From: Actinobacteria bacterium HGW-Actinobacteria-1
Lineage (GTDB): Bacteria > Actinomycetota > Coriobacteriia > Anaerosomatales > Anaerosomataceae
Direction: 5' to 3'
Length of the DNA: 63,411 nucleotides
NCBI GenBank assembly: GCA_002841355.1
Contig: PHFB01000015.1
Span: 1 to 63,411 of the forward strand
Shown here piece by piece: positions 1 to 63,411 of this stretch; the stretch's first letter is position 1, and the number at the start of each line of letters is the position of its first letter. The position numbers and the translations under genes were made by a program. Below the pieces are notes generated by a model. That model ran no database searches and was not told the origin of the DNA. It worked only from the letters and a program-made list of their open reading frames with translations.

Positions 1-969
1 AAGGTCGTGCGTGTACTCGTGCGCGAACACGCCCACGCCGCCGTTCTCCGGCTGGATGGTGTAGTCGCCGATCCAGTAGCTGCTGCTCCCGATCTGGATA
101 CCGCCCAACAGGTACTCCGCCGAGGGACCCGTCTTGCCGATGTCGGCGTAGTTGGCGTACCAGCTGTGGCTCCAGATGGCCTCATCGCCAAGCTCGCCGC
201 CGCCGGCCTCTTCGCCCTCGCCCGCGTGGAGCGACTGGTAGTGGTCGATGTAGCCGTCAGGCTCATTGAAGACGCCGTCGCCGTCCCAGTCGTAGCGGTC
301 CCACTCGTCGAACTGCGCCAGATACGCGTCGATCTCGGCGGTCGTCTTGCCCGCCGCTACCTGTTGCGCGTACCACCCATCGAGCGAGTCGGCGAGGAAC
401 AGCCAGACGTTCTCGGAGGTGTCGTTCTTGGCGTCACCGTCGTCGTACACGGTGTGGTCGCCCGGTACCGCTACCCAGTCGACGCAATCGCCGTCTACCG
501 TGTAGCGCCCGCTCGACATCTCGAGGAAGTACTCGGCCATCGAGTTCACGCCATCACCGCGCGTGTAGAGCATCTCGTCGTAGTACGCCTCGCCGAAGTC
601 CTCGGTCCAGATGGTGGAGTTGTCCACCGTGCGATCCGGCTCCGGGATGCTGTTGTGCGCGTAATCCGAGAACTCGCCCGGGACCGTCCAGACCATCCCG
701 GTGCCCTCAAGCGCCAGCTCCACGAACTCGCCGGGTGCCACCTCGTAGACGTCCCCCGACGCTCCGCGCTTGATCTTGTCCTCAAGCGCCGCCGCCTTGA
801 GAGCGGCCTGCTTCTTGCCCAGCGGATGGGCGCGCTTGTCGGTGCCAAGCCGCTTGCCCGCACTCGTCTCGCCGTCCCTTGGAACCAGCGCCCCCGCGCT
901 TGCCCCCGCCGAGACCACCAGCGCCATCACCGCGATGAGCGCTACATACCGAAACGTCCGCCTCCCCAT
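1..969 (-). CDS. Secreted M6-family (immune inhibitor A-like) metalloprotease, 3' end outside window
   Basis: The frame is open from an ATG at 969 to the window edge (323 codons, no stop), so the C-terminal part is missing. A ribosome site (AGGAAAGGGG) lies six bases before the start. Residues 1-26 form a signal peptide with a positive start and a hydrophobic core ending in ASA. An acidic Asp/Gly-rich stretch (DWDGDGVFNEPDGYIDHY) resembles the calcium-binding part of M6 peptidases. The last visible residues hold the zinc motif HEYTH in the context GVFAHEYTHDL, so the catalytic core is just entered. It probably degrades extracellular protein. The M6 assignment rests on motif and layout; the third zinc ligand and any C-terminal anchor cannot be seen. 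Confidence 0.82.
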   Translation of the reverse strand, partial: MGRRTFRYVALIAVMALVVSAGASAGALVPRDGETSAGKRLGTDKRAHPLGKKQAALKAAALEDKIKRGASGDVYEVAPGEFVELALEGTGMVWTVPGEFSDYAHNSIPEPDRTVDNSTIWTEDFGEAYYDEMLYTRGDGVNSMAEYFLEMSSGRYTVDGDCVDWVAVPGDHTVYDDGDAKNDTSENVWLFLADSLDGWYAQQVAAGKTTAEIDAYLAQFDEWDRYDWDGDGVFNEPDGYIDHYQSLHAGEGEEAGGGELGDEAIWSHSWYANYADIGKTGPSAEYLLGGIQIGSSSYWIGDYTIQPENGGVGVFAHEYTHDL

Positions 970-1043
970 AGCATGCCCCTTTCCTGCGTAGACCAGGTAC
1001 CTTTGATGTATACGCGCCTCTCATGTCGAGTGGTGCGAAAAAC

Positions 1044-1066
1044 CATCCTCAGGCTTGCTCAGGATG
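1044..1066. repeat. Small REP-like hairpin
   Basis: CATCCT and AGGATG form inverted arms around an 11-base loop between the M6 protease gene and the winged-helix gene. The sequence resembles short dispersed intergenic hairpins found in many bacteria. Only this copy was noticed. It could also act as a weak terminator for the upstream minus-strand gene. Confidence 0.3.
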
Positions 1067-1122
1067 ACGAGCGGGTCGCGCGCGACCTTTCACTCTCGAC
1101 GCACAGCCGCTCGACGTCCCTC

Positions 1123-1608
1123 TTACTCCTTCAGCTCCGCCTCAATCGCCCGGCGGGCCGTCTCCAGCGCTTCCACCGCATGGAGGCGCTCCTCGTCGGT
1201 TCCTGCATGCTCCACGGCAAGCACCGCTTCCTGAAGCTCCCACGACGCATCGCGCAGCGCGTTTCCCTCCTCGGCGGACTCGGACGTCACATCGCCCTCG
1301 CGCGCACCTGCCCGCAGGCGGTAGCCGAATCCGCGCACCGTCTCGATCGCGTCGGGTGCGCCTGCCTCGGCAAGCTTGTGGCGAAGTCGGGAGACGAGCA
1401 CGCTCACGGATTCCGGAGAGTAGTCAGAGTCGTCGGCATCGCCCGCCAGCTGCTCGGCCGAGAGCACCCAGCCCGGGCGCTCGTAGAGCGCGCTCACGAT
1501 CTCGTACTCGCGCGGCGTGAGGTTCACTTCGCGCCCGTGAACCGTGACCACATGCTCGTGAACGCGCACGCGTAGTCGGTATCCGTCGATGTCATCGGTC
1601 GATGACAT
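1123..1608 (-). CDS. Stand-alone OmpR/PhoB-type winged-helix DNA-binding protein (no receiver domain)
   Basis: This 161-residue protein carries a winged-helix output domain at about residues 10-100: LTPREYEIVSALYERPGWVLS followed by the recognition-helix region VSVLVSRLRHKL and the wing motif ETVRGFGYRL. Response regulators of this class normally have an N-terminal receiver of about 120 residues. Here the domain starts almost at residue 1, so no phosphoacceptor aspartate is present. The C-terminal 55 residues are Glu/Ala-rich and probably helical (LEAVEALETARRAIEAELKE-like), perhaps for dimerisation. It is divergent from the repeat-peptide gene at 1724 with 115 bp between them, which makes that gene a candidate target. 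Target and inducer are unknown. Confidence 0.8.
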   Translation of the reverse strand: MSSTDDIDGYRLRVRVHEHVVTVHGREVNLTPREYEIVSALYERPGWVLSAEQLAGDADDSDYSPESVSVLVSRLRHKLAEAGAPDAIETVRGFGYRLRAGAREGDVTSESAEEGNALRDASWELQEAVLAVEHAGTDEERLHAVEALETARRAIEAELKE

Positions 1609-1668
1609 GAGTAGCCAGCCCCCTCTAACGCGCTATTTACCCGCTGTTAAGCAGATATTCGCATCCCG

Positions 1669-1695
1669 TTCAGGCTCGGTGGCAACCAACCTGAA
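1669..1695. promoter_or_regulatory. Inverted repeat in divergent intergenic region
   Basis: TTCAGG (1669-1674) and CCTGAA (1690-1695) are perfect inverted arms, with a nested GGT/ACC pair inside. The element sits between the divergent winged-helix and repeat-peptide genes, 28 bases before the ATG of the latter. It may be an operator for the winged-helix protein or a leader hairpin. No clear -10/-35 pair was identified. Confidence 0.35.
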
Positions 1696-1723
1696 TGAGG
1701 CTTGCAGAAGGGGGGTGTGCATC

Positions 1724-2020
1724 ATGAAGACTGCAATGACAGTGGTGCTCGCGATCGCGCTTGTGCTCGTCTGCGCCGCGTCTGCGTACGCGGTGACCGC
1801 GCCCTCAGCGCTTGAAGAGATCCGCCGCACGTCGCTCCTGCCGTACTACAGCGTCGTCAGGGATGATCCGTACGCTGCTTACACCACGCTTGACGAGATC
1901 AGGCGCACGTCACTGCTCCCGTACTACAGCGTCGTTCGGGATGATCCGTTCGCCGCGTACACTACGCTCGATGAGATCAAGCGCACGTCGCTCTTGCCGT
2001 ACTACAGCGTCCTGCACTGA
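1724..2020 (+). CDS. Small secreted protein made of 26-residue tandem repeats
   Basis: The 98-residue product starts at the ATG at 1724, preceded by AGAAGGGGGG. Residues 1-23 are a signal peptide (MKTAMTVVLAIALVLVCAAS, then a cut after AYA). The mature part is two full and one partial copy of a 26-residue unit of the form L(D/E)EI(R/K)RTSLLPYYS followed by VVRDDP(Y/F)AAYTT. The copies are nearly identical at protein level but differ at many third positions, which suggests selection on the peptide. I recognise no family. The basic start of the unit (RR/KR) next to SLLPYYS could be a protease site releasing short peptides; that is speculation. It is divergent from a winged-helix regulator and followed by a convergent secreted protein gene. 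Confidence 0.75.
   Translation: MKTAMTVVLAIALVLVCAASAYAVTAPSALEEIRRTSLLPYYSVVRDDPYAAYTTLDEIRRTSLLPYYSVVRDDPFAAYTTLDEIKRTSLLPYYSVLH
1811..2017 (+). repeat. 78-bp in-frame tandem repeats (two full units plus one partial)
   Basis: Units begin at 1811, 1889 and 1967, each with a Leu codon; the third stops after 17 codons at the gene end. Period is exactly 78 bp, equal to 26 codons. Confidence 0.9.
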
Positions 2021-2032
2021 CGCACGCTCGAC

Positions 2033-2464
2033 CTAGCGCTTCAGGTACATATCAGTCTCGGCTGGCGGCAGATACTCGCCCCAGTCGAGGCGGCCGTTGT
2101 CGCGCCAGTCGATGATGTGCCACACCTCGTGCGCGAGGATCGTCTCAACGCTCACCGTGTGGGCCGAGTCGATCACGATCCGTCCACTGGTGTAGTAGGC
2201 GACGGCTTCTTTCCCCTCCGGCGCGGATCCCACGGTGACCGAAACGTCGTCGAGGTACCGATACCGCGCCGCTAGCGCAGCGAGCTCCGCACGCGCGCTC
2301 ACCGTGTCACGAGCCCCGTGAGCAGCCCCGATGAGCGCCTCCCCCGCCATGTACGGGGCTCGTTGCGCTGGCGCGGCGTGCGCGTACCCGGTCGGCGTCG
2401 ATGCCGCCGCCGCAAGGAGCACGACCAGCGCCGAGACCATCAGCACTATGCGAAGCGTCTTCAT
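2033..2464 (-). CDS. Secreted HEVWH-motif protein, putative metallopeptidase-like
   Basis: The 143-residue product has a signal peptide (about residues 1-30, ending GYAHA). It then contains a region beginning ARAELAALAARY, a beta-rich part (VAYYTSGRIVIDSAHT) and the zinc-protease-like motif HEVWH in HEVWHIIDWRDNGRLDWGE. It is a paralogue of the gene at 50526-51056: both share AVAYY-SGRI(I/V), the H(T) segment, and the HEVWHIIDWRDNGR block. A third ligand could be the Asp or Glu just downstream. The short length and the motif near the C-terminus fit a small single-domain protease or a metal-binding surface protein. Function is not established. It lies convergent to the repeat-peptide gene, with 12 bp between stops. 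Confidence 0.7.
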   Translation of the reverse strand: MKTLRIVLMVSALVVLLAAAASTPTGYAHAAPAQRAPYMAGEALIGAAHGARDTVSARAELAALAARYRYLDDVSVTVGSAPEGKEAVAYYTSGRIVIDSAHTVSVETILAHEVWHIIDWRDNGRLDWGEYLPPAETDMYLKR

Positions 2465-2528
2465 AGTGCGCCGGACAAGCGAAGAGCGTGCCGAACGGCC
2501 GACACGTCGTCGCCCCTGGGATGCAAGA

Positions 2529-2550
2529 AGGGGCGCCCGCAGGCGCCCCT
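2529..2550 (-). terminator. Rho-independent terminator after eno
   Basis: GGGGCGCC and GGCGCCCC pair as a perfect 8-bp GC stem (plus an A-T pair) with a CGCA loop, followed on the minus strand by TTCTTGC. It lies 26 bases past the enolase stop. Confidence 0.75.
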
Positions 2551-2575
2551 CTCATGACTCGCATGTCTCGCGCGC

Positions 2576-5310
<2,735 letters not shown>

Positions 5311-5343
5311 GGCGCCCCCCGCGTGTCCCGTTCAGCCGATCTG

Positions 5344-6351
5344 CTACTGGCCAGTCGTGTCAGTCGCGGTCGGCGTAACGGCGGCCAGTTCCTTGTCGAG
5401 AATCTTGATATCCGCAGCGGCCTTGAGCTTGTCGAGGTATTCGGTGAAGGTCTTGTTGCGGGCCTCCTGCACGAGGTTCGCCTTGATGGTCTCGGTCACG
5501 TCCGCCAGCGCCTGCTGCGCTGCGGCCTTCTCGTCGACCTTCAGGATGATGTGGTAGCCGTAGTCGGTCTCGACGAGGCCGCTCAGCTCGCCCTTCTTGA
5601 GCTTGTCAGCAGCTGCCTTGAACTCGGCCACATACGAGTCGGTGCTGGACCAACCCAGGTCGCCGCCGGAGTCCTTGGAGCCCGGATCCTCGGAGTACTT
5701 CTTGGCCAGCGCTGCGAAATCGGCGCCACCCTGGAGCTCCTTGAGGACCTTCTCGGCCGTTGCCTTTGCGGCAGCCTTCTCATCAGCGGTCGCGGTCGTG
5801 GGGACCGAGATCAGGATGTGCGAGAGCTGCGACTGCGCGGCAGTCTGGAACTGCGCCTTGTTCGCGTCGTAGTACGCCTTGATCTCAGCGTCGCTGATCT
5901 CGGGCGCCGGAGCGACTTTGTCGTAGAGCGCCTGGTAGGTGAGCTGGTCGCGAATGCTGCCCTGCAGCTGCTCCAGCGTCATACCGGCGGATGCAAGCGC
6001 TTCGTTGAACGTCGCGTCATCCGAGAAGCCGGACTTGATCTGCGTCAGCTGCGCTTCAACATCGGCATCCTTGACCTCGACGCCCTGCTTCTTGGCGTCC
6101 TGGCGGACGAACTCGGTCTCGATCATGGAATCGAGCACCTGGCGACGGAACGCCAGAAGCTCGGGGCTTCCTGCTGTTGCCGAGGCGACCGTCGAGTCCT
6201 GCTTCTGCGCCGCAGCGGCAAGGGCCTCGAAGTCCTCGGTGGTGATTCCCACGCCGTTGACCGTCGCCACGTTCTTGCTACCGCAGCCCGCCAATGAGGC
6301 GATCAGTGCGACAGCCATCAGAGCTGCCACGATGCGGGTCATCTTCTTCAC
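5344..6351 (-). CDS. Lipoprotein peptidyl-prolyl cis-trans isomerase, PrsA/SurA type
   Basis: I chose the GTG at 6351 because AGGAGG sits six bases upstream; it gives 335 residues starting with a lipoprotein signal (ALIASLAGC, lipid cysteine at residue 23). A SurA-like N-terminal chaperone region follows (VNGVGITTEDFEALA... VRQDAKKQGVEVKD). A parvulin domain lies at about residues 175-275: LSHILISV, ADFAALAKKYSEDPGSKDSGGDLGW, GLVETDYGYHIILKVDEK. It should fold secreted proteins on the outer face of the membrane, which fits the many exported proteins here. The C-terminal end is a charged helix and a Thr-rich tail. It lies between mazG and mfd on the same strand. Confidence 0.93.
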   Translation of the reverse strand: MKKMTRIVAALMAVALIASLAGCGSKNVATVNGVGITTEDFEALAAAAQKQDSTVASATAGSPELLAFRRQVLDSMIETEFVRQDAKKQGVEVKDADVEAQLTQIKSGFSDDATFNEALASAGMTLEQLQGSIRDQLTYQALYDKVAPAPEISDAEIKAYYDANKAQFQTAAQSQLSHILISVPTTATADEKAAAKATAEKVLKELQGGADFAALAKKYSEDPGSKDSGGDLGWSSTDSYVAEFKAAADKLKKGELSGLVETDYGYHIILKVDEKAAAQQALADVTETIKANLVQEARNKTFTEYLDKLKAAADIKILDKELAAVTPTATDTTGQ

Positions 6352-6423
6352 GCGGTTCCTCCTTAGACGCAATCGGCCACCGTGTTGTGGTCGATTACTC
6401 GAACGGGCAAGCACAAACGACGC

Positions 6424-9400
6424 CTACGCGCCGGATGGTTCACGGACTGCCGAGAGTATAGCACCGAGCGAGCGCAGAGCGGCGTCCGTCGCAGACTCTT
6501 CATAACTCTGGGAAAACAGCACAGCTTTTCCACGAGTTTCGAAGATCGCACCATGTGCCGAGACACGCCCGCGCTCCTCGGAAGTGAGCTCTACGGGCTG
6601 TACGCGGACCCGCTTACGCACGAGCGAGACGGCGTTCGCGCCGATCTCACCCGCAAGTGCCCGGACGCGCGCGACGGCCACGAGATCGCGTGCCGCAAGC
6701 GGGGGCGCGCCGTGCTTCTCGGCCATCTCCGCAGCTGCAGCTTCGACCGCTTCGGGCGTGAGCGCACCCGCGAGGCGGCGGTAGACGCGCACGCGCTCGT
6801 CCACATCCGCGACGTACTCCTCGGGAATGAACGCGTTCACGGGCAGGTCGACCTTGATCTCCGGGAACGCGACGATGGGCTCGCCGCGCGTCTCGGCCAC
6901 GGCCTCGCGCAGCATCTGCGCGTACAGGTCGAAGCCGACGGCGCTCACGTTGCCGCTCTGCTCGGCGCCGAGAAGGCTGCCGGCCCCGCGGATCTCCAGG
7001 TCGCGCATGGCGATCTTGATGCCGCTGCCAAGCTCGGCGTTGTCCTGCACCGCAGCGAGGCGCTCGTACGCCTGGTCGGTGAGGCTCACCGTCGCCGGGA
7101 AGAGGAAGTACGCGTACGCGCGAATGTGCGAGCGACCCACGCGACCCTTGAGCTGGTAGAGCTGTGCGAGGCCCAGGCGCTGCGAGTCCTCGATGATGAG
7201 CGTATTGGAGTGCGGGTTGTCGATGCCGGACTCCACGATGGTGGTGGCCACGAGCACGTCGATCTGTCCGGCGGCGAAGCTTTCCATCACGCGCTCCAGC
7301 TGATGCTCCGACATCTGACCGTGCCCCACACCGATGCGTGCCTCGGGCACCGCCTTGCGCACGCGCTCGACGGCGTCGTCGATGCTCTTCACGCGGTTGG
7401 AGATGTAGTAGACCTGGCCGCCGCGCTCAAGCTCGCGCCGGACGGCGCCGGAGACCACGTCGGGATCGTACTCGCCCACGTGCACCTTCACCGGGAAGCG
7501 GTTGGGCGGCGGCGTGTCGATGACGCTGAAGTCGCGAACGCCCGAGAGCGACATCTGCAGCGTGCGCGGAATCGGCGTCGCGGTGAGCGTGAGCACGTCG
7601 ATCTGCTCGCGCAGGTGCTTGATGTGCTCTTTGTGCTCCACACCGAAGCGCTGTTCCTCGTCGATGACCACGAGCCCGAGGTTCTTCGGCGTCACGTCTG
7701 CCGAGAGGAGCCGGTGCGTGCCGATGAGGATGTCGACGGTGCCGTTGGTGAACCCTTCGATCGCCGCCTGCTGCTGCTGCTTGCTGCGGAAGCGCGAAAG
7801 CACCTCGACCTTCACCGGGTACGCCGCGAACCGCTCCGAGAACGTCGTGAAGTGCTGCTGCGCGAGAATCGTCGTCGGGCAGAGCACCATGACCTGCTTC
7901 TGGTCCTGCGTAGCCTTGAACGCCGCGCGGATGGCGACCTCGGTCTTGCCGTACCCGACGTCTCCGCAGACCAGGCGGTCCATCGGCGAGTCCGACTCCA
8001 TGTCGGCCTTCACGTCAGCGATCGCGGCGAGCTGATCGGGCGTCTCCTCGAACGGGAACGCCGCCTCCATCTCAAGCTGCCACGGCGTGTCGTCCGAGAA
8101 GGCGAAGCCGGTGACGGCCGCGCGGCGCGCGTACAGATCGACGAGGTCGAACGCAAGCTTCTTGGCGGCCTTGCGCGCCTTGGTGGTCGCGCGCGACCAG
8201 TCGGCGGTGTCGAGGCGTGTGACGCGTGGCGCGCCACCCTCGGGGCCGACGTACTTGGTGACGCGGTCGAGCTGCTCGACCGGCACGTACAGCTTGTCGC
8301 CCTTGGCGTACTCAAGCTGCAGGTAGTCCCGCTCGGCACCAAGCACTTCTCGGCGTACGACGGCCTTGAACAGCGCGATACCGTGCGTGGCGTGCACGAC
8401 GTAGTCGCCCGGGCTATACGAGAACGTGAGGCGCGTGGGGTCGTCGGCGCTACGCGCACGACGGCCGGTCGTGGCGCGCGGGTACACGTCGTCCACGCTC
8501 ACGACGGCCAGGTGCGCGCCCGCGATCACGTAGCCCGAGGGCACCTCGGCTTCGAGGATGACGACGGCGCCCCGCGTGGGCGTGGCGTGCGGATCGTCCG
8601 CGAGGTCGACCACCGAGAGCCCCGCGCCCGAAAGCGCGTCGCGGACACGACGGCGCGAGCGGTGGTCGCGCGCGGCGACCATTACCGAGTACCCCGCCGA
8701 GAGAAGCGCGCGAACGCCGCCGGTGAACGCCTCCTCGCCACCCGCAACGTCCGGTCGGCGCGACACGATCTCGGCATCGATGGCGCCGCCGGCGCGAAGC
8801 ATCGAAAGCAACGTGAGCCGCTGACGCGACCCAAGGTCGAGTGCAGCCGGGCCGAGGAAGAGCCCGGACGCGTCCGCGCCGGCCGCCTTCGCCTTCGCGA
8901 GCACGTCGTCGTGGTAGCGCGCGGCGTCGTCGAAGAGCGAGCGGGGCTCGGCCACCACGATGAGCGCCGAGGGCGGAACGTAGTCGAGCACGGCGCCTGC
9001 GGCCTTGTAGATGAACGGCAGGAACCGCTCCACGCCGTTGAAGTAGATGCCTTCATCGATGCGCTCGAGGTCGAAGGTGAGCGCGTCGTCCTCCTTGGCC
9101 TTCTTCTCGAACGCGCGGCGGATCGCCTGCGCTGCCCGCGTGCCAAGCATGATGTCGCGGCACGGGAAGACCTCGGTAGGCTCGGCATCACCGATCGTCT
9201 GACCGGTAGTCGGCACATAGCGCTTGAGCGACTCGATCTCGTCGCCGAAGAGCTCGGCGCGAACGGGATACGACGAATCCGATGCGAAGACGTCGAGCGT
9301 GCCGCCGCGAACCGCGAACTGGCCGCGATCGACGGCCTTGTCGACGCGCTCGTACCCCATGCGCGCGAGGCGGTCGGCTGCCTCGATCAGGTCGAGCGTC

Positions 9401-9840
9401 CCGCCAATTGCGATTTCTAGCGGCTCGAAGACGTGCGAGCCCTGCGGGGGCAGCACGCGCATGAGCGCGCGGGCGCTCGCCACCACGACGACCGGGCGAC
9501 CGTGATCGAGCGCGTAGAGGGCACGCGCCCGGGAACCCACGACTTCCAGATCCGGTGCCGAGGTGTCCCACGGCATGTCTTCGCGAAGCGGCAGGCGCAG
9601 CACGCGTTCGCGGGGCAGATACGCGCGCAGCTGTCGCGCGTACCGCTCGGCGGCCTCTTCGCCCGAAACGACGATGAGCGCCGGTCGCTCACGCGCATCG
9701 AGCAGCGCGGCGATGACGGGCGGGCGCACGAGCGAGTTCGCGGCGACGGTGGCGTCTCGGCCATCGGCGAGCAGGGTGCGCAGACGTGCGAGCGCGGGCT
9801 CCCGCTCAAGCGCGGGCAGTATGTGTGTGAGCAGCGACAC
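6424..9840 (-). CDS. mfd: Transcription-repair coupling factor
   Basis: Mfd of 1138 residues removes RNA polymerase stalled at lesions and recruits UvrA. The start at GTG 9840 is chosen for GGAGG six bases upstream and a normal N-terminus (VSLLTHILPALEREPALARL). UvrB-like region (LPLREDMPWDTSAPD, YALDHGRPVVVVASARALMRVLPP), RNA-polymerase-interacting domain (YSPGDYVVHATHGIALF, YLQLEYAKGDKLYVPVEQLDRVTKYVG), then RecG-like helicase motors: GDVGYGKTEVAIRAAF, DEEQRFGVEHKE, TLTATPIPRTLQMSL, VATTIVESGIDNPHSNT, QLKGRVGRS. The C-terminal TRCF domain is present. A long antisense frame over this gene is a shadow. Confidence 0.97.
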   Translation of the reverse strand: MSLLTHILPALEREPALARLRTLLADGRDATVAANSLVRPPVIAALLDARERPALIVVSGEEAAERYARQLRAYLPRERVLRLPLREDMPWDTSAPDLEVVGSRARALYALDHGRPVVVVASARALMRVLPPQGSHVFEPLEIAIGGTLDLIEAADRLARMGYERVDKAVDRGQFAVRGGTLDVFASDSSYPVRAELFGDEIESLKRYVPTTGQTIGDAEPTEVFPCRDIMLGTRAAQAIRRAFEKKAKEDDALTFDLERIDEGIYFNGVERFLPFIYKAAGAVLDYVPPSALIVVAEPRSLFDDAARYHDDVLAKAKAAGADASGLFLGPAALDLGSRQRLTLLSMLRAGGAIDAEIVSRRPDVAGGEEAFTGGVRALLSAGYSVMVAARDHRSRRRVRDALSGAGLSVVDLADDPHATPTRGAVVILEAEVPSGYVIAGAHLAVVSVDDVYPRATTGRRARSADDPTRLTFSYSPGDYVVHATHGIALFKAVVRREVLGAERDYLQLEYAKGDKLYVPVEQLDRVTKYVGPEGGAPRVTRLDTADWSRATTKARKAAKKLAFDLVDLYARRAAVTGFAFSDDTPWQLEMEAAFPFEETPDQLAAIADVKADMESDSPMDRLVCGDVGYGKTEVAIRAAFKATQDQKQVMVLCPTTILAQQHFTTFSERFAAYPVKVEVLSRFRSKQQQQAAIEGFTNGTVDILIGTHRLLSADVTPKNLGLVVIDEEQRFGVEHKEHIKHLREQIDVLTLTATPIPRTLQMSLSGVRDFSVIDTPPPNRFPVKVHVGEYDPDVVSGAVRRELERGGQVYYISNRVKSIDDAVERVRKAVPEARIGVGHGQMSEHQLERVMESFAAGQIDVLVATTIVESGIDNPHSNTLIIEDSQRLGLAQLYQLKGRVGRSHIRAYAYFLFPATVSLTDQAYERLAAVQDNAELGSGIKIAMRDLEIRGAGSLLGAEQSGNVSAVGFDLYAQMLREAVAETRGEPIVAFPEIKVDLPVNAFIPEEYVADVDERVRVYRRLAGALTPEAVEAAAAEMAEKHGAPPLAARDLVAVARVRALAGEIGANAVSLVRKRVRVQPVELTSEERGRVSAHGAIFETRGKAVLFSQSYEESATDAALRSLGAILSAVREPSGA

Positions 9841-9873
9841 GCGGGACCTCCGGGGTGGCGAACAGCACGAAAG

Positions 9874-9897
9874 CCCGCAACCGGAGACCGGTGCGGG
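9874..9897 (-). terminator. Hairpin between the lipoprotein gene and mfd
   Basis: A ten-pair GC-rich stem with one bulged A and an AGA/TCT loop lies downstream of the minus-strand lipoprotein gene and upstream of mfd. The 3' side continues GCTTTCG, only a weak U-tract, so termination is probable but not certain. Confidence 0.5.
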
Positions 9898-9943
9898 GTT
9901 GCCCAAGTCTACGGCCCCGCACCGGAGTGGTCAACGCAGGTTG

Positions 9944-11191
9944 CTACTTAGATGTCAGCGTGTAGCGACGCACGAGTGTCGTATCGGGGCTTTCTTCGGT
10001 CTTGAACGAGAGATCGTTCATAATGAGGAAGGAGCCGGTGTCGTACGCCTGCGCTATCGGCAGGCGCCACTGACCGTCCACCTCGGCGGACGTCTCCAAC
10101 ACCGTGAATCGGACGCCAGTGCGCGGATCGAACCCACGTATGCGCACGACAGGCTTGGTCATGCCGATTCCCGTGGACTCCGGTCGTTCCGTCTCGTAGA
10201 AGACGTACGGGCCAACCATCACGGGATCACCGGCATGGTCCTCGACCGTGCCCGCGGCCCCATCAGCCGGCCGGTAGAGCAGATCACACCAAACGCCTTC
10301 CGGGTCGGGGAGAACGGCCCAGGTCACAGCGCCTTCATGCGTGACCGGGAAATGACTCACCGGTCTATCGACATTGCCCAGATCGTACGTCATCTCGCTT
10401 GCACCGGAAGCTGGGTCTACCACAAGCAGACGTTCGGCCGCACCCTTGCCAGCAACGTACTCGCTGACAAGAAGATGGCCCTCACTCGCCGAGAGTGTCC
10501 GGATGTGACGCGTGCTGCTCAACACCTCACGCATGGCTCCATCGGGAAGCACCTTGGCCCTGACCCGAGCGCCGTCGACCGCTCCCTCCTGGACTGTGTT
10601 CGCCGAACTGTTGGTCATCCAGAACACCTCATCGCCAACGACCGCGAAGAGCGGCCTCGAGGCAATGGAGACCTCGTTCTCGTCGACAAGCACCGGCTCC
10701 CCCAGAGACATGCCGTCCTTAAGGATCGGGGCTGCAAACAAGCGCCAGTAGCACTTCAGCGGCGCCTCCTGCTCGTTCCCCTTCAGCTCCTCCCAGACGA
10801 CCCACTCGTCCGAGCAGCGCAGGCCGATAATCGCGAACCCTTCGGCCGTTCCCACAGCCTGTGAGCGCACCTGCGCGTGTTTGCCCGTTTCAAGGTCGAG
10901 CAGCCTGATCGGCGAGTCATCGAGCGCACTGATCGAGCGATCGTAGAAGACCGCGAATCTGCTGTCGTATCCCTTGAGGCTGCATCCGCCTGGCAATCGA
11001 TACTCGCGCATGGTCATTGCGGGCCCAGTGCCCTCAACCGATTCGATTTCCGGCGGCCTCACCCATGCTTCCGTCTTGGACACCTCCAACTCCGGTCGCA
11101 CGCCGCTCGACGACGCCGTGCGGCATCCGCAGCACGCAACCGCCAGGCATGAGGCCGCAACAACAACCGCCACTCCCCGTCCTCTTCGCAT
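9944..11191 (-). CDS. Uncharacterised lipoprotein, probable beta-propeller
   Basis: The 415-residue product starts at ATG 11191 with GAGGGGAG upstream. Its N-terminus is a lipoprotein signal (VVVAASCLAVACC, candidate lipid cysteines at about 20-23). The rest has repeated blade-like patterns: IRLLDLETGKHAQVRSQA, WVVWEELKG, DEVFWMTNSS, RLLVVDPASGASEMTYDL, PVVRIRGFDPRTGVRFTVLE. This spacing of Trp/Tyr strands and DxxTG turns looks like a TolB/WD40-like propeller. I recognise no specific family or activity. It faces the cell surface if lipidated. It lies between hairpins at both ends, so it is probably monocistronic. Confidence 0.7.
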   Translation of the reverse strand: MRRGRGVAVVVAASCLAVACCGCRTASSSGVRPELEVSKTEAWVRPPEIESVEGTGPAMTMREYRLPGGCSLKGYDSRFAVFYDRSISALDDSPIRLLDLETGKHAQVRSQAVGTAEGFAIIGLRCSDEWVVWEELKGNEQEAPLKCYWRLFAAPILKDGMSLGEPVLVDENEVSIASRPLFAVVGDEVFWMTNSSANTVQEGAVDGARVRAKVLPDGAMREVLSSTRHIRTLSASEGHLLVSEYVAGKGAAERLLVVDPASGASEMTYDLGNVDRPVSHFPVTHEGAVTWAVLPDPEGVWCDLLYRPADGAAGTVEDHAGDPVMVGPYVFYETERPESTGIGMTKPVVRIRGFDPRTGVRFTVLETSAEVDGQWRLPIAQAYDTGSFLIMNDLSFKTEESPDTTLVRRYTLTSK

Positions 11192-11212
11192 GCACGACTC
11201 CCCTCATGTCGA

Positions 11213-11245
11213 GGTTGGCTGCGGACGCACCGTCCGCAGCCAACC
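11213..11245 (-). terminator. Strong 15-bp hairpin after the C39 peptidase gene
   Basis: GGTTGGCTGCGGACG pairs perfectly with its complement around a three-base loop, nine bases after the stop of the minus-strand C39-like gene. No U-run follows on the minus strand, so it may stabilise the mRNA end or act as an atypical terminator. Confidence 0.55.
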
Positions 11246-11253
11246 GACTTCCT

Positions 11254-11991
11254 CTAGTACACGATCGCGTGGCGGAAGTGCGCCATGATGCCGCTCGCGA
11301 CGACCGTCTTGGAGTACGTCTTGTGGCCATATGTCGCGCCGCCACCCTGGTAGTACGCCTCGTCGTACGGATCGTTGATGCGCACCGTGTTGTAGCGCCA
11401 GTCGAAGGCCTCGATCGGGATGATGTGTCCGGCGTGATCGAACATGTAGTTCGGCCAGAGGTCGGCGTCGATCTTCACATCGGTTGCAGCGGGGTGTCCG
11501 CGAGTAAGAAGCCCGTACTGGATGCGGTAGTAGGTGTCGCTCAGCGACGCACACGTCACGTACACATAGTTCTGGCCCGCGAAGTAGTTGATGGCGTTGT
11601 CCACGAGCGAGAAGTCGGTCGCGTGCGTCGTGTACGTGCCGAGGTACTTCGCGATCTCGGTCTGGGTCGCCGGCGTGCCCCAGTAGTCGTCGATGACCTG
11701 GACGGTGGCCGGTCCACAGTAGTAGTTCGTCTCCTGCATGTGACTGGGCGTGTAGAAGTACTTGTACGGCGCGTCGACAAGCATCCGGCCGGACCTCATC
11801 GCGCCCTTCGCCACCGGACCCTGTCGGCGCAGCCAGAGCTGGTACTCGCGCTCCACCTTCGCGTCGAGCGCGGTCGCTACGTTCTTCGTCGGGTTCGGAT
11901 CGTCTCCCGTGCCCGACGCCACCGCGACTGCCGGCTGCGCCAGCATCGCGAGCGTCACGGCCACTGCCGCGATGGTTCTCGTGATCTTCAT
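11254..11991 (-). CDS. Secreted C39-like (papain-fold) cysteine peptidase
   Basis: A 245-residue protein begins at ATG 11991 with GGGGGAACC before it. Residues 1-26 are a signal peptide ending AVAVASG. The mature part holds NYYCGPATVQVIDDYW, with the catalytic cysteine at about residue 92 inside the C39 pattern CGPA. Further on GHIIPIEAFDW supplies the expected His, and INDPYDE the Asp. These match the C39-like peptidase family seen in secreted proteins of Gram-positives, which acts on peptides or on peptidoglycan-linked substrates. There is no ABC transporter domain, so it is not a bacteriocin exporter. It is divergent from nth with 240 bp between, a region where I see no clear promoter. Confidence 0.8.
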   Translation of the reverse strand: MKITRTIAAVAVTLAMLAQPAVAVASGTGDDPNPTKNVATALDAKVEREYQLWLRRQGPVAKGAMRSGRMLVDAPYKYFYTPSHMQETNYYCGPATVQVIDDYWGTPATQTEIAKYLGTYTTHATDFSLVDNAINYFAGQNYVYVTCASLSDTYYRIQYGLLTRGHPAATDVKIDADLWPNYMFDHAGHIIPIEAFDWRYNTVRINDPYDEAYYQGGGATYGHKTYSKTVVASGIMAHFRHAIVY

Positions 11992-12231
11992 GGTTCCCCC
12001 TCGTACTCGGTCCTGTCTGTCCGAGGTGTCGCCGACGGGGGGCGCCCGGCCACCCGAGGGCCCGTCGAGGTCCCCCAACACCCGACTCGCCCCCCAGCGC
12101 GTCAGGTCCGAGACGAGTATGCCTCGGCATGCTTAACCAGGACTTACCGTCGTCTTGACCGTCACCGACACGACGCGCATGCGTCGCCATTCGGGTACCA
12201 TCACAAGCGTCAGAACCGCGAGAGGAGCACC

Positions 12232-12888
12232 ATGGACCGGCAAGAACGTGCCTGCGAGATCATGCGACGCCTCGGCGAGCTCTACCCCGAGGCGCATATC
12301 GCACTCGACTACACGACCCCCTTCGCGCTGCTGGTCGCCGTGATCCTCTCGGCGCAGACCACGGACGCGGGCGTGAACAAGGTGACGCCGGTCCTCTTCA
12401 GCCGCTTCCCTACGCCGGAGGCGCTCGCCTCGGCGGACGTGCTTGAAGTCGAAGAGATCGTGCGGCCGACGGGCTTCTACCACAACAAGACGAAGCTCAT
12501 CATCGGCACCGCGCGGATGCTGGTCTCGGAGTTCGGCGGTCGGGTGCCGGACACGATGGAGGACCTGATGCGGCTGCCGGGCGTGGCGCGCAAGACCGCG
12601 AACATCGTCGTCGCGAACGCGTACGGCAAGGTCGAGGGCATCGCGGTGGACACGCACGTCTTCCGCCTCGCGCACCGCTTCGGCCTCTCGGAGCAGAAGG
12701 ATCCCGACAAGGTCGAGCGCGATCTCATGGAGGTCATCCCGCGCGACGAGTGGTTCGCGGTGAACTACCGCTTCATCGACCACGGCCGCGCTGTGTGCAC
12801 CGCGAAGCGGCCGGTCTGCGGCGCGTGCACGCTCAACGACATCTGCCCCGCGGCGTTCACCACGCCGGGTTGGCGCGAGTCGCTCTAG
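12232..12888 (+). CDS. nth: Endonuclease III, Fe-S DNA glycosylase/AP lyase
   Basis: The 218-residue protein removes oxidised pyrimidines and cleaves abasic sites in base excision repair. The start at 12232 follows AGAGGAGCACC. ILSAQTTD and the helix-hairpin-helix LPGVARKTANIVVANA with the catalytic lysine are intact. The catalytic aspartate lies in VDTHVFRLAHR. The C-terminus carries the four-cysteine [4Fe-4S] motif with C-x6-C-x2-C-x5-C spacing (CTAKRPVCGACTLNDIC). The stop overlaps the stop of the convergent DUF554 gene in the shared sequence CTAG. Confidence 0.97.
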   Translation: MDRQERACEIMRRLGELYPEAHIALDYTTPFALLVAVILSAQTTDAGVNKVTPVLFSRFPTPEALASADVLEVEEIVRPTGFYHNKTKLIIGTARMLVSEFGGRVPDTMEDLMRLPGVARKTANIVVANAYGKVEGIAVDTHVFRLAHRFGLSEQKDPDKVERDLMEVIPRDEWFAVNYRFIDHGRAVCTAKRPVCGACTLNDICPAAFTTPGWRESL

Positions 12889-13634
12889 CCCCAGAAACCC
12901 GCGATCATCGCGGCGATGAGCACGCCGGGCAGCATGTTGCCGTACGGCAGCCGCTTGATGTCGGTGAGGTCGAGCCCGATGGCGAGGATGAGCGCGCCGC
13001 CCACGGCCTGCAGCGCGTGGATGACCGGCGGCGTCATGAACGGCTGCACCGTGCTGGCTGCAAGCGCGATACCGCCCTGGATCACCAGCACCGGGATGAT
13101 GGAGAGCCCAACGCCCGCGCCGAAGCTCGTGGCAAGCGCGATCGAGGCGATGCCGTCCAGAAGCGACTTCAGGTACAGCAGCGACGGGTTCCCAAGGCCG
13201 CTCTCGATGCTGCCGAGGATCGTCATCGCGCCCACGCAGAAGAGCAGGCTGGCGGTCACGAATCCCTCGACGATCGTGTGACCCTTGGCGTCGGGCTGCT
13301 CGGTGGGACCGGGCGCGAAGAGCTTGATGTTGTACGTCTTCTCCTGCAGGAAGTGGCCGAAGCGCTCCAGTCCGCGCTCGATGCCGACCGCTTCGCCGAG
13401 GATCCCGCCAACGACGAGCGCACCGACGAGCACGAGCGGCGCGAACTCGCCAAGCTTCGATTCGCCAAGTGCCGAGAGACCCCCGATGCTCATGGAAGCG
13501 CCGATGACGAGGACCGCCAGGCCAACGCCGCGGAACGATATCTCGCGCATCTTCTCGGTGATGAGGCCGCCGAATGCGAGACCCACTGCCGTTCCGAGCA
13601 CGATCGCCACGACGTTCACGAGTACTCCGAGCAT
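12885..13634 (-). CDS. DUF554-family membrane protein
   Basis: This 249-residue protein has about seven hydrophobic segments, beginning LGVLVNVVAIVLGTAVGLAFGG and ending with a GYGN-like LPYGNMLPGVLIAAMIAG. The pattern GASMSIGGLSALG, LFCVGAMTILGSIESGL and GIASIALATSFGAGVGLS is typical of DUF554 (YdfK/YqgA). The transport or other role of this family is not settled. Its start is one base past the stop of the NYN gene (TGACATG), so the two are likely coupled. Confidence 0.88.
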   Translation of the reverse strand: MLGVLVNVVAIVLGTAVGLAFGGLITEKMREISFRGVGLAVLVIGASMSIGGLSALGESKLGEFAPLVLVGALVVGGILGEAVGIERGLERFGHFLQEKTYNIKLFAPGPTEQPDAKGHTIVEGFVTASLLFCVGAMTILGSIESGLGNPSLLYLKSLLDGIASIALATSFGAGVGLSIIPVLVIQGGIALAASTVQPFMTPPVIHALQAVGGALILAIGLDLTDIKRLPYGNMLPGVLIAAMIAGFWG

Positions 13635-13635
13635 G

Positions 13636-14109
13636 TCACTCTCCGTCTTGTAGCCAGAGCTTCTTGAGCTCCTCGGTTATCTGATTCGCACCCTTCGGCA
13701 ACCCCGCAGACGCCGCAGGATATCTGCCGCGCTTTCCCCGCTTCGGTCGTGCCGCCTCAAAGAGTGCCTCACACCCTAGCACACGCGCGCGCTCGTTTGC
13801 GGACGTGACGCGCGCAGCCAGCCCTCGGTCGTCGGTCACGACCGTCACGCCGTCAACACCAGTCGCTAGCCGCACGATGACGTCGTCAGCGCTCTCCTCA
13901 GCCGAGAAGCGCACGTCGAGCGCCCCCGACGTGTGGGGTGCATCCGCGGTGCGCCCGTCGAAGACGACCGTGATCGCGCCAGCGCCGAGCAGCTCGCGCC
14001 CGCGCACCGCGAGTCGGCGCACGAGTGCGTCGCGCTGGTCCTCGGTGGAAAGCGACCGGGTCGCGGGGTCACGCATCGTCACGTTGTGACCGTCGATGAT
14101 GAAGCGCAC
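13636..14109 (-). CDS. NYN-domain (YacP-like) RNase
   Basis: A 157-residue protein with the NYN/PIN-like nuclease fold. It starts MRFIIDGHNVTM, where D6 and N9 are at the usual acidic/amide positions. ITVVFDGRTADA and GVTVVTDDRGLAARV supply further metal-binding aspartates, and SAEESADDVIVRLA is the standard helix of the family. YacP (Rae1) proteins are ribosome-associated or free RNases; here the same is inferred, without a defined substrate. The Lys/Arg-rich tail (RPKRGKRGR) may bind RNA. Confidence 0.82.
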   Translation of the reverse strand: MRFIIDGHNVTMRDPATRSLSTEDQRDALVRRLAVRGRELLGAGAITVVFDGRTADAPHTSGALDVRFSAEESADDVIVRLATGVDGVTVVTDDRGLAARVTSANERARVLGCEALFEAARPKRGKRGRYPAASAGLPKGANQITEELKKLWLQDGE

Positions 14110-14184
14110 CGAGGTAGTCCCTTCTTCGCCGTGAGAAGAATCGTAGCAGAGGTAGATACCTCAAGAACCCACGAGAGGAGCCCC

Positions 14185-14649
14185 ATGGCCGAGAACATCC
14201 TGCCCGCCGTCGGCGAAGCCGCCCCGGGCATCTCCGCACCTATCACCGGTGACGGTACCTTCGAGCTGGCCGCGCACGTTGGTGAGTGGGTGATCGTCTA
14301 CTTCTACCCCCGGGCGAACACCCCCGGTTGAACGCACGAAGCGAAGGACTTCCAGGCGCACGCGAGCGAACTGGAGGCCTTGAACGCCACGGTTGTGGGC
14401 GTCAGCGCGGACAAGCCCGAGATCCAGCAGCGCTTCATCGACAAGTTCGAGCTCACGTTCCCGATGATCTCGGACACCGGCAAGACGATCATCGACGCGT
14501 ACGGCGCGCGCGAGGTTCTCGGCGTGACTGCCAAGCGCAGCACGTTCCTCATCGACCCGCACGGCACGATCGCGCACGTGTGGCCGAAGGTGCACGTCGA
14601 GGGCCACGCCGAGGATGTCCTCGGCGTGATCCGAGAGCTCGCTGGATAG
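14185..14649 (+). CDS. Selenocysteine-containing thioredoxin-dependent peroxiredoxin (BCP/PrxQ type), in-frame UGA
   Basis: The start at 14185 follows AGAGGAG. Reading through the TGA at 14329-14331 gives a continuous 154-residue peroxiredoxin; the UGA is codon 49 and falls at the peroxidatic position in FYPRANTPG-U-THEA, where homologues have Cys (NTPGCT). After it the frame continues without a stop as KDFQAHASELEALNATVVGVSADKPEIQQRF, FPMISDTGKTIIDAYGA, STFLIDPHGTIAHVWPKV to the TAG at 14649. It reduces peroxides using thioredoxin. A hairpin just downstream of the UGA is a SECIS candidate. Selenocysteine machinery (selA, selB, selC, selD) is outside the window. A simple gene caller would cut this into two fragments. 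A strong terminator follows. Confidence 0.92.
14349..14377 (+). promoter_or_regulatory. Candidate bacterial SECIS hairpin
   Basis: CTTCCAG (14349-14355) pairs with CTGGAGG (14371-14377) with seven pairs including one G-U, around a 15-base loop beginning with G. The stem starts 18 bases after the UGA, inside the coding sequence, which is where bacterial SECIS elements lie. The loop does not give a clear SelB consensus by eye. Confidence 0.5.
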
Positions 14650-14670
14650 CAGCCTGACGCCGAGAACACG

Positions 14671-14702
14671 AAGAGGGCCCTCCCGAACGGGAGGGCCCTC
14701 TT
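14671..14702. terminator. Bidirectional terminator between the peroxiredoxin and aguA
   Basis: A 15-base arm (AAGAGGGCCCTCCCG) pairs perfectly with its complement; the loop is effectively GAAC. A-rich 5' and T-rich 3' flanks make it work in both directions. It separates convergent genes. Confidence 0.93.
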
Positions 14703-14711
14703 CTGTGAACG

Positions 14712-15803
14712 TCAGCCTCGCGGCTGCTGCTGTGTGATGCAATGAACGTTGCCGCCGCCGAGCACGATCTCGCGCCCGGGGAACGTGACGACTTCGCGAC
14801 CAGGGAAGAGCCGCTGCAGAACCGCGGCTGCCTCCGCATCGTGCGCATCGCCGAAGATCGGCAGTACGACCGCGTCGTTACAGACGTAGAAGTTCACGTA
14901 TGACGCTGGCACCTCATCCCCCGCCTCACGCGGGAGCGTACCCTCCACGACATCCACGCCGGACGTCTCCTCGGCGGTGTAGGTCATCGTGTTCGGCATC
15001 GGCATCGTGTGGACTTCGAGTGGCCGGCCCTTGGCGTCGGTCGCGTTCTTGAGGATCTCAAGGTTCTCGGCGAGGATCTCGTAGCGCCAGTCGCCCTCGT
15101 CCTCCGTCCACCCGGCGAGCACGACGCCCGGCCGCACGAAACATGCAACGTCGTCGACGTGCCCGTTCGTCTCCTCGGGGTCGATGCCCCGCTTCAGCCA
15201 GATGACCTTCGATATGCCGAGGTACTCGGCCAGATAGGCCTCTATCTCCTCACGCGTCAGGTCGGGATTGCGGCCCGGTGACAGCAGGCATTCCTCGGTG
15301 GTGATCACCGTGCCTTCGCCGTCCACGTGGAACGAGCCGCCCTCGAGCACAAACGGCGCGCGGTAGCGGTCGATACCTTCGATCTCGGCAATCTTCCGTG
15401 GCACGAGCTCGTCCTTGTCCCAGGGGAAGTACAGGCCGTCGAACAGGCCACCCCACGCGTTGAAGTGCCAGTGCACGAGTCGGACGTCGCCCGCGTCGTT
15501 CACGACGAAGCTCGGACCGATGTCGCGCATCCACGAGTCGTTGTTGCTTATCTCGACCACGCGGACCGAGTCGGGCAGCATCGCCCGTGCGTTCTCGAAC
15601 TGGTCAGGGTTGACCCCCATCGTCACCGGCTCGAATCGCGCGATGGCGCTTGCGACCTCCACCCACGCACGCTGCGCGGGCTTGGCGCCGTCGCGCCAGT
15701 TGTCCGGGCGCTGCGGCCAGAGCATCCAGGTGCCGGCATGCGGCTCCCATTCGGCAGGCATCCGGAACCCGTCTGCCTGTGGTGTGCTGTCTATCGTTGC
15801 CAT
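14712..15803 (-). CDS. aguA: Agmatine deiminase
   Basis: The 363-residue enzyme hydrolyses agmatine to N-carbamoylputrescine and ammonia. The start at 15803 has AAGGAG upstream. The N-terminus MPAEWEPHAGTWMLWPQRPDNWRD, the Asp in NNDSWMRDIGPSFVV, HWHFNAWGG, EGGSFHVDGEGT and NGHVDDVACFV, and the nucleophilic Cys in GGGNVHCITQQQPR (about residue 355) all match the peptidyl-arginine-deiminase superfamily branch AguA. It is the last gene of an operon with a permease, putrescine carbamoyltransferase and carbamate kinase, the classic agmatine pathway. Confidence 0.96.
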   Translation of the reverse strand: MATIDSTPQADGFRMPAEWEPHAGTWMLWPQRPDNWRDGAKPAQRAWVEVASAIARFEPVTMGVNPDQFENARAMLPDSVRVVEISNNDSWMRDIGPSFVVNDAGDVRLVHWHFNAWGGLFDGLYFPWDKDELVPRKIAEIEGIDRYRAPFVLEGGSFHVDGEGTVITTEECLLSPGRNPDLTREEIEAYLAEYLGISKVIWLKRGIDPEETNGHVDDVACFVRPGVVLAGWTEDEGDWRYEILAENLEILKNATDAKGRPLEVHTMPMPNTMTYTAEETSGVDVVEGTLPREAGDEVPASYVNFYVCNDAVVLPIFGDAHDAEAAAVLQRLFPGREVVTFPGREIVLGGGNVHCITQQQPRG

Positions 15804-15831
15804 CAGTTCTCCTTCGCGTGCCAGCCTGCTG

Positions 15832-17247
15832 CTAAGCAGCAGACTTGAGCGACTTCTGCTTCTTGGCGTGCGCGTGGAGCCAGAAGCCCACCGCCACCGA
15901 GATGACCGTTCCGCCGCCTGTGATGGCGTAGAACGCCGCCAGCGGCGTACCCTCCGGCGGCGCCAGGAAGAAGAGCGCCAGCGTAAAGAGGATACCGGCC
16001 TCGCACAGCAAGGCGAAGATCCAGGCACCGGTATTGCCGCCCGGTACCACGTACGGTCGCTCCTGGTTGGGGAACTTCTTCCGGAGCACCACGATAGACG
16101 GGAACATCAGCAGATACGGCAGCAAGAACACGACCGAGGAGAGCGAGAAGATCGCCCAGAAGATGCCCTCGTTGTTGCCGAAGAGCGCGTAGGTAAGGAT
16201 CGTGACGACCGTCGCGATGCCGCCCATCAGATAGAACGCGTAGTCGGGCGTGCCGTTCTTGGGGTGCTTGTGGCCGAAGACGCCCGGAGCCGCCTCATCC
16301 ATACCGGTTGCGGCGATGGACTCGTTGGCACCGATGGACCAGGTCACCATGTTCCCGATGAACGTGAAGAGAACGCCGAGCGCGACGATCACGAACACCG
16401 GCCCCGCAGCCGCGCCAAGCACGGATTCGAATGCCGGCCGAAGCGCATCGACGATGCCGGTCTCGATCTGGATCTGGTCGACCGGGATGACTGCAAGGAT
16501 GCCGAAGGTGGCGAACATGTAGATGAACAGGATCGCCCCACCGGCACCGAAGATCATCTTCGGCACGTCACGCTTGGGGTCGTGGATGGAGTCGCCGACC
16601 GAGCTCATGAGCTCGAAGCCCATGAAGCTATAGATGACGATCGGCAGGTAGCTCATGTTGTCGAACGAGAAGACGGGCACCCACTCTTTCAGCGCGAAGC
16701 TGTTGGCAAGGCCGCCGCTCTTGATTGCCGCCGCAATACCGGCCAACCCGAGAATCGCGAAGACCACGATTTTCACGGCTGCCGACAAGTTGGGGACCCA
16801 CTTGGAGTACTTCATCGGCAGCACGCCGACGAGCACCATGAACCAGATGAGCGCGATGACGACGAGCGCCTCGCCCCACAGCGGCAACGTGAGCCCGAAG
16901 GCCGCGCCTGCCGAGTACAGGAACAACACGAAGACGCTTGGCGCCCAAAGCGCCACGTTCACCCAGTAGAGCCACGCGGTGACGGTTCCCCACTTGGAAC
17001 CGAACGCCTCGCGTACCCACACATAGATGCCGCCGTCATCGGGCCAAGCAGCGCCAAGTTCGGCAGTGACGAAGCCGTACGGGATGAAGAACAGTACGCC
17101 GAGTGCGATCCAGAACGTGAGACCCTGGACGCCCATTGCGGCCGAGGAAGCGATGGTGTCGCCAACAAGGATGGCGGATACCGAGAACAAGATCATCGAA
17201 GCCAGGCCGAAGACCTTCTTTTTGGCTGGAGCGATCTGCTCAGACAT
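15832..17247 (-). CDS. APC-family amino acid/polyamine permease, probable agmatine/putrescine antiporter
   Basis: The 471-residue protein has about 12 membrane segments and the APC-superfamily pattern: FGLASMILFSVSAILVGDTI, a glycine-rich first segment, PYGFVTAELGAAWPDDGGIYVWV (the conserved loop after segment 2) and YSFMGFELMSSVGDSIHDP. I chose the ATG at 17247 because GAAAGGA is seven bases upstream; an in-frame ATG lies five codons earlier. Position between PTC and AguA genes implies exchange of agmatine for putrescine, but substrate is inferred from context only. Confidence 0.85.
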   Translation of the reverse strand: MSEQIAPAKKKVFGLASMILFSVSAILVGDTIASSAAMGVQGLTFWIALGVLFFIPYGFVTAELGAAWPDDGGIYVWVREAFGSKWGTVTAWLYWVNVALWAPSVFVLFLYSAGAAFGLTLPLWGEALVVIALIWFMVLVGVLPMKYSKWVPNLSAAVKIVVFAILGLAGIAAAIKSGGLANSFALKEWVPVFSFDNMSYLPIVIYSFMGFELMSSVGDSIHDPKRDVPKMIFGAGGAILFIYMFATFGILAVIPVDQIQIETGIVDALRPAFESVLGAAAGPVFVIVALGVLFTFIGNMVTWSIGANESIAATGMDEAAPGVFGHKHPKNGTPDYAFYLMGGIATVVTILTYALFGNNEGIFWAIFSLSSVVFLLPYLLMFPSIVVLRKKFPNQERPYVVPGGNTGAWIFALLCEAGILFTLALFFLAPPEGTPLAAFYAITGGGTVISVAVGFWLHAHAKKQKSLKSAA

Positions 17248-17276
17248 GCTCGATCCTTTCACAGGACATCAGTCGG

Positions 17277-18290
17277 TCACGACAGAAGCGCTCTGGCGAT
17301 CGGGTGCATGCGTTCGTCTGCTGGCATCTCGTCGATTCCGATAAGTGCGAGCATGAGCGCTTTCTGGAAGTGCATGCGGTTCTCAGCTTGCGGGAAGATG
17401 ATCGACGCGGCGCTGTCCGCCATCTCGTCGGTGACCTCTTCGCCGCGCATCGCGGGAAGACAGTGCATGAACTTCGCTCCCGACTTCGTATGAGACCACA
17501 ACTCAGCGTTGACCTGGAACGGCGTGAACGCCTTGATGCGGTCGTCGTACTCGGCTTCCTGGCCGGTCCACCACCAACAATCGGTGTAGACGAAATCGGC
17601 GCCCTCGATAGCTTCGAGGGGATCGTGCGTCAGCATGAACGATCCGCCGTTCTCCTCGGCTATCCTGCGTGCGATCGCCTGGAGTTCCGGCGTCATTTCG
17701 TAGCCGGGTGCATTGCCGATACGGACGTTCGCCCCGAGCTTGGTGAGTGTCGTAGAGAGCGAGTTGCACGGATGAGCCGCGTCGCCGACGTAGGCAAAGG
17801 TAACGCCCTCGATCGTGCCAGCGTTCTCCAGAATCGTGAGAGCGTCGCTCATGGACTGCGCCGGGTGCCTGTCGTTGTCCATGCCGTTCAGGACCGGGAC
17901 CGTCGCGTGACGCGCGAGCTCGTTGATGGTCTCGTTCTTCTTGGAGCGGATCTCGATCGCATCGTTCATGCGCGAGAGAACCGCAGCGGTGTCGGCCACG
18001 GTCTCGCGACCGGGCAGGTGGATCTCGCCGGGACGCAGGTAGAGCGCGTTGCCGCCGAGCTCTGCGAAGCCGTTCTCGAAGCTGACCCGCGTCCGTGTTG
18101 ATGATGCTTCGAAGATCATGGCGAGGTGCCGTCCCGGCAGGAACGGCGTAAGCCGCATCTGACCGCGAAGCTTCTTCAGGTGCACGGCGAGCACGAGCAG
18201 GTCCTCAAGCTCCTTGCGGGTGAAGTCGAGGTCCGTGAGGTAGTGACGTCCCCTCAGGTACCTCAGATCCGGTAGGTCTTTCACATTCAT
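17277..18290 (-). CDS. Putrescine carbamoyltransferase (aspartate/ornithine carbamoyltransferase family)
   Basis: The 337-residue protein transfers between carbamoyl phosphate and an amine; in this operon it should phosphorolyse N-carbamoylputrescine to putrescine and carbamoyl phosphate. The carbamoyl-phosphate motif STRTR (residues 64-68) and HPAQSMSD and HCLPAMRGEEVTDE are present. The ornithine-binding SMG loop expected of ornithine carbamoyltransferase is replaced (YTDCWWWTGQEAEY), which favours putrescine carbamoyltransferase. Start at 18290 gives a normal N-terminus. Context with AguA and carbamate kinase supports the assignment. An ornithine enzyme (ArcB/ArgF) is the alternative. Confidence 0.85.
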   Translation of the reverse strand: MNVKDLPDLRYLRGRHYLTDLDFTRKELEDLLVLAVHLKKLRGQMRLTPFLPGRHLAMIFEASSTRTRVSFENGFAELGGNALYLRPGEIHLPGRETVADTAAVLSRMNDAIEIRSKKNETINELARHATVPVLNGMDNDRHPAQSMSDALTILENAGTIEGVTFAYVGDAAHPCNSLSTTLTKLGANVRIGNAPGYEMTPELQAIARRIAEENGGSFMLTHDPLEAIEGADFVYTDCWWWTGQEAEYDDRIKAFTPFQVNAELWSHTKSGAKFMHCLPAMRGEEVTDEMADSAASIIFPQAENRMHFQKALMLALIGIDEMPADERMHPIARALLS

Positions 18291-18319
18291 ACGACGGTCT
18301 CCCTTCCTAGACGCTGACG

Positions 18320-19252
18320 CTATTTCACATTCCCGGGCACGATGGTGGTGCCCGCATTTCCTGCGGCGATGAGCGTGATGTCCTCGAGTCTGCCGATGGC
18401 CGCGCGACCTCCGGTCGAGCGCACGAAACGCTTCGCGGCCTCGACCTTCGGCCCCATCGAACCTGCAGCGAACTCGTACTTGTCGAGCTCCTCGGGCGTG
18501 GTCGTTCCGAGCACGCGCTGCTCGGTGGTGCCCCAATCGAGACAGACTCCCTCGGCGTCGGTCGCCATAACGAAGATGTCGGCCCCGAGATTGCGTGCGA
18601 GCAGCTCGGCGGCGAGGTCTTTGTCGATGACCGCCTCGATGCCGACGAGCGTGCGGGTCCCGTCTGGTAGATAGACGGTCGGTATGCCGCCGCCGCCCGC
18701 GCAGATGACGACGGTGCCCTTCTCGATGAGCCACTTGATGGGATCGAGCTCGAAGATCTGCCGCGGCTCAGGAGATGCGACGACGCGGCGCCACAACTGA
18801 CCATCGGGCTTGAACATCCAGCCCTTCTTCGCGGCAAGGCGGTCGGCATCGTCCTTGGAATAGCACGGACCGACGAACTTGGTCGGGTTCTTGAACGCCG
18901 GATCATCCGGGTCGACCTCGGTCATCGTGAGCACGGTCGCAAGCGGCTTCTCGAATGGGAGCAGATTGCCAAGCTCCTGCTCGACCATGTAGGCGATCAT
19001 GCCCTGTGTCTGCGCGCCGAGCACGTCCAGCGGGTACGGCTCGACGTCGGTATATGCCGCGGCCTGCAACGCGAGCAGGCCGACCTGCGGCCCGTTACCG
19101 TGCGCGAGCACCAGGTTGTACTCCTCGGCAAGCGGGGCAAGTGCCTTCGCCGCGACCTTCACGTTCGCGCGCTGCGCTTCGGCAGTCATTGGATCGGTAC
19201 GGCGCAGAAGCGCGTTGCCGCCGAGGGCCACGACGATGGTCTTCTTGCTCAC
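18320..19252 (-). CDS. arcC: Carbamate kinase
   Basis: The 310-residue kinase makes ATP from carbamoyl phosphate and ADP, the energy-yielding end of the agmatine route. Typical motifs are [83 protein letters not shown] and [16 protein letters not shown]. It is the first gene of the operon on this strand, 37 bases from operator 1, and shares the operator region with the divergent TetR gene. Confidence 0.97.
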
Positions 19253-19288
19253 GCTGGTCGCTCCTTTGTCGGGTAGTGCATCTTATTG

Positions 19289-19306
19289 TTTGTCCAATTG
19301 GTCAAA
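19289..19306. promoter_or_regulatory. Operator 1 for the agmatine operon
   Basis: TTTGTCCAATTGGTCAAA is an 18-bp near-perfect palindrome (one mismatched pair). On the minus strand it contains TTGACC, a -35-like hexamer, upstream of arcC. Its outer arms match operator 2 (TTTGTCC, then four bases, then GG(A/T)CAAA). Confidence 0.7.
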
Positions 19307-19349
19307 TTCTTGACAGCAGGGAGGTGCTCCGGATGTCATCAAATAGTTA

Positions 19350-19367
19350 TTTGTCCGGTCGGACAAA
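19350..19367. promoter_or_regulatory. Operator 2 upstream of the TetR gene
   Basis: TTTGTCCGGTCGGACAAA has perfect 8-bp arms around a GT spacer. It lies just before TATACT at 19382, a good -10 hexamer for the TetR gene, so binding here would give autorepression. Confidence 0.75.
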
Positions 19368-19417
19368 CCAATCATAACCGCTATACTGGTACTGTCAACA
19401 CAGAAAGGATGAGTGCC

Positions 19418-20089
19418 ATGACGGACAGTGCCCCCAGACGACCGGGTCGTCCTAGTACCCGTGGTCATCTCGGTTCGCTCAGCGTCAAGGACCCCATCGA
19501 GGTTCTTCCCCCTACTGCCCTCAATATCCTGGCCGCCGCACGTCGAATCCTCGAGTCAAAAGGCTTCGCGGCGCTAAGCCTGTCGGCTATCGCTGAAGAA
19601 GCCGGCGAGGCGAAGGCCAGCATCGGCTACCACTTCGGCAACAAGGAAGGACTTGTCGTCGCACTCGTGGACTCGTTGGTGCATGAGGCGAACCGGGGAC
19701 TCATTGCGGAGACCCGACGCTTCCCGATGGGTGAGCAGCGCGTACGTTCGCTGATGGAGGGCGAGGAACGCATCGTCGAGGATATCGCGAGCTTCCGGCC
19801 GCTGATGGAGATCCTGCCGCACGCGATGCGGGACGACTCACTGCGCGCTCGCGTCGCCGAGCTCTACGCCGGCTACCGCGAGACCGTCCTTGAAGTGCTC
19901 GACGCCTCGACCGGCCCCGATAGGGCAGTCCTGGAACCATTCGCCATGCTCATGATCGCGGTCGTCGATGGTCTGTCGATTCAGAACGCGCTCGATCCCG
20001 AGGGCGCCAACGTCCGTGCAGCCACTGCGCTTTGGGAGCGGATGATCCGCGCCTATCTGCGCGACCTCGGCATCATCGACATCGGCTAG
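19418..20089 (+). CDS. TetR-family regulator of the agmatine operon
   Basis: This 223-residue protein begins at ATG 19418, eight bases after AAAGGA; an ATG at 19409 is in frame but overlaps that ribosome site. The N-terminus is basic (PRRPGRPSTRG). The TetR helix-turn-helix covers about residues 35-80: ALNILAAARRILESKGFAALS, then IAEEAGEAKASIGYHFGNKEGLVVALVDSL. The C-terminal helical ligand domain has no recognisable specificity. Divergence from arcC and two identical-pattern palindromes between them suggest it represses both and responds to agmatine or a derivative. Confidence 0.88.
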   Translation: MTDSAPRRPGRPSTRGHLGSLSVKDPIEVLPPTALNILAAARRILESKGFAALSLSAIAEEAGEAKASIGYHFGNKEGLVVALVDSLVHEANRGLIAETRRFPMGEQRVRSLMEGEERIVEDIASFRPLMEILPHAMRDDSLRARVAELYAGYRETVLEVLDASTGPDRAVLEPFAMLMIAVVDGLSIQNALDPEGANVRAATALWERMIRAYLRDLGIIDIG

Positions 20090-20095
20090 TCGCCC

Positions 20096-22171
20096 CTACG
20101 GCAGGTGCCACCTGATGATCTGATACGTGTCCGCCGAGACAGCTGGTGTCCCTCCGTACACCGTCGCCGAGGACGCATCCGTCTGGTGGCCGATGAGCGC
20201 GACGCGGGTCGGTACCGGCAGCGCGGTCGGTCTCGTGAGCAGAAGCACGCCATTCTTGGCGCCCGCCTCGGTCGCCCCGGTGAGCCCGTCAGGGTACTGC
20301 AGACCCGTGGCGATACCGATGTGGGAGTACGTCGTCCAGCCCCGGCCCTGCGCACCGGCGGCTATCTGGTACGCGGTGTTGTAGCGGTCCGCCCCCTGCC
20401 AACGCGTGCTCGGCAGGCCGAGTGAGCTCACAACGGCGCTCGACACCGCGGTCGTCGAACCGAGCACGGTCACCTCGGTGGCACCGATTGCAGCGGCCGC
20501 GCTCTTGGTGGTGGCAGGAAGCGTTGTCGGCTGGGTGAGCAGCACCGGCCCGTGACCCGCATACGCAAGTGGCGCGGCGGCGAGCGCGTCGGGGAACTGG
20601 TCACCGCGAGCGAGGAACACGTTGCCCGAGAACGCCGGTCCCTGGATATCCTTCACCTTGCGTGCGACGTTCGCAGCAGTCGCATAGCGGTCAGCGCCTT
20701 GGATTCGGGTCACGCTGTACCCGGCGGTGGTCAGGCCGCCTTCCACCGCAGAGCTCACCGCAGGCGTCCCGCCGACGATGTACACGTCGGTCACGCCCAT
20801 GCCCGCGAGCGAGTCCAGCAGGCGCTGCTCAAGCCGCGTCGACGGCGTGAGAAGCAGCGGGCCTGCCACCGCGCCGGAGAGCGCCGAGGCGGACAGCGCG
20901 TCCGGGAACCGCTCGCCGGTCGCCACGACGGCGGTGGTGGCCCCCGAGGGGAAGACATCGTGCGCGACCGCTATCGCAGTGGCGTAGCGGTCGGGGCCCT
21001 GAAGCCGACGCATGCTCACCGCGGGTGGCACGCTGCCGTCTCGAAGCTCGTAGATGGTGCTGTCGAAGTACTCGCTCACGTAGAGCTCGCCGGCCTCGTC
21101 CTCGCCGAACGTCGGGAAGAGCAGCGACGAGTCCAGGCCGAGCGTGGCCGTGTTCCCGGAGTCCATCGCCCATATCTTGCCCCACTCGAAATCGGCGAAG
21201 AAGTACAGCCCCTGCCAGCCCGGCACGGCCGAGCCGCGATACACGTAGCCGCCGGTGATGCTATCGCCGCCGGTCGTGTGGTTGTACTCGTATACCGGGA
21301 AGGTGAGCCCGGCGGTGGACTTCGGCGTGCTGCCAGGCGGGTACGCATGGTTGCCTTCGTACCAGTTCCAGCCGTAATTGCGGCCGCCGCCGAAACCGGC
21401 CGGCTCGACGTCGATCTCCTCCCAGGTGTTCTGTCCCACGTCCGCGATGTAGAGCGCGCCGGTCGTCTTATCGAAGGAGAACCGCCACGGGTTGCGCATC
21501 CCGAGCGCCCAGATCTCGGGCCGGTATCCTGTTGCGCCCACGAACGGGTTGCTCGGCGGAATGGAGTACGTTGCCGAGCCACTCTCGGTATCGATGCGCA
21601 GCATCTTGCCAAGCAGCACGTTCTTGCGCTGCCCGTTGCCGAGCGGATCTCCGGCGCTGCCCCCGTCACCCATCCCCACGTACAGGTAGCCGTCAGGACC
21701 GAATACGATACCGCCGCCGTTGTGGTTCGCGTACGGTTGATCGACCTTGAGGACCGTCTGCGCGCCAACAGTGGTCGCGACGTCCGGGTTCGCGCTCATG
21801 TAGTACCGGGCGATGACCGTGTCGCCGAGCGTGTCGGTGTAGTTCACGTAGAAGTACTGCTTCGTGACGAAGTCGGGAGGAAACGCGATGCCGAGCAGCC
21901 CCTGCTCGCCCCCCGTGCTCACCTTCGCTGTCAGATCGAGCATCGGGGTCGCGAGCAGTTGCCCGCCCTTGATGACGCGCACCTTGCCGGACTTCTCAAG
22001 CACGAAGAGCCGACCGCTGCCGTCACCGGCGTTGACGATGGTGATCGCCTGAGCGACACGCCAGCGCGCGAGCAGGCGAACGGACACGGATGGCGCCGCA
22101 GATGCGGAGGCCGGGACGGCGAGCATCGCGACGAGCACAAGGGTGACAAGGATGCGTACGGAGCGCTTCAC
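20096..22171 (-). CDS. Secreted glucose/sorbosone-dehydrogenase-like beta-propeller with three CWB2 repeats
   Basis: GTG at 22171 follows GGAGG at five bases and yields 691 residues. The signal peptide is KRSVRILVTLVLVAMLAV to ASASA. Residues ~35-390 match soluble glucose/sorbosone dehydrogenase: GLLGIAFPPDF, NHNGGGIVFGPDGYLYVGMGDGG, MRNPWRFSFD, LYIADVGQNTWEEID, NYGWNWYEG, GGYVYRG. The C-terminal ~290 residues are three CWB2 cell-wall-binding repeats, each opening R(L/I/W)QG(P/A)DRY. The propeller probably binds PQQ-like cofactor and oxidises a sugar; the repeats would attach it non-covalently to wall polymers. The stop is seven bases from that of the convergent TetR gene. Confidence 0.92.
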   Translation of the reverse strand: MKRSVRILVTLVLVAMLAVPASASAAPSVSVRLLARWRVAQAITIVNAGDGSGRLFVLEKSGKVRVIKGGQLLATPMLDLTAKVSTGGEQGLLGIAFPPDFVTKQYFYVNYTDTLGDTVIARYYMSANPDVATTVGAQTVLKVDQPYANHNGGGIVFGPDGYLYVGMGDGGSAGDPLGNGQRKNVLLGKMLRIDTESGSATYSIPPSNPFVGATGYRPEIWALGMRNPWRFSFDKTTGALYIADVGQNTWEEIDVEPAGFGGGRNYGWNWYEGNHAYPPGSTPKSTAGLTFPVYEYNHTTGGDSITGGYVYRGSAVPGWQGLYFFADFEWGKIWAMDSGNTATLGLDSSLLFPTFGEDEAGELYVSEYFDSTIYELRDGSVPPAVSMRRLQGPDRYATAIAVAHDVFPSGATTAVVATGERFPDALSASALSGAVAGPLLLTPSTRLEQRLLDSLAGMGVTDVYIVGGTPAVSSAVEGGLTTAGYSVTRIQGADRYATAANVARKVKDIQGPAFSGNVFLARGDQFPDALAAAPLAYAGHGPVLLTQPTTLPATTKSAAAAIGATEVTVLGSTTAVSSAVVSSLGLPSTRWQGADRYNTAYQIAAGAQGRGWTTYSHIGIATGLQYPDGLTGATEAGAKNGVLLLTRPTALPVPTRVALIGHQTDASSATVYGGTPAVSADTYQIIRWHLP

Positions 22172-22236
22172 GGGAACCTCCGAAAACGAAGACGTCACGG
22201 AGGAGTATTCCCGCAGACGCGGGTACCACACGCCGC

Positions 22237-23496
22237 TCAGGCGCCCGGCAGACCGCCTCGCACGAAGAGCGCAACGACGTCGGGGTCGAACTGCGATCCC
22301 GAGCACGCGAGCAGCTCACGCCTGGCCTCGTCGGCGGATATCGCTTCCCTGTACGGCCGGTCCGTGGTCATCGCGTCGTACGCGTCGGCGACTGCCAGGA
22401 CCCGGGCGAGATACGGTATCTGCTCCCCTGCCAAGCCCTCGGGATAGCCCCTGCCATCCCAACGCTCGTGGTGGTACCTCACGACGTTCACGATGTCGTC
22501 GAGGAAGGGGATCGTCTCGAGGATGCGCGCGCCCGCCTCAGGATGTTGACGGATCTGGGCGAACTCTTCCTCGGTCAGGCGGTCCGGCTTGAGCAGCACG
22601 GACTCGGGGACGCCGATCTTGCCGATGTCATGCAGCAGCCCGGCGCGCTCCAGCGTCGCCTGCTCGACGGGGGTCAGCCCGGCTGCGACACCGATCAGGT
22701 GAGCCCAGTTCGTCACGCCAAGCGAGTGGCGCGCCGTGTACGAGTCCTTCTCGTCCACTGCTGCCGATAGAGCCTGCAACGTGCCAAGCGCCTGGCCTTC
22801 TAGCGTCATCATCGAGTCGTGCAGCCTGTCGTTCAGCGAGGCGACTTCGACCTGATGCTCCCTCACCTCGACGGTCGCACGGTTCAGCACCCACGACAGA
22901 CCCGCATAGGACACAAGTGCACCGATGACCACAGGGATCCACACGATCAGCGCAGCCCGGCGAGCTGATGCTGCCACTTGCGAGTACGGTTTGTACGTCT
23001 CCACGACGCCGATGATCGTGTCGGTCCCCGGCTCCGTCAGCGGGACGAGGACCTCGATCGCTCGCTCGTCGGCAATGTTGCCGAGCGCGTCATTCCCGGC
23101 TGTGTCGACGATGTCGATGCGTGTCTCGCCGGCGAAGGCCGACTCGAACTCGACTTCCTCGGGCTCCTCGCCAACTTCCTCGGCCATCGTTGAGAAGACC
23201 ACGTGACCGCTGCTGTCCATCACGCGGAAGAGCATCGTGTTGTCCCCGGCGTTGCGGGCACTGACGAGGTCGCTCAAGCGGGAGAGACTCGCAGGCGAGA
23301 ACGCCGCTTCCGGGTCGAGCTCGAGACAGCTCTGCACGAGCGTCGTCGAACCCGAGGCAACGACAGTGCCGGCGCCGCGCACCACGACCAGCTGGACCTG
23401 TCGGCCGACCACGACGGCGACAACGACCCCGACGACCATGATGGTCACGAAGCCCCAGAGGCGGATCTTTCGCAGCACGTCCTTGTTGTGATCCAC
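22237..23496 (-). CDS. Membrane HD-GYP phosphodiesterase (c-di-GMP)
   Basis: The 419-residue protein (GTG 23496) has two membrane segments, about residues 11-40 and 175-195, bracketing an extracellular sensor of ~135 residues. The C-terminal ~200 residues form an HD-GYP domain: LSAAVDEKDSYTARHS, LLHDIGKIGVPESVLLKP, HPEAGARILE, HHERWDGRGYPEGLAG, YLARVLAVADAYDAMTTDRPYR. HD and GYP residues are intact, so it should degrade c-di-GMP to GMP or pGpG. A c-di-GMP riboswitch occurs 27 kb away in the same window. The start lies four bases after the stop of the threonine aldolase gene. Confidence 0.93.
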   Translation of the reverse strand: MDHNKDVLRKIRLWGFVTIMVVGVVVAVVVGRQVQLVVVRGAGTVVASGSTTLVQSCLELDPEAAFSPASLSRLSDLVSARNAGDNTMLFRVMDSSGHVVFSTMAEEVGEEPEEVEFESAFAGETRIDIVDTAGNDALGNIADERAIEVLVPLTEPGTDTIIGVVETYKPYSQVAASARRAALIVWIPVVIGALVSYAGLSWVLNRATVEVREHQVEVASLNDRLHDSMMTLEGQALGTLQALSAAVDEKDSYTARHSLGVTNWAHLIGVAAGLTPVEQATLERAGLLHDIGKIGVPESVLLKPDRLTEEEFAQIRQHPEAGARILETIPFLDDIVNVVRYHHERWDGRGYPEGLAGEQIPYLARVLAVADAYDAMTTDRPYREAISADEARRELLACSGSQFDPDVVALFVRGGLPGA

Positions 23497-23500
23497 GCAG

Positions 23501-24529
23501 TTACCCCTCGGAAAGAGCGCGCGCCGCACCTACGAACCGGTCGATATCCTCGGAAGTCGTATCCCACGAAGTCACCCAGCGTACCTCGTCGGATTGCACA
23601 TCCCACATGTAGTAATCGGAGACATCCTGAAGCGGCTTAATGAGTTCCCGACGAACGCGAGCAAAGACCTCGTTCGCCTCAACGGATTGAGTGATCTCCA
23701 CGCCCGAAATACCCTGCATTTCGGAGGCCAGAAGTCGCGCCATCTCGTTGGCGTGCGCCGCATTCTGCAACCAGAGGTCGCCTCCGAAGAGCGCTTCGAA
23801 CTGCGCCGATATGAACCGCATCTTCGACGCGAGTTGAGCGCCATTCTTGCGCACGAAAGCGAACCCCTCTGCAAGCTCCGGTCGTATGAACACGACAGCC
23901 TCACCGAAAACCATGCCATTCTTCGCGCCGCCGCACGAAACTATGTCAGCTCCGGCGTCAGTGGTCATCTCACCAAGCGTGCAGCCGAGAAACGCCGCCG
24001 CATTGCTGATTCGCGCCCCGTCCACGTGCAGCACGAGTCCGTGCGCATGCGTGACGTCGGCGATCGCAGCGATCTCCTCGGACCGATAGGTGGTGCCATA
24101 CTCCGTCGATTGCGTGATCGACACGACTCGCGGCTGCGAGTGATGCTCCACGCCCACTCCGGTGATCGCCCCTTCGATGAGAGCAGGGGTGAGCTTCCCG
24201 TCCGGCGTCGCCACCGGCAGCAGCTTGCCGCCCGTGAAGCGCTCGGGAGCGCCGCACTCATCGCAGTTGATGTGCGCGGTCTCCGCGCAGATGACCGCGT
24301 GGTACGAGCGCATGACCGCCGAAAGTGCGGTGACATTCGCGCCAGTGCCGTTGAAGACGAAGAATGTCTCGGCCTGGTCGCCGAAGTGTCGCTTCATGGT
24401 CTGCTTCGCGGATCGCGTCCACTCGTCGTTCCCGTAGGCATGTGCGTGTCCGGTGTTCGCCGCGATCAGCGCGGCCATGATATCGGGGTGTGCCCCCGAA
24501 GCGTTATCGCTCGCGAACATGCGACTCAC
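23501..24529 (-). CDS. Low-specificity threonine aldolase (PLP-dependent)
   Basis: The 342-residue enzyme cleaves L-threonine or allo-threonine to glycine and acetaldehyde. GTG 24529 is used because GGAGG is eight bases upstream; an ATG three codons later is too far from it. FASDNASGAHPDIMAAL, AHAYGNDEWT, ETFFVFNGTGANVTALS, AETAHINCDECGAPE, LVLHVDGARISNAA and the PLP-lysine region VSCGGAKNGM, with Lys after GGA, fit beta-eliminating aldolases (GlyA-unrelated LtaE). It lies upstream of the HD-GYP gene on the same strand. Confidence 0.92.
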   Translation of the reverse strand: MSRMFASDNASGAHPDIMAALIAANTGHAHAYGNDEWTRSAKQTMKRHFGDQAETFFVFNGTGANVTALSAVMRSYHAVICAETAHINCDECGAPERFTGGKLLPVATPDGKLTPALIEGAITGVGVEHHSQPRVVSITQSTEYGTTYRSEEIAAIADVTHAHGLVLHVDGARISNAAAFLGCTLGEMTTDAGADIVSCGGAKNGMVFGEAVVFIRPELAEGFAFVRKNGAQLASKMRFISAQFEALFGGDLWLQNAAHANEMARLLASEMQGISGVEITQSVEANEVFARVRRELIKPLQDVSDYYMWDVQSDEVRWVTSWDTTSEDIDRFVGAARALSEG

Positions 24530-24533
24530 GATG

Positions 24534-25046
24534 TCACCCTCCTTCAACGACCAGCCGTCGACGCCGCGAATAGAACGTCCCTGCGGCGGCAACGCCGAAT
24601 GCGACTGCTGCGAGCCCAAGCTTCCAGAACTCGACCGGGTGCTCACGGTCGGCGCCGGGTGCGATCACCTCGAGCGAGACCGCGTGGACGTCCATATCGC
24701 CGCCGTGCTCATCGCACGCCCGGCGGAACTCCCCCGCGACGCGGACGGTGTCGCCGGTGGTGTCGTAGTCGCCGAACATCGCGATCTGCTCGGCCAGCTG
24801 CTCGGGAAGGTACACGCCAAGCGCGGTACCGTCGCTGAGCACGCTCAACCACACGCTGTCGTCGCTCGTGTGCAGCATCTCGCCGATGGCCTCGCCCTCG
24901 AACGCCACCATCGTCCCGTCAAGCGCGGCACGACCGGCGAGGATCGATGTGGCCGTGAGCGGACGCGCGTCCGCCGAGGAGGCGAACGCCGAGCCTGGCC
25001 ATGCCAGCACGAGCGCCACGGTGATCAGTGCGATGCGGATTCTCAT
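24534..25046 (-). CDS. Secreted OB-fold-like protein with C-terminal membrane anchor (unknown)
   Basis: This 170-residue protein (ATG 25046) has a signal peptide (RIRIALITVALVLAWPGSAFAS), a beta-rich domain (TSILAGRAALDGTMVAFEGEAIGEML, VWLSVLSDGTALGVYL, DTVRVAGEFRRACDEHGGDMDVHAVSLEVI) and a C-terminal membrane segment followed by RRRR. The GxVxxxGE-like strands look like an OB-fold nucleic-acid or oligosaccharide-binding barrel facing outward. I know no function. It overlaps the TrkH stop in an ATGA junction and so is coupled to it. Confidence 0.62.
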   Translation of the reverse strand: MRIRIALITVALVLAWPGSAFASSADARPLTATSILAGRAALDGTMVAFEGEAIGEMLHTSDDSVWLSVLSDGTALGVYLPEQLAEQIAMFGDYDTTGDTVRVAGEFRRACDEHGGDMDVHAVSLEVIAPGADREHPVEFWKLGLAAVAFGVAAAGTFYSRRRRLVVEGG

Positions 25047-26560
25047 AGCGACCGCGTCTTCCTGCGCCGGAACGCGAGCCCGGCGCTCGCGATGACGGCG
25101 AACAGCGTGATGAATTCGAGGCGTCCGGCCCACATCTGGATCATGTACACGATCTTGAGTCCCGTCGGCATCGCCGGGGACGTGATACCCGTCGAGAGCC
25201 CGACGTTGGCCGTCGCACTTACGGACTCGAAGATCGCCTGCGCCGCAGGGTAACCGTACGCGGCGCCGATCAGACCACCGCTGATGTACGTGACGACGTA
25301 GAGCACGAACACGAGCAGCGCTCCCGAGAGGAGCTCATCGGTGAGGGTCTGGTCGGTGATGTGGTGATACCTGGTGCGAATGACCGCCGACGGCGGGGCG
25401 AGCGATACACGCACCCGCTGGATGATGCCCTTCACGATAACGCCCACCCGGAGCGCCTTGATGCCGCCGGCCGTGGAGGACGCCATGCCGCCGAACGCCA
25501 TCGCCAGCACGACGGCGGCGAACGCCAGACCGCCCACGTCGGTCGCCCACTGTGGCGCATAGAGCGTCTGGTGCCCCGTGCCCGTGTTCGCAGAGACGAT
25601 GTGGTACACGCCCTTGCGAAGAACCTCGCCCGGCGTGCCGAAGAGCTGCGTGGCGGTCAGCCCGAGGGCGACGGCAAGCGAGAGCAGGCCCATGTTGATG
25701 GCAAGCGCCCGGGCCTCGATGTTGGACATGATCTCCCGGAGATCGCCGCGCCACAGGTCCGCGTGCAGGTTGAAGTTGAGCGTGCCAGCGAGCATGAGCA
25801 CGAGCGTGATGAATTCGAACACCGGGCTGTGGTAGTAGAGCGCGTTTTGAGACATCGGTCCGAACCCGCCGGTATCGAACGTGGCCACGGTGGCGAAGAA
25901 CGCGTGAAGCGAACCCCGCACCAGCGACATCCCCCGTACGATATTGAGGGTCGAGAGCGCGAACGTGCCCAGCGTCACCCACACGGCGGTCACGAACCAG
26001 ATGAAACGTGCACCGTGCATGACGTTCGGCATGATGCGCTCGTCTCGGCCCTCGGCCTGGTAGAGCGAGACGGCCCCGCCGCGAAGCCCGATCGCGAACG
26101 AGAGTGCGGCGACCACGATTCCCTGGCCGCCGATGAGATGCGTCAGGTGGCGCCACATGTTGTGCGCAAGCGACATGTGATCGAGGTCCTGGGCGACGGT
26201 GAGCCCGGATGTGGTGAGGCCCGACATCGCGTCGAATGCAGCGTCGAGGAAGTTCGCGTAGTTGCCCGAGAGCGCCAGCGGGACAGCCGCCACCAAAGTC
26301 GCCGCGAGCCATGCGAGACCGGTAACGAGCAGTGCGTTGCTGTGCGACAGCCGGGTTCCCGGCGGCGCAGCCAGCATGAGCAGCACGCCTGCGGCGAGTG
26401 CAACGCCAAGGCCGGCGAGGTAGTCGGCCGCAACGGCCCACTCCCCGAGAACCGCAGCGGTCACGAGCGGCAGCACCATGAGGAGTCCGATGCCGACCAC
26501 AAGCACGCCCGTGTAGTGAGCGATAGCGCGTACGTCAGAGTGTGTGCGTGTGACCCACAT
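25043..26560 (-). CDS. TrkH/KtrB-type potassium uptake protein, membrane subunit
   Basis: The 505-residue protein has the four-fold membrane-pore-membrane architecture of SKT transporters. Selectivity-filter segments are DAMSGLTTSGLTVAQD, FFATVATFDTGGFGPMS, SANTGTGHQ and VSATANVGLSTGI. No TrkA/KtrA regulator is in the window. Start at 26560 is chosen because it comes just after the stop of the small gene upstream (eight bases) although no strong ribosome site is seen. It probably couples K+ import with Na+ or H+. Confidence 0.9.
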   Translation of the reverse strand: MWVTRTHSDVRAIAHYTGVLVVGIGLLMVLPLVTAAVLGEWAVAADYLAGLGVALAAGVLLMLAAPPGTRLSHSNALLVTGLAWLAATLVAAVPLALSGNYANFLDAAFDAMSGLTTSGLTVAQDLDHMSLAHNMWRHLTHLIGGQGIVVAALSFAIGLRGGAVSLYQAEGRDERIMPNVMHGARFIWFVTAVWVTLGTFALSTLNIVRGMSLVRGSLHAFFATVATFDTGGFGPMSQNALYYHSPVFEFITLVLMLAGTLNFNLHADLWRGDLREIMSNIEARALAINMGLLSLAVALGLTATQLFGTPGEVLRKGVYHIVSANTGTGHQTLYAPQWATDVGGLAFAAVVLAMAFGGMASSTAGGIKALRVGVIVKGIIQRVRVSLAPPSAVIRTRYHHITDQTLTDELLSGALLVFVLYVVTYISGGLIGAAYGYPAAQAIFESVSATANVGLSTGITSPAMPTGLKIVYMIQMWAGRLEFITLFAVIASAGLAFRRRKTRSL

Positions 26561-26568
26561 CCGGCGCG

Positions 26569-26715
26569 CTACCGGACCCAGGCCACAATGGCGCCGATCA
26601 GACCAAGCAACGCCAAGTACAGGCCGAGGATAAGGATCTCGGCGAACAGGCCGCGAACCCAATGCCTATACGGATTGTGGAAGCGGTTCTCCACACGGAC
26701 CTCCGGAACGTTCAT
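26569..26715 (-). CDS. Small hypothetical membrane protein upstream of trkH
   Basis: A 48-residue frame from ATG 26715 has a polar start (MNVPEVRVENRFHNPYRHW) and a single membrane helix (LFAEILILGLYLALLGLIGA). It lies between the ABC-permease and trkH genes on the same strand. Ribosome site is weak. Conservation is unknown; kept because the hydrophobic profile is gene-like and spacing to trkH is tight. Confidence 0.45.
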   Translation of the reverse strand: MNVPEVRVENRFHNPYRHWVRGLFAEILILGLYLALLGLIGAIVAWVR

Positions 26716-26768
26716 TGTGCGCGAATGTGCATGAGACGGGCTCCGTGCCCGAGTGAATCGGTGACTCG

Positions 26769-29156
26769 TTACTCGTATGCTATCGCATCTCGGACACTGA
26801 CCTGACTCGCCCGGAACGCAGGAGCCACACTGGCGAGCACAGAGATGGCCGCGATGATGCCCAACCAGCTGCCCACACCGGTCAGCGAGAAGTGGTACGA
26901 GAGCGGCAGACCGATCGCACCCGAGAGCAGCGAGACCAGTCCGTAACTCATCGGATATGCCGCCGCGGCACCGATAAGCCACGCCATGAAGCCCACGGCG
27001 AGACCCTCGGTGATGAAGATCTGGTAGATGGATCCGTGCTGCGCACCGATAGCGCGCATCACGCCGATCTCACGAGTGCTCTCGATGACGTTGATCGTCA
27101 TCGTTCCAGTGAGGCCGATGACGCCTACCGCGGCAAGCAGCACTGCCATAATGACGAGGAATGCCACGAGAATGCCAAGCTCGCTGGCGATCTGCTCGCG
27201 GAATTGGGCCGTCGTACGGGTGCTGACAACGCGGTAGTTCGCGTCGTCAAGGCGTGTCTCGATCTCGTCGAGCGCCCGGCGTTGCGATGCTGTGTCCGTG
27301 AACGACATCTTGATGAGCGTCTGGGTGATTCCGGACTCCGGCAGAAGCACTGTCAGCGCTTCTCGGTTCATATAGAGCGCCGAACCTCCGAACTGACCTT
27401 TCACCACGCCGACCACCCGGAGCACCCGCTTCTCTCCCGCAACCTCTACCGTGACGCGCTGCCCGAGGTCGAGCGAGGGCTCGGACTTGCGGGCATCGGT
27501 GTTCACAACGACCGCGTCCTCGTCGCCGACCTGCAGCCAGCGGCCAGCAAGCATCGTCGGGTGAATGAACGTCGTGTCGTACGGCGTGCCGATCAGGTTG
27601 AGTCCCTCGGCGGTCGTCCCGTCGGGGCGATCGAGCGTGACGGTGGTCCCGACCCAGCTCTCAACCTCCGTCACGCCGGGTGTGCCCTTGATGATCCGCT
27701 CGGTTCCGGCCTGATCGGTCTGACGCTCATAGCGGACCTGCGCCTCGTAGCGCCACCAGTCCTCCAGGTCGTCAGTCGTCTGGTTGATCGACGCCTGCAC
27801 GCTGAACACGCTCATGACCACTGCCGAGGCAAGCGAGAGCGTCGTAAGCGTCAGGAGCAGTCGCCCTTTCCTGAGGAACGTATTGCGCAGCGAGAGCGCC
27901 ACCGGCCTGGGAAGTCCGCGAAGCAGTCCCAGAACGCGATCGACGAGCCCATGCCCGAACGCCGCGGAGTCGACGCCCGTTTGCGTGAGCGCCTTGACGA
28001 CCGATGTCCTTGTGCCAAGTCGGATCGGGACGATCGCAGCCAGAAGCGGAACGACGAGCCCAACGCCCACCTCAAGCGTCGTGACCCAGTCCGGCGGTAC
28101 GTAGGAGGAGACGCGGAAGTTGAGGACGCCCGCGGCGAACTCGATGAACTGCTGCCCGGCCCACGCGGATGCGGGTACCCCCACGAGCACCGCCAGCACG
28201 CCGTAGATGGCCACCATCCCGAGGTACATCCATGTGACCTGCGACGCCCGGCCGCCGATCGCCTTCATGATGCCGACCTGCTTGATCTGCTGCGCCATAA
28301 GCGCCGAGACGGTGTTCACCACCAGGAATCCCGAGAGCAGCAGGCTCAGCAGCCCGAGCGCCAACAGCAGCAGTGACACGGCCTTGAAGATATCGCCCAG
28401 GAAGTGGCTGCCCGGTTTGGGCACGTAGACGCCGAGAACCGTGATGCCGTTCTCTTCGAGAACATCGCGCTTGATGTTCTCGGCAAGCAGCGAAGCTTCG
28501 CGCTGCGTGAGGCTCGTTCCTGTCATGGCAACCAGCAGCTCGTTGTACGATTTCGCTTCGCCGATGTCGGGAAGCGATTCGAACGACACGTACCCGGTCT
28601 CCGAACCAACGAACTGCGCAGGCACGGCGTTGATATCGTGGGCGAACCCGCTCACGGTGAGGATCTTCTTCTCGCCGGTTCGCGTCTCGACTTCCAGCGT
28701 GTCGCCGATCTCGTACTTCCCGACCTGGAGCGCCGCTCGCTCAAGCACGATCTCGCCGCGCTTCGGCGGCCAGCTGCGGACGGTCTCGGGCACGATACGC
28801 TGCACCGTGACGTCATCGTAGTCCTTGATCGCCACGAGCGAGAGCGTCCGAGGCGCATCGGCGCCTGCCCAACGATAGCGAAGCGATGCCGAGTGACGCC
28901 CCATCGCCTCGGCCACACCCGGATACTCCCGGGCGCGCCGCACGATCGGGTCGCTGAAGGGCATCGTGTAGAAGTCGGCGTTGAGCGGCACCGACGCCGC
29001 GAACTCCGAGTCGAACTCGCGCAGCAGAATCGCGCGCCCGCCCATCACGACGCCGACGGCGAAGATGCCTGTGGCGATGGAGAGCACGACGAGCACCGTT
29101 CGGAAACGGTGACTCGCGAGGTCGCGGAAGACCTTCTTCCAGCGGACGGCGTGCAC
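26769..29156 (-). CDS. ABC transporter permease, FtsX/MacB family
   Basis: The 795-residue protein has two copies of the FtsX-like module: an N-terminal membrane helix (FRTVLVVLSIATGIFAVGVV), a periplasm-type extracellular domain, a three-helix block (SLLLLALGLLSLLLSGFLVV...), then a second helix, domain and block. Ten or so membrane segments in all. It partners with the ATPase immediately upstream (gap of two bases). Such permeases export lipoproteins, peptides or drugs or act as mechanotransducers; no substrate can be told here. Confidence 0.9.
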   Translation of the reverse strand: MHAVRWKKVFRDLASHRFRTVLVVLSIATGIFAVGVVMGGRAILLREFDSEFAASVPLNADFYTMPFSDPIVRRAREYPGVAEAMGRHSASLRYRWAGADAPRTLSLVAIKDYDDVTVQRIVPETVRSWPPKRGEIVLERAALQVGKYEIGDTLEVETRTGEKKILTVSGFAHDINAVPAQFVGSETGYVSFESLPDIGEAKSYNELLVAMTGTSLTQREASLLAENIKRDVLEENGITVLGVYVPKPGSHFLGDIFKAVSLLLLALGLLSLLLSGFLVVNTVSALMAQQIKQVGIMKAIGGRASQVTWMYLGMVAIYGVLAVLVGVPASAWAGQQFIEFAAGVLNFRVSSYVPPDWVTTLEVGVGLVVPLLAAIVPIRLGTRTSVVKALTQTGVDSAAFGHGLVDRVLGLLRGLPRPVALSLRNTFLRKGRLLLTLTTLSLASAVVMSVFSVQASINQTTDDLEDWWRYEAQVRYERQTDQAGTERIIKGTPGVTEVESWVGTTVTLDRPDGTTAEGLNLIGTPYDTTFIHPTMLAGRWLQVGDEDAVVVNTDARKSEPSLDLGQRVTVEVAGEKRVLRVVGVVKGQFGGSALYMNREALTVLLPESGITQTLIKMSFTDTASQRRALDEIETRLDDANYRVVSTRTTAQFREQIASELGILVAFLVIMAVLLAAVGVIGLTGTMTINVIESTREIGVMRAIGAQHGSIYQIFITEGLAVGFMAWLIGAAAAYPMSYGLVSLLSGAIGLPLSYHFSLTGVGSWLGIIAAISVLASVAPAFRASQVSVRDAIAYE

Positions 29157-29158
29157 CG

Positions 29159-29893
29159 CTATGCCCCGGCCCGCGGACGGTGAACGCGTTCCTCGATGAT
29201 CTCGCCGTCGCTCACATGGAGCGCCCGACGGACACGGTTCGCCATATCGTTGTCGTGCGTGACCATGATGATCGTCTTGTGATGCTCGACAAGCCGCTCG
29301 AACAGACCGAACACGGCGTCGGCCGTCTTGGAGTCGAGGTTCCCGGTCGGTTCATCGGCCGCCAGGATGGGCGGGTCATTCGCAAGAGCTCTGGCGATAG
29401 CGGCGCGCTGCTGCTGCCCGCCGGAGAGCGCCGCAGGCAGCTTGTTCGCCTGATCCGCCAACTCGACTTGCTCGAGCAGGTCCATAGCCCGGTCCACGCG
29501 CTCTCGGGGTGCCCACATGTGGCAGAAGTCCATCGGTAGAAGGATGTTCTCACGCACGGTAAGCGTGGGAAGCAGCTGGAAGAACTGGAAGACGACACCG
29601 ATCGTGCGGCCGCGCCAGCGCGCCAAATCGTTTTCGCCCAGGTCGTGGACGGGCGTGCCATCGATGACGATCTCGCCCGAGGTCGGGTGGTCGATACCGG
29701 TGATCATGTTGATGAGCGTTGTCTTGCCGCTCCCCGACTTGCCGATGATGCCCACGAACTCGCCGGTATGGACGTCGAGGTCGATCCCCTTGAGTGCCGT
29801 GAACGGCGTCTCTCCGGTGTCGTAGACCTTGAAGACACTGCGCAGCCGAAGCAGCGCGCCGTCGGACGAACCAGGGGTGGCGATCTGGGACAT
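29159..29893 (-). CDS. ABC transporter ATP-binding protein, MacB/LolD type
   Basis: The 244-residue ATPase has Walker [11 protein letters not shown]-loop [13 protein letters not shown], signature LSGGQQQR, Walker [16 protein letters not shown] and H-loop VTHD. The order and the downstream FtsX-like permease place it in the LolD/MacB branch. The initiator ATG at 29893 lies 134 bp from the divergent UBP zinc-finger gene. Confidence 0.94.
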
Positions 29894-30027
29894 GACTGAA
29901 TCGCTCCGTTCAGTGCGGTTACTGGCGAGCGGACACGGCGCCTCTCAGGATATACCCCCTGCGCTGTTGGGGCACCCCACGCTCATGGGTATCAAGACTT
30001 CGACCATCCAATGGAGGGAACACGCCG

Positions 30028-30312
30028 ATGAAGTGCGAACACGTCACGTCATGCACCCCGAAACTAGAAGCTTCGGCTCCGGTCTGTGAGGAGTGCGTCA
30101 AGACAGGCGACACGTGGGTCCAGGTGCGCGTATGCAAGGTATGCGGCCACACGGGATGCTGTGACTCCTCCAAGAACCGTCACGCGCGTGCCCACTTCCA
30201 TGAGACCGGCCACGCGATCATGGGACCCGCTGATCCCGCGACGGGCCACGGCGACTGGCTGTGGTGCTACGAGCACGACTCGTACGTGACCGAGACCGGC
30301 GAACTCGAGTAG
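30028..30312 (+). CDS. UBP-type zinc-finger protein
   Basis: The 94-residue protein is almost entirely a ZnF-UBP domain: C3 and C9 near the start, CEECVKTGDTWVQVRVCKVCGHTGCCDSSKNRHARAHFHETGH, and WCYEHD. In eukaryotes this fold binds the ubiquitin C-terminal glycine; bacterial versions have no known ligand. It starts a tight plus-strand run with the DUF362 and polyferredoxin genes (10 and 1 bases between them). Confidence 0.88.
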   Translation: MKCEHVTSCTPKLEASAPVCEECVKTGDTWVQVRVCKVCGHTGCCDSSKNRHARAHFHETGHAIMGPADPATGHGDWLWCYEHDSYVTETGELE

Positions 30313-30322
30313 CGAGCCGCAC

Positions 30323-31339
30323 ATGAGCGATCTCGAACGCAGGGATTTCTGCCGCATCCTTACCGGGTGCACGCTTCTGGCGTGCACGGGTGGCCTTGCC
30401 GGGTGTGCCCGGCTGCTGGACTGGTCGGCCGGCACCGACGCCGGACGTGGCCGAGTCGCCACGATGGCCGCGAACCCGCCGGTCGTCGAGGCATCGTCCA
30501 CCGTCACACCCAGCGAGACCGTCCCCGCACCCGCTCTCCCCGACCTCGCGGTCTACACCGGCGATGACCCGGCGGCGAACGTCCGCGCGGCCGTCGCCGC
30601 ACTCGGCGGTATGGACCGCTTCGTGAAGCGAGGCGCCAGGGTGGTCATCAAACCGAACGTGATCGTGGGACGCGCGCCGGAGCTCGCGACCACCACCAAC
30701 CCGATCGCACTCGCCGCCGTCGTGACGATGGCGTATGAAGCGGGCGCGGCTCAGGTTACCGTGCTCGATCGGCCCACCGGCGACCCGCGTACCGCGTTCG
30801 AGGGCTCAGGGATCGCGAAGGCGGTCAATGACGTTGACGGCACGGTGAAGATCCTCTCGGACAGGAACTTCGAGCGATTCGACATCCCGAAGGGGCGCGT
30901 GCTCACGAGCTGGCCGCTCGTGACGGACATCTTTGAGGCCGACACGTTCATCAACATGCCGATCGCAAAGACACACAGCATGGCGGGGCTCACGATGTCG
31001 ATGAAGAACCTCATGGGCGTCATGGGCGGCACTCGCGGGACGGTGCACCAGGACTTCCACCAGAAGATCGTGGACCTTGCCACGCTCGTGCAACCGCACC
31101 TGGTGATCCTGGACGCGTACCGCATCATGATCCGCAACGGGCCCACGGGCGGCAGCCTCAAAGACGTGCGCACCCCAAAGACCGCCATCGCCGGAACCAA
31201 CATGCCCTCGGTCGACGCCTACGGGGCCACGCTCTTCGGCAAGCAGGCAAGCGACCTCAAGTACCTGGTGAACGCCGGTGCGCAAGGCCTTGGCGTGATC
31301 GACCTCAACAAGCTCGACATCGCCAAAGGGACCACCTAG
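30323..31339 (+). CDS. DUF362 protein with twin-arginine lipoprotein signal
   Basis: The 338-residue protein begins with a Tat-like signal ERRDFCRILTGCTLLACTG and a lipobox LAGC. The rest matches DUF362: VVIKPNVIVGRAPELATTTNPIALAAVV, AAQVTVLDRPTGDPRTAF, INMPIAKTHSMAGLTMSMKNLMGVM, VILDAYRIM. DUF362 is a family of unknown redox-related function, often next to Fe-S proteins. Twin arginine export implies folding, perhaps with a cofactor, in the cytoplasm. The stop is one base from the polyferredoxin start. Confidence 0.85.
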   Translation: MSDLERRDFCRILTGCTLLACTGGLAGCARLLDWSAGTDAGRGRVATMAANPPVVEASSTVTPSETVPAPALPDLAVYTGDDPAANVRAAVAALGGMDRFVKRGARVVIKPNVIVGRAPELATTTNPIALAAVVTMAYEAGAAQVTVLDRPTGDPRTAFEGSGIAKAVNDVDGTVKILSDRNFERFDIPKGRVLTSWPLVTDIFEADTFINMPIAKTHSMAGLTMSMKNLMGVMGGTRGTVHQDFHQKIVDLATLVQPHLVILDAYRIMIRNGPTGGSLKDVRTPKTAIAGTNMPSVDAYGATLFGKQASDLKYLVNAGAQGLGVIDLNKLDIAKGTT

Positions 31340-31340
31340 A

Positions 31341-32858
31341 ATGCCGGCCGAGAAGCGCCGCTGGCGCGGCATCCACGGGCTTCGCCACGCGTTCCAGTGG
31401 TCGTTCTTCGCGCTGTTCATCGCGCTGCTCACACTTACCGTCTGGCCGCTTGGCCACGTGTTCCTCGGCGTGTTCTTGCTTGCGGACCCGCTCATCGCCG
31501 CGAACTCGCTCGCGAACGGCGTCTGGGCGTGGCCGATGCTCGCCGCGCTCGCCATGCTGCTCGCGCCACTCGTGCTCGGTCGAGCGTTTTGCGGCTACGT
31601 CTGCCCCACCGGCACGCTAATCGAGGCAGCTGCCGGGCGCTCCACGCGCCGACTCGGCGCGCACGCCCGCGAGCACTGGCGGAAGGTTCCGGCGTTCGTG
31701 CTGCTCGGCTCGGCGGGACTGCTGCTGTTCGCGAGCGGGCTCTTCCTGCTGCTCGACCCACTCGCGCTTCTCACCCGCACGGCGACGGTCCTGCTGTACC
31801 CGTTCCTCGACCGGATGATCCGCCTTGCGGGCGACGTCGCGTACCTGGCGCCCCCGCTTCGCGGCGCCACCGACTTTGTCACCACCGCGCTGACCGGACG
31901 GCTCGTATTCGCCGTGCCGCGCGTGTACGGACTCTCCGTGGGCGTTCTGGGAGTCTTCGCAGGGATTCTCGGCCTCAACCTGCTCGAGCCGCGGCTGTGG
32001 TGCAAGCACATCTGTCCGCTCGGCGCGCTGCTCGGGCTTGTCGGACGGCTCGCACCCGCCGGTCGTCGCGTGAACGCCGAGGCGTGCATCCAGTGCGGCG
32101 CATGCGAGCAAGCGTGCCCGATGGACGCCGTCCGCGACGGCTTCCTCGCAACCGACACCTCCCGCTGTCAGCTCTGCATGGCGTGCGCGGATGCATGCCC
32201 CGTCGACGCGATCTCGACCGGCCTCAAGCCGCGCACGTCGCTCTACTCACCGTCACGTCGGTCGTTTGTCGCCGGAGGCGTGCTTGCGCTTCTCGGCGGC
32301 TTCTTCGCCTTCACCGGCCTCTCGCGTGTCGCGCGCAACGTCCGCCTCATCCGCCCGCCAGGCGCCCGTGCCGAGAAGGAACTGCTCGCGCTCTGCAGCC
32401 GCTGCGGTCAGTGCATGAAAGTGTGCCCCACCAACGTCTTGCAGCCGTCACTGTCGAAGGCCGGTCTCGAGGGCATCTTCACGCCCGAGATGGAGTACCG
32501 CATCGGCGCCTGCGACTGGGCGTGCAACGAGTGCGGCAAGGTGTGCCCGACCTCCGCGATCCAGCCGCTCGAGCTCGAAGTGAAGCGCACGACGAAGATC
32601 GGCCGCGCGTACATCGACCGCAACCGGTGCATCCCGTGGGCCGACTACAAGACGTGCATCGTGTGCCAGGAGCTCTGCCCGGTGCCCGACAAAGCGATTG
32701 TGATCACCGAGGAAGAGGTCGTCACACCCGAGGGCGTGACCGTCAGGCTACAGCGGCCGCACGTTGTCGTGGACCGCTGCATCGGCTGCGGCGTCTGCGA
32801 GTTCAACTGCCCGGTGGCGCAGGAGTCGGCGATCACCGTCCGCACGATCGCCGAGTAG
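31341..32858 (+). CDS. Membrane polyferredoxin, NapH-like part fused to NapG-like part with internal twin-arginine segment
   Basis: The 505-residue protein has a membrane section (residues ~1-240) with cysteine motifs CGYVCPTG and CKHICPLG, as in NapH/RdxA/CcoG-like proteins, then two [4Fe-4S] motifs (CIQCGACEQACP, CQLCMACADACP). Next comes SRRSFVAGGVLALLGGFF, a twin-arginine-like membrane segment, then further clusters (CSRCGQCMKVCP, CDWACNECGKVCP, CIVCQELCP, CIGCGVCEFNCP) resembling NapG. So it looks like a natural fusion of quinol-side and periplasmic electron carriers. It probably passes electrons from the membrane outward to the DUF362 partner. Confidence 0.85.
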   Translation: MPAEKRRWRGIHGLRHAFQWSFFALFIALLTLTVWPLGHVFLGVFLLADPLIAANSLANGVWAWPMLAALAMLLAPLVLGRAFCGYVCPTGTLIEAAAGRSTRRLGAHAREHWRKVPAFVLLGSAGLLLFASGLFLLLDPLALLTRTATVLLYPFLDRMIRLAGDVAYLAPPLRGATDFVTTALTGRLVFAVPRVYGLSVGVLGVFAGILGLNLLEPRLWCKHICPLGALLGLVGRLAPAGRRVNAEACIQCGACEQACPMDAVRDGFLATDTSRCQLCMACADACPVDAISTGLKPRTSLYSPSRRSFVAGGVLALLGGFFAFTGLSRVARNVRLIRPPGARAEKELLALCSRCGQCMKVCPTNVLQPSLSKAGLEGIFTPEMEYRIGACDWACNECGKVCPTSAIQPLELEVKRTTKIGRAYIDRNRCIPWADYKTCIVCQELCPVPDKAIVITEEEVVTPEGVTVRLQRPHVVVDRCIGCGVCEFNCPVAQESAITVRTIAE

Positions 32859-32860
32859 CC

Positions 32861-33859
32861 CTACCACTCCTTCATGTCAGCGATGCGGTAGCCAGCCTCG
32901 GTGGGAACGAGCCAGTACTGCCACTTCTCGGTGCCCCACGTCCAGACCTGTGTGGACTTCACCCAGAACGAACCGTCCGACTGCTCTGTGGTGCCATCGA
33001 TGGTGAAGGACTTGAACTGGCCGTCAGCCTCGCCCGCACTCGCTCCATCGTTCGCGAACGGCTCGACCGTGAGCGCGTGTGCGTCCATGCCGCGGTCTTC
33101 CATCACTGCGTACAGGTGGTCGCTCAGGACCGCCGCGGCCTCTTCCGCCGAGGACATCTCCACGTTGCCGCCGCCTGGCACATCGCTCGCGAAATCGAGC
33201 GCTTCCTCGGCGGTGACACTCCAGGAGCCGTCGGCCGCCTTGGACACGGTGACTGCCGCGGCATACTCGCTCGCCGGCGGCCCGACCCAGAACGTGACGT
33301 CGGTGGGGCTCTCTTCGTACACGGTGTACACCCAGTCGGCCCCGTACTCGGGAAGCTTGGCTTTGATGGCCGCCTCCGCGGTGTCGAAACCGCTCGGGGC
33401 AGTAGTCTCGACGGGAGCCTCAGAGACTTCCGTTGTCGCCGACTTCACGGACGTACTGAAGGTGAACACTCCCAGCAGCGCGAGCGCGGCGATCGCCACG
33501 CCAAGCAGCACGAACGCGCCAACCACGAGCGCGATGATGAGACCCGTCTTGCTCTTCTTCGCGGGCGCTGCAACGATCGGGGCCCCCGGCGCGGGATACG
33601 TCGCGGGATACTGCGGCGCCGCTTGCGGCTGCGCCTGCCCGGCTTGCCATGCGGCGTATTCCTGCTGATAGCGAGCGTACTCACGATCGTACTCGGCCTG
33701 GGCGTCGCTCGCCTGAGGCGCGGAAGGCTCAACGGGTGCGGCGTCTTCGATGACCGGCATCACCTGTGTCGGTGGCACCTCGGTGGGCAGCTGTCCTCCG
33801 CACGAACCACAGAAGCCTTGACCGGATTCATACGGGGAACCACACGTCGGACACTGCAT
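32861..33859 (-). CDS. Zinc-ribbon membrane protein with extracytoplasmic domain
   Basis: This 332-residue protein starts with a zinc ribbon (CPTCGSPYESGQGFCGSCG) followed by a Pro/Gln/Tyr-rich linker, one membrane helix (GLIIALVVGAFVLLGVAIAALALLG) and a ~200-residue outer domain (WVYTVYEESPTDVTFWVG..., WSVTAEEALDFASDV..., WGTEKWQYWLVPTEAGYRIADM). Such zinc-ribbon/helix proteins are common in actinobacteria and of unknown role. The stop is two bases from the stop of the convergent polyferredoxin gene. Confidence 0.75.
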   Translation of the reverse strand: MQCPTCGSPYESGQGFCGSCGGQLPTEVPPTQVMPVIEDAAPVEPSAPQASDAQAEYDREYARYQQEYAAWQAGQAQPQAAPQYPATYPAPGAPIVAAPAKKSKTGLIIALVVGAFVLLGVAIAALALLGVFTFSTSVKSATTEVSEAPVETTAPSGFDTAEAAIKAKLPEYGADWVYTVYEESPTDVTFWVGPPASEYAAAVTVSKAADGSWSVTAEEALDFASDVPGGGNVEMSSAEEAAAVLSDHLYAVMEDRGMDAHALTVEPFANDGASAGEADGQFKSFTIDGTTEQSDGSFWVKSTQVWTWGTEKWQYWLVPTEAGYRIADMKEW

Positions 33860-33926
33860 ATTGAGACTCCTCCCGGGACGCCCTACCCCCCGAGCCTAGA
33901 GCCTCTGGCGCGAAGCGTAAAGCCTC

Positions 33927-35648
33927 TCAGGCGCAGGCGAGCTCGAGCCGGCCCTGAACGATGCCGTCCGGTCCAGACCCGGTACGACGCAGCGCCATGA
34001 TGGCCACGTCGTCTTCAAGATGCCCGTCGGCGAAAGAGAATGCCGAGAGGAAGAGCGACTCAGGAACCTCTTCGGCGGGCTCGGCCGCACACATGGCGAC
34101 GTTCTCGAGGAGCCGGTCGGTACCGTAGCGCTCGCCGTGTCGATTCTTGGCCTCGGTCAGGCCGTCGGTATACATCACCAGCAGGTCGCCCGGGTCGAGC
34201 ACGGTCTCGCTCGCGTTGTAGCGGGAGTCCTGACGCACGCCAAGCACCATGTGCGGCTCGGCAAGGAAGACCGGATCGGCGCCGTCGCGCAGGAGGACCG
34301 GCGACGGATGACCCGCGAGGCAATACGAGAAGTGACCGGTGATGTTGTCGAGCAAACCGAAGAACGCGGTCGCGAACTCCTCGGGAGCTCCGCCGCGCAG
34401 CATGATGTCGTTCGCATGGCCAAGGACGCTGCCCGGAGACGGCAGACGCATCGCCTCGGCGCGCATGGCGCTCTTGATGAGCGTGGTAAGCGCCGCCACC
34501 TCCACGCCGCGACCAGCAACGTCACCGACCATGAGGCCGAGGCGCTGGTTCTCAAGCTGGATCACGTCGTAGAAGTCGCCGCCAACGTGCGCACCTGCAG
34601 AGGCCGAATGGTACAGGTGCCCCAACTGCAATCCCGGCACGGAGGCAGGTGCACTGAAGAGCGCCGACTGCAGCGTCCGCGTGATACGGCGCTCCGAGTC
34701 GTACAGTCGCGCATTCTCAAGTGCGAGCGACAGCGAGACCGCCAGTTTCTCGGCAAGCTCCACCATCGCGGGCGTGAACGGCGTCTCCACATCCCAGCAG
34801 AATCCCATGACGCCGGTAGCCTGGCCGCGGTGAAGCACGGGCACCATCAGGAACGCCCCGATGTCGTGCCGCTGCATGAGCTCCAGGTGTTCGTCCGAGA
34901 CGCTCTTCGTTCCCGTCGCGTACTCAACCGAGCAGCTCCTGGCCGCGAGCGACGGCAGCGACAGCTCGTCCTCCCTGAACGAGAGGCCGATCATCTCGGT
35001 CGGCCACCCGTGCACGTTACGGAAGACCCACGAGCCGTTCTCGCGCTCGGCGAGCCAACCCCAGTCGGCCTTGAACGCCTCCGTTGCCTCGACGAGCACG
35101 CGCTGCAGGATCTCCTCGGCATCAAGCGAGGAGAGGATGGTCGTGTTGATAAGTCCCATGGCCGAGCGAAGATCGGCATGCTCGCGCTCGATGGCGCGAC
35201 GCATGCTCACCTGCGGCGTGACGTCGATGCCAAGGAGCAGCACGTCGAACGGATCGCCGATGCGAGCGGGCATGGGCAAATAGCTGAGCTGCCAGAAGGA
35301 GGTCTCGCCCCACGACGCGTGATACTCGTACTCGGGATCAGTGAACGCCTGGCCGGTGTAAGCCGCGTCGATGAATCGCACCGCAGATCGGGTGTCGGAG
35401 AGGAAGCCTCGTACCGGCATCCCAAGAAGGTCCCATTGCGGTCGCGCATCGTCCATGAGATCGAGGAAAGCGCGGTTGGTCCAGCGGAATCTCAGTTCCG
35501 CGCCCGACCAAAGCGCAGCCGGGAACGAGGACCCTTCGAGCAACAGCGCGAGGCGCGCCCAGTCGCTCAACGGCGGCAGGCCGGAACCGGCGCTCTCGAT
35601 CCTGTCTTTGACGTCGCCCGTGACCGACACCTCCGCGCACGAGTACAA
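33927..35648 (-). CDS. PAS-GAF-SpoIIE (PP2C-type) serine phosphatase
   Basis: The 573-residue protein has an N-terminal PAS-like domain (LRFRWTNRAFLDLMDDARPQW), a GAF domain (residues ~160-320; LDAEEILQRVLVEATEAFKADWGWL) and a C-terminal PP2C/SpoIIE phosphatase: HVGGDFYDVIQL, VGDVAGRGVEVAALTTLIKSA, YTDGLTEAKN, HLEDDVAIMALR, with the metal-binding aspartates present. Proteins of this kind dephosphorylate anti-anti-sigma factors. The start is uncertain: TTG 35648 is used for frame length and AGGGAA upstream; GTG at 35630 is an alternative. The gene is divergent from the GerMN lipoprotein. Confidence 0.88.
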   Translation of the reverse strand: MYSCAEVSVTGDVKDRIESAGSGLPPLSDWARLALLLEGSSFPAALWSGAELRFRWTNRAFLDLMDDARPQWDLLGMPVRGFLSDTRSAVRFIDAAYTGQAFTDPEYEYHASWGETSFWQLSYLPMPARIGDPFDVLLLGIDVTPQVSMRRAIEREHADLRSAMGLINTTILSSLDAEEILQRVLVEATEAFKADWGWLAERENGSWVFRNVHGWPTEMIGLSFREDELSLPSLAARSCSVEYATGTKSVSDEHLELMQRHDIGAFLMVPVLHRGQATGVMGFCWDVETPFTPAMVELAEKLAVSLSLALENARLYDSERRITRTLQSALFSAPASVPGLQLGHLYHSASAGAHVGGDFYDVIQLENQRLGLMVGDVAGRGVEVAALTTLIKSAMRAEAMRLPSPGSVLGHANDIMLRGGAPEEFATAFFGLLDNITGHFSYCLAGHPSPVLLRDGADPVFLAEPHMVLGVRQDSRYNASETVLDPGDLLVMYTDGLTEAKNRHGERYGTDRLLENVAMCAAEPAEEVPESLFLSAFSFADGHLEDDVAIMALRRTGSGPDGIVQGRLELACA

Positions 35649-35657
35649 AGGTATACG

Positions 35658-35694
35658 TTCCCTGTCATTGGTGTATCGGCTCGATTACAGGGAA
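35658..35694. promoter_or_regulatory. Inverted repeat in the divergent SpoIIE/GerMN region
   Basis: TTCCCTGT (35658-35665) and ACAGGGAA (35687-35694) are perfect 8-base inverted arms, 21 bases apart (arm centres about three helical turns). The spacing suits a dimer or looped regulator covering the divergent promoters. Which protein binds is unknown. Confidence 0.4.
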
Positions 35695-35765
35695 TCTGAA
35701 TGGGTTAACGGCGGACGGTAGCGCGGGGATACACTGGCGTTGGTTCCTTTACGAGGGGGTGCGTC

Positions 35766-36692
35766 ATGAACGGTCGTTCCGTCCTGCTGCGTGTGCTCCT
35801 AATCGTGCTCACGATCGCGCTGGTCAGTGCTGGCATCGCGGGATGCAAGGCGAAGCCGACGACCAGCACCTCCGATGCCGGCAATGAGTCCGGCTCGCCA
35901 ACCGCAACACCCTCATCCGAGACAAGCTCGCTTCCCGCCGAGGATGGCAGTTCCGCCGAGACCAGTACCCCACCCAAGCCGATGTTCGTGAAGGTGTACT
36001 TCACGCGTGGCGACAGGCTCGGCGTCGCGACCCGCCAGATTCCCGCAACCAAGGCGATCGCGACGGCTGCTGTTCGCGAACTGCTGAAGGGTCCGAATGC
36101 CGATGAGAAGTCGTATGGTCTCGGCACTACCGTGCCTGAGGGCACGAAATTGCTTGGCGTGACAGTCACCAACAAGGTCGCGACCGTCGACCTCACGGGA
36201 ACATTCGAATCCGGCGGCGGCACGCTGTCGATGACGATGCGCCTCACTCAGGTCGTGTACACCCTGACCCAGTTCAAGACCATCGAAAGCGTCCGCTTCT
36301 CGCTCGACGGCAAGCCAGTGAGCGTCTTCAGCGGAGAGGGCATCATGCTCGACAAGCCGCTCACGCGCCTCAGCTCAGAGGATGTGCTCCCGGCGATCCT
36401 GGTCGAGTCTCCGACTCCCGGCCAGACGGCGACCGGTGCGGTGCGCGTGATGGGGAACGCGAACGTTTTCGAGGCGGTCTTCATCGCGGAGATCCGCGAT
36501 GCCGGCGGTGCGGTTCTCGCCAAGAAACAGATCACCGCGACCTCTGGGACTGGGACGCGTGGCACCTTCGACGCAACGTTTCCGTTCACCACACCAAAGG
36601 TGCAGATGGGTTCGCTCGTAGTCTATGAGGTCTCTGCGAAAGACGGGTCGCCAATCAACGTGGTGACCATTCCGCTCAAGTTGGAGAAGTAG
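35766..36692 (+). CDS. GerMN-domain lipoprotein with C-terminal Gmad2 domain
   Basis: The 308-residue protein has a lipoprotein signal (LIVLTIALVSAGIAGC, Cys 27), a Ser/Thr-rich linker, a GerMN domain (VKVYFTRGDRLGVATRQIP, AVRELLKGPNADE, VATVDLTGTFE, LSMTMRLTQVVYTLTQFKTIESVRFSLDGK) and a C-terminal Gmad2 Ig-like domain (ILVESPTPGQTATGAVRVMGNANVFEAVFIAEIRDAGG). GerMN/Gmad2 pairs occur in spore-germination and in non-sporulating cell-envelope proteins. There is no sporulation gene here, so an envelope role is likelier. Confidence 0.9.
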   Translation: MNGRSVLLRVLLIVLTIALVSAGIAGCKAKPTTSTSDAGNESGSPTATPSSETSSLPAEDGSSAETSTPPKPMFVKVYFTRGDRLGVATRQIPATKAIATAAVRELLKGPNADEKSYGLGTTVPEGTKLLGVTVTNKVATVDLTGTFESGGGTLSMTMRLTQVVYTLTQFKTIESVRFSLDGKPVSVFSGEGIMLDKPLTRLSSEDVLPAILVESPTPGQTATGAVRVMGNANVFEAVFIAEIRDAGGAVLAKKQITATSGTGTRGTFDATFPFTTPKVQMGSLVVYEVSAKDGSPINVVTIPLKLEK

Positions 36693-36694
36693 CG

Positions 36695-36895
36695 CTAGTG
36701 ATGCAGCGCGACGCGTCCGGCGTGGTGAGCCGGAACGTGTTGCACGCCTCGCGCCACCACATGTTCAACGCCGAGTCCAACACCGTGGATGATGCTGACG
36801 ATCATGCTCAGCACGAATCCGAGGATGAAGACGATCGCGGCCAAGAGAATCAAAGCGAGCACACCTATGACGAACCATCCAAACACCGTCAGCAT
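36695..36895 (-). CDS. Small hypothetical membrane protein
   Basis: A 66-residue frame from ATG 36895 (nine bases after AGGGGG) starts with LTVFGWFVIGVLALILLAAIVFILGFVLSMIVSIIHG, probably two closely spaced membrane segments, and ends with a His-rich tail (EHVVARGVQHVPAHHAGRVALHH). The tail could bind metal. No family recognised. The stop is two bases from the convergent GerMN gene stop. Confidence 0.55.
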   Translation of the reverse strand: MLTVFGWFVIGVLALILLAAIVFILGFVLSMIVSIIHGVGLGVEHVVARGVQHVPAHHAGRVALHH

Positions 36896-36915
36896 CTCGA
36901 TCAACCCCCTGCGAG

Positions 36916-36942
36916 TTAGGTGTGATGCGTTTCACAACCTAA
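36916..36942. promoter_or_regulatory. Long inverted repeat upstream of the small membrane gene
   Basis: TTAGGTGTGA (36916-36925) pairs with TCACAACCTAA (36932-36942), a ten-pair stem with one bulged A and a TGCGTT loop. It lies 20 bases upstream of the small minus-strand membrane gene and may be its operator. Confidence 0.4.
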
Positions 36943-37050
36943 TCTATGCATTTCCGCCATCCGTGAAATCTAAACGGAACTGTTGGGGTGCTAACCAACC
37001 TATAGCTGGATGAATGCGTCCTCTGACGGTGCGAACGGCGGATGTTGCTG

Positions 37051-37476
37051 CTAGCGTCCGTGCTCGTCATCCTCAACGAGTTCAGGACCACCGGAAATCG
37101 GCTCTCGGCCATTCTTGACGAGATAGTCGTCCACGGCCGCGCGCAGCCCGTCTGCAGCCAGCACCGAGCAGTGCATCTTCGCAGGCGGAAGACCGTCGAG
37201 CTCCTGGGCGATCTCCGCTTTGGTGATCTTCACTGCGTCCTCAAGGCTCAGCCCACGCGCCATGTCGGTGATCACCGAGGACGTTGCGATAGCGGCACCG
37301 CACCCAAGCGTCTGGAACTTGATGTCATCGAGATGGTCGTCGCTCACCTTGATGGTGATCTTCATCATGTCGCCGCACACGGGGTTGCCGACCTCGCCGA
37401 CGCCGTCTGCGTCCTCGATCACGCCCACGTTGTGCGGGTTGCCGAAGTGATCCATCACCTTGTCGCTGTAAAGCAT
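37051..37476 (-). CDS. iscU: Iron-sulfur cluster scaffold protein IscU/NifU type
   Basis: The 141-residue scaffold has the three cluster cysteines in GNPVCGDMM, TLGCGAAIATSS and MHCSVLA. The start MLYSDKVMDHFGNPHNVG is standard. It assembles [2Fe-2S]/[4Fe-4S] clusters for transfer to apoproteins using sulfur from the upstream cysteine desulfurase (15-base gap). An LPPxK chaperone motif is seen as GLPPAK. Confidence 0.96.
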   Translation of the reverse strand: MLYSDKVMDHFGNPHNVGVIEDADGVGEVGNPVCGDMMKITIKVSDDHLDDIKFQTLGCGAAIATSSVITDMARGLSLEDAVKITKAEIAQELDGLPPAKMHCSVLAADGLRAAVDDYLVKNGREPISGGPELVEDDEHGR

Positions 37477-37491
37477 CGCACGTCCTCGCTT

Positions 37492-38682
37492 TCAGGCGCC
37501 GCTAGCGCCGAACATCTTCTCGTATACGGGTGACATCGCACGGAGCCGCTCGACTATCGGGATGAGCGCATCCACCAGGCAGTCGATGTCAGCCTCGGTT
37601 GTCCATCGCCCAAGGCTCACCCGGAGCGATCCATGCGCGATCTCCTGCGGGCAGTCGATGGCCATAAGCACATGACTTGCCTGTAGCGAACCCGACGAAC
37701 ACGCCGAGCCGGTCGAGACCGCGATTCCCTTCGCGTCAAGGTGAAGCAGCATCGACTCGCCCTCCACCCCCTTCACGATAAGGCTCGTGAGGTGGGGCAT
37801 GCGTGGCGCATCCGTGCCGTTGACGTACGTGTTCTCCAGCCGACCAACCACTGCGGCCTCGAAGCGATCACGAAGCGCCGTGAGGCGGATGGTCTCGGCC
37901 TCGCGCTCGGCTGCCATGATCTCCAGCGCGGTGGCGAACCCCTGCGCACCCGGGACGTTCTGCGTGCCGCTACGCTTGCGGAACTCCTGACCACCACCCA
38001 TAAGGTAGGGCGCGAACCGCAGCCCTTTCTTGAGAAAGAGCACGCCGGTGCCTTTCGGGCCGTAGATCTTATGGCCCGAGAACGATGCTGCATCCACGCC
38101 AAGTGCGGCCACATCGAACTCGACCTTGCCAAGCGTCTGCGCGGCATCCGTATGGAAGAGCGCTCCACGTTCGCGCGCGGCCGTGGCAAGTTCTGCTATC
38201 GGCTGCACGGTGCCCAGCTCGTTGTTCCCGTGCATGACCGACACCATGATGGTGTCATCCCTCAGCACGTCTTTGAGGTCATCGGCGTGCACGACGCCGT
38301 TCGGGCGCGGCTTGAGCAGCGTGACGTCGAACCCGTGCTTTCCGAGCCATTCAGCAGGCTCAAGCACCGCGTGATGTTCGAATGCCGAGACGACGATGTG
38401 CCCGCTCGTGCGACCGCCAGCAGTGGCAAGCCCGATGAGAGCACTGTTGTCGGACTCGGTGCCGCCGGAGGTGAACAGCACTTCGTCGGGGCGGCTCGCG
38501 TTGATCGCGCTCGCGACCCGCGCGCGGGCATCCTCGAGCGCCTTGTGGGCTGCTCGGCCCTCTGCGTGCAGGCTGTTCGCGTTGCCGTACGTCTCGGTGA
38601 AGTACGGTTCCATCGCGGCGACGACCCGCGGGTCGGTGCGCGTAGTGGCAGCGTTGTCGAGGTAGATGCGTCTTTCGGTCAT
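37492..38682 (-). CDS. iscS: Cysteine desulfurase IscS/NifS type
   Basis: The 396-residue PLP enzyme gives sulfur for Fe-S clusters. Start MTERRIYLDNAATT at 38682; motif TSGGTESDN, HxxxLEP-type (FEHHAVLEPAEW), VMHGNNELGTVQP, HTDAAQTLGK, FSGHKIYGPKGTG (PLP lysine) and the active-site cysteine loop TGSACSSGSLQ. The ATG overlaps the stop of the Rrf2 gene (38679-38682), indicating coupled translation in an iscR-iscS-iscU operon. Confidence 0.96.
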   Translation of the reverse strand: MTERRIYLDNAATTRTDPRVVAAMEPYFTETYGNANSLHAEGRAAHKALEDARARVASAINASRPDEVLFTSGGTESDNSALIGLATAGGRTSGHIVVSAFEHHAVLEPAEWLGKHGFDVTLLKPRPNGVVHADDLKDVLRDDTIMVSVMHGNNELGTVQPIAELATAARERGALFHTDAAQTLGKVEFDVAALGVDAASFSGHKIYGPKGTGVLFLKKGLRFAPYLMGGGQEFRKRSGTQNVPGAQGFATALEIMAAEREAETIRLTALRDRFEAAVVGRLENTYVNGTDAPRMPHLTSLIVKGVEGESMLLHLDAKGIAVSTGSACSSGSLQASHVLMAIDCPQEIAHGSLRVSLGRWTTEADIDCLVDALIPIVERLRAMSPVYEKMFGASGA

Positions 38683-39125
38683 TGCGCTGGCTCCTTCGTC
38701 ACCGGTGCTACGGCGTCGAGACGTCGTTGGTCTCCCGCTAGATCCGCAAGCGTTGCCGAGGAGAGAACATCGCGAACAGCATCGCTCACGCGTCCCCATA
38801 CGGCGCCAGCCGCGCAGTGAGCGCTCTGCGCGCAGAGCGCCGACTCGCGAGCACACATGCTCGGCGCGATCGGCCCCTCAAGCGCCTCAACGACGGCAAG
38901 CACGGAGATCTCGGCAGCCGGGCTGGCGAGCACGTAGCCACCACGAGCGCCTCGAACGCTGCGCACGACTCCCGCCCGCTTGAGCGCCGCGAGCAACTGC
39001 TCGAGGAACTTGGCCGGGATCTCCCAGCGCTCGGAGAGCTCACGGGCGCTCCTCGGCGAGTCTCCGCCGGCGGCGATCTCTACAAGCGCAAGTAGGCCGT
39101 ACTCACTGCGTGCGGTGAGGCGCAT
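38679..39125 (-). CDS. iscR: Rrf2/IscR-type regulator with Fe-S cysteines
   Basis: The 148-residue Rrf2 protein starts MRLTARSEYGLLALVEIA, the usual beginning of the winged helix-turn-helix (EIPAKFLEQLLAALKRAGVVRSVRGARGGY). Three cysteines in CARESALCAQSAHC, spaced x6 and x5, form a probable cluster ligand set near the E. coli IscR pattern. As first gene of the isc operon it probably represses it when holo. Its promoter shows near-consensus hexamers. Confidence 0.9.
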   Translation of the reverse strand: MRLTARSEYGLLALVEIAAGGDSPRSARELSERWEIPAKFLEQLLAALKRAGVVRSVRGARGGYVLASPAAEISVLAVVEALEGPIAPSMCARESALCAQSAHCAAGAVWGRVSDAVRDVLSSATLADLAGDQRRLDAVAPVTKEPAQ

Positions 39126-39163
39126 GCGTCACTCCTCGGGTAATCCATACAATTCCTATCACA

Positions 39164-39192
39164 GTAGTATGTTTTTACTCCGAGTATGTCAA
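39164..39192 (-). promoter_or_regulatory. Promoter of the isc operon
   Basis: On the minus strand TTGACA (39192-39187) is separated by 17 bases from TACTAC (39169-39164). The spacer contains the palindrome ACTCGGAGT, a candidate operator for the Rrf2 protein itself. The start codon is about 39 bases downstream. Confidence 0.7.
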
Positions 39193-39213
39193 GACCGCGT
39201 TTCAGCTTCGCCC

Positions 39214-40677
39214 CTACCGGTAGACGAGTCGCCCCTGCACCTGACGGCTCTCGTTCTGGTGGTCGCGCATCCACTCCTGTAGGACTTCCTGCGCCGAGGT
39301 GGTGACGACCTTGGGGTCGCCGCCTGCAGCCAGCTCCTCTGGAGTGACAGCGAGGTACGCCTCGGCGTTCGCGGCGTGGTAGCCCTGCAATCCGAGGGTG
39401 TACGTCCCGGCCGGGTCTACCGGCTTCCCGGCAATTGCAAGTGAGGCCAGTGCATCGGTCGCATCGTCGTGCACCGCCGCCACCGCCGCGTTCACTTGGT
39501 AGCACTCCCCTTCGCCATCGCGGTTCGCGTTACGCATCCAGTGCCCGAACATGCGCGTGAGCACGTCGCCAGTCACCGTGTAGCGCGTGACGCTGTCGTC
39601 GTACGGGAAGCAGCTCACGAAGTCGCCGAGCGTCACAACCGGTCCCAGCTCGGGGACGCGTACCGACCCCGCTCCGAGCAGGATCACGTCGCAGCCGAGC
39701 GAGTCTGCCAGCGCGTCCGCCATGAGGTTGCCAAGCGAGGTCTCTATCTCGCGGCGCGGATGCGTGTGCTTCTCGGCCAACTTGGTGAGGATCGCCGCGT
39801 ACTTGCGGTCCACAGGGTCTTGGAACTCCCTGATGTGGTCGAGCATCTTCTCGTCGGGCTCGCCGATGCTTGCGTCGATAGGTACGAGCTGCCACTTCCA
39901 TTCGATGATGCTGTTGGTGTCGTCATCGACCACGATGTCGAACCGCCCCACCTGGTCGGTACCGGTTCCCGCCTGCGCGATGAGGATGCCGTTCACCATC
40001 GCCGGCTGGTCGAGGATGGTGTGCGAATGGCCGCCGATGATCATGTCCACGCCCCATGCCGGGTCGAGCATCTTGGCAAGCTCAACGTCGGAGTCGAAGC
40101 CGATGTGCGTGAGGATCACCGTGAGGTCGATGTCGTCGTTCTTGTAGGCGTTGCAGATGCGACCAACCTCCTCGGCGGCCTCTTTGAGCGAGACGAAGCT
40201 GCCGACGAGGTTGTCGAGCGCGAGGGCATCCATGACCTTCTCGGTAAGTATGCCGGTGAACAGCACGTCGAACCCTTCGACGTTCTTGATGAAGAACGGG
40301 CGCATCATGCGCTTGTCGAACGGCTTCACGTACAGGTTCGCGTTCACGATCGGGAAGTTCGCGATCTTCTCGAGGAAGAGCAGGTGCGGCAGCCCGTAGT
40401 CCACCTCGTGGTTGCCGAGCGAGACCACGTCGGGCGCCAGGTAGTTCATGACGTCGATCGTTGAGACGCCTTTGAACTCCGAGTCGATGATGGAGCCCTG
40501 CACCATGTCGCCCGCGATGCAGTAGATGACGTTCTGTTCCTCGGCACGCACACGGTTTATGTACGTTGAGAGCAACGCTAACCCGCCTATGAGGTTGCCC
40601 TCGGCGCCGTCCATCTCGGCAAGAAAATCGCCATGCATGTCGTTGCTGTGCAGGATGGTGAACTTCTTGGTGCCCAT
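39214..40677 (-). CDS. 5'-nucleotidase-family metallophosphoesterase, cytoplasmic
   Basis: The 487-residue protein has the calcineurin-like core (ILHSNDMHGDF, GDMVQG, SLGNHEVDYG, ILTHIGFDSD, GGHSHT) and a C-terminal 5'-nucleotidase domain (ETSLGNLMADALAD, GSVR, FPYDDSVTRYTVTGDVL, YTLGLQGYHA). ATG 40677 is preceded by GGGAGGG. There is no signal peptide, unlike the classical secreted UshA/NT5E-like enzymes. Substrate might be nucleotides or UDP-sugar. Confidence 0.9.
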   Translation of the reverse strand: MGTKKFTILHSNDMHGDFLAEMDGAEGNLIGGLALLSTYINRVRAEEQNVIYCIAGDMVQGSIIDSEFKGVSTIDVMNYLAPDVVSLGNHEVDYGLPHLLFLEKIANFPIVNANLYVKPFDKRMMRPFFIKNVEGFDVLFTGILTEKVMDALALDNLVGSFVSLKEAAEEVGRICNAYKNDDIDLTVILTHIGFDSDVELAKMLDPAWGVDMIIGGHSHTILDQPAMVNGILIAQAGTGTDQVGRFDIVVDDDTNSIIEWKWQLVPIDASIGEPDEKMLDHIREFQDPVDRKYAAILTKLAEKHTHPRREIETSLGNLMADALADSLGCDVILLGAGSVRVPELGPVVTLGDFVSCFPYDDSVTRYTVTGDVLTRMFGHWMRNANRDGEGECYQVNAAVAAVHDDATDALASLAIAGKPVDPAGTYTLGLQGYHAANAEAYLAVTPEELAAGGDPKVVTTSAQEVLQEWMRDHQNESRQVQGRLVYR

Positions 40678-40730
40678 GTGCCCTCCCCCGACGCTGCGCT
40701 GTCGGTTCAGAAAGTACCCCAAACAACGAC

Positions 40731-40758
40731 CGAGGACCCCGGTTGCCCGGGGTCCTCG
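40731..40758 (-). terminator. Terminator after clpB
   Basis: CGAGGACCCCGG and CCGGGGTCCTCG form a 12-bp stem with a four-base loop, 21 bases after the clpB stop on the minus strand, followed by GTCGTTGTTT. Confidence 0.8.
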
Positions 40759-40778
40759 CAGAGAGGGGCTTGTTGGTG

Positions 40779-42923
40779 CTACGACCCGATCAGGTCGAGT
40801 TCGTCGCCGATGAGGTCGATCGTGACCGTGTCACCATCGGCGACCTCGCCCTCGATAAGCGCCTTCGCCACGCGGTCGACGACCTCGCGCTGGATCGCGC
40901 GCTTGAGCGGTCGTGCGCCGTACACCGGGTCGAAGCCGTCAAGCGCGATGCGCTCCATCGCCGCGGGCGTGACCTCAAGCGCGATTTTGCGGGCGGCCAG
41001 GCGGGTGCGCACGATCGCCAGCTGCAGCTCGACGATCTCGGCGATGTCGTCCATAGAGAGCGCGTGGAAGATGACGATGTCGTCGACGCGGTTCAGGAAC
41101 TCGGGATGGAACGTCGCGCGCATGGCCTCCTCGACCATCGAGCGCATCTGTTGCTCCTCGCCGCCGGCGCGGGCGAACTCGCTGATGAACTGCGAGCCCA
41201 CATTGCTCGTCATGATCACGATGGTGTTCTTGAAGCTCACGGTGCGGCCCTGGCCATCGGTGAGACGACCATCGTCGAGCACCTGGAGCAGCACGCCGAA
41301 GACGTCAGGGTGCGCCTTCTCGATCTCGTCGAGTAGCACGACGCTGTACGGGCGACGGCGCACCGCCTCGGTGAGCTGGCCACCCTCTTCGTAGCCCACG
41401 TATCCGGGAGGTGCACCGATCAGGCGCTGCACGCTGAACTTCTCCATGTACTCGGACATGTCGATGCGCACCATGTTGCGCTCGTCGTCGAAGAGGTACG
41501 CCGCAAGCGCCCGCGCAAGCTCCGTCTTGCCCACGCCGGTCGGTCCCAGGAAGATGAACGACCCGATGGGCCGATCCGGATCCGAGAGCCCCGCGCGCGA
41601 CCGCCGAATCGCCCCTGCCACTGCCGAGACGGCCTCGTCTTGCCCGACGACACGCTCGTGGAGCAGTTCCTCGAGACGGGCGAGCTTCGTCATCTCGCCC
41701 TCGAGCAGGCGCGAGACCGGAACGCCGGTCCAGGCGCCCACGACCTCGGCGATCTCCTCCTCGGTCACTTCTTCTTTCAGCATCGGTGAGCCGGACTGCA
41801 GCTCCTTCAGGCGCGTGTCCGCCTCGGCCAGCTGCTGCTCCAGCTGAGGTACCCGGCCGTAGCGGATCTCGGCCGCGCGCTGCAAGTCGCCGTCGCGCTC
41901 GGCGCGCTCCTCGTCCACCTTCGCCTCGTCGAGCTCGGCCTTGAAGCGCTGGACGTTCACGATGACGTCCTTCTCGGACTGCCAGCGCGCCTTCAGGCCG
42001 GCGAGGTTCTCGGAGAGGCCGGCCATCTCGGCACGAAGCGCTTCGAGGCGCTCCTTGCTAGCGTCATCCTTCTCCTTCTGCAGCGCCTGCTCCTCGATCT
42101 GCAGCTGGCGCACCTGGCGGTCGATGACGTCGATCTCGGTCGGCATGGAGTCGATCTCGATGCGCAGGCGGCTCGCCGCCTCGTCCACCAGGTCGATCGC
42201 CTTGTCGGGCAAGAAGCGGTCCGCGATATACCTGTCCGAGAGGGTCGCCGCCGCGACGATCGCGCCGTCGGTGATGCGCACGCCGTGGTGCACCTCGTAC
42301 TTCTCCTTGAGGCCGCGCAGGATCGCGATGGTGTCCTCGACCGTCGGCTCGCCCACGAAGACCGGCTGGAACCTGCGCTCGAGCGCGGCGTCCTTCTCGA
42401 TGTGCTCGCGGTACTCGTCAAGCGTCGTTGCGCCGATGGCGTGCAGCTCACCGCGTGCGAGCGCGGGCTTGAGCATGTTGCTCGCATCCATCGCACCTTC
42501 GGCTGCGCCCGCGCCTACGAGCGTGTGAAGCTCGTCGATGAACAGGATAAGGCGCCCCTCAGCCTGCTCGATCTCGCGCAGCACGGCCTTGAGGCGATCC
42601 TCGAACTCGCCGCGGTACTTCGCGCCCGCGACCATCGAGCCCAGGTCGAGCGAAACGACGTCTTTGTCCCTCAGGCTCGTCGGCACGTCGCCGGCGACGA
42701 TACGCTGTGCGAGGCCTTCGACGATGGCGGTCTTGCCGGTGCCCGGCTCGCCGATGAGCACGGGGTTGTTCTTGGTGCGGCGTGAGAGGACCTGGATGAC
42801 GCGTCGTATCTCGGCATCGCGGCCGATTACGGGGTCGAGCTTGCCGTCGCGCGCTGCCTGCGTGAGATTGCGACTGAATCGCTCGAGCGCCTGGAACTGC
42901 GCTTCGGGGTTCTGGTCGGTCAC
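40779..42923 (-). CDS. clpB: ClpB disaggregase without N-terminal domain (split gene, 3' part)
   Basis: This 714-residue product starts [22 protein letters not shown], aligned to E. coli ClpB residue 149, known as the internal start of the short ClpB form. Both AAA modules are complete: first Walker A GEPGTGKT, middle coiled coil (about residues 270-370), second [51 protein letters not shown]. It should be active as ClpB-delta-N with DnaK. The GTG overlaps the stop of the upstream N-domain frame by four bases (GTGA). A single base is missing relative to the expected fusion, and about 25 codons of linker are gone. It could be a natural coupling, a frameshift mutation or an assembly error. Confidence 0.9.
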
Positions 42924-43303
42924 CTTTGTCCCGCCTCGCCGCCGTCGCCCGCCACGCCGAGCAGCAGGTGCTCGGTGGAGACGTAGGCGTCCTTGAGCTT
43001 CTCGGCATGCTTGAACGCCGAGCCGAGCGCGGTGTTGAGGCGCGGGCCGATGCCAGCAGGAGCGGTGGCGCCGCTGCCGGACACCCTCGGCATCGCCTGG
43101 ATCGCGGTTGTCGCCTCGGCCTCGAGCAGATCGGGGTCGGCGCCCACCTTCTGGACGATGGGGCGCACGACGCCTTCGGCCGCATCCAGCAGCGCCTTGA
43201 GCAGGTGCTCCGGTTCGATGACGGCAGACGATGCGTCGTCCGCGATGCCCTGCGCCGCCTGTAGCGCTTCTTGCGCCTTCACGGTGAGCTTGTCGAGTCT
43301 CAT
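42920..43303 (-). CDS. ClpB N-terminal domain encoded separately (5' part of split clpB)
   Basis: This 127-residue frame starts [18 protein letters not shown] with AGGAGG upstream, and contains the two Clp-N repeats ([31 protein letters not shown]). It stops after GDGGEAGQR with the TGA that overlaps the GTG of the ClpB-delta-N frame. In ordinary ClpB about 20-25 residues forming the linker helices to GGQRVTDQNPE follow here, and they are missing. So the domain is truncated at its end. It may be a free substrate-binding domain or a relic. Confidence 0.85.
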
Positions 43304-43492
43304 TGCGTACCTCCTGTGGCCACCGGCCTCAGCGGTTCACGCTTCAAGCCGGTGCGGTTCTGTTCTTCAAGATGCGTGAGTACACCCACGCAACGAGATG
43401 TCATATCGGCCCGCCGGGAATCGTCCCGGCACGCACGCCTTCCAGCCAGCGCACCAACGCCGAGCGGCTATCGCCGCCGCCGCTCATCGCAC

Positions 43493-43900
43493 TCACAGCC
43501 CGCGGCGGACGATGCCACCGCGCGGGATGTGCACGATGTCGGCCCGCAGGCTCTGGCGGACCGCCTGGATCTCGTCGGCGATGCGGCGCTCGGTGGTGCT
43601 CGCCTCTTGCTGTGCGCACTCCAGGTCTTCCTGAAGCCGCTCGATCTCGACTTGCAGCTCAAGGATGCGCATCACGCCGGCGAGGTTGACGCCCTCTTCT
43701 TGGGTGAGTCGCTGGATGAGCTGCAACCGCTCGACATCGGCTTCCGAGTACAGCCGTGTGTTGCCCGCCGAGCGCTTCGGCTGCACAAGCTGCTTGCGCT
43801 CGTAGATGCGCAGCGTCTGCGGGTGCATGCCCGCCAACTCCGCGGCGACGCTGATCATGTACACGGGCCGGTCTTTTCCCGAGGATCGCTGGTTCTTCAT
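43493..43900 (-). CDS. hspR: HspR-type MerR-family heat-shock repressor
   Basis: The 135-residue protein has a MerR helix-turn-helix ([47 protein letters not shown]) and a coiled-coil tail with an arginine-rich end. It lies after dnaJ, the usual place of hspR in actinobacteria, where it binds HAIR operators with DnaK as co-repressor. I found no convincing HAIR site near dnaK or clpB by eye. The 189 bp between it and the clpB N-domain gene hold nothing else that I could identify. Confidence 0.9.
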
Positions 43901-43918
43901 CGTCGTCCTCCCGTGCCG

Positions 43919-45049
43919 CTAGCCGATGTGCTCTCGGACATCGTCGTTGCGGGCCGCGTCGAACTTCTGCAGCAATTCCTTCTGCTCGCGTGAGAGCTTC
44001 TTGGGAATCGCGATATGCACCTTCACCTTAAGGTCACCCGAACCCTTGCCTTTGAGCTTCGGCGCGCCCTTGCCGGGGATCTTGTACACCTTGCCGTCCG
44101 AGGTTCCCTCGGCGATCTTGAGCTTCACCTTCTGGCCGTCGGGCGTGGGAATCGTGATCTCCGTGCCGAGAACCGCCTCGGCTATCGTGACCGGCAGGTC
44201 CATGAGCACGTCGGCGCCCTCGCGCGTGTAGTACGGGTGCTTCTTCACATGCGTCACGACATACAGGTCGCCCGCAGGACCGCCGCCGGTACCCGGCTCG
44301 CCCTTCCCTTTGAAGCGCAGCCGTCCGCCGTCGGTTGCACCCGGCGGCACGTTCACGGTGATCGGCTTGAGCTTCACGACCGAGCCCTTGCCCTTGCACG
44401 ATGCACACGGGTTCTCGACGATCTTCCCGCTGCCGCCGCATCGCTGGCATGGCCGAGAAACCCCGAAGAGTCCCTGACCCTGCGTCACATGTCCCGAGCC
44501 CTTGCAGGTCGGGCACGTCGTGGGGCTCGTGCCGGGCTTGGCACCCGTGCCGTGACAGACGGCGCACGTCTCGTTTCGTTTGAGCTCGACTTTCGTGGAG
44601 ACACCGTGCAGCGCCTCATCGAAGCCAAGCGTCACGTCGTATTGCAGGTCGGCTCCGCGGTGCGCGCTTGAGCGGCTACCGCCTCTGCCGGCGCCCATAC
44701 CACTGCCCATGCCACCCGAGAAGATGTCGCCGAAAAGCCCACCGAGGTCACCCAGGTCGACGTTCTGGTACGTGTACCCACCGCCACCGCCGCCCGGCCA
44801 GCCGGCACCCTGCGGCCCCGCTCCCGGGGGGACGTTCCCGCCGAAGTACTGCCCGAACTGGTCGTACTGCGAGCGCTTCTCGGCATCAGAAAGCACCTCG
44901 TACGCCTCGTTGATCTCCTTGAATTTCTCCTCGGAGCCGCCTGCGTCAGGATGATGCTTGCGCGCCTGCTTGCGGAACGCCTTCTTTATCTCGTCGGCGG
45001 TAGCGGTCTTGGCCACGCCGAGTGTGTCGTAGTAGTCCTTGCCGGCCAT
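43919..45049 (-). CDS. dnaJ: Chaperone DnaJ
   Basis: The 376-residue DnaJ has the J domain with HPD (KHHPDAGG), a long Gly-rich linker ([11 protein letters not shown]..., [13 protein letters not shown]), four zinc-finger repeats CxxCxGxG ([32 protein letters not shown]) and the C-terminal substrate domain. It stimulates DnaK ATPase and delivers clients. It lies three bases from grpE and 18 from hspR. Confidence 0.97.
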
Positions 45050-45051
45050 CG

Positions 45052-45609
45052 CTACCCCTTACGAGCGGGACCGCCCGTGCTCACGATCACCATGGCCGGA
45101 CGCACGACGCGCCCACCCAGGCTGTAGCCTTTCTGGAAGACCTCCAGTACCGTGCCATCCGGCACCTCGAGGTCTTCGCGCTGACCCACTGCATGGTGCA
45201 GCTGCGGGTCGAACTCAGCGCCGAATGGGTCCATCACCTCGACGCCTTCCTTCTCGAACACGCCGAGCACCTGCTGGTGAACCATCTCCACGCCCTTGAG
45301 GAGCTGCGTCAGATCGCCGCCCGCGGTGGTGTGGTCGATGGCACGCTCGAGGTTGTCGAGCACGGGCAGCAGCTCTTCGACGATGCGCTGACCCGCGCGC
45401 GCGACCAGGTCACCCTGGTCGCGCGCAACGCGCCTGCGGTAATTCTCGAACTCGGCCTGAAGCCGTTGAGCAGTCTCAAGGTGGCCGGCGGCCTCCGTGC
45501 GCGCGGCCTCAAGCTCGCGCTCAAGGTTATCCCCACGCAGGTCGAACTCGGCACCGAGGTCTCCCTCAAGCTCCGGATCGAGGCCGGGGTCGTCGGTCTT
45601 CTTGACCAT
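45052..45609 (-). CDS. grpE: Nucleotide exchange factor GrpE
   Basis: A 185-residue GrpE: acidic N-terminus, long helix ([36 protein letters not shown]), [11 protein letters not shown], a [10 protein letters not shown]-like segment and the beta domain ending [17 protein letters not shown]. It releases ADP from DnaK. Two bases separate it from both dnaK and dnaJ, indicating one transcript. Confidence 0.96.
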
Positions 45610-45611
45610 GG

Positions 45612-47507
45612 CTAGTTCTCCTCGTCGACGACCTCGTAGTCGGCGACCTCCTCGTCACCGGCGGGCGCCTCGGCACCTTCGGGGGCACCTTCGCCCTCGG
45701 CGGCGGCGACGTCCTGGTAGACGATCTCGGCCAGCTTGTACGAAGCCTGCTGCAGCTTCTCGGTGGCGGCCTTCATCGCATCGATGTCGTCGCCCTCGAG
45801 CGCCTTCTTGAGTTCGTCGGAAGCCTCTTCGCACGCCGTCTTGGTCTCCTCCGGAACCTTGTCGCCAAGATCCTTCAGGGTCTTCTCGGTGGCGTACACG
45901 AGCGTGTCGGCGGTGTTGCGAACCTCCGCCTCTTCCTTCTTCTTGCGGTCTTCGTCAGCGTGCGCCTCGGCGTCGTTGACCATGCGGTCGACTTCCTCGT
46001 CGGAAAGCGCCGTGGTGCCGCTGATGGTGATCTTCTGCTCCTGCCCGGTGCCGCGATCCTTCGCCGAGACGTTCACGATGCCGTTGGCGTCGATGTCGAA
46101 CGTCACTTCGATCTGCGGGATGCCGCGCGGTGCCGGCGGGATGTTCGCGAGCGTGAACTTGCCGAGCGTCTTGTTGTACGCGGCCATCTCGCGCTCGCCC
46201 TGGAGGACGTGGATCTCCACGCTCGTCTGGCCGTCGGCCGCGGTCGTGTACGTCTCCATCTTGCGGGTCGGGATGGTGGTGTTGCGCTCGATCATCTTCG
46301 TCATGACGCCGCCGAGGGTCTCGACACCGAGCGATAGCGGGGTCACGTCGAGGAGCAGGATGCCCTTGACGTCGCCGCCGAGCACGCCGCCCTGGATGGC
46401 CGCGCCGATCGCGACGACCTCGTCCGGGTTGACGCCCTTGTGCGGGTCCTTGCCGGTGATCGTCTTCACGATCTCCTGCACGGCCGGCATGCGGGTGGAG
46501 CCGCCCACGAGGATGACCTCGTTGATGTCGGAGGCCTTCACGCCCGAGTCCTTGATGGCCTGCTCGACCGGCTTCTTGACGCGATCGAGGAGGTCGCTCG
46601 TGATCTTCTGGAACTCGGCACGCGTGAGCGTGTAATCGAGGTGCTTCGGACCCGATGCATCAGCGGTGATGAACGGCATGTTGATCTGCGTGGTCTGCGT
46701 CGTGGAGAGCTCCATCTTCGCCTTCTCGGCGTGCTCCTTCAGGCGCTGCAGGGCCATCTTGTCGTTGCGCAGATCGATGCCATGGTCGGCCTTAAACTTC
46801 TCGGCCAGCCAGTCGATGACCTTCTGGTCCCAGTCGTCGCCGCCGAGGTGGTTGTCACCATTGGTGGACTTCACTTCGAAGACGCCGTCGCCGATCTCCA
46901 GGATGGACACGTCGAACGTGCCGCCGCCGAGGTCGAAGACGAGGACGGTCTGGTCCTGGTGACCCTTGTCGAGGCCGTACGCCAGCGCAGCGGCGGTCGG
47001 CTCGTTGATGATGCGCTTCACGTCGAGGCCGGCGATCTTGCCAGCGTCCTTGGTGGCCTGGCGCTGCATGTCGTTGAAGTACGCCGGGACGGTGATGACC
47101 GCCTCGGTAACCGTTTCGCCGAGATACGCCTCGGCGTCTGCCTTCAGCTTCTGGAGGACCATCGCCGAGATCTCCTCGGGCGTGTAGTTCTTGCCCTCGA
47201 TCTCGACAACCGCGCGGCCGTCCTTGCCCTTCACGACGTTGTACGCGATGGTGCCGCGCTCGGACTCGGTCTCCTCGAAGCGGCGACCGACGAAGCGCTT
47301 GATGCTCTTGATCGTGTTCTCGGGGTTGGTGATCGCCTGGTTCTTCGCGGACTTGCCAACGATGCGCTCCCCGTCCTTGCGGAACGCAACGACCGACGGC
47401 GTGGTGCGGTCGCCTTCAGAGTTGACGATGATGGTGGGTTCGCCACCCTCGAGAACCGCAACCGCAGAGTTCGTGGTACCCAGGTCGATGCCGATTATCT
47501 TGCCCAT
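45612..47507 (-). CDS. dnaK: Chaperone DnaK (Hsp70)
   Basis: The 631-residue Hsp70 begins [22 protein letters not shown] with the phosphate loops ([32 protein letters not shown]) and the substrate domain ([29 protein letters not shown]). The C-terminus is acidic ([13 protein letters not shown]). First gene of the heat-shock operon, with a promoter about 95-120 bases upstream. Confidence 0.98.
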
Positions 47508-47600
47508 TGTCGAGTGCTCCTTCCAATCCGCCCGCTAAGCGGGTGGCTCAATGACGCGATTCGTGCGAAATCGCCCCGAAGAGGCGGATTCGCATCTCCG

Positions 47601-47629
47601 AGGTTAGAATCTAAGCGTACCATTGTCAA
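47601..47629 (-). promoter_or_regulatory. Promoter of the dnaK operon
   Basis: On the minus strand TTGACA (47629-47624), 17 bases, TAACCT (47606-47601). The rest of the 310-bp region between dnaK and the ferredoxin shows no other recognised element; the ferredoxin promoter is not clear. Confidence 0.6.
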
Positions 47630-47817
47630 GTTTTCTAAAAGCAGACACTTACATACCCAGCATCACGCTTCACCAACCCTCAGATGCACAACGACTTGGG
47701 ATGAGTTGGCAGATGCCTATTTACACCGCCGAACCCGCTCGGGTAAGGTACGTGCGAAACTGACCGCCGCGGGCGCGCTCGAACCGGTGCGCGCGGACGA
47801 ACGGAAGAGAGGCCTCA

Positions 47818-48009
47818 ATGCCCCGACCCATCATCAATGAAGACGAGTGTTCCGGCTGTGGCATCTGTGTCGATGCGTGCCCCGAGGGCGTCCTCGAGCT
47901 TGTGGACGACGTGGCGAGCCCCGTCAATGACGATGCATGCACCGCGTGCGCCACGTGCATGGAAGAGTGCCCGATGGGCGCCATCGAGGAGATCGAAGAG
48001 GACGAGTAG
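47818..48009 (+). CDS. 2[4Fe-4S] ferredoxin
   Basis: The 63-residue protein has two complete cluster motifs, CSGCGICVDACPEG and CTACATCMEECPMG, typical of clostridial-type low-potential ferredoxins. Acidic tail (EEIEEDE) suits docking to partner oxidoreductases. It suggests anaerobic electron transfer. A strong terminator follows. Confidence 0.95.
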   Translation: MPRPIINEDECSGCGICVDACPEGVLELVDDVASPVNDDACTACATCMEECPMGAIEEIEEDE

Positions 48010-48016
48010 TCCTCCG

Positions 48017-48613
48017 CTAGAACAGCGCGGGTCCAACGGGACGCCTTCGGGCGTCCCGTTCGCTTTTCGGATACTCGGGCGCCCGATCGAGACCGCGAAG
48101 TTGTCGCCAGATCTCGCGTTTGCGACCCTCGTCGCCAAGTGAGGCTTCGAAACCGTCGACCGCGAGCAAGATCATCCCCCTGGCAGCCACAGGCACGCCG
48201 AATGGCGGCACCGCCACCGCAAGCGCAGTCGCAGTGTCAAGGGCAGCGGTCGCGTCGAGGGCAATGACGATGGCAGGGTCGATGGCGGCAAGCTGCAGGC
48301 CCACCCTCGCGGCAGCACCTGCTGGCAAGACCCCGGATCCCGGGCGAGACAGCGTGCGCCAGATTCCGGCGCCTTCGATGCCAAGCGCTGCAAGTGCCTT
48401 GGCGACCGCCGCGCCATCCGCACCGCTCAATACCGCATCGCCAGCTTGCTCGGCAGCTCCGGGTTCGCCCTTCACGAGCGCAACCGCTGGGAACAGATCA
48501 CCCGCCCACATGCCCGCTGCCGCCGCCGGAAGCCCGGCGTCCGCGCGCGCGAGCTCCGCGCGCACCTTCGCGACGCAGCGTCCGGCGTCGTCGGGATCTA
48601 GCGCGCGAACCAT
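48017..48613 (-). CDS. Degenerate uracil-DNA-glycosylase-superfamily-like protein
   Basis: The 198-residue product from ATG 48613 contains AGDLFPAVALVKGEPGAAEQAGDAVLSGADGAAVAKALAALGIEG-like order resembling family-4/5 UDG (GEAPG, then G..G..L...L...GI), and later LQLAAIDPAIVIALDATAA, which resembles the I.P.vIv.LG..A segment. The catalytic and Fe-S cysteine motifs of true family-4 enzymes are not seen, so it may have lost activity. It overlaps the epimerase stop by 16 bases and the terminator hairpin lies inside its last codons. Confidence 0.55.
   Translation of the reverse strand: MVRALDPDDAGRCVAKVRAELARADAGLPAAAAGMWAGDLFPAVALVKGEPGAAEQAGDAVLSGADGAAVAKALAALGIEGAGIWRTLSRPGSGVLPAGAAARVGLQLAAIDPAIVIALDATAALDTATALAVAVPPFGVPVAARGMILLAVDGFEASLGDEGRKREIWRQLRGLDRAPEYPKSERDARRRPVGPALF
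48035..48067. terminator. Terminator after the ferredoxin gene
   Basis: AACGGGACGCC and GGCGTCCCGTT pair perfectly around a TTCG tetraloop, followed by CGCTTTT on the plus strand. The stem also encodes the C-terminus of the convergent UDG-like gene (residues near DARRRP). Confidence 0.9.
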
Positions 48614-49533
48614 CCCACGGTCCTCCCAAGCGCGGTCTCGAACGGCGCCCTCGCCTGCCACCCGAAGGCGACCTGGGCTTTCGCCGGATCGAGGGCACTA
48701 CGCTCGATGTCGCCTTCGCGCGCCGGCCGCTTCTCGATGCCGCCGAAGTAGTGCGTGATCAGACGCAGTGCCGAGGCCAGCTCATCGATTGTCAGCTCCG
48801 TGCCGGTCGAGACGTTGTACGCCGGCCCGTCGGGGCCTTCGAGCGCCAGCGCTTGCGGCGCATCGAGCGCGGACATGATCGCGGAGACCACATCGCCGAC
48901 GTAGATGAAGTCGCGGGTCTGCGCGCCGGTGCCGTAGAGCGTCGGCGTCTCTTTCGCCTGCATTCGCGAGGCGAAGATCGCGACCACGCCTCCTTCGCCC
49001 TGCGCATCCTGACGCGGACCGAAAACGTTCGCGAACCGCAGGCTCGCGAAGTCAGTCGCCGTCCCACGGAGCTCCTCGGCAAGGACGCTCTCTGCTTCAA
49101 GCTTCGAGCGACCGTACGGATTCTCTGGACGCTTCAGCGCTGTCTCGACAAGCGGCACCATCTCGGGCTCGCCGTACACTGCCGCCGACGATGCCGAGAG
49201 CATCCTGCGCGCACCGGCGGCAGCGGCCGCTCGCGCTACCGCTCGGGTGCCCTCGACGTTGACCAGCCGGTCGCGCACGGGGTCGGCCACCGAGACCGGG
49301 ACACTCGTCTGCGCCGCGAGGTGGACGACCGCATCTGGTGCGAACTCGGCGACCGCCGCGGCAAGATCCGGGCCCGTGATGTCGAGCGTGCGCGACCACG
49401 CCGCAGGATGCATGTTCTCGAAGTGACCCGTGCTGTAGTCGTCGATGACGCCCACCTGATAGTCACCGGTAAGCAGCGTCCACATGAGATTCGAGCCGAT
49501 GAAACCCGCGCCGCCGGTGATGAGTACCCGCAT
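48598..49533 (-). CDS. NAD-dependent epimerase/dehydratase (GalE-like)
   Basis: This 311-residue extended SDR enzyme starts MRVLITGGAGFIGSNL (GxxGxxG), has HLAAQTSVPVSVADP, the catalytic Ser/Tyr/Lys set (SASSAAVYG, YGRSKLEAE) and LRFANVFGPRQ. It converts a nucleotide sugar, probably UDP-glucose/UDP-galactose or a close relative; the substrate cannot be told. Its start is nine bases from the sortase stop, on the same strand. Confidence 0.92.
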   Translation of the reverse strand: MRVLITGGAGFIGSNLMWTLLTGDYQVGVIDDYSTGHFENMHPAAWSRTLDITGPDLAAAVAEFAPDAVVHLAAQTSVPVSVADPVRDRLVNVEGTRAVARAAAAAGARRMLSASSAAVYGEPEMVPLVETALKRPENPYGRSKLEAESVLAEELRGTATDFASLRFANVFGPRQDAQGEGGVVAIFASRMQAKETPTLYGTGAQTRDFIYVGDVVSAIMSALDAPQALALEGPDGPAYNVSTGTELTIDELASALRLITHYFGGIEKRPAREGDIERSALDPAKAQVAFGWQARAPFETALGRTVGWFAR

Positions 49534-49542
49534 TGTCGCTCC

Positions 49543-50214
49543 TCACTCGCCGCTCTGCTGGAGCGGTCGCACTTCAGTGATCTCTGCTTGGACGATGTAC
49601 CGAAGCCGCGCACTGTACGGCGGGTGGCATGCCGTAAGCGTGAGCGTGGGCACCTCGGTCGGGTCGAAGACCTCCACCTTGTCCGGCGTCACCGTGAACG
49701 TCCGAACGACAGTGTAGCGGTACCGTCGGTAGGGCGAGTAGAAGTCGATGACGTCGCCTGACACGAGCTGGTCGATGCGGCGAAACGGCGCCAGATACGT
49801 GGTCCGGTGCCCGGAGATACCGCAGTTCCCGCTCGGGCCCGGGAGTGCAGTGCTTGTGACCCACCCCGGCCCCTTCTTCAAGTCGGCCACACCAACACCC
49901 TTGACCACGATCGTATCGAGATCCATGCGCTCGATGACGAGCCTGCCGAAGATATCCCCCTCGGCCAGGCCGTCCCAGTACGCCTTGTCCTGGGACTCCC
50001 AATCGGTGAAATCCAGTGCCGGCCCGTGCGTCGACACGTCGATGTCGTCTGGCGCTGATGCGGACACGCTGCCGAGGTGCTCCAGTTCCTGTCGCAAGCG
50101 CGCCTGCTCCGTCCAGGACAGGATGCTCGTCAGCCCGTAGTAGCCGAGAAGCCCGACGGCCACACCGAGAAACACGTTCCCCAAAGCTCGCGTGAGCGCG
50201 TCGCGTGGCCGCAC
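49543..50214 (-). CDS. Sortase (class D/E type)
   Basis: The 223-residue transpeptidase has an N-terminal membrane helix (LGNVFLGVAVGLLGYYGL), then the sortase barrel: LVIERMDLDTIVVKGV, GPGWVTSTALPGPSGNCGISGHRTTY (catalytic His), VSGDVIDFYSPYRRYRYTV, and TLTACHPPYSARLRYIV, with the nucleophilic Cys at about residue 196 and Arg following. It should anchor proteins with LPxTG-like signals; an LPFTG protein gene is 1 kb away on the same strand. Confidence 0.93.
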   Translation of the reverse strand: MRPRDALTRALGNVFLGVAVGLLGYYGLTSILSWTEQARLRQELEHLGSVSASAPDDIDVSTHGPALDFTDWESQDKAYWDGLAEGDIFGRLVIERMDLDTIVVKGVGVADLKKGPGWVTSTALPGPSGNCGISGHRTTYLAPFRRIDQLVSGDVIDFYSPYRRYRYTVVRTFTVTPDKVEVFDPTEVPTLTLTACHPPYSARLRYIVQAEITEVRPLQQSGE

Positions 50215-50344
50215 GAGGTCCCCTCCCTACCCGATTACCTGCGCCGACTGTGACGTAGACCACAAAACCAGTAAAGACCGGGCATGCCGCTGCCGATACA
50301 TCCAGTGTAAGTCGATTGACAAGCGAATACCGGAACGAGCCCCG

Positions 50345-50430
50345 AAAAAGGCACTCCCGCTGAAAGGCGGGCAACGCAAAGTCACGGGTCTAACGGGAGC
50401 GTCACCTCCCTATGACAGCCGGACTACCGA
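50345..50430 (+). ncRNA. c-di-GMP-I (GEMM) riboswitch
   Basis: The core CCCGCTGAAAGGCGGG, then AACGCAAAGTC, ACGGGTCTAACGGGAG and ATGACAGCCGGACTACCGAAG matches the GEMM-I aptamer: GNRA-type GAAA tetraloop, ACGCAAAG, a pseudo-conserved CUAA and the 3' GCCGG...ACUACCG that closes. It lies in the leader of a secreted HEVWH-motif gene, with a terminator after it, so it should sense c-di-GMP and control transcription. A covariance search would confirm it. Confidence 0.9.
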
Positions 50431-50449
50431 AGGTCGAGCCACGCACATG

Positions 50450-50495
50450 AACCGGCCCGATCACCCACAGCCTCATGGGGATCAGAGCCGGTTTT
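50450..50495 (+). terminator. Transcription terminator of the riboswitch expression platform
   Basis: AACCGGC (50450-50456) pairs with GCCGGTT (50487-50493), an inner GATC/GATC and CCC/GGG extend the hairpin, and TTTT follows. It lies between the aptamer and the start codon, so ligand binding probably decides termination. Confidence 0.75.
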
Positions 50496-50525
50496 CGCGT
50501 CGAGCTCGAAAAGGGGCGTTCCACA

Positions 50526-51056
50526 GTGAAGAACAGCAAGGTACAAATCATCGCGACGGGGTTCATCACGACCCTCGCGATCACGGCAGCCCTCGTTGCA
50601 GGATTCGCGCCACACAGCGCCACCTCGCAGGCTGCTGCAGCCGTTGGCACTCTTGCCGCAGCATCTCCCACCGTGCGGATCGCAGCCGAGCCTGCGGCAA
50701 CCGTGGCACGCACCGCGGTTCGCCAGCGCACACCGCAGGTCACTCCCACCTCCGCAGGTTCGTCGACCAAGTCAGCCCGCACGGCCGCCTACAAGGCATC
50801 CACTGGCGAGCTCGCCGAGGCAAAGTCGATCCTGGCCGGGCTCATCGCGAAGTACCCGATTCTCAAGGGTACGACGGTCAGTATCGGAACGACGCCCGGT
50901 GGCTACCAGGCGGTTGCCTACTACCAGTCGGGTCGGATCATCGTGAGCTCCAGCCACACTGCAAGCCTGTCGCGGATCCTCACGCATGAGGTCTGGCACA
51001 TCATCGATTGGCGCGACAACGGTCGCATCGACTGGGGCGAGAACGTTCCCCGGTGA
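50526..51056 (+). CDS. Secreted HEVWH-motif protein under c-di-GMP riboswitch control
   Basis: The 176-residue protein starts at GTG 50526 after AAGGGG. It has a signal peptide (IIATGFITTLAITAALVAGF), an Ala/Thr-rich linker and a conserved C-terminal block ELAEAKSILAGLIAKYPIL, VAYYQSGRIIVSSSHT, THEVWHIIDWRDNGRIDWGE. It is a paralogue of the gene at 2033-2464. HEVWH resembles the zinc-protease motif HExxH. No proven activity. Regulation by c-di-GMP suggests a role in the switch between attached and free life. Confidence 0.8.
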   Translation: MKNSKVQIIATGFITTLAITAALVAGFAPHSATSQAAAAVGTLAAASPTVRIAAEPAATVARTAVRQRTPQVTPTSAGSSTKSARTAAYKASTGELAEAKSILAGLIAKYPILKGTTVSIGTTPGGYQAVAYYQSGRIIVSSSHTASLSRILTHEVWHIIDWRDNGRIDWGENVPR

Positions 51057-51075
51057 CTCCGTTAGAGCACGCACC

Positions 51076-51114
51076 GAAGACCCCGGGCAGACCTCCCTCC
51101 CCGGGGTCTTCTTC
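51076..51114 (+). terminator. Terminator after the riboswitch-controlled gene
   Basis: GAAGACCCCGGG pairs with CCCGGGGTCTTC over a 12-base loop, then TTCT. It lies 19 bases past the stop codon. Confidence 0.75.
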
Positions 51115-51157
51115 TGCACATAGGCGCAATCGTCGTGCGCTTGTCACCAGCGATGAA

Positions 51158-51181
51158 GAGAGCCGCCCGAGGGCGGCTCTC
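51158..51181 (-). terminator. Terminator after the LPFTG surface-protein gene
   Basis: GAGAGCCGCCC and GGGCGGCTCTC form an 11-bp stem with a GA loop 26 bases past the minus-strand stop, followed by TTCATC. It also faces the plus-strand gene. Confidence 0.7.
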
Positions 51182-51207
51182 TCGTTCGTCATACGTGCGT
51201 CAGATCA

Positions 51208-53340
51208 TCATGCCGACCTGCGCCGCAACAGCGCACCGACACCTGCGCTGAGGATCGCGGCCGAGACGAGCAGCAGTGCCTCGCCGCCGGTGAACGGCAG
51301 GAACGGTTCGCCCTGAACGGTGACCCTCACGCGTTCGTCGTCGGTGTTGTTGTCCGGATTGGAATCATCCGGATGGTTGATCACGACAGTGTTGTCGACG
51401 TTCGTAGTACCCGTCGGCATCGTGGAATCCACCTTCACGGTATAGGTGATCGTCTGCGGGCCGTCGGCCATCGCAAGCGGACCAGCAAGGGTCCAGGTGA
51501 TCTTGCCGTCCGCGACGACACCGCCGGCAGCGTCGAGAACCGTCACGTAGCGCTCATCGAAATCGTCGACGATCGTGAAGTTCGTGGCTTCGGTCTCGCC
51601 GAGGTTCCGGTAGGTCAGCGTGTAAGTGATGGTGGCGCCCGGTGCAGCAGTCGCTACATCGGCGGCCTTGGTGATTGCCAGGTCGATGTCGGTGAATGGC
51701 AGGAACGGCTCGTGGTTACCGAAGATGAGTCCGGTGATGGGCTGATCGTTCACCATCACGAACGTACCTTCCGGACCGACGGTCATGTCCCATCCCTCAC
51801 GGGTCTCCTCGGCCACGTAGTACGTGCCGGGCAGGACGCCGCTGAAGTGGTACGAACCGTCAGCACCGGTCAGCGTTGTTGCATACAGCTCGAATCCTGG
51901 CTCAGGAGTGGGTGCGTCGTTCAGCACGATCTGCGGCACCTGGCGGTACAGGTAGATGGTCCAGCCCTCGATTCCGGGCTCGCCCTCGTCCCAGATTCCG
52001 TCGCCGTTGAGATCGTTGAACTTGTACCCGCTCGCATCACCGTTGTAGGTGAAACTGTTCGTGATGTCCTCGGTCAGTGTCTCGCCCTCGGTCGTGCCGA
52101 GCAGAATCTGCTCGAGACCGCGCTGCGCGTACCAATCGACGGACTCGATGATCGTTCCGGCCGGAAGCTCGACGCTTGCCGAGAACGGACCGGTGCCGAC
52201 CAAGTCGAGCCATGTGCCGTCAACGATGGCGGGCGCGACTTCCTCAGGAGGGGTTCCAAGCGTGTAGTGCACGCGGAACGTCGTTTCCGCAGGGATGTCT
52301 CCGTTGTAGGTCAGTTCGAACGTCTTGGTGAAATCTTCTGCGGGATCTTCCGCGTTGCCGACATAGACGGTCTTGTCCTCGCCCTCGGCGAGGGTCACGT
52401 CCATCGGCAGCGTGGTCGTGTTGTGCCAACCAGGCTTCGCAGTCTCATCCACCGAGTAGGTGCCGGCGGGAAGCTCGCCGAAGAGAACGGCTCCGGGGCC
52501 GTCAGCCCCACTCGTTCCGGTGAGCATGCCACCAGTCGGGAGCGTCAGTGCGAAGTCCCAGCCATCGAGCGTTGGCTCCGACTCGCTCTTCTGCCCGTCA
52601 CCATCAAGGTCGTTGAATTTCACGACCGTGATGCTACCGGTCTCAGGCTCGACTGGCGGAGTACCAAAGTACAAGTCGATGTGGCTCAAGTCCGCCCAGA
52701 AACCGGACGGGTTGATCGGAGCGTGCAATCCCGTGTCCGAGAACACGCCTGGGCTTGCGTAGTTGTAGACGTCGGCGCCGAGCACGCCACCCTTTGCCAC
52801 GACCTGCAGGAGAGGAGTGTTGGACACGAAGTCGAACACCTCGCCCTCAGGTGTCGAGTAGACGGTAATGGTTATCTCAATCGAACCGTACGTGTACGCA
52901 CCGCTGCTCGGCGGGTCGATACGATAGCCGCCGGGACCCAGAGCTGGGTTGCCCGGAACGACGATCGGCTCAACAAGCGACGTTGAGACGATCGCTGTGG
53001 GTGTCGTCGCTGTGGGTGTCGCCTTGGCTACCGGAACAGCCACCTCGGCTGTGACCGGGGCTATCTCCTCGGAGACGACGGTCTCTGTGGAGGCAGGTAC
53101 CTCGACTACCGGCTCCTCGGGCACGACATCTGCCACGGGTTGCGCGACGACCTCTTCAGTCGCTGGATCAGGCACGGCCACTTCGGCCGGCGCAACTACC
53201 TCGGGCGCCTGCTTCGCCGGCTCCTTCGCCTTGTCGCCCGCGTAGACGGCCAGACCAGGCCCGGCCACCGCAAGCAGGAAGACGAATGCGACGTACGTAG
53301 CAAGCAGCTTGCTCGTCATGCTGTGCCGCATTCCTAACAT
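51208..53340 (-). CDS. LPFTG-anchored surface protein with SdrD-B-like and DUF11-like domains
   Basis: The 710-residue protein starts at ATG 53340 with AAGGGGG upstream. It has a signal peptide, an Ala/Glu/Pro/Val/Thr-rich stalk (residues ~35-125), a beta-rich N domain, prealbumin/SdrD-B-like domains (VVKFNDLDGDGQKSESEPTL, YKFNDLNGDGIWDEGEPGIEGW, YHFSGVLPGTYYVAEET), and a DUF11-like domain (DIDLAITKAADVATAAPGATITYTLTYRN). The C-terminus is a sorting signal: LPFTGGEALLLVSAAILSAG then RRRSA. It should be attached to peptidoglycan by the sortase at 49543, and may be an adhesin. Confidence 0.92.
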   Translation of the reverse strand: MLGMRHSMTSKLLATYVAFVFLLAVAGPGLAVYAGDKAKEPAKQAPEVVAPAEVAVPDPATEEVVAQPVADVVPEEPVVEVPASTETVVSEEIAPVTAEVAVPVAKATPTATTPTAIVSTSLVEPIVVPGNPALGPGGYRIDPPSSGAYTYGSIEITITVYSTPEGEVFDFVSNTPLLQVVAKGGVLGADVYNYASPGVFSDTGLHAPINPSGFWADLSHIDLYFGTPPVEPETGSITVVKFNDLDGDGQKSESEPTLDGWDFALTLPTGGMLTGTSGADGPGAVLFGELPAGTYSVDETAKPGWHNTTTLPMDVTLAEGEDKTVYVGNAEDPAEDFTKTFELTYNGDIPAETTFRVHYTLGTPPEEVAPAIVDGTWLDLVGTGPFSASVELPAGTIIESVDWYAQRGLEQILLGTTEGETLTEDITNSFTYNGDASGYKFNDLNGDGIWDEGEPGIEGWTIYLYRQVPQIVLNDAPTPEPGFELYATTLTGADGSYHFSGVLPGTYYVAEETREGWDMTVGPEGTFVMVNDQPITGLIFGNHEPFLPFTDIDLAITKAADVATAAPGATITYTLTYRNLGETEATNFTIVDDFDERYVTVLDAAGGVVADGKITWTLAGPLAMADGPQTITYTVKVDSTMPTGTTNVDNTVVINHPDDSNPDNNTDDERVRVTVQGEPFLPFTGGEALLLVSAAILSAGVGALLRRRSA

Positions 53341-53419
53341 CGCTCACACCCCCTTGACCCGACCCCGTGCCGGGATTCAGTCGAACCCTTGGGCCGATCC
53401 GGTGGTGGAGGAAAACAAA

Positions 53420-53446
53420 GACCGGCCCTCGTATCGCGGGCCGGTC
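53420..53446 (-). terminator. Leader terminator (attenuator) upstream of the LPFTG gene
   Basis: GACCGGCCC and GGGCCGGTC form a 9-bp stem with a nine-base loop, followed on the minus strand by TTTGTTTTCC, a good U-tract. It lies 80 bases upstream of the LPFTG start and downstream of the promoter at 53562-53590. GGTCACC about 30 bases before the stem could pair with GGTGAGACC that overlaps the terminator arm, a possible antiterminator. It may instead simply end the lon transcript. Confidence 0.55.
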
Positions 53447-53561
53447 TCACCATTGACTCAGCGTCGATCTCGGTGACCGTATTGTGTCGGCGCTTCTTCG
53501 TCTCCCAATACCATGTGCACTTGTGAATGGTTCCTTGGCGTCCTTAATGTTCTATCCCGCT

Positions 53562-53590
53562 ATTAGAGAACTCTAATCTTCGCTGCTCAA
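53562..53590 (-). promoter_or_regulatory. Promoter with overlapping palindrome upstream of the LPFTG gene
   Basis: On the minus strand TTGAGC (53590-53585), 17 bases, TCTAAT (53567-53562). The -10 overlaps the perfect palindrome ATTAGAGAACTCTAAT (53562-53577), a likely operator. A ~215-base leader follows. Confidence 0.55.
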
Positions 53591-53638
53591 GCAGTTGATA
53601 AGCGGTCGCAGTCGCTGACGAACGGTCGGCTTTTGGCG

Positions 53639-55966
53639 TCAGATCAGCGCTCTGGCCAGCACCTGGTCCATGGTGCTCACAGGTACGATCTGCATTTCGG
53701 TTCGCACATGCTCGGGAACGAGATCGACATCATGCTCGTTCTCCGCGGGAATGAGTACTGTCTTGATGCCCGCGCGGTGCGCTGCGAGCAGCTTCTCCTT
53801 GAGCCCGCCGATAGGCAACACACGGCCGCGAAGCGTGATCTCCCCGGTCATGGCGATGTCGCGGCGCACGCGTCGGCCGGTGAGCACCGAGACAAGCGCT
53901 GTCGCCATCGTGATGCCGGCGGACGGCCCATCCTTGGGAATCGCCGCGGCCGGAACATGGATATGCACGTCCAGCGTGTCGTTGAACTCCGGGTCGATGC
54001 CAAGCGCTCCGGCGTTCGCCCGCGTGTAGCTCACCGCCGCCTGTGCGGACTCGCGCATCACATCGCCGAGCTGACCCGTGAGTGTGAGCGCACCCTTCCC
54101 CTTCATGGTGGTCGCTTCGATGAAGATCACGTCGCCGCCGACCTCAGTCCAGACAAGTCCGGTCGAGACGCCGATTTCGTCGCGCTTCTCGGCAAGTCCG
54201 AAGGAGAACTTGGGAGGCCCGAGATACTTCCTGATCGTCCGCCCCGTGACCGCCGTCTTGCCCTTCTTCCCCTCGACGACCTTGCGCGCAACCTGGCGGC
54301 AGATCGTCGCGATCGTGCGCTCCAGGTTGCGGACGCCAGCTTCACGTGTGTAGCGGCGGATGATCTCGTGCAGCGCCGAGTCCTGGATGTCGAGCTTGCC
54401 CGTGCTCAGTCCGTGCTCCTTGAGCTGCTTAGGCACGAGGTACTTGCGCGCGATATGCAGCTTCTCGTCCTCGGTGTAGCCCGGGAAGTGGATGACTTCC
54501 ATCCGGTCGCGCAGCGCTGGCGGGATCGGATCGAGCAGGTTGGCCGTCGTGATGAACATGACGTCCGAGAGATCGAACGGCGCCTCCAGATAGTGGTCCT
54601 GGAACGCGTTGTTCTGCTCGGGGTCGAGTACCTCGAGCAACGCCGATGTGGGGTCGCCACGGAAGTCCATGCCGACCTTGTCGATCTCATCCATCATGAA
54701 GACCGGGTTCTTCGTGCCGGCCTGATTGACGGACTGGATTATGCGGCCAGGCAAAGCACCCACGTAGGTACGTCGATGACCGCGGATCTCGGCTTCATCA
54801 CGCACACCGCCAAGCGACATGCGGATGAACTTGCGATTGAGCGAACGTGCGATGGAGCGCCCGATCGATGTCTTGCCGACACCCGGAGGGCCGACGAAGC
54901 ACAGTATCGGACCGCGCATGTGGTCGGTCAGCTTGTGCACGGCAAGGTATTCGAGCACGCGCTCCTTGACCTTCTCAAGACCGTAATGGTCTTCATCGAG
55001 GATGGCCTGCGCCTCGATGAGATTGAGCTTCTCCTCGTCCTCGATCTGCCACGGCAGCCCGCTCAGCCAGTCGAGATACGTACGGATCACGCCCGTCTCG
55101 GCGGCGGCTTGCGGCATCTTCTCCAGGCGCGCCAGCTCTTTGAGCGCCTTCTCCTCTACGTCCTCGGGCATCCCGGACTCGCGGATCTTCTCGCGGTACT
55201 CCTCGATCTCAGCCTGCGTCTCGTCATAAACGCCAAGCTCCTGCTGGATGGCTTTGAGCTGCTCGCGAAGGAAGTACTCGCGCTGCGTCTTCGACATCGA
55301 CTCCTTGACGCGATTCTGGATGCGGCTGCCAAGCTCGAGAATCTCGAGCTCCTTGCGGAGGTACTCCGTCGTCTTGCGCAGCCTGACCTTTGGATCGACC
55401 GCCTCAAGGATCTCCTGCTTCTCATCGACCTTGAGGCTGAGATGGAACGTCACGAAGTCGGCGAGACGGCCCGGCTCGTCGATCGCCGAGGCGGCGCCGA
55501 GTACCTCTTGCGGAATCGGCTTGCCGAGCTGAGAGGCCTGTTCGAAGTCGACGATGAGATTGCGCATGAGCGCCTCGGCCTCAAGATCGGCGTGCTTCTC
55601 CTCTTCGACGAGTTCGACGCGGACCTTCAGATACGGGTCCGTCTCCAGGAACTCGACGATCCGGATGCGCTGCTTCCCCTCTACGAGCGCCTTCGCGGTG
55701 CCGTCGGGAAGCTTGAGCTCTTGCAGGACGGTCACGACGCAGCCGATCTCGTAGATGTCGCCCGGACCGGGATCCTGTGTCTCGGCAGCCTTCTGGGTCA
55801 CAAGCGCGACGAGGTGCTCGTTGCGCATCGCCTCTTCAAGCGCATTGATGGAGCGCTCGCGCCCGACGAAGAGCGGAACGACGAGGTTCGGAAACAAGAT
55901 GAGATCGCGCAGCGGTATGAGCGGCAGCACGTCTGGAATCTGGTTGTGTTCGTCCAGCGACGACAT
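53639..55966 (-). CDS. lon: ATP-dependent protease Lon
   Basis: The 775-residue Lon (start ATG 55966; TTG one codon earlier is possible) has the N-terminal substrate domain ([28 protein letters not shown]), AAA+ module ([25 protein letters not shown], sensor [12 protein letters not shown]) and the serine-lysine protease domain ([31 protein letters not shown]). It degrades misfolded and regulatory proteins. Divergent from the DUF6049-like gene. Confidence 0.97.
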
Positions 55967-56085
55967 CAAGGCAACGTCCTTTCGTGCTAGCGGGGTCGGT
56001 CGTGAGATAATCTTCCCCAGTACTTCTCCTTCGAACATCGCGACCCTGCCTCCGCTCGTCGGAGGTGGCCGACGGGGCGGCCCCA

Positions 56086-58065
56086 ATGCGAAGCAGGATC
56101 GGACATCGCGCACTCACCGTATTGCTCTCGGCGACGCTCCTTGCGTCACCGGGTATGAGCGCGCACGCCCAGCCACCGTCGCAAGAGACCACCGGTACGA
56201 CATCGGCACCGCAAGTGGTATCCGTCAGAGTCGAGCAGCCAAGCCCCACGGTGTCGGCGACCGGCGAGCTCCAGGCCGACGTCGTCAGCGATCTCACCTC
56301 TGACGCCGAGTACTTCGAGGTTCGCTTCCGACTCAAGAACGCGGACGGACGTCTCTTGTACCAGAAGACCGAGGTCCGCCACAACATCAAAGCGGGGTCG
56401 CAGACCATTCGATTCTCGCGAGCGTTGCAGGATCTGTCACTCCAACAAGGACGCTATCCGATCGAGGTGCGCGTGCTCGCAACGGGATCACAAGCCACCG
56501 AGATGACCAGCCGGCTGCTGGTCCTCGACGGGACTCCTCCGACGGTTCCAGTGGTCATCGCAGTGAGACTCACCTGTTCTCCGGGAGTGGATCCCAGTGG
56601 GCGCTTCCTCGCGGACCCTGCCGTGTATCCGGAGGCGCGCACCGATGCCGAGCGGCTTGCGGACATCGTATCCGCACACCCATCGCTGAAGCTGTCGCTC
56701 GCGATCTCCCCGCTCCTGCTTGAGGAGTGGCAGCGTGCAGCCGACGGCTACGAGACCTCGGGACCCGAGGGGATCAAGGAATTCCCGGAATCATCACCTG
56801 GTGCTACGGGCAGCCGTCGCGTGCTCGACCGTATGAAGACGCTGCTCGGCGGAGGCAGAACGACGTTGCTTGACGTACCGTACGCCGAGCCCGACCTCGC
56901 CGGTCTTGCTGCCATAGACGGTATTGCGGATCTCGACGGGCAGTGGTCGATGACCGACAGCGTCATCAAGTCCGCTGTCGGATCCGAGGTCTCGAGCGGA
57001 ACGGCGTTCCTCGGCGACGACCTACCGGCGGATGCCCTGCCCGCTCTTGAACGACGCGGTGTCTCGTTCGCGTTGCTTGAGGCGGCCTCGGTTCGCTCAG
57101 GCAACGCGACCGCGGGACCTGGCGTCTACACGCTTGGTGACAGCGACGTCCGCGCACTCGTCTACGATTCGCGGCCAGTACGCGCCGCCGCCGAGGACAG
57201 ATCGGACGACTTCTACGACGTCCTCTTCTCTCGAGCGACGGCTGCAGATCCCGGAGAGCCGCTCGTACTGCGGTTCGAGATCGGTCCCGGCACACGAGAC
57301 ACGCTGACAAGCTTCGAACGTTCGCTGGATTGGCTGGCCGAGCTGCCGTGGGTGACCATCGTGGACGCGACCGACGCAGCTGCATACGCGAAGCCGCGCG
57401 AGGGACAGCTCGTGCGGCAGATTCCAGCGCGGGGAGCGCCTGCGGGCTATTGGAGCGATGTGGCCGAGGCCCGCTCGCGAGCCACCGCCGCCAGCCAAGC
57501 GCTCGGCCCTGACGATCCCGACGCACGCGCGGCCCTTACTGCGGTGTACGTCGCCGAAAGCCTGTGCTGGGCCGGGCCCGACCGCAAATACGCACTGGCT
57601 GACCGCGGCAGAGCGTTCGCAGCGTCCGCCACGCGCTACGTCGACGATCTCTTCGCTGCGGTGACGATCGGAGCACGTGATGTGACGCTTTCCAACCGGA
57701 CGGGTCAGGTCCCGGTCTCCGTGGTGAACGGCACCGGCAAGCCGCTTAAGCTCACACTGGTGACGTCCGCCGGCCGGGTGACGGTGGGCGCTTCACCGCG
57801 ATCGGTCTCACTGGATGCGGGCGAGAACGTACTCACGATACCCGTCGACATGGGCTCCGAGCTCACCGACACGCTCAACATCCGCCTCGTCGCCAGCGAC
57901 CTGGTCATACGAGAAGCAACGGTACGGGTACAGGCGTCGTATCTGGACCGGCTGGCAACACTTGGCATGGTGCTCGCCTTCATGGTCGGCCTGCTGTGGT
58001 TCATCCGGCGTAGGGTTCGGAACGCGGGTGCTGGTACTATGCCAGAAGAGTCTTCCGACGAATGA
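56086..58065 (+). CDS. Secreted DUF6049-like envelope protein with C-terminal membrane anchor
   Basis: A 659-residue protein (ATG 56086; GTG 56065 is an in-frame alternative next to GGAGG). Signal peptide [22 protein letters not shown]-terminal Ig-like domain, a large central domain ([55 protein letters not shown]), and an Ig-like C-terminal domain ([36 protein letters not shown]) before a membrane helix and basic tail. The layout and the nearby trxB-trxA fit DUF6049, which in mycobacteria is next to murJ, sigM, trxB and trxC. No MurJ is here. Function unknown. Confidence 0.65.
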
Positions 58066-58096
58066 GAGCGGCGACCCTCCCGAGAAGCGAGGCGAT

Positions 58097-59242
58097 ATGC
58101 GCACCGTAGTACTGGACACGAACGTTCTGCTCGCCGATCCGTCGGCGCTCACAGCGTTCCCAGACGCCGAAGTCATCATCCCGGAGACGGTCCTTGGCGA
58201 GATCGACAAACTGAAGACGCAGCGAGTCGATCCCGACCTGCGTTTCCGTGGGCGTGAAGTCAGCCGGATGCTGTTCGAATTCTCGGAAGCAGGTAGCCTC
58301 TCCGCGGGCGTCGAGACGCCTGGTGGAGGAACCATTCGCGTCGTCGCACTGCGCTCCGACCTGGACATGCCCGAAGGGCTGTCGAACCGGAATGCTGACG
58401 ACCGCATCTTGGCCGTCGCCGCCCAGGTGTGCCAGCTTGAGTGCGAGGATCTCACGCTCATCACCAACGACCTGAACATGCTCCTGAAGGCTCAGTCACT
58501 CGGCATCAAGGTCGAGCGTCGCGCCGAGGTTGAAGCAGGATTCGCCCGCCGGTTCATCATCAGGCCGTTCCAGCGGTATCGCGTGCCGTTCACGATCCTC
58601 GCCATCGCAATCGCCGTTTTCGCGGCCGTGCTCGCGCTTGCCTTCTACGCGACCAACCTCACCAGCAAGACATCGACCGCCACTACGGGGGTCCCTACAG
58701 AGTTCCGCGACATGCTCTCCACCGATCAGCGCAGCCTGCTCGACGGACTCGTTGCGCTGCAAGCCAACCCGGGCGATCTGGACAGCATGCAGCAGGTGGC
58801 GGATGCGTACTACAACCTGCGTGATCAGACGGGCGACGTGACCTTCGCTCAGAAGGCGATCGACTACTACGAACGTTTCCTGAAGACCAAGCCGGACGAT
58901 GTGAACGTGCGCACGGACCTCTCGGCGATGTACTTCTACGCGGGAGCTACCGACAAGGCCATCCAGGAAGCAACCAAGGTGCTCGAAGCGCAGCCCGACC
59001 ACATACAGGCGAACTTCAATTTGGGAATCTTCTACTGGCGCGGTCGGACCGACTACACGGCGGCAGCGCAGAGTTTCAAGCGCGTTGTCGAGCTTACGAA
59101 GAGCGGGGACGCCCATACGCAGCTCGTCGGCGATGAAGCCAAGAAGAACCTCGCATCGATCGTCACGGAGGCCAAAGCGGCCGGTCAGCCGCTTGACGTC
59201 GACACGCTAGGGATACGCGATCTAATAGGAGGAGTCCAGTAG
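58097..59242 (+). CDS. PIN-domain nuclease fused to membrane helix and TPR domain
   Basis: The 381-residue protein begins MRTVVLDTNVLLADPSALTAF, a PhoH-type PIN domain (residues ~1-145) with acidic residues D7, E35, D101/D102 and D125 (NADDRILAVA, LITNDLNMLLKAQSLGI). At 162-186 there is a membrane helix (VPFTILAIAIAVFAAVLALAF), followed by tetratricopeptide repeats (residues ~210-345; ADAYYNLRDQTGDVTFAQKAIDYYERFLK, DLSAMYFYAGATDKAIQEATKVLEAQPDHIQANFNLG). In most bacteria the PIN part is followed by a PhoH ATPase; here it is TPR. It lies two bases from trxB. Role unknown; perhaps a membrane-tethered RNase with an exported TPR scaffold. Confidence 0.8.
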   Translation: MRTVVLDTNVLLADPSALTAFPDAEVIIPETVLGEIDKLKTQRVDPDLRFRGREVSRMLFEFSEAGSLSAGVETPGGGTIRVVALRSDLDMPEGLSNRNADDRILAVAAQVCQLECEDLTLITNDLNMLLKAQSLGIKVERRAEVEAGFARRFIIRPFQRYRVPFTILAIAIAVFAAVLALAFYATNLTSKTSTATTGVPTEFRDMLSTDQRSLLDGLVALQANPGDLDSMQQVADAYYNLRDQTGDVTFAQKAIDYYERFLKTKPDDVNVRTDLSAMYFYAGATDKAIQEATKVLEAQPDHIQANFNLGIFYWRGRTDYTAAAQSFKRVVELTKSGDAHTQLVGDEAKKNLASIVTEAKAAGQPLDVDTLGIRDLIGGVQ

Positions 59243-59244
59243 CA

Positions 59245-60192
59245 ATGCCCGACCAGGAGATCATCGACATAGCCATCATCGGCGGCGGGCCTGCGGGTCT
59301 CACCGCCGCACTCTACTCATCTCGCGCACGTGCCAAGACCGTGGTGTTCGAAAGCGGACTTCCTGGCGGCCAGATCGTCACGACCGACTGGGTCGAGAAT
59401 TATCCGGGCTTTCCGGATGGAATCTCCGGCATGGAGATCGGCGACCTGATGCACCGGCAGGCCGAGAAGTTCGGTGCCGAGTTCCGCACCTTTGCGGCGA
59501 TCGAGAAGATCGAGCCGCAGGGCATCGACTTCCTGCTGACGGATTCCGAGGGCGCACAGGTCGTCGCGCACGCGGTCATCCTCGCGACCGGCGCCGTTCC
59601 CAAACGGCTTGGTGTTCCCGGCGAGGCTGAGTTCACGGGCCGAGGGGTCTCCTGGTGCGCGACATGCGATGGTGCGTTCTTCCGCGACAAGGTCGTCGCG
59701 GTGATCGGTGGCGGCGATGCTGCTGTTGAGGAGGCGCTCTTCCTCACGAAGTTCGCGAGCAAGGTGCACATCGTCCATCGTCGCGATGAGCTTCGTGCTA
59801 CGAAGTGCATCCAGGAGAAGTGCTTCGCGAACGAGAAGATCGCTTTCGAGCTCAGCAGAGTGGTCTCGGAAGTGGTCGGCGAGAACGGAAAGGTCACCGG
59901 CATCAAGCTCGCGTCCACCAAGGGCGATCCCGAGCTTCTGCTTCCGCTCGACGGCGTGTTCATCTTCGTGGGCGTGGAACCCAAGAGCGAACTCGTCGCG
60001 GACCTGTGCGACCTGGACCAAGCGGGGTACATCAAGATAGACCACAATGGTCTCACGTCGTATCCTGGCCTGTACGCAGCCGGTGATGTCACCGACTCGG
60101 ATTTGAAGCAGGTCATCACGGCGGCAGCGAAGGGCGCCTCGGCGGCTTTCGAAGCACTACGGTGGATCGACGAGCGGCTCTGCTCGATCTAG
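59245..60192 (+). CDS. trxB: Thioredoxin reductase
   Basis: The 315-residue flavoenzyme has FAD motif IIGGGPAGLTAALYSSRA, redox pair in WCATCDGAFF, NADPH motif IGGGDAAVEEALFLTKFA and C-terminal VPAGDV-like YAAGDVTDSD. It transfers electrons from NADPH to thioredoxin. GGAGG precedes the start. Confidence 0.97.
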   Translation: MPDQEIIDIAIIGGGPAGLTAALYSSRARAKTVVFESGLPGGQIVTTDWVENYPGFPDGISGMEIGDLMHRQAEKFGAEFRTFAAIEKIEPQGIDFLLTDSEGAQVVAHAVILATGAVPKRLGVPGEAEFTGRGVSWCATCDGAFFRDKVVAVIGGGDAAVEEALFLTKFASKVHIVHRRDELRATKCIQEKCFANEKIAFELSRVVSEVVGENGKVTGIKLASTKGDPELLLPLDGVFIFVGVEPKSELVADLCDLDQAGYIKIDHNGLTSYPGLYAAGDVTDSDLKQVITAAAKGASAAFEALRWIDERLCSI

Positions 60193-60223
60193 ACACACAC
60201 GTACCCCCCGGAAGGAGCCCGGA

Positions 60224-60553
60224 ATGAGCGAGAACCTGAAGCACGTAACCGACGCCAGCTTCGAGGTAGATGTCGTCAAGAGCGGCAAGCCTGTGGTGCT
60301 CGACTTCTGGGCGCCCTGGTGCGGCCCGTGCCGCATGATGGAGCCCGTGCTTGAGGAGATCGCATCCGAGTACGAGGAGAAGATCGTCGTCGCCAAGCTC
60401 AACGTCGACGACAACCCCGGCACCGCCACCAAGTTCGACATCCTGTCTATCCCGACCTTGCTCGTCTTCAAAGACGGCGAAGTCGTCAAGAAGCTCGTCG
60501 GCGCTATGCCCAAGAAGCGGCTCGTCGAAGAGCTTGCGGTCTGGCTCGGCTAA
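60224..60553 (+). CDS. trxA: Thioredoxin
   Basis: The 109-residue thioredoxin has the WCGPC active site in VLDFWAPWCGPCRMMEP, followed by the cis-proline loop SIPTLLVFKDGE. It is reduced by the TrxB just upstream (31 bases) and can feed peroxiredoxins, including the selenoprotein at 14185. Confidence 0.97.
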   Translation: MSENLKHVTDASFEVDVVKSGKPVVLDFWAPWCGPCRMMEPVLEEIASEYEEKIVVAKLNVDDNPGTATKFDILSIPTLLVFKDGEVVKKLVGAMPKKRLVEELAVWLG

Positions 60554-60680
60554 CAAGCACAGCCCGGCGTACGCGCCGGATACCAGGTCGTCGAATGCAC
60601 GGCACTCCGTCGCGCTGCGGTATGACCAGGTCTGTGGAGTCGGCAGCACGCGCTGCCACGCGACTTGAGGAGGAACGTGC

Positions 60681-60929
60681 ATGTGTGAAGGTGGCATCAA
60701 CACCGGCCAGATGAAATTGGCCGTCGCAATGGTGAACGACTCGCTGGCGCTCTCCCAGCAGTGGCTTGAGCAGCTGCACCATCTTGCCGACCACGGCAAC
60801 CGGGCAGCCACGAGCGCGGACCTCGCGCAGGTCACCGTCATGCTCGGCGAAGCACGCGAGAAGCTCGAAGGCGCTGTCGAGAAGCTGCACCTCACCGATA
60901 GCAGCGACGTCTCGGTGGAGCGTCTCTAG
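60681..60929 (+). CDS. Small helical hypothetical protein
   Basis: The 82-residue product (ATG 60681, GAGGAGG upstream) is predicted almost all helical (AVAMVNDSLALSQQWLEQLHHLAD, DLAQVTVMLGEAREKLEGAVEKL) with one N-terminal Cys. No family recognised. It lies between trxA and the zinc-ribbon HEPN gene. Confidence 0.6.
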   Translation: MCEGGINTGQMKLAVAMVNDSLALSQQWLEQLHHLADHGNRAATSADLAQVTVMLGEAREKLEGAVEKLHLTDSSDVSVERL

Positions 60930-60960
60930 CCGCTGTCGCAGTGCGACTTTCGGGAGCACC

Positions 60961-61593
60961 ATGAGGCCGAGCGAGAAGCCACATAAGACCGTCTTCGCCG
61001 AGTCGTCCGATGGCGCCCCGACATATTGGGAGTGCCCGAGCTGCGGATTCCTCTCCGGCGATCCTCGCTTCCTCGACCTTGAGCACGCGTGTCCCGTGTG
61101 CGGCGCGACCGGCGTTGAACGCCGGCGGTTCCCGTCGGACCGCGTCCGGCGTCTCGACCACCGCATCCGCGACTACCAGTCGCAAGGGGACGGCGAGATC
61201 GTCGTCATCCTCGTCATGGCACTCCTCGAGACGATCCTCGAGGACATCGTCGACCGGATGATGGAGGCGCAAGGCGCCGATCTCAAGGTACGCCGCGTCG
61301 TGATGGACTCGCAGCGCTCGATCGGCGTTCGCATCGGCAAGCTCTTCCCGGCCCTCGCAGGTGAGGAGTTCGAGGAGGCGGCCGAGGAGCTCGGCTACCG
61401 TGACTTCCCCAAGCGGTGGCGCACGATGCGCGAGGCGCGCAACGCCTTCATCCACGATTCGCCGTTCAACGGGCCGCGCGAGCGACTCGATGCCGAGATG
61501 GGCGCGGACGCCATGGTGCTTCTCGACCAGGCGTACCGGCTCTTCGTTCTGCTCAACAACCGGTTCGTCGCCGACGGCAAGCACCGGAGCTGA
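60961..61593 (+). CDS. Zinc-ribbon protein with HEPN-like domain
   Basis: A 210-residue protein (ATG 60961, GGGAG upstream). Residues 25-47 form a zinc ribbon (CPSC, CPVC). The rest is helical with two regions and the motif RNAFIH (R160, H165), matching the R-x4-H signature of HEPN nucleases. LLETILEDIVDRMM and LLDQAYRLFVLLNN look like the flanking helices. HEPN domains are RNases of toxin-antitoxin and defence systems; there is no antitoxin nearby. It ends three bases from hypF start, so it may be coupled with HypF. Confidence 0.7.
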   Translation: MRPSEKPHKTVFAESSDGAPTYWECPSCGFLSGDPRFLDLEHACPVCGATGVERRRFPSDRVRRLDHRIRDYQSQGDGEIVVILVMALLETILEDIVDRMMEAQGADLKVRRVVMDSQRSIGVRIGKLFPALAGEEFEEAAEELGYRDFPKRWRTMREARNAFIHDSPFNGPRERLDAEMGADAMVLLDQAYRLFVLLNNRFVADGKHRS

Positions 61594-61596
61594 CGG

Positions 61597-63411
61597 GTGA
61601 CACGCGCGGTCTCGCTGCATGTCACCGGCGTCGTGCAAGGCGTCGGCTATCGCCCGTTCGTGTACAACCTCGCACGTCGCCTCGGCATCACCGGCTGGGT
61701 GCGCAACGCGTCCGACGGCGTCTGGTGTCTCGCCGAGGGCGAACCTGCGGTTCTCTCGGCGTTCGAGCGCGCGCTGCGCGATGAGGCGCCGCCCATGGCG
61801 GTCGTCGAAAGCGTAGTCGCCGAGGAGGTCGACGCCGAGGGCGCGACCGAGTTCGTGATCGTCGCATCGCGCGCCGAGGAAGGCGCGATGACGCTCGTAT
61901 CCCCCGACATCGCCACCTGCGATGCGTGCCAAGCTGAGCTCTTCGACCCGACCGACCGCCGCTACCGCTATCCATTCATCAACTGCACCAACTGCGGGCC
62001 GCGCTTCACGATCATCGACGACGTCCCCTACGACCGCCCGATGACCACGATGCGCGACTTCCCGATGTGTCCCGAGTGCGCTGCCGAGTATGGCGACCCG
62101 GCAGACCGCCGCTTCCACGCACAGCCCGACGCGTGCTTCATCTGCGGGCCGCGCCTCTACCTGAACGGCGTAGATGACGCCCCCACCGACTGGGCGTGGT
62201 GTCCCGAGGTCGGGACCTCCCCCCGCCCGCACCGCGATCGCGAAGCCGAGCGGACCCGCAGCGACGCGATCCTTGAGGCCGCGGCCACGCTCCTTCGCGG
62301 CGGCGGCATCCTCGCGATGAAGGGCCTCGGTGGCTTCCAGCTAGCGTGCGACGCCACCAACGAGGGCGCCGTCGCTCGCCTCCGCGACCGCAAGCGCCGC
62401 TGGGGCAAGCCCTTCGCCGTGATGATGCCGACCCTGGATCTGGCGAGCGCGTACTGCGCGATCTCCCCCGACGAGTCGCAGCTTCTAACGAGCCCCGCCG
62501 CCCCGATCGTTCTCCTCCGAGTGCGCGGCGAGGGCATCGGCGGGGGTCGAATGCGAGTTCCGCAGCCGGCTGAAGACGTTGGCCTGTTTGCGGCTGTCCG
62601 GCGAGGACTGTCCGAGCAGGCGACCCCCGCCGATGCCCTCGCCCACCCCCTCGCCCCCTCGCTCGCTCCAGGTCTCGCCGAGCTCGGCGTCATGCTGCCG
62701 TACACGCCGCTCCACCATCTGTTGCTCTCGGCACTCGGCATCCCGCTCGTGATGACGTCGGGGAACCTGAGCGAGGAGCCGATCGCGACCGGCAACGCCG
62801 AGGCGCTCGACCGTCTCGGTCAGATCGCGGACGCCGTCTTGCTGCACGACCGTGAGATCCGCTCGCGCTACGACGACTCAGTCGCGCGCGTGGTCTCCTC
62901 GGGCACGGAGCTGGTGCGGCGGGCTCGCGGCTTCGCACCGTTCCCGCTCAAGCTGCCGTTCACCTCGGATGTAGACATCCTCGCGCTCGGTCCTGAGCAG
63001 AAGAACACGGTGACGCTCCTCACCGGCGAGTATGCGTTCGTGTCGCAGCACATCGGCGACATGGAGAACGCCGAGACATTCGCCGCCTTCGAGCGCACGA
63101 TCGAGCTCTACGAGCGGCTCTTCCGTGTACGCCCCGGGATCGTCGCGTACGACTTGCACCCCGAGTACCTCTCGACCAAGCACGCGCTCCGGCTCGGGCT
63201 GCCCGCCGTGGGCGTGCAGCACCATCACGCGCACGTCGCGGGCGTGGCTGCCGAGCACGGCATCGACGGCTCCTTCATCGGCGTGGCGCTCGACGGCACC
63301 GGGTACGGCCCCGACGGCACGATCTGGGGCGGCGAGGTGCTGCTCGCGACGCTCGGCGGCTTCGAGCGGCTCGCGCGGCTCTCGCTCATGCCGATGCCGG
63401 GCGGCGCGGCT
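61597..63411 (+). CDS. hypF: Carbamoyltransferase HypF for [NiFe]-hydrogenase maturation, 3' end outside window
   Basis: Frame open from GTG 61597 to the edge (605 codons). Domains in order: acylphosphatase (VSLHVTGVVQGVGYRPFVYNLARRLGITGWVRN), two zinc fingers (CDACQAELFDP, CTNCGPRFTII, CPECAAEY, CFICGPRLYL), YrdC-like domain (ILAMKGLGGFQLACDAT, RKRRWGKPFAVMM) and the beginning of the Kae1-like domain (HHHAHVAG, GVALDGTGYGPDGTIWGGE). HypF makes the CN ligand from carbamoyl phosphate and delivers it to HypE. A 39-codon insertion interrupts the YrdC part (62527-62643). Hydrogenase genes should lie nearby outside the window. Confidence 0.95.
   Translation, partial: MTRAVSLHVTGVVQGVGYRPFVYNLARRLGITGWVRNASDGVWCLAEGEPAVLSAFERALRDEAPPMAVVESVVAEEVDAEGATEFVIVASRAEEGAMTLVSPDIATCDACQAELFDPTDRRYRYPFINCTNCGPRFTIIDDVPYDRPMTTMRDFPMCPECAAEYGDPADRRFHAQPDACFICGPRLYLNGVDDAPTDWAWCPEVGTSPRPHRDREAERTRSDAILEAAATLLRGGGILAMKGLGGFQLACDATNEGAVARLRDRKRRWGKPFAVMMPTLDLASAYCAISPDESQLLTSPAAPIVLLRVRGEGIGGGRMRVPQPAEDVGLFAAVRRGLSEQATPADALAHPLAPSLAPGLAELGVMLPYTPLHHLLLSALGIPLVMTSGNLSEEPIATGNAEALDRLGQIADAVLLHDREIRSRYDDSVARVVSSGTELVRRARGFAPFPLKLPFTSDVDILALGPEQKNTVTLLTGEYAFVSQHIGDMENAETFAAFERTIELYERLFRVRPGIVAYDLHPEYLSTKHALRLGLPAVGVQHHHAHVAGVAAEHGIDGSFIGVALDGTGYGPDGTIWGGEVLLATLGGFERLARLSLMPMPGGAA
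62527..62643. repeat. 117-bp palindromic element inserted in frame within hypF
   Basis: Two perfect 23-bp inverted arms (62527-62549 and 62621-62643; left arm begins GGCGAGGGCATC) flank a 71-bp centre. The element is exactly 39 codons and starts on a codon boundary, so the frame is kept (peptide begins GEGIGGGRMRV). Removing it joins APIVLLRVR directly to HPLAPSLAPGL, the normal HypF order. It is like the in-frame palindromic elements known from Rickettsia, but the lineage is different. No other copy was noticed here. Confidence 0.85.

Follow-up and report, generated by a model that had tools for sequence, protein, structure and literature searches.

A dispersed palindromic repeat with a conserved apex and site-variable arms, found in frame in an actinobacterial hypF gene

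The analyzed stretch of DNA (the window, 63,411 nucleotides of Actinobacteria bacterium HGW-Actinobacteria-1) ends within hypF, a hydrogenase-maturation gene that encodes the carbamoyltransferase HypF. A long and perfect palindrome lies inside this gene, and the reading frame runs through it. What is this palindrome, and how did it come to be inside a protein-coding gene? Our analysis indicates that it belongs to a repeat family with dispersed copies, defined by the apex of the hairpin.

The palindrome in hypF

The hypF palindrome has a 71-bp centre between perfect 23-bp arms, which an inverted-repeat tool extends to 28 nt at 93%. Its features are listed below.

61597 to 63411, + strand: host gene hypF, identified by Pfam match, continuing past the end of the window
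62527 to 62643, + strand: entire palindromic element, 117 bp, 39 in-frame codons, HypF residues 311-349
62527 to 62549, + strand: left arm P1, site-specific sequence, complementary to the right arm at 23 of 23 positions
62553 to 62565, + strand: apex motif A, GCGAGTTCCGCAG, (nearly) invariant columns in alignment A2
62565 to 62602, + strand: inner stem P2 (62565-62569 with 62598-62602) and variable region P3, covarying helices in alignment A3
62603 to 62617, + strand: apex motif B, GAGGACTGTCCGAGC, mostly invariant columns in alignment A2
62621 to 62643, + strand: right arm P1', reverse complement of the left arm

The Pfam domains of HypF are Acylphosphatase, zf-HYPF, Sua5_yciO_yrdC (residues 232-442) and HypF_C. 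The element starts exactly 310 codons into the open reading frame (from 61597), so it adds residues 311-349 and leaves the frame intact. These residues lie inside the YrdC domain. The initial annotation had described the palindrome in these terms, as an in-frame addition of 39 residues to this domain, and its arm, centre and total lengths agree with ours. It had also claimed that HypF reads normally once the element is removed, which is consistent with the closest solved HypF structure, 3vth. The alignment to 3vth breaks off after residue 317 and is taken up again at residue 352, with no 3vth residues in the gap, indicating that this stretch is extra. The element is missing from hypF of relatives including genomes G009, G010 and G018. 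Folded as RNA, it reaches -87.1 kcal/mol, a stability that none of 200 shuffled sequences attained (z = -8.6).

A conserved apex between variable arms

The family signature is a conserved apex, in which motifs A (GCGAGTTCCGCAG) and B (GAGGACTGTYYGAGC) flank an inner hairpin. Motif A recurs in the source genome at C21:196176 and C21:251954. At both places (C21:196.1k and C21:251.9k) it is accompanied by B, and there the two motifs lie inside different complementary arms. The initial annotation had taken the arms as the signature of the element. They are instead the part that is not shared: the first 22 bases of the left arm, searched with up to 3 mismatches, had no match in the genome apart from the two arms of the hypF element. 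In an alignment of 15 copies, A and B are nearly invariant and the arms covary. A covariance model (R1) built from these copies found 1-14 copies in each of 33 of 41 genomes, including three in the source genome; the 15 training copies match by construction. The hypF element scored 95.4 bits (E = 1.9e-14, source genome), a value that is partly circular because this copy is among the 15. Since all three source-genome copies were used in training, the independent support comes from the core lying between unrelated arms and from the other genomes. The proposal that the element is, or was, mobile thus survives the search for further copies in related genomes.

Pairing was assessed over 47 copies. 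Paired cells amounted to 97.1%, compared to 70.6% after shuffling and 35-50% after sliding, and double changes were found in 24 of 27 pairs. Covariation was 0.605 versus 0.147 for shuffles, none of 500 shuffles being as high. The alignment was fitted to the model and is biased its way, but the margin is very large. Across the family, arms differ at nearly every site, yet they are largely complementary (about 85-97% in most groups). Arm complementarity within copies is 0.92 in the order of the source genome and 0.97 in Bdellovibrionales, whereas arm identity between copies is 0.37 and 0.38, respectively. In planctomycetes the arms are nearly fixed, with an identity of 0.97 (seven copies with arms of at least 20 nt). 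Bdellovibrionales arms are mostly 41-83 bp and differ from site to site; four of them have outer and inner parts in common.

Group-specific features extend beyond the apex. At L245, L247, L248 and L263 of G041 (Bdellovibrionales), arms of about 80 bp have common outer ends similar to GGTGCCTGACAC, resembling a second repeat. Many copies in G043 (Adlercreutzia; L264-L283) have conserved outer flanks, GYGTAGA on the left and GACCGGCGA on the right, which may make for a longer unit in these copies. A permuted core was essentially absent, occurring at one of 184 loci, where it lies between two copies; these loci had been found with the A-to-B pattern, which biases this test.

The G.U and A.C pairs in the arms show a strand asymmetry in part of the family. 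P1 pairs of the 47 model-selected copies include 52 G.U and 7 A.C. In sets found by pattern and scored symmetrically, the totals are 237 G.U and 45 A.C, and G.U is clearly above A.C in four of six groups. Bdellovibrionales show no such asymmetry (8:8) and the strict set from the own order hardly any (8:6), and part of the excess in Adlercreutzia and planctomycetes reflects shared ancestry. The element likely has a strand-specific folded form.

These properties raise the question of whether the element is a structured RNA that was reverse-transcribed and then inserted. RNA-like covariation, the conserved asymmetric internal loop and the excess of G.U on one strand all agree with such a retroelement. 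We consider it quite unlikely, as RVT_1 (PF00078) is absent from the source genome, G012, G017, G019, G041, G045, G046 and G055, orientation at a site can flip, and no target-site duplication was seen.

Filled, empty and inverted sites

The hypF linker provides a comparison of one site across relatives. It is filled, with different arms, in G000-G004, G011, G012, G014, G017, G019, G022, G025 and G039, and it contains no A-to-B core in G005-G010, G013, G015, G016, G018, G020, G023 and others. Every inspected HypF homologue outside the genus that contains the stretch has palindromic DNA of its own. Short element-free linkers in G013 (L052) and G005 (L041) contain GCACGCGACCCCC / GCAGGCGACCCCC, resembling the B-side junction of filled sites. 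These fragments are possibly remnants of element deletion. A second HypF linker is filled in G017, G019, G021 and G025; in G017, G019 and G025 this copy is opposite in orientation to that at the first site.

The two arms at the first site change together. The intact hypF orthologues in G000, G002 and G014 each have 23 of 23 arm pairs. Despite a divergence of 37-49% at four-fold sites, their arm changes are all mirrored at matching columns (4/4, 3/3 and 3/3). The G004 copy has 20 of 23 pairs; its left-arm changes are all mirrored and its right arm has 2-3 extra changes. The G001 copy is decayed. Because the arms encode two separate segments of HypF, their coordinated changes suggest that pairing in the DNA matters more than the protein sequence. 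Tandem repetition is also seen at this site. In G004 (L043) the right half of the element (motif B and arm) is duplicated, placing RRGLSEQ twice in HypF. In G039 (L051:2398-2691) the right-arm sequence is apparently repeated several times, in tandem and in frame, after the element.

The apex is also found in opposite orientations. The hypF core of G012 is reversed relative to that of G022, yet the two are 96% identical. Identity to the two other G012 copies compared is about 90%, so the hypF core is closer to that of G022 than to these two, which fits inversion in place. The margin is small, since the G017 core is 95% identical. The N-terminal region of mqnC is empty in G000, G005, G009, G010 and G014, filled in the forward direction in G004 and filled in reverse in G003. 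Here the reversed G003 core resembles another copy in G003 more than it does the G004 copy, which makes separate insertion or conversion as likely as inversion and gives no evidence of inversion in place.

Filled and empty versions are found at additional sites. One intergenic site in Adlercreutzia contains the element in five species and lacks it in three, where 9-21 bp separate the genes; another is empty in two species. A site within a DUF512 gene carries a copy in six and has none in one. Orientation varies between species at one Adlercreutzia site. At one site in this genus the arms and inner hairpin have been replaced wholesale between flanks that are still similar, a change that point-wise correction alone does not explain and that requires conversion from other copies. 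The region upstream of hcp likewise has filled and empty versions among relatives, and G000, G004 and G014 carry the element there with compensatory changes. Several tandem arm-like units (CCCACAGGTCCGGCGC) adjoin one complete element upstream of hcp in G012 (L290 and L343).

The arms could in principle be inverted duplications of the target, created at insertion. This would account for arms that are arbitrary yet perfect, and for the long, site-specific arms of Bdellovibrionales. However, neither arm is visible in the empty mqnC and Adlercreutzia sites, as far as present divergence allows them to be read, and the parts common to the four Bdellovibrionales arms count against such an origin. 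We regard target duplication as improbable; most likely the arms arrive with the insert. No target-site duplication was seen at the compared sites, where the empty versions are too diverged to resolve one.

Distribution, mobility and relation to known repeats

The family is not confined to one actinobacterial lineage, as the initial annotation had supposed, but spans several phyla. The exact core occurs 6-56 times in each of nine genomes outside the own order, and a reversed-pattern control gave 0 matches. Copy numbers are 37 (Adlercreutzia caecimuris) and 32 in two Adlercreutzia genomes, 56 in a planctomycete MAG, and 25, 20 and 15 elsewhere. A contig scan with the exact pattern matched at least 120 stretches. 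Among the matches listed are Adlercreutzia, Enterorhabdus and other Coriobacteriia, Singulisphaera and other planctomycetes, Latescibacterota, Hydrogenedentota, Omnitrophota, Eisenbacteria, Deltaproteobacteria, Myxococcales, Bdellovibrionales, Chloroflexi and one Lachnospiraceae MAG. Many of these genomes are MAGs, and single-copy cases may be contamination; where a genome has many copies, contamination is hard to invoke. Within the own phylum, 396 genomes were sampled and 17 have the exact pattern; 15 of these 17 belong to the own class or to a closer group. The own class includes the Adlercreutzia genome G043, whose hit coordinates are identical to those of G228, and this places the window in Coriobacteriia. 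The core pattern had 0 matches in viral contigs, and an Adlercreutzia copy had no match among plasmids and phages. A by-eye tally of positions in A. hattorii, taking position 1 as the origin, gave no evident replication-strand bias.

The genomic context could point to an old, non-mobile hairpin in RNA or DNA, such as a terminator or a 3' UTR structure, under host selection. Of 47 copies in the own order, 19 are in convergent gaps, and those in tandem gaps are antisense in 14 cases and sense in 3. Retention of the hcp-upstream copy with compensatory changes is also in line with this. As gene calls came from a simple GC3 heuristic and some counted sites are orthologous, hence non-independent, the bias is a lead; the corresponding tandem counts in Adlercreutzia are 9 and 6. 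Against a host hairpin, copies are found in frame inside hypF, a metH-like gene, the N-terminal region of mqnC and a DUF512 gene, the corresponding sites of close relatives can be empty, and orientation flips. This explanation is unlikely. The intragenic copies sit in linkers or termini, as in HypF and in the metH-like gene, where the copy is between the pterin-binding and B12 domains; the DUF512-gene copy sits inside the DUF512 region.

The family behaves as an interspersed palindrome, and two classes of this kind are among its closest known counterparts. Rickettsia palindromic elements (RPEs) are also short palindromes that are inserted in frame into protein genes and add residues, and REP/BIME/REPIN elements with RAYT are dispersed hairpins enriched at 3' ends, some of them intragenic (PMC3733652). 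The initial annotation had likened the hypF element to the former, an assignment that does not hold. RPE-4 and RPE-6 are CGTC-tagged, whereas our family lacks this tag and has another core and copy-variable arms; CGTC or GACG beside an arm is sporadic, and no group exceeds 8 of 38 copies. REPs are 20-40 bp long with their own stem families (PMC3733652), are classed by stems and are in many cases RAYT-linked, in contrast to a family that is conserved at the apex only and whose stem varies from copy to copy.

Mobilization of a REP/REPIN or RPE-type element by a resident Y1 (RAYT/IS200) transposase would fit a dispersed palindrome that is often at gene 3' ends and in some cases interrupts a gene without breaking its frame. 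GTAG adjoins the left arm in 17 of 58 Eggerthellaceae and 8 of 27 Adlercreutzia copies. It does so in only 2 of 38 copies in the own order and in 0 in planctomycetes, Bdellovibrionales and Latescibacterota, so that neither GTAG nor CGTC tags are general across groups. PF01797 is absent from the source genome, G017 (14 copies), G019 (13), G043 (37), G044 (56), G045, G050-G052 and G055, which makes this origin highly improbable. A resident RAYT/IS200 or reverse transcriptase was set aside as the mobilizer on account of its absence from copy-rich genomes. No autonomous partner was found for the family.

MITEs of DDE-type insertion sequences are likewise small, non-coding elements with inverted ends. 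In our family terminal inverted repeats are not shared (arm identity 0.37 in the own order), and ends that are unlike between copies could not be used as common ends by any transposase. Coding palindromes of Nematomorpha (PMC6649704) are similar in description, being long perfect inverted repeats inside protein genes, but are mitochondrial. A comparison of 12 loci with Rfam gave tRNAs as the only matches at gathering score, and the hypF element had only a sub-threshold mir-935 match. A literature search for both motifs returned unrelated papers only, and further searches of open-licence papers gave analogues only. The family is apparently undescribed, as the initial annotation had thought possible for the hypF element.

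We think it probable, on balance, that the 117-bp palindrome is one copy of a dispersed, apex-defined mobile palindrome that spreads by way of a folded single strand. The observations are a dispersed family with many copies, sites that are filled in some related genomes and empty in others, arms that differ between copies but pair within each copy and change together in intact orthologues, and an apex found in either orientation at one site. The recognized and inherited part would be the apex, an asymmetric internal loop of A and B around the inner stem, and the arms would be required only to be complementary. Variation of the arms from copy to copy speaks against common terminal repeats as the recognized feature. 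The folded strand would have the A-to-B sense, as suggested by the excess of G.T/G.U over A.C pairs, and is more likely DNA than RNA. Within genes, insertions such as that in HypF would survive only if they have an open frame and fall in a linker or at a terminus.

At a fixed site, the arms may be kept matched by template switching within the palindrome, by selection on folding, or by both. Template switching between inverted arms homogenizes the arms and inverts the spacer, including in coding DNA (PMC8604942), and maintains hairpins (PMC8794818). Both hallmarks are seen in the apex-defined family, and switching within the palindrome would explain apex inversion as well. Template switching is known as a mutational process, and is not known to maintain a dispersed, apex-conserved repeat family. 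More tentatively, and with considerable doubt, the family may represent a cross-phylum class of mobile palindromes in which the tip alone is recognized and copied, and the arms are created or overwritten site by site, with replication template switching keeping them complementary.

Palindromic repeats are usually recognized by their stems or ends. Here the tip alone is common, across several bacterial phyla, and the stems vary from site to site. The family can serve as a natural system in which to test template switching in bacteria, and as a search image for a mobilizing factor yet to be found. If the cross-phylum reading is true, mobility would be a property of the shape of the hairpin and not of terminal sequences.
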